Shown here piece by piece: positions 1-64,000 of a DNA stretch of 64,000 nt; position 1 is the stretch's first letter; the number at the start of each line of letters is the position of its first letter. The position numbers were made by a program, and so were the translations under genes. The notes beneath the pieces were generated by a model. That model made no database searches. It was not told where the DNA came from and saw only the letters and a list, made by a program, of their open reading frames with translations. Location: positions 1 to 64,000 of the forward strand of contig PGXB01000008.1 of NCBI GenBank assembly GCA_002838945.1. Reading direction: 5' to 3'. The DNA comes from a candidate division Zixibacteria bacterium HGW-Zixibacteria-1. GTDB lineage: Bacteria; Zixibacteria; MSB-5A5; GN15; PGXB01.

Positions 1-62
1 CGCCGTCATTCGAGCCTGGGTTTTAAAAATCCAGTTGACTTCGAACGGGCGGCTACCCTATC

Positions 63-863
63 TTAACTATGTGTCCATTTTTTTAGGGGAAGACCAACAC
101 GTATAATCAATGCATCCCAATCGGTTGAATATGTGGCGCCTGCCATGACAAATCCACCATCAGACAATGGCAATAAGGCTGTTGTCCATTTATCTTTCAA
201 TGAATCACCATATGTTTCAAGCCAGATGCTGGTTCCAAGAGAATTGAGTTTTAGTAAAAAGGGATTAAAAAGGTTATCTTGATTCAGTGTTCCATATGTA
301 CCAGTAATTGCCAAATTTCTATTTGTAGTTTGTACTATTTTGTATGGATCAATATAATTATCTGAAGTATGATACTGTGTCCATACAATATCCCCATTTT
401 TATTAGTTTTAATCACGCAAGTCTCAATATTCGAGAATAGGTATAGACGAAATGCCGACACAAAGACGAATCCGCTGTCATAAGTTTGACATACTGATCT
501 ACCCTCAAGTTCATATCCGTTGTTGATTCTTTTTCGCCATTCGACATTTCCTGTACTATCCAGTTTTCTAAGATTTACATCACATCCATTATCACTTGTG
601 TCTATCACCACGCTTAATAATATATATCCCTTATCAAAAGTCGGTTGTATATCCACCGCATACTCTGAGGTATCTTCCTCATAAATATGCGTCCATTCCA
701 ATTCTGAAAAAGATTTAGCGGAAAGATAGCTGGCCGATTCTGCCATGAGGTTATTTGCGGAGAAAAATACAAGTAAAAGCGTTACAAGGAAAATTGCCAA
801 AAAGCGAAGTTGTCTGCCCAGGTTGAGAGTCACAATTTTTCCAAAAAAATCACATGAATTCAT
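63..863 (-). CDS. Secreted propeller-like repeat protein, possibly C-terminally truncated
   Basis: A hydrophobic stretch at about residues 20-40, followed by AES, looks like a signal peptide, so export is inferred. The rest holds about four degenerate repeats of roughly 50 residues. Each has a pattern like DGGFV.AG near its start and K.N..G...W near its end, as in delta-60/beta-propeller-like secreted proteins of FCB bacteria. The ATG at 861-863 is preceded on the minus strand by AAAGGAG, a good ribosome site. Relatives normally continue with more repeats and a type IX C-terminal domain; here translation stops after KKWTHS, just past an A7 run, without any such domain. Either this is a short family member or the gene was shortened. 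Molecular function unknown. Confidence 0.75.
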   Translation of the reverse strand: MNSCDFFGKIVTLNLGRQLRFLAIFLVTLLLVFFSANNLMAESASYLSAKSFSELEWTHIYEEDTSEYAVDIQPTFDKGYILLSVVIDTSDNGCDVNLRKLDSTGNVEWRKRINNGYELEGRSVCQTYDSGFVFVSAFRLYLFSNIETCVIKTNKNGDIVWTQYHTSDNYIDPYKIVQTTNRNLAITGTYGTLNQDNLFNPFLLKLNSLGTSIWLETYGDSLKDKWTTALLPLSDGGFVMAGATYSTDWDALIIRVGLPLKKWTHS

Positions 864-1419
864 CGTGATTCTCCTTTGAGATTAAATTGTCAATAATAAA
901 TATCGGATGAAGGAACATATTAATTTTAAACACCTCCTTTCCTTAAAATAATAGTAGATGTAGATATCGACAATATTGGGAATCGTGGTTTGATTTTAAG
1001 TGTTGTTTTCTTTTAACCTGAAAGTATTAAACACCCAATATCCTAAGGATGAAAGTTATATACTAATCTTGCGTGGTGTTGCGTCAAAGATGCTTTATAA
1101 AAACTATATACAATCAATAGCGTCCAGTTAATTTTGTCAAGGGGCAATGAGCATTTCATTTCCGCCATTTTTTTATTTTCGTGCGGACAAATAGCCCGGC
1201 TATGTATTTTGCGTTAAAGTAAAAGGGAGAGTTGGGGTTATGGATGAGTGGACCAAGTCTACGCAATATTGTCAACGGATTAAGGAAATTTTGCACGAAT
1301 TAGGCGGAAAAGCGTCTTAATATATGGGAAACTGTAAAAAAACAGTTGTCAGAGAAGTGGTTTTTGGTTATAATTACTGGCTGAAATAGGACTTTAGCTG
1401 TTGAGGAGTGATAAATAAA
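864..1419. other. AT-rich intergenic stretch with two weak small ORFs
   Basis: About 550 bases between divergent genes. On the minus strand a 22-codon frame (918 to 850) has a very strong AAGGAGGTG upstream, but 14 bases from its ATG, and it runs over the start of the downstream repeat protein; it could be a leader peptide. On the plus strand a 26-codon frame (1240-1320) begins after GGGAGAGTTGGGG. Neither has a recognisable product. I see no tRNA, repeat or clear terminator here. Confidence 0.35.
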
Positions 1420-1875
1420 ATGAAAAAGTTGGTATTATTACTTTTGGTTGCCTTTGCCATTCTGGCCAGTTGCGCTAAAGATATTATTATTGCCCAGCAA
1501 AGTGAACTAAGAGGTGCGTATACGGGGTTATATAAATACGTTATAAATTACGAAGTCGGCGGAATATCCCCTATAACATCCGAGCAATATGTTGACTGGA
1601 CATTTACTGATCAGAAATTTTACTGTAATGTAAACGATTCAATTAACAACCAATGGCTGTGCAATGTCTCCGGGAATTATAAGCTTGAAAATGTACTGGT
1701 ATTCTCCGATACCCTTCTCGGAGCTCAGACCTGTGACAGGGACCGTGTTCCAATAGGGAACTTCCAGTTAATTCGCTATCAGGACAATGAGGGGAAAATA
1801 GACTCATTGAAAATAACTCAGGAAGACTTTGCGGACCATATTGCAAAACTCTTGATGCTTTATCCTTCTGATTAA
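1420..1875 (+). CDS. Small lipoprotein, paralogue of the next gene
   Basis: The first residues MKKLVLLLLVAFAILASC form a lipoprotein signal peptide with lipobox LASC, so the mature protein should be lipid-anchored at its Cys after Lgt/LspA/Lnt processing. The ATG at 1420 fits the GAGGAG at 1403-1408 better than the in-frame GTG at 1408, which lies inside that site. The mature part, about 130 residues, has the order YTG.YK, W.F, C, C..SGNY, which recurs in the lipoprotein just downstream, so the two look like tandem duplicates. No enzymatic motif is visible. It is probably a small beta-rich envelope protein of unknown role. A terminator follows directly. Confidence 0.8.
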   Translation: MKKLVLLLLVAFAILASCAKDIIIAQQSELRGAYTGLYKYVINYEVGGISPITSEQYVDWTFTDQKFYCNVNDSINNQWLCNVSGNYKLENVLVFSDTLLGAQTCDRDRVPIGNFQLIRYQDNEGKIDSLKITQEDFADHIAKLLMLYPSD

Positions 1876-1892
1876 TAATTGGGGCAGGTTTT

Positions 1893-1922
1893 GTCTCCGC
1901 TGAAGTGGAGGCTTTTTTTTCT
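1893..1922 (+). terminator. Rho-independent terminator between the two lipoprotein genes
   Basis: An eight-pair stem (GTCTCCGC with GTGGAGGC, including two G-T pairs) closes a TGAA tetraloop and is followed by eight T. It sits right after the first lipoprotein stop. Confidence 0.8.
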
Positions 1923-1940
1923 TGAATGAGGGAATTTGTT

Positions 1941-2414
1941 ATGTCTTTAAAGAACTGTTTCATCTGGCTTTCTGCCTCGTTTATACTCCTCACTACAGCG
2001 ATGGCCTTTATATTCGGCTGCAGCAGTAATGATAAAAGCACGTCGCCGGTTGAATTTACTTATCCGCATACATACACCGGAACATATAAAGCTGTCGAAA
2101 ATTGGATGACGGCCGACTCTATTTGGACATATTGCAATGCGACTTTTATATTTGCCAAAGATCATATCTTTACAATTGTGATCGATACCGCCAGTTGTGA
2201 AGGCGATTTCAACCCATGCAGCGCCCAGGGCAATTATTCATTCTCCGGAGACAGCCTGTTTATCGAGATAACCAATGAGAATTACAGAAGTGAATTGTGT
2301 TCAGTGGAATATGGAAGCGCCTATACCGGCTATAGATATATAATCGACGGCGACTATATTGTATTCGAATCCCGAGGCAACAAATACCGCAAAATCGAGT
2401 TTAAAGGCCGATAA
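1941..2414 (+). CDS. Small lipoprotein, paralogue of the preceding gene
   Basis: The signal peptide ends in the lipobox-like FIFGC followed by SSNDKSTSP, a typical Ser/Asn-rich tether after the lipidated Cys. I start at ATG 1941 because GAGGGA lies just upstream; an in-frame ATG at 1926 overlaps that site. The body repeats the layout of the upstream lipoprotein: YTGTYKA, W, C.ATF, C, then CSAQGNYSFSGDSLFIEI matching its neighbour's CNVSGNYKLENVLVFSD. The two cysteines shared around the SGNY motif may form a disulfide. Function unknown; envelope location is inferred from the lipobox. Confidence 0.8.
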   Translation: MSLKNCFIWLSASFILLTTAMAFIFGCSSNDKSTSPVEFTYPHTYTGTYKAVENWMTADSIWTYCNATFIFAKDHIFTIVIDTASCEGDFNPCSAQGNYSFSGDSLFIEITNENYRSELCSVEYGSAYTGYRYIIDGDYIVFESRGNKYRKIEFKGR

Positions 2415-2449
2415 ATCTTTTTCTTCAACAATCCTTTTTTTCAATTTTT

Positions 2450-2601
2450 ACTGACAGCCCTTGTCAGTGACTCTTCTTAATATATCTCAAGGACGCAGAA
2501 AGTCATCCGCTTTGGGGGCGCCGAGGTGGCCTTATATGCCGGTTAAATGGGCGCATAGGAGGCCATGTAATGCCAGTCATTAAAGAGGCGAGGAGGGGAA
2601 T
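2450..2601 (+). promoter_or_regulatory. Structured 5' leader ahead of the ComM-like gene
   Basis: This leader contains a perfect six-pair inverted repeat CTGACA/TGTCAG (about 2451-2467). It also holds a long hairpin in which TGGCCT (2527-2532) pairs with AGGCCA (2560-2565) and, after a 2x2 internal loop, TATGC (2535-2539) pairs with GCATA (2553-2557). The second hairpin ends about 20 bases before the GAGGAGGGG ribosome site. I could not match it to a known riboswitch class. Confidence 0.4.
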
Positions 2602-4140
2602 ATGCTTGCCAAGGTTTATTCGGCTGCGACGCTTGGGGTCAACGCCTATTTGGTGGAAGTCGAAGCCGATATACAGCAGCAGCTTCCGCTGTTCATCACG
2701 GTCGGATTGCCGGATGGGGCGGTGCGCGAATCCAAGGAACGGGTGACAGCGGCCATCAAGAATTCCGATTTTGTTTTTCCAGCCAAGAAAATAACCATCA
2801 ATCTGGCCCCGGCCGATATTCGCAAAGAGGGGTCGGCTTTCGATTTACCGATGGCGGCCGGGATTCTGGCCGCGACCGGGCAGATACTCAGGGAAAGTTT
2901 TGCTGATTATGTTCTTCTGGGGGAACTGTCGCTCGACGGGGCGGTACGGCCGGTGCCGGGAGTGCTGCCGATGGCGATGCATGTGCAGGACGCCGATGGG
3001 GTGAAAGGGATTATTGTTCCGAAGGAAAATGCTCCTGAAGCGGCCATGGCCGAGAACCTGAAAGTGTACCCGGTGACAACACTCAAAGAGGCAGTCCATT
3101 TTCTGGAGGATGAAAGCAGTCTCAAGCCGTATGAGCTGGATATCAGTTCGGTTTTTTCGTCTTCGCGGAAGTATGATGTCGATTTTTGTGATGTCAAGGG
3201 CCAGGAATCGACCAAACGGGCGCTTGAGGTGGCCGCGGCGGGCGGGCATAACATTATCATGGTCGGCCCGCCCGGCTCCGGCAAAACCATGCTGGCCCGG
3301 CGCCTGCCGACCATACTGCCCGATATTACTATCCCCGAGGCATTGGAGACGACCAAGATTCATTCGGTGGCGGGGCTTCTCTCGAACAACACGGCGCTGA
3401 TTGCGACGCGGCCGTTCCGGGCGCCGCATCATACTGTCTCGGATGCCGGATTGATCGGCGGCGGGAGGATTCCCAAGCCGGGTGAGGTTTCGCTGGCGCA
3501 CCACGGGGTCCTGTTTCTCGATGAGATTGCGGAGTTCCACAAGGATGTCCTGGAGGTGCTTCGCCAGCCCATGGAAGACGGTCAGGTGACGCTGTCGCGG
3601 GCGACCATGTCACTCACCTATCCGGCGTCGTTTATGCTTGCGGCGGCGATGAACCCGTGCCCGTGCGGCTATTTCGGCGACAATTCGCATGAGTGTAATT
3701 GTACGTCGGCCGCCATTCAACGGTACATGTCGCGCATTTCGGGACCGTTACTTGATCGCATCGATATTCATATCACGGTGCCGTCGGTGAAGTTCAAGGA
3801 ATTGTCATCGGATGCCTGCGGCGAGAAATCGATTGTTATTCGGGAACGGGTCAACGCCGCCCGCAAACGCCAGCAGGAGCGGTTCAGAAACGAGAAAAAG
3901 ATTTTTTGCAATGCGCATATGCAGTCGAAGGATATTCGGAATTTCTGCAAAATCGACGAGAAATCCAAATCGCTCTTGAATCTGGCCATCACCAAACAGG
4001 GGCTCTCCGCGAGGGCGTACGACCGGATTTTGAAAGTGTCCCGAACCATCGCCGACCTGGAGAATAATGAAAATATCGAAACGACCCATATCGCGGAAGC
4101 AATCCACTATCGTTCGCTTGACAGAAATTTATGGCTGTAG
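2602..4140 (+). CDS. comM: YifB/ComM family Mg-chelatase-like AAA+ ATPase
   Basis: A 512-residue protein of full family length. It has an N-terminal ChlI-like domain with a Lon-protease-like fold (about 20-170), an AAA+ core with Walker A GPPGSGKT at 222-229 and Walker B LFLDE near 305, a Cys-rich insert (NPCPCGYFGD...CNC), and a C-terminal Mg-chelatase-type helical domain. ComM is a hexameric helicase that promotes branch migration when incoming single-stranded DNA is integrated in natural transformation; the family is widespread even where competence is unproven. ATG with GAGGAGGGG upstream. It stands alone and converges on the barrel gene with only four bases between stops. Confidence 0.93.
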   Translation: MLAKVYSAATLGVNAYLVEVEADIQQQLPLFITVGLPDGAVRESKERVTAAIKNSDFVFPAKKITINLAPADIRKEGSAFDLPMAAGILAATGQILRESFADYVLLGELSLDGAVRPVPGVLPMAMHVQDADGVKGIIVPKENAPEAAMAENLKVYPVTTLKEAVHFLEDESSLKPYELDISSVFSSSRKYDVDFCDVKGQESTKRALEVAAAGGHNIIMVGPPGSGKTMLARRLPTILPDITIPEALETTKIHSVAGLLSNNTALIATRPFRAPHHTVSDAGLIGGGRIPKPGEVSLAHHGVLFLDEIAEFHKDVLEVLRQPMEDGQVTLSRATMSLTYPASFMLAAAMNPCPCGYFGDNSHECNCTSAAIQRYMSRISGPLLDRIDIHITVPSVKFKELSSDACGEKSIVIRERVNAARKRQQERFRNEKKIFCNAHMQSKDIRNFCKIDEKSKSLLNLAITKQGLSARAYDRILKVSRTIADLENNENIETTHIAEAIHYRSLDRNLWL

Positions 4141-4144
4141 AGGG

Positions 4145-4783
4145 TTACAGGCTCAGGTTTATGGATAACATCGGAACAAGACTTTTAAAATCACCCGATA
4201 CATCGGGGCCCATTATACCTCCGCTATCGATCAGGTCGAAAAAGGGAAAGTATCCGTTCAGGGCCAGACTGAAACCGAACCTGGAACTCAATTTTGCGGT
4301 AAGCTTAATACCGAAATAAGCGCCGATGGCATCATAATGGGTGGTGGTCGTGTCGCTGACGCCGGTGACGTAATTGCCGGATTTCTGATTTTTGGTGAGA
4401 ATATAATACCCCGGACCGACAAATAGCTCACTGGTAATGTTTTTCGATAATTTTTCGCTGATTCCCATATAAGGAGCAACGACCCACATTCGGTAGTCAA
4501 GTTCCCCCCAAGCGCCTGAAATCGTCGGAATAACCAGATAACCGTTATCGTAATAATTCAAAGTCGTAATGATACCAAATGAATGATATTTGTTAAGGCG
4601 GTAGGAATAGCCGAGGGAGAAAGCATGACCGGCATCGGAATACTCCATTTTTAGCAGGTTGCCATATCCGTAGGAGAGGCTGATTGTATGTGGCTTTTGA
4701 ATGGCAACGCTTTCCGCAGTCTGAGCAAACGCGGCGGGCGCGATTATCAGGAAAAACAGAATTGTCAGTTTGACGCCCTTCAT
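4145..4783 (-). CDS. Outer-membrane beta-barrel-like protein
   Basis: After a signal peptide (MKGVKLTILFFLIIAPAAFAQ) the protein alternates polar and hydrophobic residues in short strands separated by turns such as YGYGN and GYYIL, and ends in the hydrophobic strand SINLSL. This is the layout of an eight-stranded barrel of the OmpA/OmpW sort. Start chosen at the codon 4781-4783 because AAGGAGGGG lies seven bases upstream; the in-frame ATG at 4813 would add residues ahead of the signal peptide. No specific family is recognised. Outer-membrane location is inferred; a soluble periplasmic beta protein is the alternative. Confidence 0.7.
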   Translation of the reverse strand: MKGVKLTILFFLIIAPAAFAQTAESVAIQKPHTISLSYGYGNLLKMEYSDAGHAFSLGYSYRLNKYHSFGIITTLNYYDNGYLVIPTISGAWGELDYRMWVVAPYMGISEKLSKNITSELFVGPGYYILTKNQKSGNYVTGVSDTTTTHYDAIGAYFGIKLTAKLSSRFGFSLALNGYFPFFDLIDSGGIMGPDVSGDFKSLVPMLSINLSL

Positions 4784-4857
4784 AATACCCCTCCTTGTTC
4801 CGTCCACTAACATAGACGTGGCTATTTATATAATATACAATGAAAAAATATCTTCAC

Positions 4858-4885
4858 TTGACTTTTTATGCGCCGTATTTAACTT
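4858..4885 (+). promoter_or_regulatory. Candidate sigma-70 promoter for the GAF-PP2C phosphatase gene
   Basis: TTGACT (4858-4863) and TAACTT (4880-4885) are separated by 16 bases. The expected transcript start near 4892 leaves room for the AGAGGA ribosome site at about 4897. Confidence 0.4.
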
Positions 4886-4909
4886 GAAGTAATTTAGAGG
4901 ATTGCGATA

Positions 4910-6646
4910 ATGAGCCGACAGACAAAAATGGAAAAAATGCTGCTCTTTGCCGGGCGGATGCTTACTTCGACGCTGGATTATGAAGAGCTGATGAAGCTGG
5001 TAATGGAATTGACGATTAAGTCAACCGATGCCGAAGCCGCTCTGGTTTACCGGCTTGACAAGGGGGAGCCGGCGGTTCGGGGTCGTTTTTTAAAAGCCAA
5101 TGAGAATGAAGTCAAATATTATAAATTAGGCAGGGGCGAGGGGATCATCGGCTGGGTGGCCGAGAACCGCGAGCCGCAGGTGGTTCATGATGTCCTGAAG
5201 GATCCCCGGTTTTCTCAGAAGCTCGAAGGTTTTCTGGATATCAAGTTCAAATCGGTTCTTGCCGTTCCGCTGATCGGCCGGGGGCAGATGATCGGCGTTA
5301 TCGAGGCGGTTAATAAGATCGGCGGCGAATTTGACAATATTGATATGGATACTCTGGTCGGGCTGGCCAATCAGTTTGCGGTCGGCATCGACAATGCCAA
5401 TCTGTATCGCGAGGCAAACCGGCGGGCGGTGGAGCAGCAGCTTCTTTATGAGGTCAGCAAAAAGCTCTCGAGCACGCTGAATATTGATGAAGTTTTGCAA
5501 CAGATTCTTGACTCATTGAAAAAGGTGGTCGGTTTTACAGCCGGGGGCGTTTTTTTGCTCAATGAGGCAAAAGGCGAGGTGAGCACCATATTTTCGGTCG
5601 GATATGACTCGGATCAGGATAAATATCTGGAGTTGAAAATCGGACAGGGCCTGGTTGGTTGGGTAGCCAGAAGCGGCGAACCGGTGATCGTCCCCGATGT
5701 CACAAAGGATGACCGGTATATAAGCGCACTTCCGCAGACAAAATCGGAAATTGTGACGCCGATAAAAATCGACGGGCGCATTCTTGGCGTATTGAATCTT
5801 GAATCGGACCGTCTTGCCAATTACGATAAAAATTCACTCGAACTTCTGACTGCGTTCGCCAGCCATGCGGCGATATCGATCGAGCGGGCGACCCTTCATG
5901 AGAGCATGATAAGGAACCAGCGGCTTCAGGAGCAGTTGCATATTGCGCGACAGATTCAATTGACTTTTATTCCCAAAAAAGAACCGGTTATTCCCGGATA
6001 TGATGTTTCCGGAATTAATATTCCATCCGGTGAGGTGGGCGGTGACTATTTCGATTTTATCAAAATTATCGACAATCAAACCGGGATAGCCATTGCCGAC
6101 GTTTCCGGCAAGGGGATTCCCGCCTCACTGCTGATGGCCTCGTTCCGGGCCTCGCTTATCGCCGAAATTAGAAATAACTATGCCATTCGTACGATCTGTT
6201 CCAAGGTGAATTCATTGATGTATGAATCGGTCGAGCAGGGTAATTATGTCACCGCCTTTTATGGTGTTCTCGACTCCAAGAATAATATTTTCACTTTTTC
6301 GAACTGCGGACATAATCGGCCCATATTGCTGCGTCATGACGGATCGATAGAATATCTTCGTGAGGGCGGATTGGCGATGGGTATTATGCCGGACATCAAG
6401 TATGAAGAGCGCCCCATCTTCCTGCAATCGGGGGATACTATTGTATTTTATACCGATGGTGTAACCGAGATCAATAATGCCGACGGGGAGGAATTCGGCG
6501 AAAAGCACCTGGTTGAGGCTCTTCTTGAATTCAAAGATTTAAAGGCAAGAGAGATCCACCGGAAAATTTACCAGAAAATTAAATCTTTCGCTGCGGCGAA
6601 TCATACCTATGATGACCTGACGATGATTGTCCTTAAAAAACTTTAG
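4910..6646 (+). CDS. GAF-GAF-PP2C (RsbU/SpoIIE-type) serine phosphatase
   Basis: The 578-residue cytoplasmic protein has two GAF sensory domains (about 20-170 and 190-335), a short helical linker (QLHIARQIQ) and a C-terminal PPM/SpoIIE phosphatase domain (about 360-578). The metal-binding aspartates are visible in GGDYFDF, IADVSGKG, FYTDGVTE and YDDLTMIV, so it should be active. Such enzymes dephosphorylate anti-sigma-factor antagonists in partner-switching pathways. GAF domains usually bind a small molecule or mediate dimerisation; which ligand cannot be told. No anti-sigma kinase or antagonist gene is nearby, so the partner must lie elsewhere. No membrane segment. Confidence 0.9.
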   Translation: MSRQTKMEKMLLFAGRMLTSTLDYEELMKLVMELTIKSTDAEAALVYRLDKGEPAVRGRFLKANENEVKYYKLGRGEGIIGWVAENREPQVVHDVLKDPRFSQKLEGFLDIKFKSVLAVPLIGRGQMIGVIEAVNKIGGEFDNIDMDTLVGLANQFAVGIDNANLYREANRRAVEQQLLYEVSKKLSSTLNIDEVLQQILDSLKKVVGFTAGGVFLLNEAKGEVSTIFSVGYDSDQDKYLELKIGQGLVGWVARSGEPVIVPDVTKDDRYISALPQTKSEIVTPIKIDGRILGVLNLESDRLANYDKNSLELLTAFASHAAISIERATLHESMIRNQRLQEQLHIARQIQLTFIPKKEPVIPGYDVSGINIPSGEVGGDYFDFIKIIDNQTGIAIADVSGKGIPASLLMASFRASLIAEIRNNYAIRTICSKVNSLMYESVEQGNYVTAFYGVLDSKNNIFTFSNCGHNRPILLRHDGSIEYLREGGLAMGIMPDIKYEERPIFLQSGDTIVFYTDGVTEINNADGEEFGEKHLVEALLEFKDLKAREIHRKIYQKIKSFAAANHTYDDLTMIVLKKL

Positions 6647-6729
6647 GGACGTCTTCTTTCAATTTTATTACAAATTATCCATATTGATGTCTCTCCAAAA
6701 AAGTGGAGATTTATAAGAAAATTATAGGA

Positions 6730-6758
6730 TTGACATCCTTGATTCTTTCCATTAAGTT
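6730..6758 (+). promoter_or_regulatory. Candidate promoter for the haem-domain lipoprotein
   Basis: A perfect TTGACA (6730-6735), 17 bases, then TAAGTT (6753-6758). The start would fall near 6765, followed by GGAGG at 6780 and ATG at 6790. A small 6-bp hairpin at 6692-6709 lies just upstream and may end the previous transcript. Confidence 0.45.
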
Positions 6759-6789
6759 ATATCAAAGATCTGAAAAATCCGGAGGAATC

Positions 6790-7818
6790 ATGAAAAAATC
6801 AGCAATTCTGTTATTGATTGTGCTCCTGGCCCTTTTTATCGCCTGCAGCGACAATGACGACAGCGGCACCAATGGAAATGGTACTACGCCGCCAGTTCGG
6901 TTGGTCGTCAATACGACGGCACAGCCGTCACCGACAGATGTCAATGTCGGCTGGGGCGGAGTTGATTCGGCTGTGGTGGTGATCGGCGGTTCCACCACTT
7001 ATGGTATTAATCCCAATCTCGGCAAACAGAATGTCGTTCTCAAAGCGATTCTCAGGAACAATATTCTTTATATCAGGGCAAAATGGCATGATGCCACCGC
7101 CAGTATCTGGGGAAATCATATTCGGAGAACTGCCCTGGAAGGAAATTTCGAGCAAAATGTGTATGAAGGCGAAGACAAACTACTAATGATCTTTGATGGC
7201 CAGAATAATGGTGATGAAAAGGCCGACTGCGCTTCGATGTGTCATATCACCGAGCATTATACCACCGGCGGCGGCAATGTCGATGCCTGGAAGTGGCTGG
7301 CTACCAAGACATCACCCGGATTGATGGCTGAGGACGAGTGGTGGACCGATGCCGATCGATTGCTGGATTCGCGCCAGCCTAATACATATGTATATCGCGA
7401 GAACTGGAATACAAATACTAATCATGCCTATTGGATGCATACAACCGGACCGGCTTATACCGAACCGTTTTTGTATTTAGAAGATACGGTTGCAATGAAT
7501 CCCCTGGCTGCCTGGGATGTGGGTGATAAAATACCGGGTTATGGCATCGATTCGACTGTCCGCACCTCGGGAACGCGGACTTTGAGCTCTGTCTGGGATG
7601 TAACGGCTATTTCGGAATTCGACAGCACCGGAGATATGACCAACTGGACCTGGACGGTAGTTATGGCGCGGGCGACCAATACCGGACATACCGACGATGT
7701 CAACCTGACCGATCTGGATTCGATCCAGGTTGCCATTGCCGCGACCAATAACGATGCGGTCGGCTCGACGACCACGCATTCCGGTGCAAAACCGTTCTGG
7801 CTGATTTTAAAACCGTAA
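6790..7818 (+). CDS. Ethylbenzene-dehydrogenase-type haem-binding lipoprotein
   Basis: The signal peptide ends in lipobox LFIAC, with the lipidated Cys at residue 19, then a Ser/Asn/Gly-rich tether. Residues of about 60-340 resemble the haem-binding gamma-subunit domain (EB_dh) found in ethylbenzene dehydrogenase and in respiratory membrane-bound cytochromes, with the features YIRAKWHD, DKLLMIFD and DVWKW-like DAWKWLA. A CASMCH sequence at residues 147-152 is a C-x3-C-H motif, possibly a non-standard c-type haem site. Start at ATG 6790 with GGAGG six bases upstream. Likely an electron-transfer or haem protein facing the periplasm. No oxidoreductase partner gene adjoins it, so its pathway is unknown. 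Confidence 0.75.
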   Translation: MKKSAILLLIVLLALFIACSDNDDSGTNGNGTTPPVRLVVNTTAQPSPTDVNVGWGGVDSAVVVIGGSTTYGINPNLGKQNVVLKAILRNNILYIRAKWHDATASIWGNHIRRTALEGNFEQNVYEGEDKLLMIFDGQNNGDEKADCASMCHITEHYTTGGGNVDAWKWLATKTSPGLMAEDEWWTDADRLLDSRQPNTYVYRENWNTNTNHAYWMHTTGPAYTEPFLYLEDTVAMNPLAAWDVGDKIPGYGIDSTVRTSGTRTLSSVWDVTAISEFDSTGDMTNWTWTVVMARATNTGHTDDVNLTDLDSIQVAIAATNNDAVGSTTTHSGAKPFWLILKP

Positions 7819-7837
7819 GAGAATTATCGATTTCTTA

Positions 7838-7866
7838 AAGCCGGCTGTTATTGGCCGGCTTTTTTA
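7838..7866 (+). terminator. Rho-independent terminator after the haem lipoprotein
   Basis: AAGCCGGC (7838-7845) pairs with GCCGGCTT (7854-7861) and is followed by a T run. It lies between convergent genes; on the minus strand the matching T run is poorer, so it mainly serves the plus strand. Confidence 0.85.
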
Positions 7867-9702
7867 TTTGCTTGCAGGTGAAAAATACCTGATGGTGTCA
7901 TCCTGGGCGCGATAATAAAAGCCGAGGCCTTTCGAGCCCAGAGTGAGCTGGAAGTATTCCGGGATAAGCGTCGATTTGAACATATAGACATAATCATCCA
8001 TAGGAACCACAATGGCGAAACGGGGGATGTTTTCTTCAAGAAGCTGTCCGCCATTGAAAAAATCGCTTTTTGGGAAAAAGAACATTGCCGGACGAACTGA
8101 AATATAGGTGACCCGTTTCTCTTTCAGATATTCATAATCAGCCCGTTTTTGATGGGCCATCAGTTTATCGAAGGGAAGAAGTTTGGCCGGGATGTCCGGC
8201 AATTTGCGATGTGCCACATGTTTGTCGGTCAGGCCCAGGTAATCAATGGTTGTCAGACCGGTATAATATGGAATGGCCCCGACGCACCACAAGGATATGA
8301 TTTCATTTCGATTTACATAGCCCTTTTCAATGAATTGATTAAAGAGTCGCGCCTGAGGCAAGAAGACCTGCTCCAGGGCCATTTTATGTTCTTCCTGCCG
8401 GATACAGACAAATTGCGAAGCCAGTTTGGCATGAATTTTATCCGACAGGCTCAAGTAGGCCCGCAAACCGGGCACTGCTTTCAGAAGAGAGCTGTCCGCT
8501 TGTGAGGCTTTGATGCCGATAGCGGAGTCATATTTTTTCGGGAAATTGTCGTGCGATAACTGAGCCGAAGCAGTGTAAAGAACCAAGGCAACAACGACAT
8601 ACAAAGGAACGGCGTATCGCAGCGCTTTGATGCGTGATTCCGATATTACGGACCACATCGCCCGGAATCCTTCCTGGACACTGATTGCCAGTATCGGCAG
8701 GATGACATCAAGCGGCCGGAATTCGAAATGATCACCGCCGAGATAGGTTATATAGACGATGTATGGCACAAGAGGTATGCGGAAATCGAATAGAATTTTG
8801 AGTCGTTTGCGATCGTACTTTTTGGAAAACAGAAACCGGACGAGAGGCACAAGAAGATAAAGGCCATACTCATGGAAAAAAAGAAACAGGTAAAGTGCGC
8901 CCGATTCAAACCAGGCACCGGTTACTTTGGCATAGAAAGTATTCGGAAAGGGATAGCCGTAGTAAAGCAGTCGAAAGGCAAAATGCGCCCCGACTATGAT
9001 TAGAAATATAGATGATGCCTTTACAATGCCCCCGAAATTTTCTTTCCTTATCAGCCGATTCAAAATTTGATAACCAAAAAATGAAGCAAACAGCAGTATC
9101 CCTTCCGGGCGGGTGAGTGCCGCCAGCGCGAAAAAGAAGGCGGCCGGGCCGAATGAGCCGGTATCCTGATCTTTCTCGCGGACGGTAAATATGATTCCGA
9201 GAAATATCAGAAGCGTAAACAATTTGGTTTCCAACCCGCCGGTTGACCAGACCGCATAGGTGCGGTTGAGGGCAAGAAGAAGCGGCGCGATAAGAATAAA
9301 GAAATCGTATTTTGACCGTGAAAACATCTTTCGGTTGAAATAATAGACAAGCCCAAAGAGCGCAATAGATGAGCCGATACTCAAAATTTTGGCCATTATT
9401 TCAGGCGCCAGGCCGAGCAGGTTGAACATGGCCAGAAGAATGACCCACAGGAAATTGGTGTAGCCCTCGACGCGTTCGCCGACATTGAACACCGGGCCAA
9501 AACCGTCGGCGATATTACGAGCGTATCGGAAGCTGATAAAGGCGTCGTCGGTCAGAAAAATATACTGAAAAATGTGGAATATAAGAATAATCGAAATAAT
9601 TATCAAAGCGGCGGCATAAATAAAGGACCTGGTATTCATAATACTTGCAGAGTTTTTATAAAGATATAACAGCGCGGTATCAAACGACAACAACTTTTTC
9701 AT
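7864..9702 (-). CDS. Polytopic GT-C type glycosyltransferase
   Basis: A 612-residue membrane protein with about ten hydrophobic segments, then a soluble C-terminal third. The first periplasmic loop carries DDAFISFRYARN and later GERVEGYTNFLW. This acidic pair and the RYARN/EGYTN pattern are typical of GT-C enzymes related to mycobacterial AftB-like arabinofuranosyltransferases, which use polyprenyl-phosphate sugars on the outer face of the membrane. The sugar and acceptor cannot be told. Start uncertain: ATG 9702 has no clear ribosome site, and an in-frame ATG at 9639 lies directly before the first membrane helix. The gene is monocistronic and divergent from the dehydratase-like gene. Confidence 0.75.
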   Translation of the reverse strand: MKKLLSFDTALLYLYKNSASIMNTRSFIYAAALIIISIILIFHIFQYIFLTDDAFISFRYARNIADGFGPVFNVGERVEGYTNFLWVILLAMFNLLGLAPEIMAKILSIGSSIALFGLVYYFNRKMFSRSKYDFFILIAPLLLALNRTYAVWSTGGLETKLFTLLIFLGIIFTVREKDQDTGSFGPAAFFFALAALTRPEGILLFASFFGYQILNRLIRKENFGGIVKASSIFLIIVGAHFAFRLLYYGYPFPNTFYAKVTGAWFESGALYLFLFFHEYGLYLLVPLVRFLFSKKYDRKRLKILFDFRIPLVPYIVYITYLGGDHFEFRPLDVILPILAISVQEGFRAMWSVISESRIKALRYAVPLYVVVALVLYTASAQLSHDNFPKKYDSAIGIKASQADSSLLKAVPGLRAYLSLSDKIHAKLASQFVCIRQEEHKMALEQVFLPQARLFNQFIEKGYVNRNEIISLWCVGAIPYYTGLTTIDYLGLTDKHVAHRKLPDIPAKLLPFDKLMAHQKRADYEYLKEKRVTYISVRPAMFFFPKSDFFNGGQLLEENIPRFAIVVPMDDYVYMFKSTLIPEYFQLTLGSKGLGFYYRAQDDTIRYFSPASK

Positions 9703-9793
9703 TCTTTTGACGGCGGTCTCTTGCGATAAGTGTGGTTTGGGAGTATATTCTATTCAATAAAAGTCGTCTGTTTTTATAAAATGGGAGTTCGCA

Positions 9794-11254
9794 ATGGCTT
9801 TAAAAACCTATGAAGAATATATCGAGTCGCTCCGGAAAATGCGGCCCAATATTTATAAGTTCGATGAACTGATTGAGGATGTCGTCACACATCCGGCGAC
9901 GAGAAACACCGTCGAAGGGCACAGCAAGACCTTCAGGGCAAATTCCGATCCAAAAGAGAGGGAAACCCTGACCACCACATCTCATCTCACTGGGGAGCCT
10001 ATCAGCCGGTATTTATCGATTATAATGTCACCCGAGGACATGTATGCCAACAGCCGCATGAAGCGGCATATGTTTCATCTGACCGGCACCTGCACCGGCG
10101 GGCGTTGCGCTGGTTGGAGCGCGCTCAACTCGATGTTTATTACGACTTATGAAATGGATGCGAAACTGGGGACCGATTACCATAAGCGATTTCTGGCCTG
10201 GCTGGCGGATGCCCAGAAACGCGATATCACCATTTCCGGGGCGTTGACCGATCCCAAAGGGGACCGGACCAAGTCGCCGTCGATGCAGGATGATCCGGAT
10301 ATGAACCTTCGCGTGGTCGAGCGGCGCGCCGACGGCATTGTGGTCAGGGGCGCCAAGGTGATGATATGCGGCGTGGCGGCGGCCAATGAAATTTTTATTC
10401 TGCCCGGGTCGGCTTATCGGGAAGCGGATAAAGATTATGCTATTTCGTTTGTCATCCCGCGTGATATTGAAAATCTGACCATTGTCGAAACGCGTCATCC
10501 CAGCGATATGCGTGAATATGAGGAAGGTTTTGACAGTCCAGTTAAGGAAGGCGGCATAACCCAGGCATTTCTGTTGTTCGAGGATGTCTTTGTTCCTAAG
10601 GAACGGATCTTTATGGATGGCGAGTGCGAGTTTACGCTTAATGCGGTCAAATACTTCATCGGGCCTTATCGGGCGGCTATCGGCGGCTGTGTTGCCGGGC
10701 AGGGCGATATAAAGATCGGATCGGCCATCCTGACGGCGCGCGCCAATGGATTGCACTCCAAGGTCTTCAGCGACAAGTTGACCCAGATGCATATCAATAA
10801 TGAAACTACGTATGGAATGGGTATAGCGGCGGCCGCGATGGGGAAAAAGCATCTGTCGGGCGCCTGGATCTGCGATGCCCTGCTTTCGAACGTGAACAAG
10901 GTTCATGTGGCGACATTGCCGTATGAAACCTCGCGTATTGCACAGGATATCGCCGGAGGTATTGCCGAAACCGGATGCATGCCGTCCTATAAAGATTTCA
11001 ATTCAAAAAAGTACGGCCACCTGATTCAGAAATATATGAAGGCCAAATATTCGGCCGATACCCGGGCGAGGGCGGCCCGACTGGTGGAATGGGCCACTAT
11101 CGGGGCGGGGGTTCCGGGATGTATGCACGGGGGCGGATCGCCCGATGGGGCCAAGCTGTTTATCCGGGCGATGGCCGATCTTGAGAGCAAAGTCGAAGTG
11201 GCTCGGAGACTTGCCGGAATCAGTGAAGAGCTTAAAGACCCGGAGAAAAAATAG
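9794..11254 (+). CDS. 4-hydroxybutyryl-CoA dehydratase / HpaB-family flavoprotein with altered Fe-S ligand sites
   Basis: The 486-residue sequence follows AbfD (4-hydroxybutyryl-CoA dehydratase/vinylacetyl-CoA isomerase) and the 4-hydroxyphenylacetate 3-hydroxylase fold from end to end: YEEYIESLRKM, TYEMD...G.DYHK, GALTDPKGDR, DGIVVRGAK, ADKDYAISF, and MHGGGSPDGAK near the C-terminus. FAD binding is therefore expected. Clostridial AbfD holds a [4Fe-4S] cluster through Cys99, Cys103, His292 and Cys299. Here the first pair appears as C100-x4-C105, the His position reads Ile334 (with His333 beside it) and the last Cys is Gly341. A canonical dehydratase is thus doubtful; an isomerase or other acyl-CoA activity is possible. 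Monocistronic, followed by a terminator. Confidence 0.8.
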   Translation: MALKTYEEYIESLRKMRPNIYKFDELIEDVVTHPATRNTVEGHSKTFRANSDPKERETLTTTSHLTGEPISRYLSIIMSPEDMYANSRMKRHMFHLTGTCTGGRCAGWSALNSMFITTYEMDAKLGTDYHKRFLAWLADAQKRDITISGALTDPKGDRTKSPSMQDDPDMNLRVVERRADGIVVRGAKVMICGVAAANEIFILPGSAYREADKDYAISFVIPRDIENLTIVETRHPSDMREYEEGFDSPVKEGGITQAFLLFEDVFVPKERIFMDGECEFTLNAVKYFIGPYRAAIGGCVAGQGDIKIGSAILTARANGLHSKVFSDKLTQMHINNETTYGMGIAAAAMGKKHLSGAWICDALLSNVNKVHVATLPYETSRIAQDIAGGIAETGCMPSYKDFNSKKYGHLIQKYMKAKYSADTRARAARLVEWATIGAGVPGCMHGGGSPDGAKLFIRAMADLESKVEVARRLAGISEELKDPEKK

Positions 11255-11293
11255 GGTCAGGTTTATTCTGTTTTCATATTTACGAATATTCAT

Positions 11294-11322
11294 ACGGCGG
11301 CATTTTTGTGCCGCCGTTTTGT
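11294..11322 (+). terminator. Rho-independent terminator
   Basis: CGGCGGCA (11295-11302) pairs perfectly with TGCCGCCG (11309-11316) around TTTTTG, followed by TTTTGTTTC. It ends the dehydratase-like transcript. Confidence 0.85.
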
Positions 11323-11384
11323 TTCTTTGGACATCGGACTAACCTCATGAAAAAAATCAGGTTATGAAAATTTTGATATAATCC

Positions 11385-11413
11385 TTGACAAACATGGACG
11401 TGTTTATTACATT
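11385..11413 (+). promoter_or_regulatory. Candidate promoter with a long leader before the Lnt-like membrane protein
   Basis: TTGACA (11385-11390), a 17-base spacer and TACATT (11408-11413). A start near 11420 would give an untranslated leader of about 180 bases containing the complementary pair ATAGTCC/GGACTAT. Otherwise I see nothing coding between 11323 and 11601. Confidence 0.45.
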
Positions 11414-11601
11414 TACAACATCAAATAATAGTCCGGACATCCTGGAAATTCACTATTAGCAGGACTATTTTTCGGAAGTTTAGCAGTTTGTTTGATTGAT
11501 TTTTCGGTTCTAATATAGACTACTCGCTTTTTACCGCCCGAGGTATATCAAATTAATTCGGGTGTGGCGGGGTGAGAACCTGGGGAGACAGGGAGAGACA
11601 G

Positions 11602-12336
11602 ATGCTCGGGAAAAAATCCGTTCCTGAGAAATTAAGACATCTTTCCATAAGAGACAGTCGGAGACAGGCGTCAAATCGGCTGTATGATTTGGCCGAAGAT
11701 TTTCTCTATGCCGGCAGTTCGGCGTTACTTCTGCTTATTATAAATCTCTTTGACAGTTACTGGTTTCTCTGTTTTATCGCCCTCCTGCCGTTAATTATAA
11801 GGCTTTCGCGAGCCTCGATCCAGTCTGCAGTCCGCACCGGATTTCTGTTCGGACTTTCTTTCCTGCTGACCGTTTCCATCGACTCTATTGCGACAGTTCC
11901 TCTATTGACAGCCTTCAAGATATTTGCCGGCCTGGTGCTTATAGTGGCCCTGGCCGGTGCCACCGGCTGGATCAGGAAACGGTATGGTTTCAATCCTGTT
12001 TTCTTGGCGGTTTTCTGGGCCTTTCTTGATTATGGTCTGGACGGACTCGGTATAACACCGGGGATACTCGGCAAAGTGCCGCTATCGATTCCGATCTTTG
12101 GGGCCATATCGACATTATTCGGGTTCGTCATTGTTTCGTTCATTATCGTCCTGGCCAATTCATTACTGCTGATAGCAATTGAGAAAATCGCAGGCCTGGC
12201 CGGAAAGATTGAAAAAGATTTTCCCGCCGAGGCATTTGTCTGGCGGATTTTGCTTCGTAAACGCGGATATTCAAAAATCCTGAACCTTGTTCCGGAAGTC
12301 CGTGGCCCGCCGAGTGCTTCGATTTTATCCATCTAA
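11602..12336 (+). CDS. Membrane protein resembling the N-terminal half of Lnt, without the nitrilase domain
   Basis: Six or so hydrophobic segments follow the pattern of apolipoprotein N-acyltransferase: WFLCFIALLPLI, then SAVRTGFLFGLSF, then VFLAVFWAFLDYGLDGLG, then FGFVIVSFIIVLANSLLL. The protein ends soon after the last helix. The CN-hydrolase domain that carries the Glu-Lys-Cys triad of Lnt is absent, so it cannot be an N-acyltransferase by itself. A complete Lnt is encoded at 33.4 kb. Start at ATG 11602 (GGGAG upstream) rather than GTG 11572. Alternatives are an unrelated polytopic protein or a degenerate duplicate; the reading frame is intact, which argues for a retained role. Confidence 0.6.
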   Translation: MLGKKSVPEKLRHLSIRDSRRQASNRLYDLAEDFLYAGSSALLLLIINLFDSYWFLCFIALLPLIIRLSRASIQSAVRTGFLFGLSFLLTVSIDSIATVPLLTAFKIFAGLVLIVALAGATGWIRKRYGFNPVFLAVFWAFLDYGLDGLGITPGILGKVPLSIPIFGAISTLFGFVIVSFIIVLANSLLLIAIEKIAGLAGKIEKDFPAEAFVWRILLRKRGYSKILNLVPEVRGPPSASILSI

Positions 12337-12422
12337 ATTAGATCTAAGACCACCATGGAATTCCAGATAAAATGGAATTTCGGGTTGTTCATAATACGAT
12401 TATTAAAAATTTGGAGAATATG

Positions 12423-13013
12423 ATGAAGAAATTATTGATACTCTTGGTAGCGGCTTTTATCGTCATGTCAATGACATCCTTTGCAGGTGATACCGGGGAA
12501 AAGGCTTTCGGAGATGTTTACTATAAGGTTCTGCCTACTGGTCAGAATCCTGTCTATCCGCCAAATGGTACTAATTGGAATTTAGTCCCTGGCACTGGTA
12601 TTGTAAACTTTTCGGTAGCAGTTGGCCAGGATTTGTACATTGCAGTTGAAAATAGTCTTGTTTCAACAAATGCTACAGATTTGACATTAAAACTTTTTGG
12701 CACCGCATTAATACAAATGCCTTTTGAATCGGTTTGGGCAGATCCTGTCACCACAGTGGTTGCACCAAGAGGGGCTCCTTATGAGTCTGACACTTACAAG
12801 AGTTATCCCTATAGATTTGTCCCGCAGCCCGACTGGCATTATTTTAAATTTTATGGTTTTTCAACGGGACCTGCCAATATAACAAAGATTCAAGCCGTTC
12901 CCAATTGCTATGTTCCCTCCCTGACTACCTATGGAATTGCTGCTCTGGTTCTGATTCTTATTGCCTCTTCGATTTTTGTCATCTATCGTCGCCGTAGAAC
13001 GGTGACGGCATAA
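12423..13013 (+). CDS. Secreted protein with IPTL/PEP-CTERM-like C-terminal sorting signal
   Basis: An N-terminal signal peptide (MKKLLILLVAAFIVMSMTSFAG) leads to a domain of about 140 residues with no recognised family, predicted beta-rich. The C-terminus is tripartite: VPSLTTYG, a hydrophobic helix (IAALVLILIASSIFVI) and the basic tail YRRRR. This is the plan of IPTL-type and PEP-CTERM signals that exosortases cleave to attach proteins at the surface; the usual Trp of the motif is Tyr here. No exosortase is encoded in this window. Start at ATG 12423 after GGAG; ATG 12420 is equally in frame. Base composition is more AT-rich than the neighbours. Confidence 0.7.
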   Translation: MKKLLILLVAAFIVMSMTSFAGDTGEKAFGDVYYKVLPTGQNPVYPPNGTNWNLVPGTGIVNFSVAVGQDLYIAVENSLVSTNATDLTLKLFGTALIQMPFESVWADPVTTVVAPRGAPYESDTYKSYPYRFVPQPDWHYFKFYGFSTGPANITKIQAVPNCYVPSLTTYGIAALVLILIASSIFVIYRRRRTVTA

Positions 13014-13017
13014 ATAC

Positions 13018-13047
13018 AAAAGCGACGTTATAAATAACATCGCTTTT
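13018..13047. terminator. Bidirectional-type terminator after the sorted protein gene
   Basis: AAAAGCGA (13018-13025) pairs with TCGCTTTT (13040-13047), with an inner GTTA/TAAC stem. A-rich and T-rich flanks make it usable on both strands between convergent genes. Confidence 0.75.
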
Positions 13048-13055
13048 GCCCCGTA

Positions 13056-13079
13056 GACGCCGGGTTAACACCCGGCGTC
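13056..13079. repeat. Perfect 10-bp inverted repeat
   Basis: GACGCCGGGT and ACCCGGCGTC flank a TAAC loop. The hairpin is GC-rich and has no T run, so it may be a second stop signal for the symporter operon or a dispersed palindromic element. I saw only one copy. Confidence 0.6.
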
Positions 13080-13113
13080 CCGCTTTTAGGGTAATAATTA
13101 TATCATCGTCAAT

Positions 13114-14559
13114 TTAATCCGATGGTTTCGCCAGCATCTCGTTATTTTTATACGTGGCCAGGCTGACCAGCCATACCGCCAGCAAGGCAAAAATGAAGGC
13201 GGGAACTATTTCATATAACAATCCGGTCAATTGCGGTGTGAAGTGCCAGGCGATAACTGTCACCGTCCCGACCAGCATCCCGGCCAGAATGCCCTCGCGG
13301 GTGGTTTTGCGCCACCATAGGGACAGAAGCAATGCCGGGCCGAAGGCGGAACCAAGCCCCGACCAGGCAAACGCCACCATGGTGAAGACCAGCTCCCTCG
13401 AAAGCATGGCAATACCAAAAGCGGCAACACCGACGCAGAATGTGATCAGTCTGGAAATGGTCACCAGCTTTTGATCGGAGGCGTTCTTATCGAAGTAGTT
13501 ATGGTAAATATCTTCGGCCACCGCCGATGTTGTTACCAGTAATTGGCTGTCGGCGGTGGACATCATGGCCGCAATAGCGCCCGAAATCAGAATACCGGCG
13601 AGCCATCCGGGAAGAAGCTGCGTGGCCATCATCGGCATGACTTTTTCAGGATCGGCGATGGCGGTATTGGCAAAAACCACAATGCCGAACAATCCGATAA
13701 ACATGGCGCCCCAGAAAGCCAGAACCGCCCAACTGATGGCGATAACCGTGCCCTTGCGCAGTTGATCGGGATCCTTGATGGCCATAAAGCGGGCCAGAAG
13801 ATGCGGCTGGCCCATATATCCTAATCCCCAGGCCAGGCCGGAGATAATCGACAGCGTCGCCAGAATCCCGGTATTGCCGCCGAGGATCGAGAGATGATCG
13901 GCCTGAGTGGATGCGATTTGCGCGACGATTTTATCCCAGCCGCCGAATTCGACCAGGGCGATAATGGGCAAAAGCACCAGCGTGAAGACCATGAGCAATG
14001 ACTGAATGAAATCGGTCCAGGCAACCGCCATGAAACCACCCATGATGGTGTAGAAAAGTATGATCAAAGCGCCGATTATCATTCCATAAAATTCGGGAAT
14101 GCCGAAAGTGACATTCAGGACCTTGCCGGCGCCGATAAACTGCGCGCACACATAAAAAGTAAAAAAGAAAACGATGATAATGGTGCCGAAGGTCCGGATG
14201 ACCTTGGTCGTATCGTTGTACTTATTTTCGAAATACTCCGGAATGGTCAGGGCGTAGTTGGCTTCCGATTCGATGCGCAGCCGGCGGGAAATGAACATCC
14301 ATGAGAACAATATGCCCGAGGTGCACCCGATGGCAACCCAGAGTTCCGACAATCCTGATGCAAAAATCACTCCCGGCAGTCCAAGTAAGAGCCAGGCCGA
14401 TTCACCGGAAGCTCTTTCCGAGAATGTCACCACCCACACTCCGAGTCGTCGGCCCGCCAGAACATAATCGGCAAGGGTCTTATTGAACCGAAAGGTCAAG
14501 AAGCCGACGATCAGCAAAGTAATCAAATACAGGATAAAACCGATTAATACCGCGCTCAT
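13114..14559 (-). CDS. putP: Sodium/solute symporter, PutP type
   Basis: A protein of 481 residues with about 13 membrane segments in the order of the SSS family. The family motifs ADYVLAGRRLG in the first loop, GESAW, GLPG.....G, and the TADSQLL helix (STADSQLLVTTSAVAEDIY) match sodium/proline and sodium/pantothenate transporters. Proline is the best guess; another small organic acid is possible. The ATG at 14557-14559 is eight bases after GGGAGG and overlaps the stop of the small upstream gene by four bases (ATGA). Reading further upstream in this frame only produces the shifted sequence of that small gene. Confidence 0.88.
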   Translation of the reverse strand: MSAVLIGFILYLITLLIVGFLTFRFNKTLADYVLAGRRLGVWVVTFSERASGESAWLLLGLPGVIFASGLSELWVAIGCTSGILFSWMFISRRLRIESEANYALTIPEYFENKYNDTTKVIRTFGTIIIVFFFTFYVCAQFIGAGKVLNVTFGIPEFYGMIIGALIILFYTIMGGFMAVAWTDFIQSLLMVFTLVLLPIIALVEFGGWDKIVAQIASTQADHLSILGGNTGILATLSIISGLAWGLGYMGQPHLLARFMAIKDPDQLRKGTVIAISWAVLAFWGAMFIGLFGIVVFANTAIADPEKVMPMMATQLLPGWLAGILISGAIAAMMSTADSQLLVTTSAVAEDIYHNYFDKNASDQKLVTISRLITFCVGVAAFGIAMLSRELVFTMVAFAWSGLGSAFGPALLLSLWWRKTTREGILAGMLVGTVTVIAWHFTPQLTGLLYEIVPAFIFALLAVWLVSLATYKNNEMLAKPSD

Positions 14560-14657
14560 TGCTTGGACCTCCCGCCGGTCACGGTATAGAATATGACACC
14601 GATCATGACCAGCAATACAGGCGGCGCGAATATCCAGAAATATGTCCAAAAACTCAT
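14556..14657 (-). CDS. 33-residue symporter small accessory protein
   Basis: An ATG at 14655-14657 opens a frame of 33 codons: MSFWTYFWIFAPPVLLVMIG, followed by VIFYTVTGGRSKQ and stop. It has one hydrophobic helix and a short basic tail. Its TGA overlaps the symporter ATG, so the two are translationally coupled. Tiny one-helix proteins encoded directly before SSS transporters are known as symporter small accessory proteins and may assist assembly. A weak AGAGG lies about 12 bases upstream of the start. The evidence is the coupling, the helix and the position; no functional residue is known. Confidence 0.72.
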   Translation of the reverse strand: MSFWTYFWIFAPPVLLVMIGVIFYTVTGGRSKQ

Positions 14658-14725
14658 GTTATCAGTTACAACCTCTATAATAGTTTATTCTTTTCTAACT
14701 CCACACGCCGGCAATTTCGTTTCTG

Positions 14726-15811
14726 TCAATCGATCATGGGTTCTTCGTCGGTTATAAAATATCCTTCTCTGATTTTTCTGATTATTACATAAGCATAGGT
14801 CTGTCCCGTTGCGATAATTGAGACAATATAACCCCAAATTATCAAAAATGCCAGAAAAAGTGAAATCGACATGAGATAGGAGGAGAAGTCGGAATTCAGT
14901 TCGGAGGCGGTCAATACCGAAATATCAAAGCCGAAATTTACGCCCGGGAAAATATTGAAAGTGAGACCGGCCAAGCCGCTGTTTATCGGAAGGTGCGCCA
15001 GACCGGAAGCTATCAGGATGTTGATTTTTTCTCCGCCGCCCAGCGCCGTGATAATTTTCATGAATTGTACACCTCGGAAACAGACATACGCGAATACAAA
15101 ACCGGCGATTTTTGCGGCGACAAAAGTATAGATCGAATATCCCGCCCAGCGCAGCGGTTGTCTTATGGCAGTGGAGAACGTGCCCAGAATCGAATTGAAA
15201 GTTTCGCCGGCCCGGTCGGCGGCCACCGCCGACGGCATGACGAATATGCCGGTCATCAGAACAAATATTACAAGTAGTGTCATTAACGAAATAATAAAAT
15301 TGGGAAAGAAGAAAAATACCGAGTAAATCAATTCTCCGAGATATGGAATGCGGGCTATCAAACCGACCAGCACGCCCAGCAGGACTATAAGCCCGATGAA
15401 TAGTACAATGGTAAGGATGGACATGAAAAGTTGCTTTACTCTTTTTCCGGCGAATTTCATCGCCTGCAAAGCGGTACAGAACTGATTGCCGCGGAATCTC
15501 TCGATATCGGTGATTGATATGGCGGTCATCCCGGCCAGAACGATCAGAACGGCGAATGCAATTCCGGTATAATAAATCAGCGCGCCCGCCATGGTGTCAA
15601 AATGGAAAAGGCATAAGGGGAGCAGTCCAAACGTCTCGTATAACGAAACAAGAGGCTGACCGGTGGCGGCGAAACCGGCATAAGTGAAGATATCATATAT
15701 AATTAACGCCGCTATCAAGGACGCGGATGCGATAAATATTTTCTTGGCCTTGAGAGCCGCGGCCGGGACCGAAATTATGTCCAGATAATTGTAATGCAGA
15801 TTATTCCTCAC
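14726..15811 (-). CDS. Uncharacterised polytopic membrane protein
   Basis: The 361-residue protein has a short N-terminal amphipathic part, then about seven hydrophobic segments with few charged residues between them. The final tail (RKIREGYFITDEEPMID) is charged and probably cytoplasmic. The layout somewhat recalls YIP1/DUF-type inner-membrane proteins of FCB bacteria, but no diagnostic motif is seen. It starts with GTG (15809-15811) and has no strong ribosome site. It lies upstream of the symporter pair on the same strand, about 70 bases away, so it may be cotranscribed. Function unknown. Confidence 0.75.
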   Translation of the reverse strand: MRNNLHYNYLDIISVPAAALKAKKIFIASASLIAALIIYDIFTYAGFAATGQPLVSLYETFGLLPLCLFHFDTMAGALIYYTGIAFAVLIVLAGMTAISITDIERFRGNQFCTALQAMKFAGKRVKQLFMSILTIVLFIGLIVLLGVLVGLIARIPYLGELIYSVFFFFPNFIISLMTLLVIFVLMTGIFVMPSAVAADRAGETFNSILGTFSTAIRQPLRWAGYSIYTFVAAKIAGFVFAYVCFRGVQFMKIITALGGGEKINILIASGLAHLPINSGLAGLTFNIFPGVNFGFDISVLTASELNSDFSSYLMSISLFLAFLIIWGYIVSIIATGQTYAYVIIRKIREGYFITDEEPMID

Positions 15812-15905
15812 GGTCCGAAATTTGCCTAATCCGTATATTTATGTCAAGCTATAAATTGGTTCAGATTTCCGGCCATTTTCCGATAGAGATGAAAAAGGGG
15901 AGACG

Positions 15906-16475
15906 ATGCTGCGAGCGGGCTTAAGACGGGCAACGATACTTATGAGCAGATGCAAAGCCAATCTCATAATAAGCATATACATGATTCTTTCCGCCGCCTT
16001 AACCTTAACCGGCGGTATTTTTTTGATCGCCTCATCGCTGAATCTTCAACCGCTGACGGCATTGGTTGTTGCTTTGGCGTCGGCGCTGGGGTTGTTGATT
16101 TACCCCATTATGTTAATGACCCGCGAATATTCCCGACCCCGTGAGTCAATAAGAAGGAAAATCGAAAAACTCGGCCAGGGTCGTCTCGACCAACCGCTGG
16201 TTCTTGACGACCAGGAAATATTTGTCGGCCTGGCCGAATCGGTCAATGTCGCCAGCGAGAAACTTTCGGATAAACTTCAATCAATTATCAGAAATACCAA
16301 CCGTTTGTCTCAGGTCGAGGATGAGCTTTCGTCACTCTTTCGGCCCAGAAATGCCGCTGATGAGTACACCAGGGATCTGGTCTGCCGCCTGAAAATATGC
16401 ACCAGCCGGCTCAAGAATGATCTTAACGACTTTTGTTTATGCCAGGAACAGGAATCTGAAAAGATAGTCCGATAA
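15906..16475 (+). CDS. Two-helix membrane protein with HAMP-like cytoplasmic region
   Basis: Residues of about 20-45 and 50-72 form two membrane helices with a very short loop. They are followed by a charged segment (IRRKIEKLGQGRLDQPLVLDD) reminiscent of a HAMP connector, then a coiled-coil-like stretch (AESVNVASEKLSDKLQSII). HAMP-like domains relay signals in sensors, but there is no kinase, cyclase or methyl-accepting domain here, so if it is a signalling protein it lacks an output. The ATG follows AAAAGGGGAGACG, a good ribosome site. It converges with the Ycf48-like gene, ten bases apart. Confidence 0.7.
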   Translation: MLRAGLRRATILMSRCKANLIISIYMILSAALTLTGGIFLIASSLNLQPLTALVVALASALGLLIYPIMLMTREYSRPRESIRRKIEKLGQGRLDQPLVLDDQEIFVGLAESVNVASEKLSDKLQSIIRNTNRLSQVEDELSSLFRPRNAADEYTRDLVCRLKICTSRLKNDLNDFCLCQEQESEKIVR

Positions 16476-16485
16476 TCCGCAGTTC

Positions 16486-17427
16486 TTACTCTTCAAGATC
16501 AGTATAAATAATCGTCCCTCGTTTGCCGCAGGCGTAGATTCTTCGGCCTACTTTCTGAATGGCATTGAGATCAAACCCGACCGTGCTGGCTTCGGGTGTC
16601 CAGTTGCGGCCGGAGTCCTCGGTGTACAGAATATCGCCGTAGGTCCCGACAATATAGGCCCTTTTGGAATCCAGCATAAGAATATCGAAATAAGTGGCAG
16701 TATCTACCAGGACATTAGTAATTTCCCAACTTTTTCCACGATCCGATGATAGCGCCAGCAGGCCGCTGCCGCCGACCAGAATCCCATAATTTCCCCTGAT
16801 GACCGCTGCCATTGGAATTTTCCCCGAGGCGACCTCGGCCGTGTCCCATTCTTTTCCCATATTATCGGATAAGTAAACAGTTCTCAGTCCGGTAACCGTA
16901 ATCAATTGTTCGGGAGAGATATCTATGTGCCTGATTTTGCGACCGGCGACATTCAGGGAATCCCAGGTCTTGCCGCCATCGGAAGTCGATAATATGAAAC
17001 CAACATCAATCGATGTTTTACTGTAGTTGGAACCGGCAATAAAACCATGCAGAGAATCGATAAAAGAAATGGCCGTCAGGCGCATATCGGGATGCCGATT
17101 GGATGCGGTCCAGTTGCGGCCGGCGTCCACAGATTGCAATATCAGGCCATCGTCGCCCACCGCAAAGCCGTTTTTGCCGTCGGGCAAAAAACAAATATCA
17201 TACAGATTGGAAGGAAATGAGGCCGTTTCTATTTGAGGGGTCGCACCCGATAAATCCAGCGAGACGACAAGGCCTTCCCGCGATACCAGATAACCTCTGT
17301 TTTCATCAACGAAGTATAATGATGTAAATTCGTAGTTGAATGAGACCGGCAATTGGTGCCAGTGGGCGGCTATGGCCGCTGTGGCCGGAAGTATGAGGAG
17401 GATTATAACCAAAATAAATCTTTTCAT
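16486..17427 (-). CDS. Ycf48/HCF136-like beta-propeller, exported
   Basis: A signal peptide (MKRFILVIILLILPATAAIAA) precedes six or seven repeats with the BNR/Ycf48 pattern: S.DGG.TW or S.D.G..W, then a V/IGG or IVGTYGDILYT strand. Examples are STSDGGKTWDS, SSDRGKSWEI and TEDSGRNWTPE. In cyanobacteria Ycf48 assists photosystem II assembly; in non-photosynthetic bacteria such propellers are exported proteins of unknown binding role, so the photosystem name should not be taken literally. It stands alone and is divergent from ftsE. Confidence 0.85.
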   Translation of the reverse strand: MKRFILVIILLILPATAAIAAHWHQLPVSFNYEFTSLYFVDENRGYLVSREGLVVSLDLSGATPQIETASFPSNLYDICFLPDGKNGFAVGDDGLILQSVDAGRNWTASNRHPDMRLTAISFIDSLHGFIAGSNYSKTSIDVGFILSTSDGGKTWDSLNVAGRKIRHIDISPEQLITVTGLRTVYLSDNMGKEWDTAEVASGKIPMAAVIRGNYGILVGGSGLLALSSDRGKSWEITNVLVDTATYFDILMLDSKRAYIVGTYGDILYTEDSGRNWTPEASTVGFDLNAIQKVGRRIYACGKRGTIIYTDLEE

Positions 17428-17460
17428 AAGATAGCCTGAATTCCCTCAAATTAATATTTA

Positions 17461-17489
17461 TTGAAAACGCATCTTTTTTATCATATGTT
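17461..17489 (+). promoter_or_regulatory. Candidate promoter of the ftsEX operon
   Basis: TTGAAA (17461-17466), 17 bases, TATGTT (17484-17489). The start near 17496 leaves about 30 bases including GGACGAAG before the TTG start at 17526. Confidence 0.45.
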
Positions 17490-17525
17490 TATACAATAAA
17501 AGTAACAATTACGGACGAAGTCAAT

Positions 17526-18194
17526 TTGAATAAAGGTAATAATATAATTGAGCTGGCGGAAGTTTCGCTGATTGGAGCGGCCGGGAAGAAAGTCTTTGAC
17601 GGCCTGAATTTATCCCTTTCCTATGGTAAATCGGCCGTAATTCAGGGACCGACGGGGGCAGGCAAAACCTCATTTGTGGAATTAATTGTCGGTGCGAAAA
17701 AGCCCGCCGCCGGCACTGTCCTGGTGTTCGGAAAGAATATTTATGATAAAGGCGGGCAAAATCTCACTCAAATCAGAAGAAAAACCGGCGGGGTGGGCGG
17801 GATTTTTCAGCCCATTGCTTATCAGACAGTATTTGAAAATATGTCATATCCACTGATTTTGCGTGGGGACAGATCCGGAAAAAGGAAATCCCGTGTCATG
17901 GAAGTTCTGGGCCAGCTTAATTTGCTTGGCAAAAAAAATGAGATAGCCTTCAATCTTTCCCGTGGCGAGGAAATATTGCTGATGCTTGGACGCGCCATTG
18001 TGGCCGATCAGCCGCTGATTCTGATAGATGAACCGCTGTCGGGACTGGATTTGGACATGGCCCAGGTGGTTTCGGAAAAACTCAAACGACTGGCGGTTGC
18101 CGGGCACAGCCTGATAATCCTGACCTCGGGACAAACCGGCTTTCGATTGCCGGGAGCCGAAGAATATTCAATTTCGTACGGTAAGTTAATATGA
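17526..18194 (+). CDS. ftsE: FtsE-like cell-division ABC ATPase with altered H-loop
   Basis: 222 residues with Walker A GPTGAGKTS (41-49), Q-loop Gln95, a signature region reading LSRGEE (144-149) where FtsE normally has LSGGEQ, and Walker B LILIDEP with Glu169. The H-loop position, ATHD in E. coli FtsE, here reads LTSG, so the switch histidine is Ser201. FtsE pairs with FtsX to open amidase activators at the septum in an ATP-dependent way. The TTG start is the only reasonable one; GGACGAAG lies upstream and no ATG occurs before residue 106. It overlaps ftsX by four bases (ATGA). Confidence 0.88.
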   Translation: MNKGNNIIELAEVSLIGAAGKKVFDGLNLSLSYGKSAVIQGPTGAGKTSFVELIVGAKKPAAGTVLVFGKNIYDKGGQNLTQIRRKTGGVGGIFQPIAYQTVFENMSYPLILRGDRSGKRKSRVMEVLGQLNLLGKKNEIAFNLSRGEEILLMLGRAIVADQPLILIDEPLSGLDLDMAQVVSEKLKRLAVAGHSLIILTSGQTGFRLPGAEEYSISYGKLI

Positions 18195-19045
18195 GTCGAT
18201 TCTTTTATCTGATTGCGAAATCGACGCGCAATATTGTAGCGCGACCATTATCCGCCATGACTTCGTTATTGTCACTGCTACTGCTATTCCTGATGTTTGA
18301 TCTGGTCTGGATATCGGCTCTTTCATCCGGCCGTTATCTTGAAAAAATCACCACCGATATCGATATGGAATTGTTTCTTGATGACTCATTGCCCGATTCA
18401 ACCCTGTCTGTGGTCCTCAGGAGTATTAGTGATATGGACGGCATTAATGAGGTCAAATATATTGATAAGGAAACGGCCAGAGAAAAACTTGATGCCATGA
18501 TGGGAGCCGATTTGCTTGAGGGACTGTCCGATAACCCATTACCGCGGTCCATAATTATCTCTTTCACTGATCAATATCAAAACAGCGCTTATCTGGCTGA
18601 TCTGGAGGGGAATTTCAGACGCTTAAAAGGTGTTTCGGAAATTTTTTACCCGAAGAGTTGGCTGGAGAAGATCGAAAATACACGAAGTCTTGTGATCAAA
18701 ATCGTCATTTTTCTTGGTATCGTTATCTCGCTGGCGGTGATATTGAACCTGTTACATTCAATCAGATTATCAGCCAGGTCCCGGGGGCAGGAACTACTGC
18801 AACATCGTCTCCTGGGAGCCGGACGGGCCTTTCTTTCGGTCCCGTATATACTTGAAGGCATCTTTTATTCTCTGGCCGCCGCCGTTGCCGGATGGGTGGT
18901 AATATTTTATGCCTTTGGGAGATTGTCCTTCCAGGGATTTGATGTTGTTTTTCCCGGTCAGTATGAAATCGTCTATTTTTGCGTGGCAGCGGCGATTATA
19001 GGACTGCTGGGCGGATACACCGGGATTAGAAGGTCATTGCGATGA
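18191..19045 (+). CDS. ftsX: FtsX cell-division permease-like protein
   Basis: 284 residues with the FtsX layout. One membrane helix (about 20-42) precedes a periplasmic domain of roughly 125 residues containing the family pattern V.YI.KE.A...L (VKYIDKETAREKL), then three further helices with the MacB/FtsX C-terminal fold. The periplasmic loop is where FtsX engages EnvC-type activators, and the next gene encodes one. It overlaps ftsE and the next gene by four bases each, so all three are translationally coupled. Confidence 0.92.
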   Translation: MSRFFYLIAKSTRNIVARPLSAMTSLLSLLLLFLMFDLVWISALSSGRYLEKITTDIDMELFLDDSLPDSTLSVVLRSISDMDGINEVKYIDKETAREKLDAMMGADLLEGLSDNPLPRSIIISFTDQYQNSAYLADLEGNFRRLKGVSEIFYPKSWLEKIENTRSLVIKIVIFLGIVISLAVILNLLHSIRLSARSRGQELLQHRLLGAGRAFLSVPYILEGIFYSLAAAVAGWVVIFYAFGRLSFQGFDVVFPGQYEIVYFCVAAAIIGLLGGYTGIRRSLR

Positions 19046-20226
19046 ATGTGTCTTTAGGAAAATATCTATTGGCCATATTTGTTTTCGGTCTGATTATGTT
19101 TGTCAGCGCCGGGCCGGCTTTTTCCACGGATATTCAGGAGCAAAAACAGGAGCTGGAGAAAATCAGAAAAGAGATGGAAGATTCACAGAAGAATCTTGAC
19201 TCACTCAGGAATGTCGAAAAAAAGGTGTTGAAAGATATTTCGGAATATGAGCAGCGCGCTTCTATGAATAAAACGGTGCTTGACCGCCTCAACAAGCAGT
19301 TGAACGGACTTCGCAAGGATATCGAGTCATCCAAGGGGACGATGGCTTCTTCGGAAAAACACTATACCGGATCTTACGGCCGATACCTGACCAACCTGAA
19401 GTACTATTATTCGGGTATTCGGCCCGAAGGGCGGGTCCTGTCCGACGAGATCAAAAAGGAAAAAGACGCCTTCAAGAAAAGGGTATATCTCAAGGCGTTG
19501 GCTGAGTATGATAAAGAAGAGCTAACAATGGCCTCGGATTTATTACAGGCGGCCGACAAAGAGTTTTCGGATCTGGTTGACGAGGAAAGATCGGTTTCGG
19601 ATGTAAGTAAAAAGAAGAAGAGCGAGTATACGATTATAACTTCCCAGAAAGAGAAAAAAGAGCGCGACCTGACCAAAGTTCGCCGGAAGAAGGAAAATGA
19701 GGCGGATAAATTGATAACTCTTACGGAGGCGGCGCGCCAGATGGAGGAATTGGTATCGCGACTGGAGCAGGCCCGGCTTGATCGGGAACGATCCAGCGCC
19801 CCGATTGACTTCAATTTCGAAACCGGCCATTTCGCCACATATAAGGGCGCTCTATATGCTCCGATCAAGGGAACAGTCACGAGCGGTTTTGGCTGGAAGA
19901 CCGATAAAATAACAAAATTGAAATCTTATTCTCCCGGCATTGAAATAAAGGGCGCCCAGAATGTATCAGTCATGGCGGTTGCAGCGGGGATGGTTGCCTA
20001 TTTGGGAAATCTCAGAGGATATGACAATTTTGTGATTATCGAGCACGAGGATGGTTATTACTCTACTTATGCCGGGCTGGATAATTTAAGGGTCGTTCAG
20101 AACCAGATTGTTGACAAGGGGGATAAACTGGGCAGCGCCCCCAATGGAATTATAAAATTTGAATTAAGACAGGGCCGGGAACCGCTTGACCCGGTGGAAT
20201 GGATACTATTTGACTCCTTTAAATAG
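19042..20226 (+). CDS. envC: EnvC-like murein hydrolase activator with degenerate LytM domain
   Basis: A signal peptide (about 1-28) is followed by a long coiled coil (30-105 and 150-250) and a C-terminal M23/LytM domain (265-394). The zinc ligands of active LytM enzymes are missing: the HxGxD position reads SPGIE (297-301), the second His of the Y.HL motif is Gly (YAGL), and HFE is KFE (372-374). This is the pattern of EnvC, which does not cut peptidoglycan itself but activates amidases when released by FtsEX. No amidase gene is in the window. The 4-base overlap with ftsX supports the complex. Confidence 0.9.
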   Translation: MNVSLGKYLLAIFVFGLIMFVSAGPAFSTDIQEQKQELEKIRKEMEDSQKNLDSLRNVEKKVLKDISEYEQRASMNKTVLDRLNKQLNGLRKDIESSKGTMASSEKHYTGSYGRYLTNLKYYYSGIRPEGRVLSDEIKKEKDAFKKRVYLKALAEYDKEELTMASDLLQAADKEFSDLVDEERSVSDVSKKKKSEYTIITSQKEKKERDLTKVRRKKENEADKLITLTEAARQMEELVSRLEQARLDRERSSAPIDFNFETGHFATYKGALYAPIKGTVTSGFGWKTDKITKLKSYSPGIEIKGAQNVSVMAVAAGMVAYLGNLRGYDNFVIIEHEDGYYSTYAGLDNLRVVQNQIVDKGDKLGSAPNGIIKFELRQGREPLDPVEWILFDSFK

Positions 20227-21331
20227 CATATACGGGCAGGAAATCGCCCGAAAGATACTGCGAAACTCTTTCAACCGAAACAGGCTTGCGTCCACTTATC
20301 TTTTCTACGGTGATGACGGCCTCGGCAAATGGGCGGTGGCCGTGGCTCTGGCGGCGCTCGTGACCTGCGAAAAACCGGTTACAGACGAAACCGGCGCGGC
20401 CATTGATGCCTGCGGGGAATGCCGCAATTGCCGGCAGGTTTTAAATCTCAATTTCCCAGAAATGTTTTTTGCGGTCCCGATTCCTCCACATCGCTCCGAG
20501 AGCGACGCCACCGAATCAGTGCTGGAGTTCCTGCAGCAGAAACGTGAAGAGCCTTATCGCATTATAACTTCGACCCGCCAATTGACCATCCCGATCAGCG
20601 TTGCCCGCGAAATCAAGCGTCGAACCGCGATTAAACCGCCCGAAGGCGCCAGAAGAGTGATATTGTTTTATCAGATGGAGAAAATGCTGGCCTCCTCGGC
20701 CGATTCCCTTCTAAAGCTGATTGAAGAGCCCCCGCCCGAGACGATTATTATTTTGACCGTCCGCGATCCCGAGAATTTGCTGCCGACCATTCAATCCCGC
20801 GCCCAGAAAATAGCCTTTCGGCCGATAGCGGCAGTCGAAATATCAAAATATCTTGTGGCCAAATATAAAATATCCGAGGAAAAGGCGGAATTTTTCTCCC
20901 GCCTGTCCGAAGGGTCCCTGGGGAGGGCGGTGGCGCTGGTCAATGAGGAAGAGTCGTCGGTTCGCGAGGTTTCCTTTTTAATGTTTAAGGCCCTGTTTCA
21001 GAAAGACAACCCGTCGGCTTTTGCGGTAATAAATGAGCTGATTAACCCCAATAACCGGGGCGAGGCGGAACAGGTTCTTCAATTCTGGCAATCATTTATG
21101 AGCGACTTGATGCTTTTGAAGTATGGCCGGGCCGCCTCCGGGCTGGTTAATACGGATCTTGCCCCGGAGTTGGAAAAACTGGCCAATCAGGTCGCCGGGG
21201 GGGAGCGGTTTTGCGCGCTGGTGGACCATATTAAAGATATGCATATTTCTATTAAAAGAAATGTTCAGCTCCGCCCGGCCATGGCCGCCTTCGTATTTAA
21301 TTTTAAAAAGCATATCGGGCAATCCACTTGA
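20210..21331 (+). CDS. holB: DNA polymerase III delta-prime subunit
   Basis: A clamp-loader AAA+ protein of 373 residues. It shows the N-terminal YGQEIARKIL (the family IGQ motif), the P-loop region GDDGLGKWA where the usual Thr/Ser after GK is Trp as often seen in non-hydrolysing delta-prime, a four-Cys zinc module (C..ACGECRNC), DSLLKLIEEPP, and SRA in place of the SRC arginine-finger motif. With DnaX and delta it loads the beta clamp. I start at TTG 20210 because it puts the conserved motif near the N-terminus and shortens the overlap with the upstream gene to 17 bases; TTG 20186 is possible. Internal G7 at about 21197. Confidence 0.88.
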   Translation: MTPLNSIYGQEIARKILRNSFNRNRLASTYLFYGDDGLGKWAVAVALAALVTCEKPVTDETGAAIDACGECRNCRQVLNLNFPEMFFAVPIPPHRSESDATESVLEFLQQKREEPYRIITSTRQLTIPISVAREIKRRTAIKPPEGARRVILFYQMEKMLASSADSLLKLIEEPPPETIIILTVRDPENLLPTIQSRAQKIAFRPIAAVEISKYLVAKYKISEEKAEFFSRLSEGSLGRAVALVNEEESSVREVSFLMFKALFQKDNPSAFAVINELINPNNRGEAEQVLQFWQSFMSDLMLLKYGRAASGLVNTDLAPELEKLANQVAGGERFCALVDHIKDMHISIKRNVQLRPAMAAFVFNFKKHIGQST

Positions 21332-21375
21332 CAGGTTTTCCTGATTTTGTAACTTAAAGATTTTGAGGAAGAAAT

Positions 21376-22281
21376 ATGCCTGATTTATATCTTGTTGAGT
21401 TTAAGGGGAATCGAAGAGAATTCTATAATAATACATATTATCATTCTCTGAATATTAATGACTATGTGATTGTGGAGGCTGAGCGGGGTGAGGATGCCGG
21501 TCTTTTGAAAAAGAAGGTTGAGAAGGAAATTGATTTTTCGGACGATGTCAAGCCGCGCTCGATTTTAAGACCGGCCAGTGAAGATGACCGGACAAAGATT
21601 GCGGAGAATCATACCGATGAAGATGCCGCCTGGGAGAAGGCCAAGGGCTTGGTTGAAAAGCACAAGCTGGACATGAAGCTGGTCGATATCGAGTATCAAT
21701 TTGATCGAAACAAACTGACTTTTTATTTCACGGCTGAGCATCGGGTGGATTTCCGGGCGCTGGTTCGGGACCTGGCCGCTGTCTACAGGACCAGAATCGA
21801 ACTGCGTCAGATAGGGGTGCGGGATGAGGCCAAACGGATCGGCGGTTTCGGTATTTGCGGACTACAGCTTTGTTGTTCCTCTTTCCTGAGAAAATTCGAT
21901 CCGATTTCCACCCAGGATGCGCGGGTTCAGGGTTTATCTCTCAATCCCTCCAAAATATCCGGAAATTGTGGCCGGTTGTTATGCTGTCTGCGCTATGAAG
22001 CAGATTTCTACTCTAATGTCCGTGAGAAATATCCCGAGGTGGGCGAAAACTATGAAACAGAGCGCGGTATTGGTGCCGTCGATCGTATCAATGTTTTCGA
22101 GGATTATATGGTGGTCAGGCTGGAGGCCGGTGAAGAGGTTAAGATATTTGGCCGCGATATCAAGAAGCAACAGCGCCAGGAAACCTCATTCTTCAAGAAG
22201 TTATATGACTCCCTGGCCAAGGATAAAGACACCAAGCCACCTGATGAAGAAGATTATCAGCAGGATGAACAATTTGAGTAA
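21376..22281 (+). CDS. ricT: PSP1-domain protein, RicT/YaaT family
   Basis: 301 residues. The PSP1 core is recognised by GICGLQLCCSSFLR...SLNPSKISGNCGRLLCCLRYE, with the conserved cysteines that in the Bacillus RicT complex help bind an Fe-S cluster. RicT works with RicA and RicF in RNA maturation control. No RicA/RicF homologue is visible here, so only the family is certain. The C-terminus is charged and probably disordered. AGGAAG lies before the ATG. The order holB-ricT-metG-tatD-rsmA is also that of the Bacillus subtilis chromosome, minus some intervening genes. Confidence 0.9.
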   Translation: MPDLYLVEFKGNRREFYNNTYYHSLNINDYVIVEAERGEDAGLLKKKVEKEIDFSDDVKPRSILRPASEDDRTKIAENHTDEDAAWEKAKGLVEKHKLDMKLVDIEYQFDRNKLTFYFTAEHRVDFRALVRDLAAVYRTRIELRQIGVRDEAKRIGGFGICGLQLCCSSFLRKFDPISTQDARVQGLSLNPSKISGNCGRLLCCLRYEADFYSNVREKYPEVGENYETERGIGAVDRINVFEDYMVVRLEAGEEVKIFGRDIKKQQRQETSFFKKLYDSLAKDKDTKPPDEEDYQQDEQFE

Positions 22282-22294
22282 TCGGAGGTGACCC

Positions 22295-24202
22295 TTGCAG
22301 AAGCCGTTCTACATCACCACGCCCATCTACTATGTCAACGACCGCCCGCATATCGGGCATTCCTATACGACCATAGCCGCTGACCTGATGACCAGATTCC
22401 ATCGCCTCAACGGGCGCGAGGCTTTTTTCCTGACCGGGACGGATGAGCATGGCACCAAAGTGGCCGAAGCCGCCGCCGCCGCCGGTCTGGATCCTCAGGC
22501 TTTTTGTGATCAGGTCGTTAGCCAATTCAAAAATGCCTGGAAATTGCTTTCGATAGAGTATGATGACTTTATCCGGACCACCGAAGAACGGCATATCAAG
22601 TCTTTCCAGAAAGTCCTTACCATCCTGAAAGATGCCAGGACCGATGATGGCCGGGAGGTTATATATTCCGACACATATGAGGGTCTTTACTGCAATGGAT
22701 GTGAAAAATTCCTGACCGAGAAGGATCTGGTTAACGGCGTCTGCCCCGATCACCTGAAACCGCCGCAGATCCTGAAAGAGAAAAACTATTTTTTCAGGTT
22801 GAACGCCTATATCGATAAAGTGAAGAGCCTGATTGAATCAAATGAATTAATCATTTTGCCGGAAGAGCGCCGCCGTGAAGTGCTCGGCCTTATCAATCAT
22901 GGGCTGCCGGATTTTTCGATATCACGAGAAAGAGTTACATGGGGCATTCCGCTGCCGTTCGATTCTTCGCAGCATGCCTATGTCTGGGTTGACGCGCTGT
23001 TCAACTATATCACCGGAATTGGCTATGGGGTCGATGATGAACATTTCAGAAAGTGGTGGGAACAGTCCGAAGTGGTCCACTTCATGGGTAAGGAAATTCT
23101 CAAGTTTCATTGCATTTTATGGCCGGCGATGCTGATGGCAGTCAAGCTGCCTCTTCCTAAAATAATGTTGCTTCACGGTTGGTTCACCATAGACGGCGTC
23201 AAGATGTCGAAAACTCTGGGGAACATGATTCCGCCGGAAGAATTGGTGGAGCAATTTGGGTCCGATGCCACCCGTTATTTGCTGCTGACTCAATATCCAT
23301 TCGGTATCGATGGCGATATAAAAAGGTCGCAGTTTATTACGAAGTACAACAGCGACCTGGCCAATGATCTGGGCAACCTTGTGTCGCGGGTGGCCAAGAT
23401 GATTATTTCCAATTTCGACGGCAAATTGCCGCCTCCGGCTAAAGAACTCACAGGCGTTAATGATTTGATCGGTCAGAGCGAGTCGGCGGTCGAGTCGGCC
23501 ATCGAACATTATTACAATTTCCGTATCGGTAATGCCATCGATGATGCGATGAATCTGGTCCGCATGTCCAACAGATTCTTCGACACCAATGCGCCGTGGA
23601 AAATGGTCAAGGAAGGTAAATTGAAAGAGGCCGGGGGCGTGCTATATATCTGCGCCGAAGTGATCCGAATCGTGTCCATTTTGTTATATCCGGCCATGCC
23701 CAATAAATGTCTTGAGATATTATCTGTTTTCGGGCTTGGCCGTGAAGATTTGAGTATTGACCTGGCCCGGACCTTTTTCCAGCTAAGACCCGGCGGAAAC
23801 ATCGCCATTAAGGAATCGGTCTTCCCGCGATTGAAGGATTCCGCCAAAGAGGCGAAAACCGAGAAAAAGGAAGACGATAATTTATTGGATATTGCCGAGT
23901 TTTACCGGGTGGAACTGGTTGTGGCCGAAGTGCTCGAAGCCGAAAAGGTCGAGGGCGCTGACAAGCTGTTGAGAATGCAAATCGATGTCGGCAGCGAAAA
24001 ACGCCAGATTGTCGCCGGCATCGCCCAGCACTATACGCCGGAACAGATGGTCGGGAAAAAGATAATTGTCGTCAAAAACCTCAAGCCGGCAACAATCAGG
24101 GGAATTGAATCAAAGGGTATGCTTCTGGCGGCCAAAAAGGGGAAACAGCTGAGTGTCATCACACCCGAGACCGATCTTCCCCCCGGAGCTACGATCAGCT
24201 GA
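22295..24202 (+). CDS. metG: Methionyl-tRNA synthetase
   Basis: A class I synthetase of 635 residues that charges tRNA-Met. HIGH is at 19-22 and KMSKT at 303-307. A zinc knuckle in the connective peptide is suggested by C133-NG-C136 and C150-PD-H153. The C-terminal 100 residues (from about 532) form a tRNA-binding OB domain (TRBD, as in Arc1p/EMAP). Start is TTG 22295, six bases after GGAGGTG; no ATG fits the conserved N-terminus FYITTPIYYVN. It overlaps tatD by one base (TGATG). Confidence 0.96.
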   Translation: MQKPFYITTPIYYVNDRPHIGHSYTTIAADLMTRFHRLNGREAFFLTGTDEHGTKVAEAAAAAGLDPQAFCDQVVSQFKNAWKLLSIEYDDFIRTTEERHIKSFQKVLTILKDARTDDGREVIYSDTYEGLYCNGCEKFLTEKDLVNGVCPDHLKPPQILKEKNYFFRLNAYIDKVKSLIESNELIILPEERRREVLGLINHGLPDFSISRERVTWGIPLPFDSSQHAYVWVDALFNYITGIGYGVDDEHFRKWWEQSEVVHFMGKEILKFHCILWPAMLMAVKLPLPKIMLLHGWFTIDGVKMSKTLGNMIPPEELVEQFGSDATRYLLLTQYPFGIDGDIKRSQFITKYNSDLANDLGNLVSRVAKMIISNFDGKLPPPAKELTGVNDLIGQSESAVESAIEHYYNFRIGNAIDDAMNLVRMSNRFFDTNAPWKMVKEGKLKEAGGVLYICAEVIRIVSILLYPAMPNKCLEILSVFGLGREDLSIDLARTFFQLRPGGNIAIKESVFPRLKDSAKEAKTEKKEDDNLLDIAEFYRVELVVAEVLEAEKVEGADKLLRMQIDVGSEKRQIVAGIAQHYTPEQMVGKKIIVVKNLKPATIRGIESKGMLLAAKKGKQLSVITPETDLPPGATIS

Positions 24203-24978
24203 TGATTGACTCGCACTGTCACCTCGACTTCAAAGATTTCAGCGGCAGGCTCGAAGACATAATCAAAAATGCTCTTTTAGCTGGTGTCCATACCATGGTT
24301 AACATCGGCGCCGATCTTCGAACTTCGATCAATTCCGTCAAGCTGGCCGATGAATATGACTGCATTTTTGCCACGGTCGGAGTGCACCCTCACGACGCGA
24401 AGAAATACAACGCGGATGTCGAGGATCAGTTAATACAGCTAATGAATAATAAAAGAGTGGTTGCAGTCGGGGAGATCGGCCTGGATTTTTATCGGGATCT
24501 TTCACCTCGTGATCTTCAAAAAAAAGTCTTCCGGCGGCAGCTCGAAATAGCGGTTGATCGAAAACTCCCGGTCGTGATTCATTCGCGCGAGTCATTCGGG
24601 GAGACAGTGGAAATCGTCAAAGAATATTCCAGTCGGCTGGTCGGGGGAGTCTTTCATTGTTTTCCCGGGACGACAAAGGACGCTATTGAAGTGATTGATT
24701 TGGGTCTTCATATCTCTGTCGGCGGAGTCATTACTTTTCCCAGAGCCAGAATGGCCGAAGTGGCGACCGAAGTGCCCCTGGATAAAATTTTGCTCGAAAC
24801 CGACAGTCCCTACCTTACGCCGGAGCCGTATCGGGGCAAAACCAATCAGCCCGCATATGTCAGATTTGTTCGAGACAAACTGGCGCAGTTGCGCGGAATA
24901 TCGGCCAAAGAGGTGGAGAAAATCACCGACCGCAACTGCCAGAAGATGTATCGTCTGGTCGAAGTGTTCGGGGATTGA
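24202..24978 (+). CDS. tatD: TatD family metal-dependent deoxyribonuclease
   Basis: 258 residues of amidohydrolase-type TIM barrel with the full TatD metal set: DSHCHLD at the N-terminus, GEIGLDFYRD, VIHSRE, VFHCFPG and LLETDSPYLTP. Family members are Mg-dependent 3'-5' DNA exonucleases and D-aminoacyl-tRNA deacylase relatives. Its ATG shares one base with the metG stop, and rsmA begins two bases after its own stop, so it sits mid-operon. This metG-tatD-rsmA order is common across bacteria. Confidence 0.94.
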   Translation: MIDSHCHLDFKDFSGRLEDIIKNALLAGVHTMVNIGADLRTSINSVKLADEYDCIFATVGVHPHDAKKYNADVEDQLIQLMNNKRVVAVGEIGLDFYRDLSPRDLQKKVFRRQLEIAVDRKLPVVIHSRESFGETVEIVKEYSSRLVGGVFHCFPGTTKDAIEVIDLGLHISVGGVITFPRARMAEVATEVPLDKILLETDSPYLTPEPYRGKTNQPAYVRFVRDKLAQLRGISAKEVEKITDRNCQKMYRLVEVFGD

Positions 24979-24980
24979 TT

Positions 24981-25775
24981 ATGGCCCGTCCCAAAAAAAG
25001 ATTTTCCCAGAATTTCCTGGTGGATGATAATATCGCCGAACGGATAGTCGGTTTACTTGATATCCATAAAGAAGATGCCGTTTTTGAAATTGGTTCCGGC
25101 CGCGGAATGCTGACCCGCCTTATTGCCGAAACCGGCGCCAGATTGTACTCCTTTGAGATCGATACCGATCTTGTCCATGAACTGCAGCCGAGGTTCAAAA
25201 ATTACCCTAATGTCAATATTGTCAACATTGATTTCCTTATAGTTGAACCATTTGAAAAACGAGAGGGCGGCTTCAAGCTGATCGGCAATATTCCCTATGA
25301 TATTACCTCGCCGATTATTGATTGGATAACAAGGTATCATAAATATATTACCCGGGCGGTGATTACCGCTCAAAAGGAATTGGCCGACCGAATCAGTTCC
25401 GGTCCCGGAAGCAGGAACTGGGCGCCCATTTCCATTTTCGCACAATGTTATTATAATATTACATCTGCTCTAACCATTCCACCCGGCGCCTTCACGCCGA
25501 AACCCAAAGTCTATTCATCGACACTGCTTTTCGAACCGAGGGAAGCGTACCGGATCGATGATTGGGATTTTTTTGAAAACGTCGTCAGGGCCTCATTCAG
25601 GAATCGGCGCAAACTTCTGACGAACAATCTGGCTGATTTTGAAGGGTTGAAAAAGGATGGTCTTGAGAAAATTCTCGACCGGGCCGGACTGCCGAAACTG
25701 GTTCGCGCCGAGCAGATTGATATCGAGCAGTTTATATTGCTGTCGAAGCTGATAAAGACTTCGGTTTTATCTTGA
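24981..25775 (+). CDS. rsmA: 16S rRNA (adenine1518/1519-N6) dimethyltransferase
   Basis: A Rossmann-fold methyltransferase of 265 residues with FSQNFLVDD at the start, the SAM motif EIGSGRGMLT, the acidic FEIDTDL and the catalytic NIPYDI (motif IV) of the KsgA/Dim1 family. It dimethylates two adenines of 16S helix 45 late in 30S assembly. ATG 24981 chosen over TTG 24975 because GGGGAT is correctly spaced from it. It lies directly after tatD. Confidence 0.95.
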   Translation: MARPKKRFSQNFLVDDNIAERIVGLLDIHKEDAVFEIGSGRGMLTRLIAETGARLYSFEIDTDLVHELQPRFKNYPNVNIVNIDFLIVEPFEKREGGFKLIGNIPYDITSPIIDWITRYHKYITRAVITAQKELADRISSGPGSRNWAPISIFAQCYYNITSALTIPPGAFTPKPKVYSSTLLFEPREAYRIDDWDFFENVVRASFRNRRKLLTNNLADFEGLKKDGLEKILDRAGLPKLVRAEQIDIEQFILLSKLIKTSVLS

Positions 25776-25823
25776 TACTGAATTCATAAAAATCTAAATT
25801 ATCAAAAAACAGGGGATGTGCCT

Positions 25824-26552
25824 ATGCCTTCTTTATCGGTAAAAGTTGATCATATTGCGGCTGTCAGAAATGTCAAAAAAGCCAAGGAGCCGGCGCCGTC
25901 TCAGGCGGCCGTTCTGGCGGAACTGGCCGGCGCCGACGGCATCACGTGTCATCTTCGCGAAGATCGTAAATATATCCGTGACCGGGATTTTTATATCCTC
26001 AAAGAGGTCGTCCAGACCGGTCTGACTCTGCAGATTGCACCGGACGAGGAATTGCTGGAAAGAGCATTGGAAGTTAAGCCGGCAATAGTGACATTGATGC
26101 CGTTTTCCGGAGACGATTCAGCCATGGGCAAGGGAATAGACCTGGCAAATTACGGGGATCATTATGCCGGCGCGGCAACATCGATTTCAGAGGCGGACAT
26201 AAAAGTTTGTTATTTTATCGATCCCGACAGCGATGCGATCAAGGACGCCGCCAGAGTCAAGGCCCATGCGGTCGAGTTTAATATGCACGATTTCACAATG
26301 GCCGGAACCGATGAAGATATTAAATCCGAACTGAATCGTCTGGAGCAGATGGCGCAGTTGGCCGAAAAACTCGGGATGAAGGCCTGGGGTGGCAACGGCC
26401 TGGACTACAAGAACATTCGGTTGCTGGTGGAACTGGGTGTTTTCGAAAGATTTACCATCGGATATGCCATTACATCAAGAGCGGTTTTGATCGGCATGGA
26501 TAGAGCCGTGCGGGATATGCTGGATATCATCAACCATCACTACGAGTCCTGA
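25824..26552 (+). CDS. Divergent PdxJ-fold protein with replaced catalytic residues
   Basis: 242 residues that align throughout with pyridoxine 5'-phosphate synthase: VKVDHIAAVRN, AGADGITCHLREDRKYI, LEVKPAIVTLMP, FIDPD, GNGLDYKNI and IGYAITSRAV. H43 and E151 match catalytic positions, but E. coli Glu72 is Gln70, His193 is Asn191, the His of IGHAI is Tyr214, and the loop EKREEVTTEGG is replaced by FSGDDSAMGKG. Such changes make ordinary vitamin B6 synthesis doubtful; a related phosphate-binding TIM-barrel activity is likelier. No pdxA or other B6 gene is near. ATG 25824 has AGGGGATG upstream. Assigning it as plain pdxJ would be the main alternative. Confidence 0.8.
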   Translation: MPSLSVKVDHIAAVRNVKKAKEPAPSQAAVLAELAGADGITCHLREDRKYIRDRDFYILKEVVQTGLTLQIAPDEELLERALEVKPAIVTLMPFSGDDSAMGKGIDLANYGDHYAGAATSISEADIKVCYFIDPDSDAIKDAARVKAHAVEFNMHDFTMAGTDEDIKSELNRLEQMAQLAEKLGMKAWGGNGLDYKNIRLLVELGVFERFTIGYAITSRAVLIGMDRAVRDMLDIINHHYES

Positions 26553-26629
26553 TCGGCAATATTTCATAAGTGACATTCCACTGGATTCAAGCTATCCATC
26601 GAGGGAATTGATTATTTCAGGAATAGAAT

Positions 26630-27619
26630 ATGACCGAAAATAACGAGACATACAGGACTGTCGAAATTATAATTCCCGAAAATATCTCAAAGGAGCGTCT
26701 TGACAAATTTCTCGGGCAGAATCCCGAACTGGAAATGACGCGCAGCAAGGTGCAAAAGCTGATCGAGGACGGCCTGATAATGGTTGACGGTCGACCGGCG
26801 CAGCATAATCATAAGCTTAACGGCGGAGAAACCGTTGTCATAAAAATTCCGCCCCCACCCGAGACGGATATTATTGCCGAAGATATCCCGCTGGATATCG
26901 TTTTTGAAGATGATCATCTTCTGGTAGTCAATAAACCGGCCGGGATGGTGACCCATCCGGCGATCGGGCATTTTTCCGGAACGCTGGTCAATGCGGTTTT
27001 GAAGTACTCGGAGTCGCTCTCCGGTCTTCAGGGGATGGAGCGCGCCGGGGTGGTGCATCGTCTCGACAAGGACACATCCGGATTGATAATGATTGCCAAA
27101 AATGACAGAATCCATCTGGCGCTTCAAAAGCAGCTTAAAGATCACAAAATAAAAAAGATTTACCAGGCCGTGGTTTGTGGTCATATGAAAGAACATTTCG
27201 GAACGATAGACCTTCCCATCGGACGTTCGATCAAGGACCGCAAGAGAATGGCGGTGACCAATCTAAGATCCCGGCCTGCCTTGACCGAGTATCGGCTGCT
27301 TGAAAGATTCAAACTGTATGATTATGTGGAAATACATTTAAAAACCGGCCGGACGCACCAGATACGCGTCCACTTCTCACATCTTGGTCATCCGGTTTTC
27401 GGCGATGCGGAATATGGTGGGCGATTAAAATGGCACAAAGGAGTCTATTCCACCGACAAAGTTCTGGCTCAAAAAGCGCTGGAATTGATGCCGCGGCAGG
27501 CGCTTCATGCATTATCGCTGGAATTTACTCATCCGGAAACGGGCAAAATTATCAGTCTGACTTCCGAACTCCCCGGAGATTTCCGCTCCCTGCTCGAATT
27601 CCTGAGAAACTGGCAATGA
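26630..27619 (+). CDS. rluD: RluD/RluC family 23S rRNA pseudouridine synthase
   Basis: 329 residues. An N-terminal S4 RNA-binding domain (ERLDKFLGQ... to VVIKIPPP) is followed by the RluA-type catalytic domain with HRLDKDTSGLI, in which the Asp is the nucleophile, and GRTHQIRVHFSHLGHPVFGD further on. Length and S4 domain fit RluD, which modifies helix 69 of 23S rRNA; an RluC-type target cannot be ruled out. AGGAATAG precedes the ATG. It ends the long same-strand run that starts at ftsE and is followed by a strong terminator. Confidence 0.92.
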   Translation: MTENNETYRTVEIIIPENISKERLDKFLGQNPELEMTRSKVQKLIEDGLIMVDGRPAQHNHKLNGGETVVIKIPPPPETDIIAEDIPLDIVFEDDHLLVVNKPAGMVTHPAIGHFSGTLVNAVLKYSESLSGLQGMERAGVVHRLDKDTSGLIMIAKNDRIHLALQKQLKDHKIKKIYQAVVCGHMKEHFGTIDLPIGRSIKDRKRMAVTNLRSRPALTEYRLLERFKLYDYVEIHLKTGRTHQIRVHFSHLGHPVFGDAEYGGRLKWHKGVYSTDKVLAQKALELMPRQALHALSLEFTHPETGKIISLTSELPGDFRSLLEFLRNWQ

Positions 27620-27625
27620 TGAATA

Positions 27626-27660
27626 CAAAAAAAGCCTGTCCGGTCGGACAGGCTTTTTTT
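27626..27660. terminator. Strong bidirectional terminator
   Basis: A run of A, then GCCTGTCCG and its perfect complement CGGACAGGC around a GT turn, then seven T. It lies between the convergent rluD and M16 genes and works in either direction. Confidence 0.92.
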
Positions 27661-27671
27661 ATTTGCTGTAT

Positions 27672-29126
27672 TCATTCAATATTGGGGTTTACCAGTTCAA
27701 TATTTGTGATGGGGCCGAATTCATCCATCGGTTTTTCATAAAGCTCAGGATTGCCGATCAGAATAATACTCATTTCTTCCGGCTTGAGATATTCCCCGGC
27801 AACGCGTTTGATATCGTCGAGCGTGACACTACGATAATACCCAAGATAATGATTATAATAATCGAGCGGATAACCGTCATACTCGAGCGACATAAGGTTT
27901 CTGACAATTTCGCCGGAATTGTCGAAATTGAAGATAAAGCGATTGATAGTCGAGTTTCGCGCTTCGGCCAGTTCCGCCTCGGTTACCCCCTCATCGCGGA
28001 TTTTCTTTATTTCCTCAAGCATCAGGCTGACAGCTTTGTAGGCAGTCGAGCTTTTGGTTTGTGTATAGGCGAAAAAGGTTCCAAAATCACGACCATCGGT
28101 GTAGAATCTTGAGCCGACCGAATAAGCCAGGCCCTCATCGGAGCGAACTTTGGAGGTCAGCCGTGATGTGAACGATCCGCCGCCAAGAATATAGTTCATC
28201 AAATCAATGGCATACCGATCCGGATTATCCCGTTTAATACCGAGAAGGCCGATCCTGATATTGGCCTGATTGATATCTTTTTTGATCTGGTAAACGCCGG
28301 GGTGATAAGTTGCCTGGACCGCCGGAACTTCCGGGATGGGGGAATCTGATTTCTTCCAATCGCCGAGGAACTTTTTCAATTTAGCGATGATTTCCGGGGC
28401 ATTGAAATCGCCCGCAACACCGATCATGATATTATTGGGGACAAAAAATCTCTTATGATATTGTTCGAGATCATCGCGCGTAATCGATTTTATCGTGGCC
28501 CATTCCTGAACCCGCCCGAAGGGGTGATCTTCATATAAAATTTGATTGAAATATCTGCGGGTGATATCACCCGGTTTGTCATTTCTTCTCTTTATTCGGT
28601 TTTTTATTTCTTCCTTAACCAGGTCGATTTGATCCTGTGGAAAGGCAGGATTGCGCAGGAGATCGGCATAGAGTTTCAGGCCGAGGTCGATATCTTTGGC
28701 AAGAAGGCTCAGCGAAGCGGAGCCGACTTCATCGCCGATTCCTGTTTCCAGCGAACCGCCGATATATTCCAATAAAATGTTTAAAGAATCGCCTCCGATG
28801 GTTTTGGTCCCGCCGGTACGCATGACGCGGCCGACTATTTCGGAGAGTCCGTCCTTTTCAGCCGGATCATATATGGCGCCGCATCGGATACTGGTGTAAA
28901 TATTAAACAGGGGCAGCGCGTGATCTTCATAGAGATAGATAACAATGCCATTATCCATCACGACTCTTTCAACATCACGACCGACCTCAGGAATATTTAA
29001 CTCGATTTCGCCGAATTTCATCGACTCAATGATTTTTGACCCGGCCGATTTGGGCGGGTCGGACTGTGCGAAAACAAGTCCGGAGAGAATTAATACATTT
29101 AGAAGTATAAATATTAGTTTTTTCAT
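27672..29126 (-). CDS. M16 family zinc-peptidase-like subunit lacking the HxxEH motif
   Basis: 484 residues with a signal peptide (MKKLIFILLNVLILSGLVFA) and the two-domain M16 fold: an N-terminal half with LYEDHALPLFNIYTSIRCG and a C-terminal half with NQANIRIGLLGI, YILGGGSFTSRL and VRSDEGLAYSVGS. Where M16 enzymes have HFLEH, this protein reads LSEIVGRV, so it cannot bind catalytic zinc. It keeps the substrate-holding R/Y region of the C-terminal half, as do the non-catalytic partners of two-gene M16 systems. The start at 29126 has GGGAGG upstream, 14 bases after the stop of its partner, so the two are cotranscribed. Periplasmic location inferred. Confidence 0.9.
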   Translation of the reverse strand: MKKLIFILLNVLILSGLVFAQSDPPKSAGSKIIESMKFGEIELNIPEVGRDVERVVMDNGIVIYLYEDHALPLFNIYTSIRCGAIYDPAEKDGLSEIVGRVMRTGGTKTIGGDSLNILLEYIGGSLETGIGDEVGSASLSLLAKDIDLGLKLYADLLRNPAFPQDQIDLVKEEIKNRIKRRNDKPGDITRRYFNQILYEDHPFGRVQEWATIKSITRDDLEQYHKRFFVPNNIMIGVAGDFNAPEIIAKLKKFLGDWKKSDSPIPEVPAVQATYHPGVYQIKKDINQANIRIGLLGIKRDNPDRYAIDLMNYILGGGSFTSRLTSKVRSDEGLAYSVGSRFYTDGRDFGTFFAYTQTKSSTAYKAVSLMLEEIKKIRDEGVTEAELAEARNSTINRFIFNFDNSGEIVRNLMSLEYDGYPLDYYNHYLGYYRSVTLDDIKRVAGEYLKPEEMSIILIGNPELYEKPMDEFGPITNIELVNPNIE

Positions 29127-29140
29127 AATTGCCTCCCTCA

Positions 29141-30667
29141 TCAATGGCCGCTATTGGAGATTTCCGGATTGTTTTCAGTTTCCGCCTTGACAAGATATGT
29201 CACAGTACGATTTTCCCTGGTCAGATATTTGTTAACCACTCTCATTACATCTTCGGCGGTGACCCGGTTGATGGCCTCATAAGCATTCAGGAAATGCTTC
29301 CAGTCGCCGGTCATGGCCTTGCTCGTGGAAATTCTGAAAGCCAGTCCTCCGTTGGAGTCAAGTCCCCTGAGAAGTGAGGCCTTCATCTGGTTTCGAACCT
29401 TTTCCAATTCCCAGTTCGAAACCGGTTCGGTCTTTAATTTGTCAATTTCGGTGTAGACAGCCTGCTCCAGCTCTTCAGTAGTGTGTTCGCCCATTGGCGT
29501 CAAGGTGCAATAGAAAGCGGCGGGAATTCTTCCCTCCCAGGCGGATGCCGAAACTGTCCCGAGCCGGGCTTCTTTGATTTTCTTGTAAAAGCGGCTGGTT
29601 CGGCCGGAGGAGAGAATATTGGCCGCAACATCAAGCGGGGCAATATCGGGATGACCGACGCGAGGGATATGCCAACCGATAAAAGCTTCGGGATTGGCAT
29701 CCATGACGACTTCCACGCGCCGCTCGCCCATCTGGCTGCCATCAACTGTCATAACTGCCGGGGGAAGAGGCTGAGGCGGGAGGTTGCCAAAATACTTTTC
29801 GCACATAGCAAAAACTTCGTCGGCATTGACATCGCCCACAATAATGGCTATGGCATTACCGGGACCGTAGTGAATTCGAAAATAATCTTCAAGATCGCCC
29901 CGTGTGATTCTTTGAAGGTCGGACATCCACCCGACAACCGGCCAGCCGTACGGAGTCGCCCAGAACATGGTGGCCCCAAAGGCTTCATCGAGGCGCCCAT
30001 CGGGCTCATTCTCTAGCGACAGCCGGCGTTCTTCCATGACAACATCACGCTCGGAATAAAATTCCCGAAAGACGATGTTTTTTAATCGATCCGATTCCAG
30101 AAGCGCCCATAATTCGAGCTTGTTTTTGGGAAGCGACACGAAGTAGCTGGTACCATCATTACCTGTCCCGGCATTGAGTCTGGTGCCTCCATTCTGCAGA
30201 TAAGTGCTCCACAATTCGTCCTTGACCACATATTGTTTTCCCTCCGCCTGGGCATCGGCAATCTGCTGGCGCAGTTCCTTATATCTGGCCGAATCGGGAG
30301 CCGTTATAGGATTCTGCAGCTTTATTTGCTCCTGCAGCATCAGATTACCCAAAGAATCGATTCTTTCCATAAGAGGAACTTCAGCCTCATAGTTACTGGT
30401 GCCGAATATCCTGGTTCCCTTGAACATCATATGTTCCAGAAAGTGCGAAATGCCGGTAATTCCGGGGTGCTCATCGATTGAGCCCGTTTTGAACCTTATC
30501 AACCCGGTGAACACGGGCGCCGTATGTTTTTCCAGCACCAGGATGGTCATGCCGTTGGCCAGCGTCCGTTCTTTGACATCAAGCTGAATTTCATTTGCCG
30601 CGGCAGTTCCCGACCCTGCCAGATACAGCAATGCCACGAGAACCGGGATCATTAGTCCTCTTTTCAT
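29141..30667 (-). CDS. M16 family zinc metallopeptidase, catalytic subunit
   Basis: 508 residues with signal peptide (MKRGLMIPVLVALLYLAGSGTAAA). The inverted zinc motif HFLEH is at 75-79, and the third ligand Glu lies in the downstream ERRLSLENEP helix region, so this is an active pitrilysin-type peptidase. It would degrade short peptides, in the periplasm by its signal. Start at 30667 chosen because AGGAG lies eight bases upstream and the signal peptide begins there. It is the first gene of a two-gene operon whose second member lacks the zinc motif. Confidence 0.92.
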   Translation of the reverse strand: MKRGLMIPVLVALLYLAGSGTAAANEIQLDVKERTLANGMTILVLEKHTAPVFTGLIRFKTGSIDEHPGITGISHFLEHMMFKGTRIFGTSNYEAEVPLMERIDSLGNLMLQEQIKLQNPITAPDSARYKELRQQIADAQAEGKQYVVKDELWSTYLQNGGTRLNAGTGNDGTSYFVSLPKNKLELWALLESDRLKNIVFREFYSERDVVMEERRLSLENEPDGRLDEAFGATMFWATPYGWPVVGWMSDLQRITRGDLEDYFRIHYGPGNAIAIIVGDVNADEVFAMCEKYFGNLPPQPLPPAVMTVDGSQMGERRVEVVMDANPEAFIGWHIPRVGHPDIAPLDVAANILSSGRTSRFYKKIKEARLGTVSASAWEGRIPAAFYCTLTPMGEHTTEELEQAVYTEIDKLKTEPVSNWELEKVRNQMKASLLRGLDSNGGLAFRISTSKAMTGDWKHFLNAYEAINRVTAEDVMRVVNKYLTRENRTVTYLVKAETENNPEISNSGH

Positions 30668-30809
30668 CTTTTGACTCCTGTTATAGGGGTAATCTCCAAA
30701 TATTTGCGCAGTAGAACATTGGCCAAATTTATCTAAATACAACCGATTAGTCAACACGTTCTCCGCAAATTAAAGCCAAAATGTATTTTTCACGGTTTTT
30801 TCTATTATC

Positions 30810-30838
30810 TTGACATTCATTTTATACAGTGTTAGCTT
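30810..30838 (+). promoter_or_regulatory. Candidate promoter of purM, giving a near-leaderless transcript
   Basis: Perfect TTGACA at 30810-30815; 17 bases later TAGCTT (30833-30838), a poor -10. Transcription would begin at about 30845, within a few bases of the purM ATG at 30847, which has no ribosome site. Confidence 0.35.
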
Positions 30839-30846
30839 CTCACATT

Positions 30847-31887
30847 ATGGAAAAAGGAAAATTGAATTATGCTGCGGCCGGCGTGAATATCGCCGCGGCC
30901 GATGCAGCCAAGGAAAGAATTAAAAAGCTGGCCAAAGACACTTTTAATGAGTCGGTCTTATCGGAGATCGGTTCCTTTGGCGGCTTTTTCAAACCGGAAT
31001 TGGGCGGATTAAAATCACCGGTATTGATTTCATCAGCCGATGGCGTCGGGACCAAACTTAAGCTGGCCTTCATGTGCGGCCGCCATAACACGGTCGGCGA
31101 AGACCTGGTCAACCATTGTGTGAACGATATTTTGGTGCATGGCGCCAAACCGCTGTTTTTTCTGGATTATATCGCGACAGGCAAACTGGATCCGGAAAAT
31201 GTATCCGAAATAATTGAGGGGCTGGCGAGGGGCTGCCGAAATGCCGGCATGGCTTTGCTGGGCGGCGAAACGGCCGAAATGCCCAATTTTTACGATGCCG
31301 GAGAATATGATCTGGCCGGTTTCATTGTCGGCCTGGTGGACCAGGCAAAGATAATAAACGGCAACGACATTGAAGAGGGCGATACGATTCTGGGTCTGGC
31401 CTCCAACGGTCTTCATACCAATGGTTATTCGCTGGCCAGGAAGGCCATCTTTGAAATTGCCGGGATGAAATTCAATGATAATGTGGAGTCGCTGGGAATG
31501 ACGGTGGGCGATGCCCTCCTTATGACCCATAAATCATATCTTAAGGCGATTTCCTCGCTTATCAACGATTTCGAAATCAAGGGAATGGCTCATATTACGG
31601 GCGGCGGCATTGCCGGTAACTTTATCAGAATTCTGCCGGAGGGGCGACGGGCCGTTATCAGAAAAGGGACCTGGAATATTAAGCCGATATTCGACTTTAT
31701 TCAAAAAACGGGTGACATAGCCGATGAAGCTATGTTTGAAGCCTTCAATATGGGCATTGGATATATTATTGTCGTATCTGAAAATGTGGTTGCCAACGCA
31801 GTCGAAAGTTTAAAAGCCTCGGGAGAATTGCCGTATATCATTGGTAAAATAGAAAAGGGCGAAAAACAGATAGTATTTAAGGACTAA
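30847..31887 (+). CDS. purM: Phosphoribosylformylglycinamidine cyclo-ligase
   Basis: 346 residues of the PurM/AIR synthase fold. It performs the ATP-dependent ring closure that makes aminoimidazole ribotide in purine synthesis. Visible motifs are the N-terminal NYAAAGVNI (usually YkdAGVDI), SSADGVGTKL, HCVNDILVHGAKPLFFLDY, GGETAEMP and LASNGLHTNGYSL. ATG 30847 matches the family N-terminus; a GTG at 30829 is in frame but would precede the likely promoter start. No other purine gene is nearby. The next gene starts three bases after its stop. Confidence 0.95.
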   Translation: MEKGKLNYAAAGVNIAAADAAKERIKKLAKDTFNESVLSEIGSFGGFFKPELGGLKSPVLISSADGVGTKLKLAFMCGRHNTVGEDLVNHCVNDILVHGAKPLFFLDYIATGKLDPENVSEIIEGLARGCRNAGMALLGGETAEMPNFYDAGEYDLAGFIVGLVDQAKIINGNDIEEGDTILGLASNGLHTNGYSLARKAIFEIAGMKFNDNVESLGMTVGDALLMTHKSYLKAISSLINDFEIKGMAHITGGGIAGNFIRILPEGRRAVIRKGTWNIKPIFDFIQKTGDIADEAMFEAFNMGIGYIIVVSENVVANAVESLKASGELPYIIGKIEKGEKQIVFKD

Positions 31888-31890
31888 TTG

Positions 31891-33450
31891 ATGTTTCTGT
31901 TGTGCATTCTCGACGGTTTTGGACTGCGAGGCCATGAATATTTCAATGCTGTCATAAAGGCAAAAAAACCAAACCTTCTAAAACTTTATAAAAGCTGTCC
32001 CAATATTCCCATTCAGGGCTCCGGCCTGGCGGTCGGCTTGCCCGAGGGGCAGATGGGCAATTCCGAAGTAGGTCATCTCAATATCGGGGCCGGGAGAATT
32101 GTCTATCAGGATGTTACCCGAATCGATAAATCCATCGCCGACGGCGATTTTTTTGAAAATGAGGCCTTTGTCAAGGGATTCGATCTGGCGCTGAAGAATA
32201 ACTCCGCCGTGCATCTTTTTGGACTGGTTTCCGACGGCTGTGTGCATTCCTCGATGGAGCATCTTAAGGCCCTGATAAGAATGGCTAAAAAGCGGGGAAT
32301 AAGAAAGTTATTCCTGCATGCTTTTATGGATGGCCGCGACACTCCGCCTCATTCGGGCGCCGGCTACATGAAAGAGATGGTCGATTATTTTAATGAGATC
32401 GGGCTGGGCAGGGTGGCCACGGTTATGGGGCGCTATTATGGCATGGATCGGGACAAGCGCTGGGATCGGACGGAGAAAGCATATCAGGCAATTGTCAATA
32501 AGGGAGGGCCGCATAGCGCGGATCCGGTGGCGGCAATCGAGCAGTCATACAAAGATGATGTGACCGACGAATTCATTATCCCGATAGTCATTGACCGGGG
32601 TGATGAAGACGAGGGCAGGCTTCGCAACGGCGATGTTGCTCTCTTTTTCAACTTCCGCGCCGACCGCGTCCGTCAGTTGTCTTATCTTTTTACGGGGCAT
32701 GATGCCAAAGATTTTCCACATCCGGATAACCCGAATATTCACTTGATCACTATGACCAATTATGATGCCGGATTGAAGGAGGCGCATGTGGCCTTTCCGC
32801 CGGTGCGTCTGCAGAATATTTTCGGTGAGATTCTGGCCCGCGAGGGATTACGGCAGCTGCGCATTGCCGAAACCGAAAAATACGCCCATGTGACCTATTT
32901 CTTTAATGGCGGAGTCGAGGTACCGTTCGAGAACGAGGATCGGGTTATGATACATTCCCCGAAAGTGGCTACATATGACCTTAAGCCGGAGATGTCTTCG
33001 GTCGAGGTGGCCGATGAAACGGTTCGCCGGATTCTCTCGAAAAAGTATGATGTTGTTATTCTTAATTTCGCAAATTGTGATATGGTCGGACATACGGGAA
33101 TTCTTGAAGCGGCGGTGAAGGCGGTCGAGGCCGTTGATAACGGTCTTGGAAAAATTATGAAGGCGGTCGAAGCGGTCAAGGGCCAGGCAATAATCACCGC
33201 CGATCATGGTAATGCGGAACAAATGTGGGACCCCGACACCAATGGGCCGTTCACCGCCCATACGACGAATCCTGTCCCGTTCATATTTTATGACAGTACC
33301 GCCCGCGGCAGCAATGTGGGTTTAAGGCGCGGAGGTATCCTGGCCGACCTGGCGCCGACAATTATGCATTATTTAAATATTAAGCAGCCGGCCGAGATGA
33401 CCGGCAAATCGATGTTTGTTTCAGGTGAAGTCCCAGTTTTCAGGAATTAA
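31891..33450 (+). CDS. gpmI: 2,3-bisphosphoglycerate-independent phosphoglycerate mutase
   Basis: 519 residues of the alkaline-phosphatase-superfamily mutase, which interconverts 3- and 2-phosphoglycerate using two Mn ions and a phosphoserine. The nucleophile is in QMGNSEVGHLNIGAGR (Ser at 58). Other signatures are LDGFG at the N-terminus, HAFMDGRDTPP, GRYYGMDRDKRW, NFRADRVRQL, NCDMVGHTG and TADHGNAEQM. Length is typical. ATG 31891 with AGGA nine bases upstream. It overlaps the lnt frame by 35 bases. Confidence 0.96.
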   Translation: MFLLCILDGFGLRGHEYFNAVIKAKKPNLLKLYKSCPNIPIQGSGLAVGLPEGQMGNSEVGHLNIGAGRIVYQDVTRIDKSIADGDFFENEAFVKGFDLALKNNSAVHLFGLVSDGCVHSSMEHLKALIRMAKKRGIRKLFLHAFMDGRDTPPHSGAGYMKEMVDYFNEIGLGRVATVMGRYYGMDRDKRWDRTEKAYQAIVNKGGPHSADPVAAIEQSYKDDVTDEFIIPIVIDRGDEDEGRLRNGDVALFFNFRADRVRQLSYLFTGHDAKDFPHPDNPNIHLITMTNYDAGLKEAHVAFPPVRLQNIFGEILAREGLRQLRIAETEKYAHVTYFFNGGVEVPFENEDRVMIHSPKVATYDLKPEMSSVEVADETVRRILSKKYDVVILNFANCDMVGHTGILEAAVKAVEAVDNGLGKIMKAVEAVKGQAIITADHGNAEQMWDPDTNGPFTAHTTNPVPFIFYDSTARGSNVGLRRGGILADLAPTIMHYLNIKQPAEMTGKSMFVSGEVPVFRN

Positions 33451-35032
33451 AAATTTTTTCTGGCCCAATGATTCAGCGCTCCGCCTTAGAAGAGCGGAAC
33501 TGACATTTTGGGCTTTCATGCTTTCGGTCGCATATTTACCGCTGCCCTTTGGCTTCCTGGCCTGGTTTTCCATGGCCCGGCCGATCGCAATTATTGCCGG
33601 CCTCGATAAAAAATCGGCATTCAAAGCGGCGTATTTCTATTCGTTCATGTCGAATCTTTTCCAATTGTACTGGGTGGCTGTGGTCACACCGCCCGGCATG
33701 GTGGCGGCGATTTTTATCATGTCCCTCTATCCGGCGGTGATACTTCTTATTTTCCGGAATCTTTATGTCAGAAGGAAATTGGCCGGTCTTATTTTGCTGC
33801 CGTTTCTTTGGGTGGGCATGGAATATTTCCGGAGCCTGAGTGAGTTTGCTTTTCCCTGGACCGATCTGGCTTACAGCCAGGGATATTACCTCACCCTTAT
33901 ACAGGTCGTTTCGGTTATTGGAAGTTACGGCCTGTCGTTTATTCTGATAATCCTGAATGTGCTGCTATGGCAGGCCGGTCTTCGCATGAATTTACCTGAA
34001 ACCAGAATGAAATGTTTCAGTGTCTTTCTTGTTATAATTCTGGCGCTGTATGCGTACGGCTGGATAGTTTTTCCGCCTTTTGTAATCAGAGGAGACATGC
34101 GTGTCTCACTTCTGCAGGGTAATGTCGATTTAAGTACCAAGTGGAGAGAGGACACCCGGGATTATAACTTTGTCCTTTATGATTCGCTGGCTTCGATTGC
34201 GGGAGGCGATTCAGCCGATCTGATTGTCTGGCCGGAGACGGCCGCTCCCTGTTACCCGCGCCAGGAACCGCATTATGGTATGGTTCTTGGGCGGACGGCC
34301 ATCAGAAGCGGGGCGCCGAATCTTATCGGCAGTCTTGATATTGAGTTTTATGGCGACCGGAGAAAGACCTATAACTCCGCCTTTCAATATTTAGCCAATG
34401 GAAAATTAGATAAAGTTTATCACAAGATGAAGCTGGTACCTTTTTCGGAACATTCGCCTTACCAGGACCAGTTCCCATTGCTTTCGCGCCAGTTTCTGGA
34501 AAAATATGTGCGCGCCATCAGAACGCATGATGTCCAATGGTGGTCCGATTTTTATACCGGAGATTCGATAGTCATCTTCCAAACCGATAAAGCCGACTAT
34601 GCTGTTCTTATCTGTTATGAATCGGCTTTTCCCAATCTGGTGCGAGAGGCCATTAATAATGGCGCCGAATTCCTGGTGAATATCACCAATGACACCTGGT
34701 TCGGACGTTCGCCCGGGCCTTATCAGCACATGCGCTTTGCCGTCTTCCGGGCCGTGGAGAACCGAATCTGGGTCGCCCGATGTGCCAATTCGGGCATCTC
34801 GGCGCTGATTGATCCCTATGGCCGTGAGACGGAAAAGGCTGGTTTATATGTGCAGAAAGTAGTTACCGGCGACATAAGGCCCCTGGACGACCTCTCGACA
34901 TTTACAAAAATCGGCCCGATTGTCGGGCAATTCTCCTTTTTTATTTTATGCCTTGCAGTAGCCCTGACGCTTGCAATCGCTTTATATCGCAGGTTAAGGA
35001 GAAATTACCCCCTTTATCACAATAATATTTAA
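33416..35032 (+). CDS. lnt: Apolipoprotein N-acyltransferase
   Basis: About 538 residues: seven N-terminal membrane helices, a periplasmic CN-hydrolase domain (about 225-480) and a last C-terminal helix. The catalytic triad is visible as WPETAAPC (Glu274), YHKMKLVPFSE (Lys337) and LICYESAFP (Cys400). Lnt adds the third acyl chain to lipoproteins, which agrees with a Gram-negative envelope and the several lipoproteins in this window. Start uncertain: TTG 33416 and GTG 33425 are both in frame inside the end of gpmI, without a clear ribosome site, suggesting coupling to gpmI translation. Confidence 0.93.
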   Translation: MFQVKSQFSGIKNFFWPNDSALRLRRAELTFWAFMLSVAYLPLPFGFLAWFSMARPIAIIAGLDKKSAFKAAYFYSFMSNLFQLYWVAVVTPPGMVAAIFIMSLYPAVILLIFRNLYVRRKLAGLILLPFLWVGMEYFRSLSEFAFPWTDLAYSQGYYLTLIQVVSVIGSYGLSFILIILNVLLWQAGLRMNLPETRMKCFSVFLVIILALYAYGWIVFPPFVIRGDMRVSLLQGNVDLSTKWREDTRDYNFVLYDSLASIAGGDSADLIVWPETAAPCYPRQEPHYGMVLGRTAIRSGAPNLIGSLDIEFYGDRRKTYNSAFQYLANGKLDKVYHKMKLVPFSEHSPYQDQFPLLSRQFLEKYVRAIRTHDVQWWSDFYTGDSIVIFQTDKADYAVLICYESAFPNLVREAINNGAEFLVNITNDTWFGRSPGPYQHMRFAVFRAVENRIWVARCANSGISALIDPYGRETEKAGLYVQKVVTGDIRPLDDLSTFTKIGPIVGQFSFFILCLAVALTLAIALYRRLRRNYPLYHNNI

Positions 35033-35045
35033 TATTTTCCATTGA

Positions 35046-35074
35046 TTGAAATTGGCGTCATTATTCGTTATATT
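35046..35074 (+). promoter_or_regulatory. Candidate promoter of the propeller/glycan operon, near-leaderless
   Basis: TTGAAA (35046-35051), exactly 17 bases, TATATT (35069-35074). The start would fall near 35081, only a few bases before ATG 35084, and no ribosome site is present between them. Confidence 0.5.
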
Positions 35075-35083
35075 TATATGCTT

Positions 35084-37282
35084 ATGAGACTGACAGCGAA
35101 AACGATATATATTCTTTTGATATTAAGCCTTATTTTGCCGGTGGTGCCGGCTCTGGCTGGGCAGGAGTGGCTGTCGTATTCATCGACTTCGACGGTCAGG
35201 TATATGGGTTATTTTGATGATACGCTTCAGGTGATTACATCAGGCGGTTGGCTCAAAATAGATCCGGCCACCGGCGGCATGCGTAAAATAGCCAATGATG
35301 ACGGACTTGGAACCAATGATCTCCATTATATTGTGAGAGATGGCGGCGGTATCGCCTGGCTGGCCGGTTACGGGCGCCTTATTAAGGTCGACGCCAACGC
35401 CGTGACCCCGTATCTGCTGTTTGACCGCAATGACGAATTGATGACACTCTATTGTCTTGCTGACGATAGTGACCAGCTTTGGGTGGGGACTGCCGGAGGG
35501 TTGGCGCTCTTTTCCAAAAATATCGACGGCGGCCAGTTTGAAGATTTTTATTTTCGATTTGACGACCTCGACCCGGAGCCGGCGGTATATGACGTCCTGA
35601 TCCTCGGCGATTCGATCTGGCTGGCAACATCCGAGGGGCTTGCCTTTGCCGACAAGAGTGACCCCGATTTATTAAAATCATTCGCAAACTGGGCGGCCGT
35701 TAAACCATCGATGCTGACAATGTCGGCTTCCGATTCGGTATCATCCCTCGCATATTTCCAGCAGCATCTTTATCTCGGAACGCCGGACGGATTTTATCGG
35801 CTGGATATGTCAGATCTGGATACCACTCTTACCGGAGCGGCCCTGTTGAATGGCCTGAGAGTAAGACACATGGCGGCGGATAATAATTCTTTGTTTATCT
35901 ATACTGATGATGGTGTCTTCGTGTATGATGGCACATCACCTGCGCTTGTTTCCACTTCGGGCATCCCTGATGATAACTTTAGTTCGGGGCGAGTTATAGA
36001 CGGTGTTCACTGGGTGGGCAGCCGCTCATCGGGACTTTATTATAAGGCCGGTTCATTGTTTGAGAAATTCGCCGACGGCGGTTTGCCGGCCAATCAGGTT
36101 TCGGCCATGCTGGCTGATCCTGCCGGCAATGTAATCGCAGGTTTTGGCCGTCATGGGCTGGCCAGGTTTGACGGTGAAGAATGGCAAATTCTTGATTTCA
36201 ATCGCAGTCGCGATGGTGTCATGGATCTGGTTCTTGACGAGACTGGTAATTTGTGGGTGGCCACCTGGGGCGATGGTGTCAGCAGTATCAGGAGCGACAC
36301 GACAATCACATTCAAGGAAGACAATTCCTCATTGCGGGGAGTGTCGGAATCGCCGACCTATATTGCGGTTAGTTCTCTGGCAAAAGCTTCTCATTATATT
36401 TTTATGTTAAATTACAATGCCCGTGATGGAAATGCCGTGCGTGTTGTTGATATGAATGATATCACCCGGTGGGAGTCTTTTGGCTTTGATGAGGGCATTA
36501 CCGATCCTCTGTCTATTTCCCTGGGGGCTTTTGATGATGTTTTTGTGGTCGGCACCCAGGATAAAGGCCTTTTTTATTATTATTTCGGACCCGATCCGTT
36601 TAATAAGTCAGACGATACTCTGGCGATTCTTCGCGAAAGCAACAGTTGGCTTGGTTCGGATGAGGTCAAAACCATCGAATATGATCAGAGCGGCACGTTG
36701 TGGGTGGGGACAAGATTCGGTCTATCGCAATATGACATTGGGATAGATCGGTTTGTCAATGTCAATCTCCCGGCCGGCTTTGGTCCCGATGTGACACATC
36801 TGGAGTTCGACCGCAGAGGTAATATTTGGATGGGTTCCACCAACGGGCTGGCCAGATTCACTGCCGGAACCGGCAATATCGATCTGTTTACGAGCCTTAA
36901 CTCGGGTCTCCTGGATAATTACATTTCGGCGCTTGTCGTGAATCCCGAAACCAATGATCTTTGGGTGGGAACTCCGTTTGGTATTTCGCGGCTGGGATCA
37001 ACCATCGGCCCGCCGACCGATGAAATCGAAAAAGTCATCGCCTTCCCCAATCCCTTTATCATCGGTGACGGGGGAGAGTCGCTTTCTTTCAATTATGACG
37101 GCAACGCCGTGGTCAGGATATATACTGTCAACGGCGAACTGGTCCGGGAAACCGATATCAATGTACCATGGGACGGGAAAAATCAGCAGGGAGCCTTAGT
37201 GGCATCGGGCGTCTATCTTTTCCTTCTTACGGCCGATGACGGCGCATCAGGCCGAGGCAAAATCCTGTTGATCAGACAATAA
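35084..37282 (+). CDS. Exported two-component-regulator-type beta-propeller with FlgD/type IX-like tail
   Basis: Signal peptide (MRLTAKTIYILLILSLILPVVPALAG), then at least ten propeller blades of the Reg_prop kind, each with LWVGT..GL.. or IWLATSEGL; clear copies are LWVGTAGGLALF, LWVGTRFGLSQY, IWMGSTNGLARF and LWVGTPFGISRL. The C-terminal 80 residues (VIAFPNPFIIGD...GVYLFLLTADD...KILLIRQ) form an Ig-like domain similar to FlgD and to type IX sorting domains, so surface delivery is likely. No kinase or membrane domain is attached. In-frame ATGs at 35078 and 35084; the second begins the signal peptide best. Its stop shares a base with the next start. Confidence 0.87.
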   Translation: MRLTAKTIYILLILSLILPVVPALAGQEWLSYSSTSTVRYMGYFDDTLQVITSGGWLKIDPATGGMRKIANDDGLGTNDLHYIVRDGGGIAWLAGYGRLIKVDANAVTPYLLFDRNDELMTLYCLADDSDQLWVGTAGGLALFSKNIDGGQFEDFYFRFDDLDPEPAVYDVLILGDSIWLATSEGLAFADKSDPDLLKSFANWAAVKPSMLTMSASDSVSSLAYFQQHLYLGTPDGFYRLDMSDLDTTLTGAALLNGLRVRHMAADNNSLFIYTDDGVFVYDGTSPALVSTSGIPDDNFSSGRVIDGVHWVGSRSSGLYYKAGSLFEKFADGGLPANQVSAMLADPAGNVIAGFGRHGLARFDGEEWQILDFNRSRDGVMDLVLDETGNLWVATWGDGVSSIRSDTTITFKEDNSSLRGVSESPTYIAVSSLAKASHYIFMLNYNARDGNAVRVVDMNDITRWESFGFDEGITDPLSISLGAFDDVFVVGTQDKGLFYYYFGPDPFNKSDDTLAILRESNSWLGSDEVKTIEYDQSGTLWVGTRFGLSQYDIGIDRFVNVNLPAGFGPDVTHLEFDRRGNIWMGSTNGLARFTAGTGNIDLFTSLNSGLLDNYISALVVNPETNDLWVGTPFGISRLGSTIGPPTDEIEKVIAFPNPFIIGDGGESLSFNYDGNAVVRIYTVNGELVRETDINVPWDGKNQQGALVASGVYLFLLTADDGASGRGKILLIRQ

Positions 37283-38226
37283 TGTCATTGAAGGTTTTTT
37301 CATCAGACAATCTCCCGAAGGACGAGTGGTCCCGGCTGACCGGTAATTGTGTTTATGTCTCTCCCGGGTTTGCCTCGACCTGGCGGGCACTGGGAGGGCG
37401 GGAAATATTTCTGATCTTCGAGGAGAACGCTGCGATGCGGGCCGGTATAGCGGGCGTTATCTTCGGCGGGCGCTTTCTGCGCCGTTTTCAATCTATGCCC
37501 GACGGCCTGCCCGGAGGAATGTTCTTTTCTGAGGAGTGTGCACAAAAACAAAAACCGGATTTCTATAAACTTTTTACATCATGGATAAAATCCAATGGCA
37601 TCATCAGGGCCGATATAAACAGTCCTGACGATGAGGCAGGTTTTGAATCATTCGACAGGCATGAGGCCGAGACTCATGTTATCGACCTCAGGCAGGAGAC
37701 TTATGCGCCCCCGCGACGCGAGGTTCGAAAACAAATCAGGGCGGCCAAAAGGCGCGAGGCGAGGGTCACCATGCTCAATGATGAGAAATACCTGAAACGG
37801 TTTTATGAGTTGGTGATCGAGACGGAATCCCGCCACAATCAGAAGCCGCGTTATACCCCGGAGTTTTTTTCGAGACTTCTGAAAATATCGATGCATGACG
37901 AGCGCGTTTTATGGTTCATTGCTTTGGTCGATGAAAAAATAATCGGATACCATATTTGTTTTGTGAATAAAACACAACTGATGACCTGGCAATTTTACTC
38001 CGATAAACGCTTTACCCGTCTGAAACTGGGTTACCTCCTGCTTGATTATATCATAAATTATGCACTCGAGCGCAATATCAAGTCGATCAACATGGGATCC
38101 TCACCGCCCGATGCCGATTCGCTTATCGAGTTTAAGGAACGGTGGGGAGGCCGGAAAAAGACATCCTTGTATTATACATATTTCAGCACGATCGGCAGGC
38201 TTATTTATCGTTGGAGGGCCCGATGA
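37282..38226 (+). CDS. FemAB/GNAT-fold acyltransferase
   Basis: 314 residues with the double-GNAT layout of FemAB-like proteins. The second half is clearest: LRQETYAPPRREVRKQIRAAKRREARV, then YELVIETESRHNQKPRYTPEFFSRL, then LVDEKIIGYHICF and the end of a GNAT core (YSDKRFTRLKLGYLLLDYIINYALE). In glycan clusters such enzymes add an acyl or aminoacyl group to a sugar; in Gram-positives FemAB adds amino acids to peptidoglycan. Substrate unknown. It overlaps its neighbours by one and four bases, so it belongs to the operon with the glycosyltransferases. Confidence 0.82.
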   Translation: MSLKVFSSDNLPKDEWSRLTGNCVYVSPGFASTWRALGGREIFLIFEENAAMRAGIAGVIFGGRFLRRFQSMPDGLPGGMFFSEECAQKQKPDFYKLFTSWIKSNGIIRADINSPDDEAGFESFDRHEAETHVIDLRQETYAPPRREVRKQIRAAKRREARVTMLNDEKYLKRFYELVIETESRHNQKPRYTPEFFSRLLKISMHDERVLWFIALVDEKIIGYHICFVNKTQLMTWQFYSDKRFTRLKLGYLLLDYIINYALERNIKSINMGSSPPDADSLIEFKERWGGRKKTSLYYTYFSTIGRLIYRWRAR

Positions 38227-39296
38227 AGGTGCTGCTTCTTGCCGACGGACGCTCCGTGCACACTACGCGGTATCAGAAGGAGCTGAGAGCGCAGGGTGTT
38301 GATGTCGTTCTCGCTTCACTGGAACGCGGCGATACGGTTGATGTGCTGTTGAAAAAAAAGTCGGTCAGTAACAGCCTTAACTATTTTTTCGTCAATCGGG
38401 AGATAAGGGAGCTGGTTCGAAAAACCGACCCCGACATTGTCAACCCGCACTTTGCCTCAGGCTACGGTTTTTCGACGGCGGTCTCGAAAGTATGGCGGAC
38501 AAAACCCATCCTGCTGCACTGCCTGGGATCTGATATATTGGTATCTCCCAAAAAAACAATTGCGCATAAGCGAAAAGTGATCTTTGCTTTATCGAGGGCA
38601 TCACATATTCTGGTTGATTCAAATTATCTGGCCGAGGCGGTTCGTGAATTATACAGTACCGAAGCCATCGATATAATACCATGGGGCGTGGAGCCGGAAA
38701 TTCTGGACATTTTTAATAGAAAAAATAAAAGTATAACCTCATGGAATAAGCCATTGAGAATACTTGTACCTCGCCCGCATAACAGGATTTATAATAATGA
38801 GTTTATTTTGGGATCATTGAAAGAACTCATTAATAAGCGGCATATTGCGCTCGCCTTTCCGAACTGGGGCGATGATCTCGAAAAATTCAAGAGTGAGGTG
38901 TCGCGCCTTTGCCCGGATGGCATCATCGAGCTTTATGATTTTAAGCCCCGCGCGGAATATATTGCATTCCTGGAACGGTTCGATGTGTACCTTTCGGCCT
39001 CACAATCGGATTCATCGCCCGCCTCTTTGATTGAGGCGATGGCAGCCGGCTTGTTCCCGGTCGCGGCCGATATACCGGGTGTACGGGAATGGCTCGATGG
39101 CGACAATGGCATTTTGTACCCGCTTGATGACGATAAGTCCATTCGTGAGGCAGTCTTAAAATTGATGGAGCACAAAACGGATATTGCTCAAATTCTGGAT
39201 ACCAATCATAATCGCGTGAGAAAATCGGCGCTGTTTCAGGAAAACATTAAAAAAACTATTGAAATCATGGAGCATCTTACCACCGGTGGCATCTGA
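38223..39296 (+). CDS. Glycosyltransferase family 4
   Basis: 358 residues of GT-B fold. The N-terminal Rossmann half begins MKVLLLADGRSVHTTRYQKEL. The C-terminal half carries the GT4 nucleotide-sugar region SASQSDSSPASLIEAMAAGLFPVAADIPGVREWL, including the E-x7-E-like acidic pattern. It should be a retaining transferase using a UDP/GDP-sugar. ATG 38223 lies five bases after GGAGGG and overlaps the previous stop (ATGA), which argues against longer in-frame starts. It is the second of four tightly packed glycan genes. Confidence 0.88.
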   Translation: MKVLLLADGRSVHTTRYQKELRAQGVDVVLASLERGDTVDVLLKKKSVSNSLNYFFVNREIRELVRKTDPDIVNPHFASGYGFSTAVSKVWRTKPILLHCLGSDILVSPKKTIAHKRKVIFALSRASHILVDSNYLAEAVRELYSTEAIDIIPWGVEPEILDIFNRKNKSITSWNKPLRILVPRPHNRIYNNEFILGSLKELINKRHIALAFPNWGDDLEKFKSEVSRLCPDGIIELYDFKPRAEYIAFLERFDVYLSASQSDSSPASLIEAMAAGLFPVAADIPGVREWLDGDNGILYPLDDDKSIREAVLKLMEHKTDIAQILDTNHNRVRKSALFQENIKKTIEIMEHLTTGGI

Positions 39297-40539
39297 AAAA
39301 AACATATTGCTGATTGCATACTACTTCCCGCCGCTGGGCATGGGCGGAGTGGGGAGACCTTTTGCGCTATTCCGCCATCTGCCCCAATTCGGCTATAATG
39401 TGACCGTGCTGACAGTCAAGGATATCGCTTATCATGAATATGACCATTCCAGACTAAGCCCGGATGATGAATCGAAAATTATCCGCGCCGGTTCCTATGA
39501 TCCATCCAGAATCATGCGCCTCTTTGGAATTAAAAAGAGTATTATGCGTTCCGGGGGGGGGGCTTCGGCACCGCTGTGCTATTTCCCTGATTCGAAACGG
39601 GGTTGGGTCGGCCCGGCGTTTCGTAAAGCCCGGAAGTTGCTCACCGGGGGGAATTACGATGCCGTCATTACGACTTCGCCGCCCCCGTCGGTGCATCTGG
39701 TGGGAATGAAGATCAAGGCCTTATTCGGAATACCGTGGATTGCCGATTTCAGGGATTTCTGGTTTTCTCAGCCAATCGAAATGGTTTATCGAACATCGCT
39801 TCAGAAAAAATATGCTCTTAGGCTAAAAGGGAAAATAGTCGAGACGGCTGATGCTGTCGTCGGAGTGAATCGAAGTATTGCTGATTGTCTTGGCCGCGGC
39901 GAAGTGATTACCAACGGCAGTGATATAGAAACGGCACATCTCTGGCAACGAAGGGATCCCCAAAGAAATGATCGATTTATCATCGGCGTTCTGGGGACAA
40001 TCAATCATCTTTGCCCGATTGAACCGCTTTTCAAGGCGGTTGCGGCCCTTATAGAGAATGACCGTGAGATAGCCGAAAAAATAAAAATAGTGCATGTCGG
40101 GGGATTTGATCAGGCGTCAATGTCGCTTTTATTGGATAAGTATGGATTAAGAACAATTGTGTCTTTATTGGGCTATTTACCCAAAAATGCCGCTATTGCA
40201 GCCCTTTCATCAAGCGATATTTTATATTTCTCGGTAGCCGAATTCGGTCCATATCATATACTTCCGGGAAGAATTTTTGACTATCTTATGTCGGACAGGC
40301 CGATTATCGGGGCGGTTCCATCCGGCTCAGATGCCGAAGCATTGCTGAAGGAATACGATAACGGGATAATTGTCACAGATCAGAATACAGATACGATAGA
40401 ACCATATATACGACGGAAAATTAAGGAGCAAAGAACTGAGATTGAACCTGCTATCTTCGTGGAAAGCAAATATGAAAAATATTCGACGGTGTACATGGCA
40501 AAACGATATGCCGAACTGCTGGACCAAATTCTAAAATGA
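39286..40539 (+). CDS. Glycosyltransferase (GT4-like) containing a G10 tract
   Basis: A GT-B protein of about 418 residues. It opens with ILLIAYYFPPLGMGGVGRP, the donor/acceptor loop typical of GT4 enzymes in capsule and O-antigen loci, then DAVITTSPPPSVHLVG and IPWIADFRDFW. The C-terminal part (YFSVAEFGPYHILPGRIFDYLMSDRPII) lacks the sharp E-x7-E motif but keeps the sugar-nucleotide pocket layout. Codons of about residues 90-93 contain ten consecutive G. Start is unsure: GTG 39286 gives an 11-base overlap, TTG 39259 a longer one. The acceptor is unknown. Confidence 0.85.
   Translation: MASEKNILLIAYYFPPLGMGGVGRPFALFRHLPQFGYNVTVLTVKDIAYHEYDHSRLSPDDESKIIRAGSYDPSRIMRLFGIKKSIMRSGGGASAPLCYFPDSKRGWVGPAFRKARKLLTGGNYDAVITTSPPPSVHLVGMKIKALFGIPWIADFRDFWFSQPIEMVYRTSLQKKYALRLKGKIVETADAVVGVNRSIADCLGRGEVITNGSDIETAHLWQRRDPQRNDRFIIGVLGTINHLCPIEPLFKAVAALIENDREIAEKIKIVHVGGFDQASMSLLLDKYGLRTIVSLLGYLPKNAAIAALSSSDILYFSVAEFGPYHILPGRIFDYLMSDRPIIGAVPSGSDAEALLKEYDNGIIVTDQNTDTIEPYIRRKIKEQRTEIEPAIFVESKYEKYSTVYMAKRYAELLDQILK
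39553..39562 (+). repeat. Homopolymeric tract of ten G inside a glycosyltransferase gene
   Basis: Ten G in a row after TCC. With ten the frame is open. By translation, nine G would end the protein at about 39709, and eleven would reach a stop (after FGTAVLFP) near 39592. This is the arrangement of slipped-strand phase-variable genes. Confidence 0.7.
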
Positions 40540-41405
40540 GCAGTAATAATATTGAAATATCGGTTGTCCTTATCAGCTATAACGGCCGGGAATTCATCGA
40601 TGACTGTCTGCGGACAACGCTGGAATCACTTGAGTCCGTGACCTTCGAGATTATCGTTATCGATAATGCTTCTTCGGACGGTACCGTCGAAATAATTGAA
40701 AATAAATTTTCTCAAGCCAAATTGATCAGGAACAGTGCCAATCTTGGTTTTGCAAAAGCAGTCAATCAGGGATTCGATGCGGCTCGCGGCGAATTTATAC
40801 TACTATTGAATCAGGACACCAGGATCGTTGGTGATGCCGTTCCCCGGTTAATGCGCAGAATGACGGATGATCCGGCCATTGGAGCGATCGGGCCGAAATT
40901 TATCGGCTTCGACGGTAAATTGCAGTATTCGGCCAGAGCTTTTCCGCGTTATCGTGATCTTTTGTTTGAGTTCACCGGCCTATCATACCTGTTTAAGCGC
41001 TCAAAAGTATTTGCCGCCTGGAAAATGGGATGGTTCGATCATCGGACCGAGCAGGAAGTCGATCAGCCGATGGGAGCCGCTTTGATGACGCGCCGCGATG
41101 TGATCGAGAAGGTGGGCAACTTCGACGAGAGCTTCGGAATTTTCTTTAATGATGTCGATTTCTGCCGCCGTGTTCAGGAAGCAGGCTTTATAAATTTGTA
41201 TTTCCCGGAGGCGGTCGTCGAACATTTTGTCGGCGGCTCGACGCGCCAAAAAAAGGCGCGGATGATTATTGAGTCGCACCGCGCCATGTATAAGTATTTC
41301 AATAAATACAGCAAGACACCGCCGGGGATTCCATTACTCTGGTTCTGGGGCGGTGTCTTGTACATTACCGCCTATATAAGGGCGGTATTCAGCAAGCTTT
41401 TCTAA
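40536..41405 (+). CDS. Glycosyltransferase family 2 (rhamnosyltransferase-like)
   Basis: 289 residues of GT-A fold: EISVVLISYNG at the N-terminus, VIDNASSDGT, ANLGFAKAVNQG and the DXD-like LNQDTRI, then QPMGAALMTRRDVIEKVGNFDESFGIFFNDVDFCRR, the acceptor-side ED-type motif. This subgroup includes dTDP-rhamnosyltransferases of O-antigen clusters. A hydrophobic segment near the C-terminus (LLWFWGGVLYITAYI) may anchor it to the membrane. Its ATG overlaps the preceding stop by four bases. It ends the operon seven bases from the convergent C25 gene. Confidence 0.9.
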   Translation: MSSNNIEISVVLISYNGREFIDDCLRTTLESLESVTFEIIVIDNASSDGTVEIIENKFSQAKLIRNSANLGFAKAVNQGFDAARGEFILLLNQDTRIVGDAVPRLMRRMTDDPAIGAIGPKFIGFDGKLQYSARAFPRYRDLLFEFTGLSYLFKRSKVFAAWKMGWFDHRTEQEVDQPMGAALMTRRDVIEKVGNFDESFGIFFNDVDFCRRVQEAGFINLYFPEAVVEHFVGGSTRQKKARMIIESHRAMYKYFNKYSKTPPGIPLLWFWGGVLYITAYIRAVFSKLF

Positions 41406-41411
41406 AATCGA

Positions 41412-43733
41412 TTATCTAATCAAAAACATCTTGCGCGTTTCCTGATAGTCATCCGTTCTCAGACGATAGAAATAAACTCCGGACGCAACCGGCTGGTTGT
41501 CGTCGTCGGTCCCGTGCCATGTGATGGAATGATAGCCGGAAGTCTGTCCTGAAAAATTGTATGACTCGACAAGCTGACCCAAAATGTTGAAAATTTCCAG
41601 CGTAACATCCGATTTCTGCGGCAGACTCCAGCCGATTATTGTCGATGGATTGAAGGGATTGGGATAATTTTGCTCCAGTGCATATGATTCCGGTAAAATA
41701 TTGTCGTTGTCGTCAATATCCAGCGAGATCGACGGGGTGTAGCTCTCGCGGGCCATTGTACAGCCGGAACGCCCGGCGGTGATAGTGTAAATCACATTGC
41801 TTTCCATCGTTACGTCGATAATGTATTCGCCGTTTTCGTCGGTCATACCGCATTCAAGTATTTCGCCGCCTGATGAGATAATCACATCGGCTTCCGGTAA
41901 TGGCTCGCCGTCGACGGTCACATAAAGGCTGGTATGATTGCCTGTCTGATCCATGGCGATTTCTGTCCTGGCCGGAATGCCGTCATATACTTTCAGAGTG
42001 GGATCGCCGAAATAGTTTTGCCCGTAAATCAAATCACGAAATGACGGGTATTCCAGCCAGGAGTAGTACATGGCCAGGGCCGGACTGCCTCCGGCAAGGC
42101 CGTACAGATATTCCGTAAATTTTTCCTGCAATAAGTAACTCGAATAGACCCATCCCCAACGGCTGTTTGCAACCATCCCGATGGCGCCCGAGGCCGGCCG
42201 GGCGATAAGGCCCTCAACCAGCGACCAGCTGCCGCTTTCACCGTCGGTCGAGTCCAGATCATAGGCGCCGCCATCGCAGGTCAAAGAATAATACAAAGAA
42301 GTTTTCTGATTTTGTTCGAGATTCAGCAGACTCCCATGTGCATTGTTATCCTGAGGAATGGAAAGAATCAATGAAGCGGGCCAATCACCATAATTGGCCG
42401 ACTTAACAATAAAGCCGTCTTTTCGCCCATGTGCCAGGATATGAATGAAACCGAATCCTTCCGAAATCTTCCCGACTCCGATCAATCCGTCGGCACTGGT
42501 CGGCGAAGGATCGTTTCCGGACGGCGTCTCCACGGTCATGCCGGTATCAATTGTTATTTGCGACGGCATGGCCGCGGCGATAAATCCATGCTGCCCCTCA
42601 GCCGGATAGTCGCGCATTTCATCCGAGGAAAAGAAAAGAGCCCGCGCCAGATAATTAAAATCGCCGCCACCCGGATTGGTTTCATATTCGATTAGCTTGT
42701 CAATGTAATTTTGCGCCGCTTCCGCAGTCCTTAACGGTAATCGACCCACGATGAGTTCAGGTCTGATATCGGGAGCATCATCCGAAGGTTCGCCCCAGAT
42801 GCCGTCGTTATCACTGTCCCAGTCGCCGTCGAGGTCGGCGTAATATAGATCAGACGGATGCAATAAATAAGCATTGGTTATGGGAAAATCAGTGTCGTAA
42901 TAATATAGATATCTGGTCGGAACCAGAACATCATCGCCGCCGAGAAGCACATATCGGCCGCCTGCCGCAAAAAAATCTTTAAGGTAGTTGCGGATTTTAG
43001 CGGCATCATCAAGACCGGAATAGTATTGGATAATCGAGTCGGTCGTAACCACAGTCGAAGAATAACCGCAGGAAGTCTTGTATTCGGCCAGTTCATTGAA
43101 AACAGGTACCAGTGACTCATCGGTAATAATAATATAATCATAGCCAAGAGGAACGCCCGAGGTGATGGCGCTCCTGTAAGCAGGATTGGCGGGGGGAGAG
43201 GGCAAGGAAGCTGAGAAATCGCGGATTATTGCGGTTGCATCACCTGATTCTAAATAGATGGCCCGATTAAAAATCAACTCGTCATTTTCAGAGATTGTCA
43301 CCGGCAGAAAAGTCACTGAGGTAAAACATGCCCCATTATGATAAGAGTATTGTATATCAAGCACGGGCGATGATAAATTTGATTGATTGTGAATGGGATC
43401 TATAGTGTTTTCACCATTGACTCCGGTAATATAATCTCTGAAAGAGTTTAATTCCTCGGGAATCGGGGCCAGGACCAGCTGCTCTTCCTGAAGCGTATAA
43501 AAATCAGACTTGGTCAGTCTATTATCGGTTTTTATATCAAGCGTAATAAACGGCAGTGAAAATGATTCATTGATATTTATGTTATTCAGTCCGGCATAGC
43601 GGACCTTATAGTTCGCCGAAGAAATAACTAAAGAATCTTCATGAAATGTAATAATCGGCTGTGCTGCCTGAATACTTGATCCGGTTACGATAGCCGCAAT
43701 AATCAATAGGATAAAATAAACCCTCTTTTCCAA
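41412..43733 (-). CDS. C25 gingipain-like cysteine peptidase with type IX sorting domain
   Basis: 773 residues: signal peptide, a propeptide-like N-terminal part (about 25-190), a C25 caspase-fold domain (200-600) with the His of ILAHGRKDGF (435) and the Cys of SLTCDGGAYD (486), a carboxypeptidase-regulatory-like beta domain (VTVDGEPLPEADVIIS), and a C-terminal type IX domain beginning EQNYPNPFNPSTIIGWSLP and ending in KMFLIR. It should be secreted across the outer membrane and cut proteins after specific residues; gingipains prefer Arg or Lys. Start is TTG at 43731-43733, six bases after AGGAGG; the longer frame would run through that site. PorU, the type IX sortase, is itself C25, an alternative role. 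Confidence 0.88.
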   Translation of the reverse strand: MEKRVYFILLIIAAIVTGSSIQAAQPIITFHEDSLVISSANYKVRYAGLNNININESFSLPFITLDIKTDNRLTKSDFYTLQEEQLVLAPIPEELNSFRDYITGVNGENTIDPIHNQSNLSSPVLDIQYSYHNGACFTSVTFLPVTISENDELIFNRAIYLESGDATAIIRDFSASLPSPPANPAYRSAITSGVPLGYDYIIITDESLVPVFNELAEYKTSCGYSSTVVTTDSIIQYYSGLDDAAKIRNYLKDFFAAGGRYVLLGGDDVLVPTRYLYYYDTDFPITNAYLLHPSDLYYADLDGDWDSDNDGIWGEPSDDAPDIRPELIVGRLPLRTAEAAQNYIDKLIEYETNPGGGDFNYLARALFFSSDEMRDYPAEGQHGFIAAAMPSQITIDTGMTVETPSGNDPSPTSADGLIGVGKISEGFGFIHILAHGRKDGFIVKSANYGDWPASLILSIPQDNNAHGSLLNLEQNQKTSLYYSLTCDGGAYDLDSTDGESGSWSLVEGLIARPASGAIGMVANSRWGWVYSSYLLQEKFTEYLYGLAGGSPALAMYYSWLEYPSFRDLIYGQNYFGDPTLKVYDGIPARTEIAMDQTGNHTSLYVTVDGEPLPEADVIISSGGEILECGMTDENGEYIIDVTMESNVIYTITAGRSGCTMARESYTPSISLDIDDNDNILPESYALEQNYPNPFNPSTIIGWSLPQKSDVTLEIFNILGQLVESYNFSGQTSGYHSITWHGTDDDNQPVASGVYFYRLRTDDYQETRKMFLIR

Positions 43734-43988
43734 AACAGCCTCCTGTTTCAAATTGAATCCGAATATCCTAATTGCAATCAGGCTGCCCGAATGGGGTTTC
43801 TCGCCGGTCTTTTTAATGGCTGAAACGCCTTGAATGATAGGCGTTTAATATTTATTTTTGACCGAGGCAAAAATAAAGAATATTTTTGGCATAATAAATA
43901 TGGGACACCGGCCACACTATATATGGTCAAAGCTTAAAGTTTTTATTTAAGTGGCAGCAGCTAAATAATAGTTACAAGTAAAAGTATC

Positions 43989-44017
43989 TTGACAAGTTAC
44001 AAAATAGCGTTTAAATT
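43989..44017 (+). promoter_or_regulatory. Candidate dcw promoter P1
   Basis: Perfect TTGACA (43989-43994), exactly 17 bases, TAAATT (44012-44017). Transcript start near 44024, about 120 bases before mraZ. Confidence 0.6.
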
Positions 44018-44076
44018 ATGAACGTTACTGCTTGAAAATAAAAGGCTTACGGCCTGCAAAAAGTACATTTTTTTTC

Positions 44077-44105
44077 TTGACTTTTCCAAAAAAAAGTGAT
44101 TATTG
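44077..44105 (+). promoter_or_regulatory. Candidate dcw promoter P2 (extended -10)
   Basis: TTGACT (44077-44082) and, 17 bases on, TTATTG (44100-44105) preceded by a TG dinucleotide, as in extended -10 promoters. It overlaps the first of the TGG repeats. Confidence 0.45.
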
Positions 44106-44140
44106 GGGGTAGTTCTGGTTCAAAATGGAGCAAAGTGGAG
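44104..44140 (+). promoter_or_regulatory. Candidate MraZ operator: TGG repeats at 10-bp spacing
   Basis: TGGTT (44116), TGGAG (44126) and TGGAG (44136) recur every ten bases, with a G-rich copy near 44104-44109. MraZ is known to bind short TGGG-type direct repeats spaced ten bases apart before its own gene. The last copy also supplies the ribosome site. Confidence 0.5.
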
Positions 44141-44145
44141 GACTC

Positions 44146-44613
44146 ATGGTCGGGTTTTATGGCCGCTACACTGTTTTGATGGATGAGAAGGGACGGATTG
44201 CCCTGCCGGCCAAATTCAGACCGTCTGTTAAGGCTGACAAGGATGATGACGGTCATTTTATGTTGACCAAAGGACTCGATGGGTGTCTGGCGCTTTATCC
44301 CGAACGAGAATGGGAACTGATTCAGGAGCGATTGAATACGCTCGATTTTACCAGGAAGGATTACAGGTATTTCAGCCGACTGCTTTACTCGGTCGCTGTG
44401 CCAATTAAGCTCGATCGTCAGGGAAGGTTGCTGATTCCCTCACATCTGCAGGAAGAGGCCCGCCTCGAAAGAGAGATTTTGATACTGGGAGCGAATCGAT
44501 GGATCGAATTATGGTCGCCCGGCGGATATGAGCAATACCTTAATCAGTACGGTCAGAGCTATGAAGATGTAGCGGAAAAGCTTTTTGACGTCAACCGCCA
44601 ACAGAAAGAGTGA
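44146..44613 (+). CDS. mraZ: Transcriptional regulator MraZ
   Basis: 155 residues made of two SpoVT/AbrB-like half-repeats: FYGRYTVLMDEKGRIALPAKFRP and AVPIKLDRQGRLLIPSHLQEEA, each with the D.GR..LP motif. MraZ forms ring-shaped oligomers that bind direct repeats upstream and repress the dcw cluster. ATG 44146 follows GGAGG by five bases; an ATG at 44125 is in frame but lies within the operator repeats. First gene of the dcw cluster. Confidence 0.95.
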   Translation: MVGFYGRYTVLMDEKGRIALPAKFRPSVKADKDDDGHFMLTKGLDGCLALYPEREWELIQERLNTLDFTRKDYRYFSRLLYSVAVPIKLDRQGRLLIPSHLQEEARLEREILILGANRWIELWSPGGYEQYLNQYGQSYEDVAEKLFDVNRQQKE

Positions 44614-44614
44614 C

Positions 44615-45538
44615 TTGTTTCACCATCCGGTACTAGCCGAAGAAGTGGCGCGATTCCTCATCACTCGCGGCGACGGCTGCTATCTTGATCTCACATGCGG
44701 CGGGGGCGGTCATCTGAAATACTTATCACGGATCCTTTCCGGAGAGGCAGTGCTAATCGGTATTGATCGGGATCCTGACGCTGTTTCCGCGGCCCTCACC
44801 AATCTCGAGGGGCTGCCCCAAAAAGTACATATTATAAACAGTGTTTTTGAACGGTTCGACGAAGTGATCGGGGGTTTGGGAGTCATGCAGGTGGACGGAA
44901 TTCTTTTTGATCTGGGCATTTCTTCATATCAGATCGATACTCCCCGGCGCGGGTTTTCCTTTATGGAAGATGGGCCTCTGGATATGCGTATGGGCAATGA
45001 TACCGGGTTGACGGCCGAAGAGGTCGTTAACCACTGCCCGGAAAAGGATCTTGCCGCCATATTCTGGAAATACGGCGAAGAAAGGCAATCGCGGCGGGCC
45101 GCCAAAGCAATATATCTGGCCAGGGAAGAGGAAAGAATCGATTCCACAGGGCGTCTCGTTGAAATTCTGGCACCGCTGTTTCCGCCCAGGACCCGCAATG
45201 CCTCGCTGGCCCGTCTGTTTCAGGCGATTAGAATTGAGGTCAATCGCGAGCTTGAGCAATTGGAAAAAACGCTGCCGCTCGCCATCAAGCATCTGGCCCT
45301 CGGCGGCAGACTGGTTGTTATGTCATATCACTCTCTCGAAGACAGAATGGTCAAGCGTTTTCTGGCGGAAAAAGCCAGGAGCTGTATCTGCCCCAAGGAA
45401 TTTCCGATTTGTGTCTGCGAACATAAACCGGAAGTCGAAATTCTGACCAGAAAACCGGTCAAACCATCGGATGAGGAAATAGAAAGCAACAGCCGGGCAA
45501 GGTCCGCCAAATTGCGTGCGGCTGAGAAGATCAATTGA
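44615..45538 (+). CDS. rsmH: 16S rRNA (cytosine1402-N4)-methyltransferase
   Basis: 307 residues: FHHPVLAEEV at the start, SAM-binding DLTCGGGGHLKYL, DGILFDLGISSYQ, DMRMG and SLEDRMVKRF, all MraW/RsmH hallmarks. It methylates C1402 in the ribosomal P site. TTG 44615 is chosen because it places FHHPV at the N-terminus as in relatives and follows AAAGAG by a few bases; it starts two bases after the mraZ stop. ftsL begins three bases after its own stop. Confidence 0.95.
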   Translation: MFHHPVLAEEVARFLITRGDGCYLDLTCGGGGHLKYLSRILSGEAVLIGIDRDPDAVSAALTNLEGLPQKVHIINSVFERFDEVIGGLGVMQVDGILFDLGISSYQIDTPRRGFSFMEDGPLDMRMGNDTGLTAEEVVNHCPEKDLAAIFWKYGEERQSRRAAKAIYLAREEERIDSTGRLVEILAPLFPPRTRNASLARLFQAIRIEVNRELEQLEKTLPLAIKHLALGGRLVVMSYHSLEDRMVKRFLAEKARSCICPKEFPICVCEHKPEVEILTRKPVKPSDEEIESNSRARSAKLRAAEKIN

Positions 45539-45540
45539 TA

Positions 45541-46005
45541 ATGAAAATTTCGGTACAACGTTATCGCGCCACGGGCGGCTTTAGAAAATCGTTGAAAAAG
45601 CGGCTGGTGTCCTCGCGCACATTGATCCCGGCGATGATTGTGGGATCAATCATACTTCTGGCCTGCCTGCATGTCTGGCAGCGGGTTTATGTGATGGGAC
45701 TGGTCAAAGAGGTCTCGGTGCTGGAAAAGGAAAATAACAATTTGAAAGACCTGGTAAAGAAGAGCAATATGGAAATTACCGAGCTTTCCAGGCTTTCGCG
45801 TATCGAGGAAATTGCCACCGAGCAGCTTGGTTTGACCAGGACCGGTTCGGAAAATCTTTACACCTTAAGTATCAGTCGGGACGACTATAAAGCGGAAGGG
45901 CTGGATGATGTGGTCACTTCATTGAAGAAGATCGCCGAAAATCTTCCAGTTCTAAATGAAACAAAAGCAGCGACCAACGGCATTTTTGAATCAGATGAAG
46001 AGTAA
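45541..46005 (+). CDS. ftsL: FtsL-like septal protein
   Basis: A bitopic protein of 154 residues: a basic cytoplasmic tail, one membrane helix (about 30-52), then a leucine-zipper-like coiled coil (VLEKENNNLKDLVKKSN...SRIEEIATEQLGL) and a short tail. Sequence identity within FtsL is low, so the call rests on topology, the typical EEIA.EQLGL stretch and its place between rsmH and ftsI. FtsL joins FtsQ and FtsB to license septal synthesis; no separate ftsB is seen in this window. Start at ATG 45541. Confidence 0.85.
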   Translation: MKISVQRYRATGGFRKSLKKRLVSSRTLIPAMIVGSIILLACLHVWQRVYVMGLVKEVSVLEKENNNLKDLVKKSNMEITELSRLSRIEEIATEQLGLTRTGSENLYTLSISRDDYKAEGLDDVVTSLKKIAENLPVLNETKAATNGIFESDEE

Positions 46006-48109
46006 CACGAGCGCTACGGTCAGTAACGGGCGGATGGTATTTATTTACTTTCTGGTAATCCTGGTCTGGTCGGTTCTCATTTTCAGACTGGCGGTCATTC
46101 AGATCGTTCATGGGGAAACGTATGGCGAAAAGGCCCAGAAACAGTCCAGCGGGAAGATACAGGTGCCGGCCGAGCGCGGTCTGATATTTGACCGGAAGGG
46201 ACGCCAATTAGCCGAAAATGTAATCGGCAACGGTCTATATGCATACCCGTCGGATAATAAGGAAATCAGAAATATTTATAAATATCTTGATCGGACTTAC
46301 GGGCGCAGGTCGGGTGTTTCCAAGAAACTTTTTTCCCTGAAACCAAACCGGTTTAAATATATCGATCGAAGCCTGGCCGATAATCTGGCGGCAAAAATAG
46401 CGAACGACAGTATTCCTGGATTGTATATTGAAGAGGGGGTAAGAAGGGATTATCCTTTTGGCGCCGTCGGCAAGCAATTGCTGGGGTGCACCAATATTGA
46501 CGGATGCGGAATATCGGGGCTTGAATTCAGTTATGATTCACTGTTGGCCGGGACGCCCGGTCTGATTGATTATTTGAGGGACGCCCACAGAAATACTTAC
46601 CGGGTCCAAACGATTCCTCTGGTAAAACCTGTCGCCGGAAATTCAATTGTGCTTACCCTTGACTGGTATTTTCAGGAGATTGTCGAAGAAGAGCTCAAAG
46701 CGGCGGTCATAAAATATAACGCTCTCGAAGGAACGGCGATATTTCTGGACTGCCACACGGGTGAAATTCTGGCGGCCGCCGACTATGTCGCCAATGACCA
46801 GAATGACGCGGTCAAGTTGAGGGCGGTCAGCAACTGCATTGAACCCGGCTCCGTGTTCAAGGTGTTTACGGCGGCGGCCCTGCTGGATGAAGGATTGGTC
46901 GATCTTGAAGAAAAGATTTATTGTGAGAACGGTTTTTGGAAATGCGGCCGCGGCCGTTTGCGTGATGATAAGAAACATGACTCGTTGACTTTTCAGGAGA
47001 TTATCGAGTTGTCGAGCAATATCGGAACCGGCAAACTGGCTCTTCGCCTGGGCGGAAAAAAATTAACCGAAGCCGCCAGGCGGTTCGGTTTCGGTCAACC
47101 GCCATACATCGGTCTGCCCGGCGAGCAGTCGGGGCATATCGGTGATCCGGGCGTGTGGTCCGATTATAATATCGCCGCTCTCTCAATAGGGCATTCCATT
47201 TCAGTCACGCCGGTGCAACTTGCGGCTGGGATTGCCGCAATTGCCAACGAAGGGAAGCTGTACCGCCCTTTGTTAATCAGAGGGATAATCAACAATCAGG
47301 GCAAGCTGTCCCGAAAAGCCAAACCGCTGATGCTGGGCGAAGTCATGGAAAAGAACAATGCGGAACTGCTGCATACTTTTTTGGCCGGTGTCGTTGAGCG
47401 CGGAACGGCCACCCCGGTGAAGTCGAACATCGTTTCAATTGCCGGCAAAACCGGAACCGCGGAAGTGGTCGATTTGAAAAACGGCGGCTATATCAAGAAT
47501 AAATTTGTGGCTTCGTTCCTGGGATTTTTCCCGGTCAAGGAGCCCAGAGTGGCCGGCGTCGTTATTCTTCATCAACCCGAGCCGGTTCATTACGGCGGAT
47601 ATACTTCCGGACCGGCGTTCAAGAATATCGCAGAACGCTACACCATCGCCAATTCGGAATTCCTTCGGCCGGATACGAAACTGGCCGCCGGCAAAGGCGA
47701 AAACGATTTGATCGAAATACCTGATTTTGTCGGCCGCGATGTTTCTCTGGCGATGCAGATGGCCGAGAAAAAAGGGTTAAAAATTGTCGCCGACCGCAGC
47801 GAAGGTGTCGTGGCCTGGCAGTTTCCTCCTGAGGGAAGGCGGTTGCCCGGAACCGAGACGGTCGCGGTGGTCGTGCAAAGCGATGACGAAAAAGCGACCA
47901 TGCTTGATCTATCCGGCCTGAAAATGAGAAGTGCCGTTGCGGTCCTGAATTATCAGGGATTGAAGTTCGAAATCGAGGGGCGCGGAAGAGTGAAAAAACA
48001 ATATCCTTCGGCCGGCGTGGCACTGGATAAAAATGCCCGTTGCCGGCTGATTTGCGGAACTCCCGCGAAAGTGAAAAATGAAGCTGTCAGAATTAGTCAA
48101 GCCAATTAA
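45995..48109 (+). CDS. ftsI: Septal peptidoglycan transpeptidase FtsI/PBP3 with two PASTA domains
   Basis: About 704 residues: one N-terminal membrane helix, a dimerisation domain (AERGLIFDRKGRQLAEN), a transpeptidase domain with active Ser in EPGSVFKVF (S286-x-x-K289), SSN and KTGTAE motifs, and two C-terminal PASTA repeats (IPDFVGRDVSLAMQM and MLDLSGLKMRSAVAV). It makes peptide cross-links at the septum with FtsW. PASTA domains are usual in SpoVD/PBP2x rather than proteobacterial FtsI. Start unsure: ATG 45995 gives an 11-base overlap with ftsL; ATG 45956 would give 50. Confidence 0.94.
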   Translation: MKSNTSATVSNGRMVFIYFLVILVWSVLIFRLAVIQIVHGETYGEKAQKQSSGKIQVPAERGLIFDRKGRQLAENVIGNGLYAYPSDNKEIRNIYKYLDRTYGRRSGVSKKLFSLKPNRFKYIDRSLADNLAAKIANDSIPGLYIEEGVRRDYPFGAVGKQLLGCTNIDGCGISGLEFSYDSLLAGTPGLIDYLRDAHRNTYRVQTIPLVKPVAGNSIVLTLDWYFQEIVEEELKAAVIKYNALEGTAIFLDCHTGEILAAADYVANDQNDAVKLRAVSNCIEPGSVFKVFTAAALLDEGLVDLEEKIYCENGFWKCGRGRLRDDKKHDSLTFQEIIELSSNIGTGKLALRLGGKKLTEAARRFGFGQPPYIGLPGEQSGHIGDPGVWSDYNIAALSIGHSISVTPVQLAAGIAAIANEGKLYRPLLIRGIINNQGKLSRKAKPLMLGEVMEKNNAELLHTFLAGVVERGTATPVKSNIVSIAGKTGTAEVVDLKNGGYIKNKFVASFLGFFPVKEPRVAGVVILHQPEPVHYGGYTSGPAFKNIAERYTIANSEFLRPDTKLAAGKGENDLIEIPDFVGRDVSLAMQMAEKKGLKIVADRSEGVVAWQFPPEGRRLPGTETVAVVVQSDDEKATMLDLSGLKMRSAVAVLNYQGLKFEIEGRGRVKKQYPSAGVALDKNARCRLICGTPAKVKNEAVRISQAN

Positions 48110-49541
48110 TGGCGCCCGAATACAGGGCGATGGCAACGTCGAAATAACCGGTTTGGAATACGATTCGCGGCGAATCAAACCGGGGATGCTGTTTATTGCA
48201 GTGGAGGGCTATAAGACTGACGGCAACCGGTTTATCTCCGATGCCATAAAAAACGGCGCCATGGCCGTTATGTCCACAAAACCATTCGCCGGAAAGATTC
48301 CGGTTGTAATCGTGCCTGATTTGCGCCAGGCCATGTCCGATGCCGCTGCCAATTTTTACGGCTTTCCGGGCAATACGCTGGAAATCGCCGGTGTCACCGG
48401 TACAAATGGCAAGAGCACGTCGGTGTACCTGACCCGGCTGATTCTGAACGCAGCCGGAAAGGAAACCGGCCTGGTCAACTCGCTGGTATATGATACGGGA
48501 AAAGCGAAATACAAGGCTGAGCGGACTACTCCGGATTCGGTTGACATGCAGCGGATACTTTCGGAGATGCTTCAGGCAGGATGTACTCATGGCGTCGTCG
48601 AAGTTTCATCACATGCACTGGTGCTGCATCGGGTCGATAATATAGATTTCAAAGCCGGGCTGTTCACCAATTTCAGCCGTGATCATCTGGATTTTCATGA
48701 TACTATGGAAAAATATCTCGCCGCCAAAAAATTGTTTTTGGAAAAACTGATTGGCGATGGAAAATACGTTGTGATCAACATGGATGTGCCCGGTTATGCC
48801 GGATTCACCGCTGATGTCCGCTGCCGTCTGCTGACCTATTCGGTCACACGTCAGGATGTCGACGTATTTATAAAGAATATCAAGCTGCATCCCGATCACT
48901 CCGAATTTACGCTAGTCGTGAAGGGCGAGGAGCGCCGGGTAATATTCAGGCTCCCCGGAAGGTACAATTTGTCGAATGCGACCGGTTCCGCAGCTCTGGG
49001 AACGGCCATGGGCGCTTCACCGGATCATATTGTGTCCGGTCTCGAAGCGGCCGTTGCGGTGCCCGGGCGCTTTCAGCCGGTTGATGCCGGCCAACCGTTT
49101 CTGGTCCTGATCGATTATGCCCATACGCCCGATGCCATAGAGAGATTGTGCAAATCGGCGCGTGAAATTACTCCGGGGAAAATGATGATCTTGTTCGGGT
49201 GCGGCGGTGACAGGGATCGTGGAAAGCGTCCGCTGATGGGTGAGGCCGCCTCGGAGTTCTCCGATCTGGCCATGATTACTTCGGATAATCCGCGTACCGA
49301 GGATCCTGATCGGATAATAGAAGATATCAAACCCGGCATGATAAAAGATGATTATCTGGTCATCCCCGACCGCCGCGAGGCGATTCTTGAAATTTTAAAG
49401 ATGGCCAAACCCGGTGACACTATCCTGGTGGCGGGCAAGGGGGCCGAGGATTACCAGGAAATCGGCACTACCCGGTATCCTTTTGAAGATAAGGTTGAAA
49501 TAAGCAAAGCATTGGCAAAGCTGGGTTACAAGAAAGGCTAA
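48078..49541 (+). CDS. murE: UDP-MurNAc-tripeptide synthetase, meso-diaminopimelate type
   Basis: A Mur ligase of 487 residues: N-terminal UDP-binding domain (GLEYDSRRIKPGMLFIA), ATP-binding GVTGTNGKST, and the C-terminal DNPRTEDP. In MurE the Arg of DNPR contacts the amino acid carboxylate, and this form goes with diaminopimelate rather than lysine. It therefore predicts A1-gamma Gram-negative-type peptidoglycan. ATG 48078 lies in the last 32 bases of ftsI. Confidence 0.95.
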   Translation: MKLSELVKPINGARIQGDGNVEITGLEYDSRRIKPGMLFIAVEGYKTDGNRFISDAIKNGAMAVMSTKPFAGKIPVVIVPDLRQAMSDAAANFYGFPGNTLEIAGVTGTNGKSTSVYLTRLILNAAGKETGLVNSLVYDTGKAKYKAERTTPDSVDMQRILSEMLQAGCTHGVVEVSSHALVLHRVDNIDFKAGLFTNFSRDHLDFHDTMEKYLAAKKLFLEKLIGDGKYVVINMDVPGYAGFTADVRCRLLTYSVTRQDVDVFIKNIKLHPDHSEFTLVVKGEERRVIFRLPGRYNLSNATGSAALGTAMGASPDHIVSGLEAAVAVPGRFQPVDAGQPFLVLIDYAHTPDAIERLCKSAREITPGKMMILFGCGGDRDRGKRPLMGEAASEFSDLAMITSDNPRTEDPDRIIEDIKPGMIKDDYLVIPDRREAILEILKMAKPGDTILVAGKGAEDYQEIGTTRYPFEDKVEISKALAKLGYKKG

Positions 49542-49556
49542 GGAAGGTTGATAACG

Positions 49557-50960
49557 TTGGATTTCAAGACACTGGCCGAACGGATAAACGGTAAACTGCT
49601 GAACCTCGAGCATGGCGGAGTATCGTTCAGGGGAGTCTCGATTGATACACGCACTCTCAGGGCCGAACAGCTTTTCTTTGCCATTAAAGGGGAAAACGCC
49701 GACGGACATAATTACCTTGCCGATGCCATCACCAAAAACAGCGCCGGTCTGGTGGTTGCCGCCGATTTTGGCGGGCTTGATAAAATAGGCAACCGGGTGC
49801 CGGTTGTCGTTGTCGAAAATACTCATGAAGCCATGATGCATCTGGCGACCGCCTACCGGGAAAAAGTATCGGCGGAAATCGTCGCCGTCACGGGATCAAA
49901 CGGAAAGACCACCACCAAGGAATTCATTTTCGCTATGATAAGGTACAAAGAAAAAGAGACCTATGGTTCACCCGGGAACCTGAATAATCTCTTTGGTCTG
50001 CCGCTGGCGATTTTTGCCATGCCCTCAGGAAGTCGCTTTGGTGTTTTCGAACTGGGCATATCCATCCCGGGCGAGATGACCCGGCTGGCGAATATAATCC
50101 GCCCCGATCTGGCGGTTATCACCAATGTCGGTCCGACCCACCTCGAAACGCTTGGCACAGTCGAGGGCGTCGCCGAGGCCAAGCTTGAACTGGCCGACTC
50201 GATGAAGAGTGATAAACCGGTGATTATCAATGCCGATGACCCGGTGCTGTCAAAAGCCACCGCACGGAGAAACCGCCGCATTGTCACCTATGGTGTATTA
50301 AATCATGCTGATTTCACCGCAACTCCTGCCGGTGTTTCGGATGACGGTTTCCCCCTGGCAAAAATCGATGGAGTCGAAATCGGAATAAAAATTTTCGGCC
50401 AATATCAAATTTATAATCTTCTGGCCGGTTATGCGGTCTGCAAAACCCTTGGACTGGATATAAAACCGGATGAATTAAATAATGTTGATTATCGTTTTGC
50501 ATCGTACCGAGGCGAGATCGAAAGTATCGACGGATTGACCATAATTGCCGACTGCTATAATGCCAATCCCGCCTCGATGTCTTCCGGCTTGCAGTCGTTC
50601 AAAGCATATATGGGCAATGCCTCGATGAGGAACCGTCGCTCGGTCGCTGTTATCGGCGATATGCTCGAACTTGGGAAAGAATCAAAAGAGTATCATCAGG
50701 CAATCGGCCGATTGCTGGCTGAATTGGATTTCGACTATGTTCTGACCGTCGGTCCGCTGTCAAAAAATATGTATGAAACGGCGCTGGCCGCGGGGTTAAA
50801 CAAGAAGAAGATAAGACATCATGAAAATACCGACGATGCCGGCGAGGCTTTAATAAACGATATTCAGAGGGGAGATATAGTATATCTCAAAGCCTCGCGC
50901 GGCATTGCTCTGGAAAAATTGATAACATTATTAAAAGGGGCCGCCTTCCGGCAGAATTGA
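49557..50960 (+). CDS. murF: UDP-MurNAc-tripeptide--D-Ala-D-Ala ligase
   Basis: 467 residues: FRGVSIDTRTL...LFFAIKGENADGH in the first domain, ATP-binding GSNGKTTTKEF, the FELGIS.PGEM region, and DCYNANPASM in the C-terminal half, all MurF marks. It adds D-Ala-D-Ala to complete the UDP-linked pentapeptide. TTG 49557 chosen because AAGGAAGG (49540-49547) is nine bases away; the TTG at 49548 directly abuts that site. No ddl is in the cluster. Confidence 0.94.
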   Translation: MDFKTLAERINGKLLNLEHGGVSFRGVSIDTRTLRAEQLFFAIKGENADGHNYLADAITKNSAGLVVAADFGGLDKIGNRVPVVVVENTHEAMMHLATAYREKVSAEIVAVTGSNGKTTTKEFIFAMIRYKEKETYGSPGNLNNLFGLPLAIFAMPSGSRFGVFELGISIPGEMTRLANIIRPDLAVITNVGPTHLETLGTVEGVAEAKLELADSMKSDKPVIINADDPVLSKATARRNRRIVTYGVLNHADFTATPAGVSDDGFPLAKIDGVEIGIKIFGQYQIYNLLAGYAVCKTLGLDIKPDELNNVDYRFASYRGEIESIDGLTIIADCYNANPASMSSGLQSFKAYMGNASMRNRRSVAVIGDMLELGKESKEYHQAIGRLLAELDFDYVLTVGPLSKNMYETALAAGLNKKKIRHHENTDDAGEALINDIQRGDIVYLKASRGIALEKLITLLKGAAFRQN

Positions 50961-50961
50961 T

Positions 50962-52050
50962 ATGTTATACCATCTATTAACTCAATTGACCGGTTATGTG
51001 TCCGGATTCAATCTGTTCAGGTATATAACGTTTCGTACAGCGGCCGCGACAATCACTGCTATTTTGATATCACTCTTTCTCGGGTCGTTTTTTATCAGGA
51101 TCCTTCAGAAGCATCAGATCAAGGAGAAGATTCGTGCCGAAGGTCCCCAGAGCCACCAGGGCAAGGCGGGGACACCGACGATGGGCGGACTGATTATCCT
51201 GATAGCTATTATTATCCCGACTATCCTGTGGGCCGACCTGACCAATTATTTTATTCTCATGATCCTGCTGGTCACCTTCTGGCTCGGATTGATCGGGTAT
51301 ATGGATGACTATTTAAAAGCAGTAAAGAACCAGCCCAAAGGTATGGTGGGGCGCAAAAAACTTATCGGGCAGATTGCACTGGGACTGGTCTTCGGGGCGC
51401 TGCTGCTCTTCCTGCCGCCCAACTCCAGTTTCGATACGACGACTGAAATCCCGTTTTTCAAAAATTATGTCCTTGTTCTCGGCGTTTTGTATCTTCCCTT
51501 TATCATAATAGTCATCACCGGATCATCGAATGCCGTCAACCTTACCGACGGTCTGGATGGGCTGGCCATCGGGTTGACCGGGCTGTGCTTCCTGGTTTTC
51601 ACTGGTCTGGTCTATATTTCCGGGCGAGCCGATTTCTCGAGCTATTTGCAGATTGCCTATATCCCGGGCTCTGGCGAAATGGCGGTGTATTGTGGCGCGG
51701 CGGTGGGAGCGGCGCTCGGCTTTCTCTGGTTCAATTCGCACCCGGCCGAAGTTTTCATGGGCGATACCGGTGCCCTGGCCCTGGGCGGGGCCCTGGGAGC
51801 GGTTGCCATATTGATCAAAAAGGAGTTGTTCCTGGTGCTGGTCGGTGGCGTTTTCGTAATAGAAGCGCTCTCGGTCATCATACAGGTTCTGTCATATAAA
51901 CATCGCGGGGGAAAGAGAGTCTTCAAGATGGCCCCGATTCATCATCACTTTGAATTGCTCGGCTGGCCCGAGTCGAAAGTGGTGATTCGTTTCTGGATCA
52001 TCGGCGCTCTGTTTGCCTTGTTAACCCTTTCGACATTGAAGATAAGATGA
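50962..52050 (+). CDS. mraY: Phospho-MurNAc-pentapeptide transferase
   Basis: 362 residues with about ten membrane helices. It transfers phospho-MurNAc-pentapeptide to undecaprenyl phosphate, making lipid I. Motifs: EGPQSHQGKAGTPTMGG in the first cytoplasmic loop, GYMDDYLK with the catalytic Asp pair, NAVNLTDGLDGLA, MGDTGALALGG and the HHHFELLGWPE loop. ATG 50962 begins just after the murF stop; its own end overlaps murD by four bases. Confidence 0.96.
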   Translation: MLYHLLTQLTGYVSGFNLFRYITFRTAAATITAILISLFLGSFFIRILQKHQIKEKIRAEGPQSHQGKAGTPTMGGLIILIAIIIPTILWADLTNYFILMILLVTFWLGLIGYMDDYLKAVKNQPKGMVGRKKLIGQIALGLVFGALLLFLPPNSSFDTTTEIPFFKNYVLVLGVLYLPFIIIVITGSSNAVNLTDGLDGLAIGLTGLCFLVFTGLVYISGRADFSSYLQIAYIPGSGEMAVYCGAAVGAALGFLWFNSHPAEVFMGDTGALALGGALGAVAILIKKELFLVLVGGVFVIEALSVIIQVLSYKHRGGKRVFKMAPIHHHFELLGWPESKVVIRFWIIGALFALLTLSTLKIR

Positions 52051-53438
52051 CAGTCAAGGATAGAGTCAAAGGACGGAAAGTCGGCATTGTCGGGATGGCG
52101 CGATCCGGCGTTGCCGCTGCCAAACTGGCCCGACGTCTCGGAGGCGTGCCGTTTGTGTCGGATGTCAAGTCCGCCGATAAACTCGAAGCACAGATTCATG
52201 AATTGAAAACGTTCGGAATCGAATTCGAAACGGGCGGCCATACCGATCGTCTCCTGAATTCCGATTTCGTGATTGTCTCGCCCGGTATTCCGCAGGAGAC
52301 CGAAATTATCCGAAAGATTGTCGCCTCGGGCATCCCGATATTCTCCGAGATCGAGTTTGCCTCATGGTTCTGCAAAGGGAAAATTATCGCCATAACCGGC
52401 TCCAATGGTAAGACCACGACCACGACTCTGATCGGGGCCATTCTCGATGCGGCCGGATTCAAAAACAAGGTTTGCGGCAATATCGGTTTTCCTTTTTCGG
52501 AGGCGGTACTCGATATACCCGAGGATGGGTATGCCGTTCTGGAGGTTTCCAATTTTCAACTGGAATTGATCGAGGAGTTCTGTCCGTACATCGCCATGAT
52601 TCTCAACATTACACCCGATCATCTCGATCGATACGAAAATTTCGACGGTTATAAAAAAGCCAAGTATCGCATTACCGAGAATCAGAAACCCGCCGACTTC
52701 CTGATTTTGAATGCGGATGATCCAGTTATTGAAAAGAACAATATCGCCAGCAAAGCCCGTAAAATATTTTTCTCCACCTCACGATCACTGCCGACCGGGG
52801 TCTTTCAGAGGGGAAAGTCACTGGTCGGCATCGTGGGGGAGAAGGAGACCGACATCATCGGCGCCGGGTCGATTCGGATACCGGGGCCGCATAATCTTCA
52901 GAATTCGGCGGCGGCGTCCCTGGCGGCGCTTCTGGCAGGAGTCCCACCGAAACCCATTCATGATGCCCTGAGTCAATTCCCGGGAGTGGAGCATCGCCTT
53001 GAAGATGCCGGAACCATTGCCGGAATCAAGTTTGTCAACGATTCCAAGGCGACCAATGTCGATTCGGTTTGCTTTGCCCTGCGCTCGTTTGCGTCGCCGG
53101 TGATCCTGATTGCCGGGGGACGCGACAAGGGCGGCGATTTCGATCCCATCATTAAATACGGGCGGGGGAAGGTCAAAGAAATAATTCTGCTGGGTGAGGC
53201 GCGCGAAAAAATGTTTGCTTCGCTGGGCAAGGCCTTTCCGGTGCAGTTTTCGGATGACATGGATGATGCCGTCGGTAAGGCTTTCGCATCAGCCGCCCCG
53301 GGAGAAATAGTCTTGTTGTCGCCGGCCTGCGCCAGTTTCGATATGTACGACAATTTCGAACATCGCGGGCGGGATTTCAAACGTGCCGTACAGGCACTGA
53401 AGAATAACAATCATGTTGTCAACGGTATAGAGTCATAG
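52047..53438 (+). CDS. murD: UDP-MurNAc-L-alanine--D-glutamate ligase
   Basis: 463 residues. It shows an N-terminal Rossmann domain (KVGIVGMARSGVAAAKLA), IVSPGIP, ATP-binding GSNGKTTTTTLIG, GNIGFPFSE, NITPDHLDRY and, in the last domain, NDSKATNVDS and LLSPACASFDMYDNFEHRGRDF, diagnostic of MurD. It adds D-Glu to UDP-MurNAc-L-Ala. ATG overlaps the mraY stop (ATGA). Confidence 0.96.
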   Translation: MTVKDRVKGRKVGIVGMARSGVAAAKLARRLGGVPFVSDVKSADKLEAQIHELKTFGIEFETGGHTDRLLNSDFVIVSPGIPQETEIIRKIVASGIPIFSEIEFASWFCKGKIIAITGSNGKTTTTTLIGAILDAAGFKNKVCGNIGFPFSEAVLDIPEDGYAVLEVSNFQLELIEEFCPYIAMILNITPDHLDRYENFDGYKKAKYRITENQKPADFLILNADDPVIEKNNIASKARKIFFSTSRSLPTGVFQRGKSLVGIVGEKETDIIGAGSIRIPGPHNLQNSAAASLAALLAGVPPKPIHDALSQFPGVEHRLEDAGTIAGIKFVNDSKATNVDSVCFALRSFASPVILIAGGRDKGGDFDPIIKYGRGKVKEIILLGEAREKMFASLGKAFPVQFSDDMDDAVGKAFASAAPGEIVLLSPACASFDMYDNFEHRGRDFKRAVQALKNNNHVVNGIES

Positions 53439-53443
53439 CGGGT

Positions 53444-54523
53444 ATGGACAAGAAGTTGTTATACAGTACGGTAGCTTTAATCGCCTTCGGTATGGTGATG
53501 GTGTATTCATCATCATCGGTCATGGCCGAAAACCGCTTCGGAACGCATTATTTCTTCCTGCAGCGGCAGTTTATCTGGCTGATTATTGCCGCGGTTGCCG
53601 GGTGGCTGGTGACAAGGGTTGATCTAAAGAAATATGCGGCCTATTCCGTGCCATTGATTTTTATATCTCTGGCCATGCTGGTGCTGGTGTTCATCATGCC
53701 GGCTCGCAACGGCTCGCACCGGTGGCTGTTTATCGGGCCGCTCACCATTCAGCCGTCCGAAATTTTCAAACTGGTGGTAGTCGCGTACCTGGCCTTTTCG
53801 TTATCTCAGAAAAAACGGGACATCACTGATTTCAAGCAGTTCATGATACCCTATGCGCCGTTAATCGGCGCCGGATTGGTATTAATTATACTCGAGCCGG
53901 GACTGGGCTCGGCTCTGACCATCTCCGCCACGGTCCTTATGATATTTTTCCTGGCCGGGGTCAGATTGTACCACCTGGCTGTTCTGATAACGCCCTTTGT
54001 CGGCCTGATCGGATTTATGGTCTTTGTCCTCGGATACAAAAAACCGAGGGTAATCGATTACATGTCGGCGGTTGGTGATCCCTTGTCAGGGAGTTATCAG
54101 GTGAAGCAGGCGGTTCTGGCCCTTGGCGCCGGCGGCATCTTCGGCTCCGGGCTGGGCAATGGACGACAGAAATTATTTTTCCTGCCATATCCACATACCG
54201 ATTTTATTTTTGCTTCAATCGGAGAAGAAGTCGGATTTATTGGCCTGATGGCCGTCCTGCTCCTTTTCTTTATAATCATACGCCAGGGGATCAAGATTGC
54301 CAAATACCAGCCGGATCGATTCGGATATTTACTGGCCATGGGTATTACGGCTTCGATTTTTACGGCGGTGGTCATCAATATCGGCGTCGTAACCTCGCTC
54401 CTGCCGACCACCGGTATTCCCCTGCCATTTCTTTCCTATGGAGGCTCGGCCCTGTTGATGTCGATCGTGTCAGTGGCCGTCCTCCTGAATCTTTCCCGGC
54501 GCAAAGGGGTGCTGGTCAGATGA
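53444..54523 (+). CDS. ftsW: Septal peptidoglycan glycosyltransferase FtsW
   Basis: A SEDS protein of 359 residues with ten membrane helices: MVYSSSSVMA, RNGSHRWLFIGPLTIQPSE containing the SEDS substrate-pocket region, EPGLGSAL with the catalytic-type acidic residue, and GIPLPFLSYGGSALL near the end. It polymerises lipid II at the septum together with FtsI. Slightly shorter N-terminus than E. coli FtsW. It starts five bases after murD and overlaps murG by four. Confidence 0.95.
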   Translation: MDKKLLYSTVALIAFGMVMVYSSSSVMAENRFGTHYFFLQRQFIWLIIAAVAGWLVTRVDLKKYAAYSVPLIFISLAMLVLVFIMPARNGSHRWLFIGPLTIQPSEIFKLVVVAYLAFSLSQKKRDITDFKQFMIPYAPLIGAGLVLIILEPGLGSALTISATVLMIFFLAGVRLYHLAVLITPFVGLIGFMVFVLGYKKPRVIDYMSAVGDPLSGSYQVKQAVLALGAGGIFGSGLGNGRQKLFFLPYPHTDFIFASIGEEVGFIGLMAVLLLFFIIIRQGIKIAKYQPDRFGYLLAMGITASIFTAVVINIGVVTSLLPTTGIPLPFLSYGGSALLMSIVSVAVLLNLSRRKGVLVR

Positions 54524-55647
54524 AAAAGCTGAAAGTCATCTTTGCCGGAGGCGGTACCGGCGGACATCTCTACCCGGCTCTGGCCATTGCCGACAGGCTG
54601 AAAGAACTGATCGCTCCGGAAGGTGAAGCTGATTTCCGCTTCGTTGGCACCCGGCGCGGAATCGAATACCGCATGAAAGATCGTCTCGGATACCCTCTCT
54701 GGTTGATTACCGTAAGAGGTTTGAGTCGCAGCGGTATTTTGCGCAACATCCTCTTTCCGATTCTTCTGGCCGGGGCGACATTAAAATCGATTTATCTCAT
54801 CCTTCGCTTTTCGCCCGACCTGGTTGTCGGAACCGGCGGATACGTGATGGGACCGGTCCTCCTGGCGGCGGTAATGCTGAACCGCCGGTGTGTCATACAG
54901 GAACAAAATTCATATCCGGGAGTGACCACCCGGCAGCTGGCCCACCGGGTTGATAAAGTCTTTCTCGGTTTCGGCGAAGCCTCCAACCACCTGAAGAAAG
55001 AATGTGATTTCATCGAGACCGGTAATCCGGTCAAGGATATCATCGGCAAGGTCACCAGAGAAGAGGCCAGAAAATATTTTGATTTCGCCCTTGATGATAA
55101 AGTTATACTCATTCTGGGAGGCAGTCAGGGTGCCTTGAGCATCAACAATAATATTCTGATGCATCTCGAAACACTTCCCGACAAGTGTCGTCTAATATGG
55201 CAAACAGGTGAAAGGGACTACAAGGAAGTAGCCGCGAAAGCGGGCGGCAAGGTCTCCAGCCGCGCCCTTTTCGCATTTGCCGATCACATAGAAATTGCTT
55301 ATGCTGCCGCCGATATTGCCATCGCCAGGGCCGGCGCTCTGACGCTGGCCGAATTGGAGGCGGCCGGCCTGCCGTCCGTTCTGGTTCCATTTCCATTTGC
55401 CGCCGAGGATCACCAGAAGAAGAACGCTGAGGTGTATGCCTCGGCCGGCGCATCATTCATCATTTTCGACAGCGAATTGAATGAAATGAATCTGCTGAAA
55501 GGAACCATCACGCTTCTGGAAGACGGCAGCCGTGAAAAAATGAAAGCGGCGCTTGAGGATATGCACCGAAAGAGAAAAAAACCGGCGGTGGATATGATAG
55601 CCGAAGAGATCTTGGCCCTGACCGGGTTTGAAAGGGGAAATAATTGA
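54520..55647 (+). CDS. murG: Lipid II-forming GlcNAc transferase MurG
   Basis: A GT28 enzyme of 375 residues. It adds GlcNAc to lipid I on the inner membrane face. Motifs: FAGGGTGGHLYPALAIAD, RRGIEYRM, VVGTGGYVMGPVLLAA, IQEQNSYPGVTTR, LGGSQGALSIN and ARAGALTLAELEAAGLPSVLVPFP. Coupled to ftsW by ATGA. Confidence 0.96.
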   Translation: MKKLKVIFAGGGTGGHLYPALAIADRLKELIAPEGEADFRFVGTRRGIEYRMKDRLGYPLWLITVRGLSRSGILRNILFPILLAGATLKSIYLILRFSPDLVVGTGGYVMGPVLLAAVMLNRRCVIQEQNSYPGVTTRQLAHRVDKVFLGFGEASNHLKKECDFIETGNPVKDIIGKVTREEARKYFDFALDDKVILILGGSQGALSINNNILMHLETLPDKCRLIWQTGERDYKEVAAKAGGKVSSRALFAFADHIEIAYAAADIAIARAGALTLAELEAAGLPSVLVPFPFAAEDHQKKNAEVYASAGASFIIFDSELNEMNLLKGTITLLEDGSREKMKAALEDMHRKRKKPAVDMIAEEILALTGFERGNN

Positions 55648-55688
55648 GGAGTATCGTATTATCGCGACCCAAATTCGAAGGAAAAAAT

Positions 55689-57071
55689 ATGATTTTCGGT
55701 AAGTACAAAGAACTATACTTCGTGGGCATCGGCGGATCCGGCATGTCCGGCATCGCCGAAATACTTCATAATCTGGGGTACAAAATATCGGGGTCGGATA
55801 TAAGCGCCGGCGAAGTTACCGATCATCTGAGCAGTCTGGGTGTGACCATTTTTGACCACCATGACGGCGCCAATCTGGGGACCGCCAATGTGGTTGTGAT
55901 ATCCTCTGCGGTGAAAGAAGATAACCCGGAAGTGGTCGAAGCCAGACGGCAGGGAATACCGGTGATAAAGCGGGCCGAAATGCTCGGCGAATTGATGCGC
56001 CTGAAATATTCCATTGGAATTTCGGGGACGCATGGCAAGACCACGACCACCTCTATGCTCGGGAAAATTATGACCGACGCCCGTCTCGATCCGACCATCA
56101 TCGTCGGCGGTATCGTGGCCGGCAAAGGGTCAGGGGCATCACTGGGCGCGGGAGATTATCTTGTCGCCGAAGCTGATGAATTCGACCGTTCGTTTCTGTC
56201 CATGTTTCCTTCGATGGCGGTGATAACCAATATCGAGCCGGATCATCTGGAGTGCTATGACGGCATGGATGATCTGGAGAATTCGTTTCTGACCTACATG
56301 AATCGCGTGCCTTTCTATGGTATTGTGGTTTACAATGCCGATGACCCGGTGCTGGCCAAACTGCGGGGAAAGATAACCAGGGCTTCAGTCAACTATGGAT
56401 TGTCACCTGATGCGGATTATCAGGCGGTCGATATCAGACTGAGCGAGCACGGATCGGAATTCGAGCTGTTTCACCGGGGCGAGCATCTGGGAAAAATAAC
56501 CCTGGGCGTCATCGGGGAACACAATGTCAGGAATGCGCTGGCGGCGGCTGCGGCAGCTCTGGAGCTTGAAGTCGATTTTGTGACTATCGCCGATTCGCTG
56601 CGGAATTTCCGCGGTGTCGGGCGCCGTTTTGAAATCAAGGCGGTGGTGAATGATATTATGGTGGTCGATGATTATGCACATCACCCGACGGAAATAATCG
56701 CCACTCTCGGTTCCGCCCAAAAATCATACAGCCGCAGGATAATTGCCGTCTTTCAGCCGCACCTGTTCAGTCGTACGCAGTTGTTCTATCGCGAATTTGC
56801 CGAAGCCCTGCGGCGGGCGGATATTTGCTGTCTGGTCGATATTTTCCCTTCCCGGGAACAGCCGATTCCGGGTGTGACCGCGGAGATGATTTCGAAATAT
56901 GCCGAAACGAAGGGGTACAACAATATTATTTATGTCGGTCCGAAGGAGAACGCCGTCGGGCGGGTTCTTGCTGAGGCTCGTGCAGGTGATATGATTATTA
57001 CAATCGGCGCGGGCAGTATTACACGCATAAATCCTGATATTGTCAAAGGATTGAAGAAAAATGTTTCCTAA
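55689..57071 (+). CDS. murC: UDP-MurNAc--L-alanine ligase
   Basis: 460 residues: YFVGIGGSGMSGIAEIL at the N-terminus, SGSD, SSAVKEDNPEV, ATP-binding GTHGKTTTTSM, EADEFDRSFL, NIEPDHLE and VDDYAHHPTEI, diagnostic of MurC. It adds the first L-Ala to UDP-MurNAc. ATG 55689 follows GAAGGA; a TTG at 55644 overlapping murG is in frame but adds an unrelated 15-residue stretch. In many bacteria murB follows; here ftsQ does. Confidence 0.95.
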   Translation: MIFGKYKELYFVGIGGSGMSGIAEILHNLGYKISGSDISAGEVTDHLSSLGVTIFDHHDGANLGTANVVVISSAVKEDNPEVVEARRQGIPVIKRAEMLGELMRLKYSIGISGTHGKTTTTSMLGKIMTDARLDPTIIVGGIVAGKGSGASLGAGDYLVAEADEFDRSFLSMFPSMAVITNIEPDHLECYDGMDDLENSFLTYMNRVPFYGIVVYNADDPVLAKLRGKITRASVNYGLSPDADYQAVDIRLSEHGSEFELFHRGEHLGKITLGVIGEHNVRNALAAAAAALELEVDFVTIADSLRNFRGVGRRFEIKAVVNDIMVVDDYAHHPTEIIATLGSAQKSYSRRIIAVFQPHLFSRTQLFYREFAEALRRADICCLVDIFPSREQPIPGVTAEMISKYAETKGYNNIIYVGPKENAVGRVLAEARAGDMIITIGAGSITRINPDIVKGLKKNVS

Positions 57072-57774
57072 AATCGGGAAAACCTACCTGATACTTCTTG
57101 CGGCAACAGTCGTCATAGCCGGCGTCTTGGTTGCATGCAAGTACACCAGGTTATTTAAACTCAAGCGCGTATCTGTTGTCCCGGCGGAGTATGGCGATGG
57201 GAAATATCTTGGTCTTACAATGGAGCAAAATTTGTTCGCGCTGCCTGTTGAGCGGACGGCCGACCTGCTCCTTAAAAAGGGCAAGGTCATCAAGGTCGAT
57301 ATTGATTATTCGCTTCCCGATGGAATCGATATTACGATTAACGATATCACGCCGCGTGCGTTTGTCATCGGTGACGGCGGGCAGATGCTTTATGCTCTGG
57401 ATGACAGATGCTACCTGCTTCCGCACGATAATTCCGAAGACGGTTTTGATTGTCCCCTGATTACGGGAGTGAAGACGACAAAAGCATACAAGCATGCCTC
57501 CGATCGTCGTTTGCCCATGATCATGGAGCAACTTGCACGATTAAAGGACGATTGTGCTGATTTTTATCTGGCGCTGTCAAGTATAGATCTTTCGAATGAT
57601 GATTATGTGTCATTATTTATTGACGGGCTGCCGTTTCCGATTGATGTCAATGCCGGTTCAATATATGACCGGATAAAGGACCTGGAAATATTTTTACTCG
57701 ATTTCAATCCCGACCTGAACGATGTCACCAGGCTGGATATGAGATCCGAAGGTTTAATTATATCGGCGAGCTGA
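57061..57774 (+). CDS. ftsQ: FtsQ/DivIB-like septal protein
   Basis: A bitopic protein of 237 residues with a short cytoplasmic tail, a membrane helix (about 7-27), a POTRA-like part (LKRVSVVPAEYGDGKYLG..., FALPVERTADLLLKKGKVIKVDIDYSLPDGIDITI) and a beta domain with the typical D..G. stretch (YALDDRCYLLP). Sequence is weakly conserved; position between murC and ftsA and the topology carry the call. It forms the FtsQLB complex. Overlaps murC by 11 bases. Confidence 0.87.
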   Translation: MFPKIGKTYLILLAATVVIAGVLVACKYTRLFKLKRVSVVPAEYGDGKYLGLTMEQNLFALPVERTADLLLKKGKVIKVDIDYSLPDGIDITINDITPRAFVIGDGGQMLYALDDRCYLLPHDNSEDGFDCPLITGVKTTKAYKHASDRRLPMIMEQLARLKDDCADFYLALSSIDLSNDDYVSLFIDGLPFPIDVNAGSIYDRIKDLEIFLLDFNPDLNDVTRLDMRSEGLIISAS

Positions 57775-57776
57775 AT

Positions 57777-59000
57777 ATGTCTGAACCAAGAATTATTACC
57801 GGAATTGATATTGGAACTGCCAATATAAGAACGCTTATAACCGAGGTTTCGGAAGATGGTCGACCGACATTTCTCGGATACGGAACCGCGCCCGCGGCAG
57901 GACTGAGACGGGGCGTGGTGATAAATATGGAAAAGACGGTTCAGTCGATTTCGAAGTCGGTTGAGGAAGCGGAAATCATGGCATCGGCACATCTTGACTC
58001 CACGGTCGCCGGTATCGCCGGCGATCATATCCGGTCGATCAACAGCCATGGTGTTATTGCTGTTTCGCGTTCCGACAATGAAATCGGCGAACGGGATGTA
58101 AACAAGGCCATCGAGGCGGCCGGCGCCATTGCCATACCGGCCGATCGCGAAATCGTGCATGTCCTGCCGCAGGAATACACGATCGATGAACAGTCCGGCA
58201 TAAAGAATCCGATCGGCATGACCGGAGTCAGGCTCGAGGTCGAGGTGCATATAGTAACGGCGGCGATAACCTCGGCCAAAAATATCTACCGCTCCCTGGA
58301 ACGATGCGAAATCGGGGTCGAGCATCTTGTCCTGCAGTCGCTGGCCGCGTCCTATGCCGCGATCAACGACAGCGAGGCGGATATGGGTGTAGTTCTGATC
58401 GATATCGGAGGTGATCTTACCGATGTTGCCGTCTTCTATGACGGCTCCATCAGGCATACCGGCGTTGTGCCTCTTGGCGGGAAAAATGTCACCAATGATA
58501 TTGCCATCGGATTAAGAACATCGGTCGACCAGGCGGAACATCTGAAGACCGGCTATGGTTCGGCGCTGACTTCGCTGGTTGATGCCGACGATATGATGGA
58601 AGTCCCCGGCATGATGGGACGCAAATCCCGAACCTTATCCCGAAATGTGCTGGCCTCGATCATCGAACCCCGAATGGAGGAAATCATTTCGCTGGCGGCG
58701 CGGGAAATCAAGAAGGCCAATTCGCCCGACACTCTGGCGGCCGGGGTCATCCTTACGGGGGGCGGCGCGATGCTTCCCGGAACGGTGGAACTGGCCGAGC
58801 AGATACTCGATATGCCGGTCAAGCTCGGCGTTCCTGCGGGAATCGAAGATCTCCCGGAAACGATGAAGCGGCCTGATTATGCCACGGTTCTTGGTCTGGT
58901 AAATTTCGGCTTCAAACACGGCCCGGGCGTGGAGGTCAAAAAAGGCGGCCTCAAGGGCCTGTTTAGGAAATTTGAAAAATGGATCTCGAATAATTTTTAA
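57777..59000 (+). CDS. ftsA: Cell-division actin-like protein FtsA
   Basis: 407 residues of actin/Hsp70-like ATPase fold: phosphate 1 GIDIGTANIRTLI, the SHS2 1C domain in the first half, phosphate 2 VLIDIGGDLTDVAVF, and the adenosine motif GVILTGGGAMLPG. The C-terminus LKGLFRKFEKWISNNF is an amphipathic helix that binds the membrane and tethers FtsZ. It starts two bases after the ftsQ stop. Confidence 0.96.
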   Translation: MSEPRIITGIDIGTANIRTLITEVSEDGRPTFLGYGTAPAAGLRRGVVINMEKTVQSISKSVEEAEIMASAHLDSTVAGIAGDHIRSINSHGVIAVSRSDNEIGERDVNKAIEAAGAIAIPADREIVHVLPQEYTIDEQSGIKNPIGMTGVRLEVEVHIVTAAITSAKNIYRSLERCEIGVEHLVLQSLAASYAAINDSEADMGVVLIDIGGDLTDVAVFYDGSIRHTGVVPLGGKNVTNDIAIGLRTSVDQAEHLKTGYGSALTSLVDADDMMEVPGMMGRKSRTLSRNVLASIIEPRMEEIISLAAREIKKANSPDTLAAGVILTGGGAMLPGTVELAEQILDMPVKLGVPAGIEDLPETMKRPDYATVLGLVNFGFKHGPGVEVKKGGLKGLFRKFEKWISNNF

Positions 59001-59021
59001 ATAAATCATGGAGGAAATACA

Positions 59022-60188
59022 ATGAGTGAAGGGAAACTTCGTTTTGAGTTGGCCGATGATGTCGACAGCCCGGCCAACATCAAGGTGGTCGGCGTGGGCG
59101 GCGCCGGCGGTAATGCCGTCAACAGGATGATCGAAGCAGGGTTGTCGGGCGTGCAATTTATTGCCATCAATACCGACATTCAAGTGCTCGACCGCAACCA
59201 GGCCGGCAAGAAAATTCAAATCGGCAAAAGACTGACCAAAGGACTTGGGGCCGGGGCCAATCCCGAAGTCGGCCGCAAGGCCATTGAAGAGGACCGCGAG
59301 GAAGTCGGTGCGTTGCTCGAAGGCGCCGATATGGTTTTCATCACCTGCGGTCTGGGCGGCGGGACCGGCACCGGTGCCGCTCCGGTTGTAGCCGAGATTG
59401 CGCGGGAAAAAGGCGCCCTGACCGTCGCCATCATTACCAAGCCGTTTAATTTCGAGGGCAACAAACGGATGCAAAAAGCGGAGTTCGGCCTCAAAGAACT
59501 GAAGGATAGAGCCGATTCGCTTATCATTATTCCCAACGAACGACTGCTTTCGGTCGTGGACAAATCAACCCGCTTGACCGAAGCCTTCGCTTTTGCCGAT
59601 GAAATTTTGCATCAGGCAACCAAGGGTATCTCGGATCTTATTGCGGTCCCGGGACTGGTCAACTGCGATTTTGCCGATGTCAAGACGGTTATGCTCGAGC
59701 GCGGTGATGCTCTGATGGGAACCGGAATTGCATCCGGCGAAGATCGCGCCGAACAGGCCGCCAGGCAGGCTATCTCATCGCCATTGCTGGAAGATATCTC
59801 GATGTCGGGAGCCGCCGGGGTGCTGATCAATATTACCGGTGGCGAGGATATGTCGCTCAACGATGTCAACCAGGCGACCACAATTATCAATCAGGCGGCA
59901 GGGGAGGATGCCAACATAATTTTCGGAGCCGTTATTGATCCGAGTTTTAAGGATCAGATCAGGGTGACGGTTATCGCCACCGGTTTCGGCTCTCGCTACG
60001 AAATGTCGACTGAAGATGAAGAACCGATTGCCAAAGCTGAGCCCGGCAAGGTGATGTCATTGTTCCCGGAACAGCCGACGGTTTTTCCGGTCAGAAAAGT
60101 GGCCGGCGGTAATGGGCGGGGTCGCATACCCGCCTTCCAGAGCGAGAATACCAAGATTCCCGCATATATCAGAAGATTGGATGATTAA
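59022..60188 (+). CDS. ftsZ: Cell-division tubulin-like GTPase FtsZ
   Basis: 388 residues: [13 protein letters not shown], the GTP-binding [14 protein letters not shown], NxxD-region contacts and the T7 loop [12 protein letters not shown] variable linker of about 50 residues leads to the conserved C-terminal peptide IPAYIRRLD, which binds FtsA. ATG preceded by GGAGGAAAT, the strongest ribosome site in the cluster, as expected for the most abundant product. Last dcw gene. Confidence 0.97.
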
Positions 60189-60220
60189 TAAATAAGGTTT
60201 TCACTCGGTTCCTCCACAAT

Positions 60221-60256
60221 GGGGCCGCCGGCTCAGTTACCCGGCCGGCGGTCCCC
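60221..60256 (+). terminator. GC-rich hairpin after ftsZ
   Basis: GGGGCCGCCGGC (60221-60232) pairs with GCCGGCGGTCCCC (to about 60256) with one bulged base. The T run is poor, so it may act as an attenuated terminator or mRNA 3' end. The rest of the 240-base gap before flagellin shows only the promoter listed next. Confidence 0.55.
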
Positions 60257-60365
60257 CAATTATCCTATATTTAATAGGCTATCTCCCATAATTTATAATT
60301 TTACCAGCAGGCCGAAGACGGTCTTAACTGCAATTGAGATAACTACTTACGTTTTATGTCCAGTC

Positions 60366-60379
60366 GGTATGCCGCTTGC
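60366..60379 (+). promoter_or_regulatory. Candidate sigma-54 promoter of the flagellin gene
   Basis: CGGTATGCCGCTTGCG has the invariant GG (60366-60367), ten bases, and GC (60378-60379) of -24/-12 promoters, and TTGC at -12 fits the consensus. A start near 60391 would give a leader of about 37 bases including AAGGA. Confidence 0.4.
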
Positions 60380-60427
60380 GAATATTTAATTGTAGTTGTA
60401 TTTATCATCTTTTGATAAGGATGAGTT

Positions 60428-61198
60428 ATGACCTTTTCTTTGAATAACAACTTGTCGGACAGCGGAATCATTCGCGGCCTGAATCAGTCTTTTCAGCTGC
60501 TGTATAAATCGGCCGAAAAGCTTGCAACGGGATTGCGGATCAACAGTGCCGCCGATGATCCGGCCGGGCTGGTTATTTCCGAAAGGATGCGGGCCCGCAT
60601 TGCCTCGCTAAATCAGGAAATTGAAAATGTCAGTCTGCAAATCAGAAAATACGAAACCGCCTCATCCCACTCCCTGCAACTGCGAAGCATGTTGACCGAG
60701 ATGCGTTCGGTTGCTGCGGCGGCAGCCAATGAAGGATTCAACAGCGAAGCCATGCAGAACGCTTATCAGGCTGAAGCTAACCGATTGGTCGAATCATATA
60801 ATTTTGTCGTACAAAATGCCGCTTTCGGAGAGCAGAAACTTTTGGATGGGTCGGACGGCTCACTGGCGAATATTCAGACACTGGAGCCGTTTGATTTATC
60901 GACCGCCGAGTCGGCCGATGCGGCGATGGAAGCCATCGATAATCAGACTTCGCGTCTCGACAGCATCATTGCCGATATCGGCGCCTCCCAGAAAAACGAT
61001 CTGGAAAGCCGCCTGACCGGCCTGCGCGTCGAGGCCGAAAACCTGACCGCGGCCGAATCTCAGATACGCGACACCGATTTTATGCTTGAATTCACCAATT
61101 TTATCAGGAATCAAATGATGGTGCGGGTTTCGGTATCGCTTCTGGCCCACAGCTTCCTGACCCCGCAATCGGTCCTGGCGCTGGTAGCAGAGAAGTAG
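60428..61198 (+). CDS. fliC: Flagellin, minimal D0-D1 form
   Basis: 256 residues. The N-terminal half has the flagellin signature: LNQSFQLLYKSAEKLATGLRINSAADDPAGLVISERMRARI, and an ND1-type ASSHSLQLRSMLTEMRSVA. The C-terminal half has ESQIRDTDFMLEFTNFIRNQMMVRVSVSLLA and ends TPQSVLALVAEK, like the canonical ..LPQSVLSLL. The central variable D2/D3 domains are absent, so filaments would be smooth. Exported by the flagellar type III system. No other flagellar gene is in this window. A FlgL-type junction protein is a less likely alternative. Confidence 0.88.
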   Translation: MTFSLNNNLSDSGIIRGLNQSFQLLYKSAEKLATGLRINSAADDPAGLVISERMRARIASLNQEIENVSLQIRKYETASSHSLQLRSMLTEMRSVAAAAANEGFNSEAMQNAYQAEANRLVESYNFVVQNAAFGEQKLLDGSDGSLANIQTLEPFDLSTAESADAAMEAIDNQTSRLDSIIADIGASQKNDLESRLTGLRVEAENLTAAESQIRDTDFMLEFTNFIRNQMMVRVSVSLLAHSFLTPQSVLALVAEK

Positions 61199-61254
61199 CT
61201 ATCGGTCATGAAGGAATTTAAATAATTCAAGAAATTTCGGAGTTTGTATTATCG

Positions 61255-61291
61255 GTGATGTCGAGCATAACACTCGACATCACGCTTTTTT
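61255..61291. terminator. Bidirectional terminator after flagellin
   Basis: GTGATGTCGAG (61255-61265) pairs perfectly with CTCGACATCAC (61273-61283) around CATAACA, followed by a T7 run. It sits between convergent genes. Confidence 0.9.
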
Positions 61292-61327
61292 TGTTTTATA
61301 TATCAACCTGCCGAAATTATTCCTCAA

Positions 61328-61936
61328 TTATTTCCGCAATGGCTGACCGCAGCCCAAAACCCAATCTTCGCATTCACACGGGGGATTCCCATTTTTGTAC
61401 AAGTAATTAATGAGCTGGGTTACATCCAGAATATTAATCATGCAATTACAGTCGGCATCTCCGGAACAAAGCGCATAAGGTCTAGGTGCTGATCCACCCT
61501 TGTAGAGATAATTGATCAGGAAAGATACATCCAGAATATTGATCGAACCGCTGGCATCGGCGTCCCCCGGGCGGCAATCACAGAAGAATTGCCAGAATCC
61601 GGATCGAACCAGATAAACCGCAGCGCTGTCGAATCCAATAGCGGACTGACCGACAGTCCCATTCAGCAGATATTGCTCGGAAATACCGGAAGTCGCACCG
61701 CTCCCAATGACCTGCCAGCTGATCGTATCGCCGGGCGACAGGAATATGGCTTGAATCGGCGTCACTTCCGGGGAGGATTCCATCTTATCAGTCGCGGCGC
61801 CTTCTTGCAGATTTTCGATATCTGTTGGCATGCCCTGATCATTTATTTCGTCGGAACTGTGAATCGTTGAAATCATTAAAAGAAATATTGTCAGCAAGCC
61901 AAATATGTTTTGAATAATCACTTTTTTTACAGACAT
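61328..61936 (-). CDS. Exported protein with paired dockerin repeats
   Basis: About 200 residues: a signal peptide (SVKKVIIQNIFGLLTIFLLMISTIHS), an acidic linker, a beta stretch SWQVIGSGATSGISEQYLLNGTVGQSA found in many FCB surface proteins, then two dockerin-type calcium loops, GDADASGSINILDVSFLINYLYKGG and GDADCNCMINILDVTQLINYLYKNG. Dockerins bind cohesins in cellulosomes, but no cohesin is seen here, and FCB genomes use such domains at protein ends more broadly. The start at 61936 fits GGAGTG inside the end of the upstream fibre gene, seven bases away, so the two are coupled. Confidence 0.87.
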   Translation of the reverse strand: MSVKKVIIQNIFGLLTIFLLMISTIHSSDEINDQGMPTDIENLQEGAATDKMESSPEVTPIQAIFLSPGDTISWQVIGSGATSGISEQYLLNGTVGQSAIGFDSAAVYLVRSGFWQFFCDCRPGDADASGSINILDVSFLINYLYKGGSAPRPYALCSGDADCNCMINILDVTQLINYLYKNGNPPCECEDWVLGCGQPLRK

Positions 61937-61943
61937 AATGGCA

Positions 61944-63296
61944 TCACTCCACAAACAGGTTGTAGCTTATCCGCCCGCCACTTCCGCCTTCTTCTCGAAT
62001 CTCAATAGTACGCTCCCCTGATCCGGTGATGTATGAGCTTAAATCCAAACCGCCGCTGGCAAAAGTGCCGTCAAAAGGACCCGCGACAGGTGATCCGTCA
62101 ATATAGACATAAATATTAGAAGGAAGAGTGCCTGCGGCAACACCGATTGCTTCCAGGCCGGCGCCGGTTGAAGATGCCGAGCCCGTGAAAGAGTGTGAGT
62201 GAGTAATATTATCGGCCGCTGTTGTCCCTGAATATGAGTGACTATGCGAAGGGCTGGCACTGCTTATGGATAAGGAGTGGCTGTGATTGCCTCCGGCATT
62301 GTTGATGGTCAAGGTATGATTATGACTACCCAAGGCACCATTTATGGTCAGCGGATGTGTATGATTACTTGAATCGGGACTGACCGAACCATAGACTACT
62401 TGATCATATCCGCCATTATCGATCAAGACATCACCAAGCGCTGCCAGATAATTCCCTGAATGAACGCCAAAAAAATAGAAATTATGATGGTGAGCGCCGC
62501 TTTTGGACATTGAATATGAATGGCCATGATTGAGATCGACAGATCCCATGCTATAGCCATGAGAATGCGACAGATTGTAGTCTCCGATTGATCCGGTATG
62601 CGTATGGGCGGCACTGGTGGTTCCACTGGTTCCAGAATAAGAATGTGTATGGGAAACCGAAGAAGAAACCACTGTGCCCGAGATATCGTGTGAGTGGGCA
62701 TTAATACCGTCATGAGTGTGATAAGAAAGAGGTCCCTGATATCCACTGCCGTATAAATATAAGGTGACAGTTGGATTGGCCGTTCTTGCCACGAAAGGCA
62801 CAACTGTTATGGAGTTGGGATTTATATCCATTATCTGATGATATAAATCACGGCTCTGGATCACGCGTTCTGAGACCACTGAATAGGCCGCCGTGTCCGC
62901 TGCATTTGCACTTTGCGCCTTCAGAGAACTGAATGCAAAAGATGTGCTGGATAAATCGGTCAGGATTTCCGAATCCATCCCGATTATTATCCCGAGCCTG
63001 AGTTTGCCATGATCGCCAAGTGTTCCCGGAAGGGGATTGGATGAACCCAGATAGTGATTGAATAACCCGTCTTTTACCTGGATCGGCAGATAGCCGTCGG
63101 ACGACCATATCTCATTATCCAGGGAGTCGATAATTCGGAATTTTATTGAGTAAATATTGTCAGCCACCGGCTTGCCGGTCAGGTCAGTTAAGCGGCCCTG
63201 GTAGCTGATTGTGTGTGGAATTTGTGCTGAGACAGCAGTTGTCAGCACGAACAGGACAATGATAGAGCATAGTGACAATAGCCAAATGCGCTTCAT
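61944..63296 (-). CDS. Exported fibre-like protein with twelve His-x-His motifs
   Basis: 450 residues. Signal peptide (MKRIWLLSLCSIIVLFVLTTAVSA), then an N-terminal domain IPHTISYQGRLTDLTGKPVADNIYSIKFRI... common in FCB surface proteins, then a low-complexity Ser/Thr/Gly-rich shaft with twelve HxH or HHH motifs mostly 12-15 residues apart, and a short C-terminal beta domain. Regular HxH motifs in T4-type tail fibre tips (gp37) coordinate iron along a trimer axis; a similar metal-pinned trimeric fibre is inferred here. The ATG at 63294-63296 has GGGGGG upstream. No phage genes surround it, so a chromosomal surface appendage or adhesin is preferred over a prophage fibre. Confidence 0.78.
   Translation of the reverse strand: MKRIWLLSLCSIIVLFVLTTAVSAQIPHTISYQGRLTDLTGKPVADNIYSIKFRIIDSLDNEIWSSDGYLPIQVKDGLFNHYLGSSNPLPGTLGDHGKLRLGIIIGMDSEILTDLSSTSFAFSSLKAQSANAADTAAYSVVSERVIQSRDLYHQIMDINPNSITVVPFVARTANPTVTLYLYGSGYQGPLSYHTHDGINAHSHDISGTVVSSSVSHTHSYSGTSGTTSAAHTHTGSIGDYNLSHSHGYSMGSVDLNHGHSYSMSKSGAHHHNFYFFGVHSGNYLAALGDVLIDNGGYDQVVYGSVSPDSSNHTHPLTINGALGSHNHTLTINNAGGNHSHSLSISSASPSHSHSYSGTTAADNITHSHSFTGSASSTGAGLEAIGVAAGTLPSNIYVYIDGSPVAGPFDGTFASGGLDLSSYITGSGERTIEIREEGGSGGRISYNLFVE
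62193..62720 (-). repeat. HxH repeat region of the fibre gene
   Basis: Codons for HTH, HSH, HTH, HTH, HSH, HGH, HHH, HTH, HNH, HSH, HSH, HSH occur in that order. Most intervals are 12-15 residues, with one gap of about 43 after HHH. Repeats differ at the DNA level, so they are old or selected rather than recently copied. Confidence 0.85.
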
Positions 63297-63493
63297 AGGT
63301 CCCCCCATGTAAAAGGTTAGAAGTAACGCAGTTTATTAGACTACGATGTAGTATTTTGACTCAGATATGTTGACGAATCTAATTGTGCAATCTTCCGACC
63401 TTAGAAATACGATTTTCTAAAATGAAATTTTAAGGGTTGTGCTCAAAACCCGTCCAATTATACTAAATGGCAACTTGAAAGTCAATATATCGT

Positions 63494-63528
63494 AATTAAA
63501 AAAACCGCCCGTTGTTAAGGGCGGTTTT
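63494..63528 (-). terminator. Terminator of rpmB
   Basis: On the minus strand AAAACCGCCC (complement of 63519-63528) pairs with GGGCGGTTTT (complement of 63501-63510) and is followed by a T-rich run. It lies 28 bases past the rpmB stop. Confidence 0.88.
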
Positions 63529-63555
63529 GAATTTTGATCGAAATTGTAAACGATC

Positions 63556-63789
63556 TCAGACGGTCGGCTGGGCACCCTCCGGGCGCGCTTTCTTATGGCG
63601 GGTCACTTTGAGGACCTTGCCCGCTTTGAGACAGGAAGTGCAAACTCTGATCTTTTTCACCGTTCCGTCAACATTAGCCCGGACATTCTGAAGGTTCGGA
63701 TTCCAGCGCCGTTTCGTTATATTATGTGCGTGCGAAATCGCATTTCCGAATACAGGCTTTTTCCCGCATATTTCACAAACTTTAGCCAT
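63556..63789 (-). CDS. rpmB: Large-subunit ribosomal protein L28 (bL28)
   Basis: 77 residues beginning [29 protein letters not shown], with zinc-type CEIC and CTSC pairs (Cys5/8 and the second pair near 50-53), as in the C+ form of L28. The C+ form carries a structural zinc. The ATG at 63787-63789 follows GGGAG. It is transcribed alone from the promoter at 63926-63954 with a leader of about 130 bases. Confidence 0.96.
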
Positions 63790-63925
63790 ATCTTCTATCT
63801 CCCAAAAAATTTAGACAATCATAATAATAAAAATACCCGAAAAAGCAAGCATATATTTGATTCTTATTTAAGAAATATCGGTAAAATCATCAAAAAAATG
63901 CCCATTTCCGGAACGTGGCATCAAT

Positions 63926-63954
63926 AATTTAATAGTAACGCAGTTTGAAATCAA
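63926..63954 (-). promoter_or_regulatory. Candidate rpmB promoter
   Basis: On the minus strand TTGATT (complement of 63949-63954), 17 bases, TAAATT (complement of 63926-63931). Confidence 0.45.
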
Positions 63955-63955
63955 C

Positions 63956-63983
63956 TTGACAAGATGGCTATTATTGTTAAATT
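63956..63983 (+). promoter_or_regulatory. Rightward promoter at the window edge
   Basis: Perfect TTGACA (63956-63961), 16 bases, TAAATT (63978-63983). It is divergent from rpmB and points to a gene beyond the window. Confidence 0.5.
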
Positions 63984-64000
63984 AATTAAGGCTAATCAAA

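Follow-up and report, generated by a model that had tools for sequence, protein, structure and literature searches.

Introduction

In gp37, the tip of the long tail fibre of bacteriophage T4, the polypeptide chain runs out and back. Its collar is formed by residues 811-881 together with 1010-1026, with the needle between them carrying seven irons along its length and G964 touching H929 of the neighbouring chain (PMC6957217). HxH motifs contributed by three chains bind iron in gp37, in the R-type pyocin fibre and in the P2 spike, and both the pyocin fibre shaft and the P2 gpV and phi92 spikes hold one buried iron in this way (PMC6116203). The pyocin fibre has one HxH site only, and the pyocin, P2 and phi92 proteins are parts of contractile machines, unlike the protein that we describe here. 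A further case is the tail fibre of Alteromonas phage R22Y, where six HxH motifs are predicted as iron sites in the fibre trimer (PMC11705849); this too differs in being a phage protein, and its iron sites are a prediction only.

Bacteria have surface fibres of their own. The mosaic adhesive trimer (MAT) proteins of Bdellovibrio combine a constant N-terminal domain with diverse tips, trimerization being the invariant, and the tips named in the main text of the paper describing them are S74, beta-sandwich, TNF-like and C-type lectin domains (PMC10769870). Neither histidine nor HxH is mentioned in that main text. Here we analyse a gene from a genome of the uncultured phylum Zixiibacteriota that lies in a 64,000-nucleotide stretch of DNA, referred to as the window, and encodes a protein combining features of both systems.

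Two arms of HxH motifs flank a variable tip

The gene, its domains and its downstream neighbour are listed in Table 1; the likelier start codon is the second ATG, at 63296. A preliminary description of this DNA had proposed a signal peptide, a shaft rich in Ser, Gly and Thr and twelve HxH motifs. The N-terminal hydrophobic segment is typical of a signal peptide, the composition of the shaft agrees with the proposal, and the motifs are found at residues 197, 205, 220, 235, 248, 261 and 273 and again at 316, 329, 342, 355 and 370. They account for 24 of the 26 histidines in the ladder. When residues 191-385 were shuffled with their composition kept, the mean was 3.4 HxH motifs, and twelve were reached in 1 of 200,000 shuffles.

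Table 1. Map of the ladder gene and the gene downstream of it (positions in the window)
Feature	Position	Strand	Remarks
Whole gene	61944..63308	-	454 aa ORF; orthologues in G002, G008 and G111
Signal peptide region, residues 1-29	63222..63308	-	Hydrophobic segment; model shows helix 4-26
N-terminal beta-rich domain, MAT-N-like, residues 30-152	62853..63221	-	NCBIfam NF053851, below cut-off
Conserved pre-needle block (collar-like, first half), residues 153-196	62721..62852	-	62% mean identity, gap-free
Outbound arm, residues 197-275	62484..62720	-	Seven HxH; one 13-residue unit missing in G002 and G008
Variable tip, residues 276-315	62364..62483	-	34% mean identity, minimum for the C-terminal part
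Return arm, residues 316-385	62154..62363	-	Five HxH; one 13-residue unit missing in G002 and G008
C-terminal beta domain (collar-like, second half), residues 386-454	61947..62153	-	60% mean identity, gap-free; four strands
Secreted dockerin type I protein gene	61328..61936	-	Dockerin_1 E=6.6e-7; putatively co-transcribed

The intervals between successive motifs are 8, 15, 15, 13, 13 and 12 residues, then 43, then 13, 13, 13 and 15. The steps, described earlier as mostly of 12-15 residues, are thus of 8-15 residues except for a single gap of 43, which had not been singled out and proves important, and what had been called a ladder of twelve is better described as two antiparallel arms, of seven and five motifs, on either side of a variable tip. 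Counted from the tip the two arms are near mirror images, with steps of 12, 13, 13 and 15 in one and 13, 13, 13 and 15 in the other. A mirror fit of the arm steps as good as this is obtained in 24 of 720 permutations, and comparison in the same direction does not fit. On reading, a YSGT motif was also seen in the 15-residue step nearest the gap in both halves of the protein.

The motifs sit in strands of a regular pattern. Four positions on from the first His, 73% of the 44 motifs have a hydrophobic residue and 0% a polar one, and polar residues occupy +3 and +5 in 82-86%; the corresponding values for gp37 are 71% hydrophobic and 0% polar at +4, and 86 and 71% polar at +3 and +5. None of 20,000 shuffles matched this pattern. 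Amphipathic strands of this kind would place the His pairs on the hydrophobic face, where residues directed towards a core would be expected, and the His pairs of the ladder probably face inward. These features also make it unlikely that we are looking at a flexible surface protein, rich in His, whose exposed HxH motifs scavenge zinc, nickel, copper or iron and whose regular spacing results from repeat expansion only. The abundance of His, the Ser, Gly and Thr-rich composition and a monomer model without structure in the ladder would all suit such a scavenger, but the confinement of nearly all ladder histidines to HxH motifs and their position on the hydrophobic face of the strands would not, and neither would a spacing fixed across about 50% divergence and unit changes that are paired between the arms, both described below. 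In a census of 13-spaced ladders in the phylum the remaining matches were, by reading, charged His-rich stretches or chance, and most of the other 13-spaced His clusters are rich in Asp, Glu and Arg, unlike the ladder.

Unit changes are paired between the arms in orthologues and in gp37

The preliminary description had called for a search of related genomes for the same N-terminal domain joined to an HxH ladder, and this search recovered three orthologues. The ladder with its C-terminal block occurs in 4 of 132 genomes of the phylum, namely the window's own, G002 and G008 from the same family, and G111 from another family of the same class, the assignment of G111 being slightly less sure at a tabulated contamination of 9%. 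A scan of the genome collection returned the G002 record only; such scans rest on short peptides that distant members can escape, as the G111 orthologue did. The four orthologues share 44-51% identity. In G111 the intervals are 8, 15, 15, 13, 13 and 12, then 46, then 13, 13, 13 and 15, and in G002 and G008 they are 8, 15, 15, 13 and 12, then 46-47, then 13, 13 and 15. In the alignment, exactly one 13-residue unit per arm is missing from the latter two proteins, which have ten motifs. One event on one branch may explain both indels, and the telling point is their joint occurrence, one in each arm.

T4 gp37 has three HxH motifs, a gap of 37 residues and four further motifs. We compared it with eleven homologues from other phages (L021:6543-9623 and L037-L047, T4 included). 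A 14-residue step is present in both halves of the tip (eight sequences) or in neither (four), without exception in the twelve, and two or three short return steps accompany outbound steps of 31-32 or 42, respectively, again in 12 of 12. The Fisher value is 0.002 for each pairing, a nominal figure that serves as a guide and not as a probability, the sequences being related. Given the out-and-back structure of gp37, its paired arm units indicate that matched unit changes are a product of an out-and-back needle, and at the level of sequence the Zixiibacteriota family shows the matched changes expected of one.

The likeness to the gp37 tip (residues 811-1026) thus takes in two arms of HxH motifs with a variable tip between them, strands of the form HxHx(hydrophobic), unit changes that are matched across the arms and conserved flanking blocks. 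The two differ in the number of rungs (twelve in the Zixiibacteriota protein, seven in gp37), in unit length (13 residues against 9, 10 and 14) and in what follows the last HxH, about 85 residues including an extra beta domain here and 28 residues in gp37. Sequence comparison revealed no homology with gp37 (hhalign probability 24, over 14 columns) or with any other phage fibre. Mean identity among the orthologues is 60-62% in the blocks at residues 153-196 and 386-454, 53-54% in the arms, 37% in the N-terminal domain and 34% in the tip. A conserved base with a variable tip is what would be expected of a needle that binds a receptor.

A beta-solenoid made of a single chain, with a coil for every 13-residue unit and the histidines stacked along the same face, appears very improbable. 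The unit length and the amphipathic strands would suit a small solenoid, yet the interruption by a variable tip, the mirrored spacing and the paired loss in the two halves would all be unexpected of it, and the AlphaFold2 model contains no coil.

Structure predictions and database searches

In the AlphaFold2 monomer only the N- and C-terminal domains fold, the ladder having a pLDDT of about 26. An unfolded ladder in a monomer model fits an obligate trimer and proves nothing. The C-terminal domain modelled alone forms a four-stranded sheet (pLDDT 76) with no significant match to its fold in the PDB or in viral structure libraries. A fold search with the full-length model gave weak beta-sandwich matches, none under 0.001. 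Pfam and PHROGs returned nothing for the ladder protein, and sequence searches of the PDB, with the protein and with a profile, gave chance matches only.

A probable relationship of the N-terminal domain to the MAT family

The N-terminal domain had been described as a bacterial surface type, and it appears to be related to that of the Bdellovibrio MAT proteins, albeit below the curated cut-off. The nearest NCBIfam model is NF053851, Bdello_MAT_N ('mosaic adhesive trimer family chimeric fiber protein'), with E-values of 2.6e-5 for the window protein, 1.2e-8 for the G111 orthologue and down to 3.9e-10 in paralogues. These matches score 17-40 bits, against a curated cut-off of 60, and align only positions 2-80 or so of 162. 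The domain is present at seven further places in the genome and in 38 of the 40 genomes searched. The C-termini attached to it in the paralogues include one S74-like, one UspA1-repeat-like and one BclA-like region, all weak profile matches, and others that could be assigned to no family. One genome therefore carries one N-terminal domain with differing C-termini, which is the mosaic feature of MAT. One MAT-type paralogue, L003:1474-3224, appears to be split, perhaps through a frameshift, into ORFs of 339 and 166 aa.

In common with the MAT proteins of Bdellovibrio bacteriovorus, as set out in the main text of Caulton et al. 2024 (PMC10769870), the ladder protein has a putative signal peptide and what appears to be a counterpart of their conserved, beta-rich N-terminal domain of about 130 residues, and variable phage-like C-terminal tips are found in those proteins and in the Zixiibacteriota paralogues alike. 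The host is different, belonging to the Zixiibacteriota, which are not known to be predators. We suggest that the ladder protein is probably a MAT protein in the wider sense, set apart by a new tip.

Genomic context and a conserved dockerin partner

The ladder gene was reported to have no phage genes near it, and the neighbours in the window confirm this, comprising a flagellin gene, ftsA and ftsZ and, by reading, the gene for ribosomal protein L28. The flagellin-type gene is short (60428-61198) and lies directly after ftsA and ftsZ. The surroundings are different in the relatives, with motB, yebC and ruv genes in G008 and NFACT and yidC in G002. In G111 the ladder gene stands in a run of MAT-type proteins (L020:3087-15271) whose C-termini are S74 or otherwise phage-tail-like, with dockerin-like proteins in between. 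These MAT-type proteins are the ones that give PHROG tail matches in G111, and no capsid, portal or terminase was found among the genes tested.

In all four genomes a gene for a secreted protein begins 3-10 bases downstream of the ladder gene. Its product has a Pfam dockerin in the window and dockerin-like repeats, by alignment and reading, in the other three. The same partner beside differing neighbours in four genomes points to a two-gene unit that was kept together while its surroundings changed. The 3.8 Mb window genome (G000) has a large cohesin-dockerin repertoire, with about 117 matches to dockerin type I and seven to cohesin (two above cut-off), so the partner may dock on a cohesin. 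T4 gp37 requires a dedicated chaperone, and in 8 of the 11 sampled phage homologues the downstream gene is annotated as an assembly protein. No gp38/Tfa assembly gene lies next to the ladder gene, where the downstream product is the secreted dockerin protein, without a PHROG match.

This context also bears on whether the gene is a remnant, or a recently domesticated copy, of a prophage tail fibre that became joined to an N-terminal domain of the host. Other known needles of this design belong to phages and pyocins, and a similar-looking ladder is present on one viral contig (see below). However, prophage structural genes, which the preliminary description had named as evidence against a cellular fibre, were absent from all four loci among the genes tested; relatives of the ladder and C-terminal domain were absent from phage (50,697 records), plasmid and viral-contig collections; and the C-terminal domain was not found in viruses, while the conserved partner is a non-phage gene. 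We consider such an origin quite unlikely and reject it on genomic context, although a very old capture may have taken place.

A possible metal-stitched needle on the cell surface

Conserved spacing, paired units and a shared hydrophobic face make a trimeric out-and-back needle with buried metal the likely fold of this protein. A secreted needle fibre of the gp37 type had been put forward from the outset, and it gains support from the spacing code kept in four orthologues, the rung loss paired between the arms, the HxHx(hydrophobic) strands as in gp37 and the MAT-related N-terminal domain. We infer from these features the trimer, the out-and-back fold, the metal, the surface location and the role in adhesion, and judging from the sequence the ladder most likely works like gp37, as a trimeric out-and-back needle with a metal at each rung. 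That the whole protein is a secreted, homotrimeric surface fibre of the MAT type bearing a gp37-like metal needle is, in our judgement, a likely reading.

In this fibre the MAT-like N-terminal domain would anchor the protein at the cell surface and the C-terminal 300 residues would form the needle. Three chains would extend outward along seven HxH rungs, reverse at the variable tip and come back along five, ending in the small beta domain, which may pack close to the base against the 153-196 block. Each rung would bring together three HxH pairs, whose six histidines would coordinate a single buried metal, probably Fe(II); a fibre would then contain up to twelve ions, or ten in the case of the two shorter orthologues. 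Contact with the target, be it a surface glycan, a particle or another cell, would fall to the tip.

The arrangement suggests that the cell uses a phage-style metal-stitched needle for its own attachment. If so, a metal-needle tip joins the MAT repertoire, the range of MAT-type fibres comes to include a phylum studied mostly through metagenomes, and one shaft design is found on both sides of the phage-host divide. It is an evenly balanced question whether bacteria built, or long ago domesticated, a gp37-like iron needle as an exchangeable MAT tip paired with a dockerin protein, which would make the metal needle a design of general use in rigid trimeric adhesins rather than something peculiar to phages. 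Matched gains and losses of units between two arms offer a cheap sequence test for needle topology, and the model makes a quantitative prediction of twelve metal ions per trimer for the protein described here and ten for two of its orthologues.

The viral contig mentioned above carries a tail-fibre-like gene (L022:4684-6300) with twelve HxH motifs near the C-terminus of its product. Their steps are mostly of 7-9 residues, and we take the likeness to the Zixiibacteriota ladder as compositional only.
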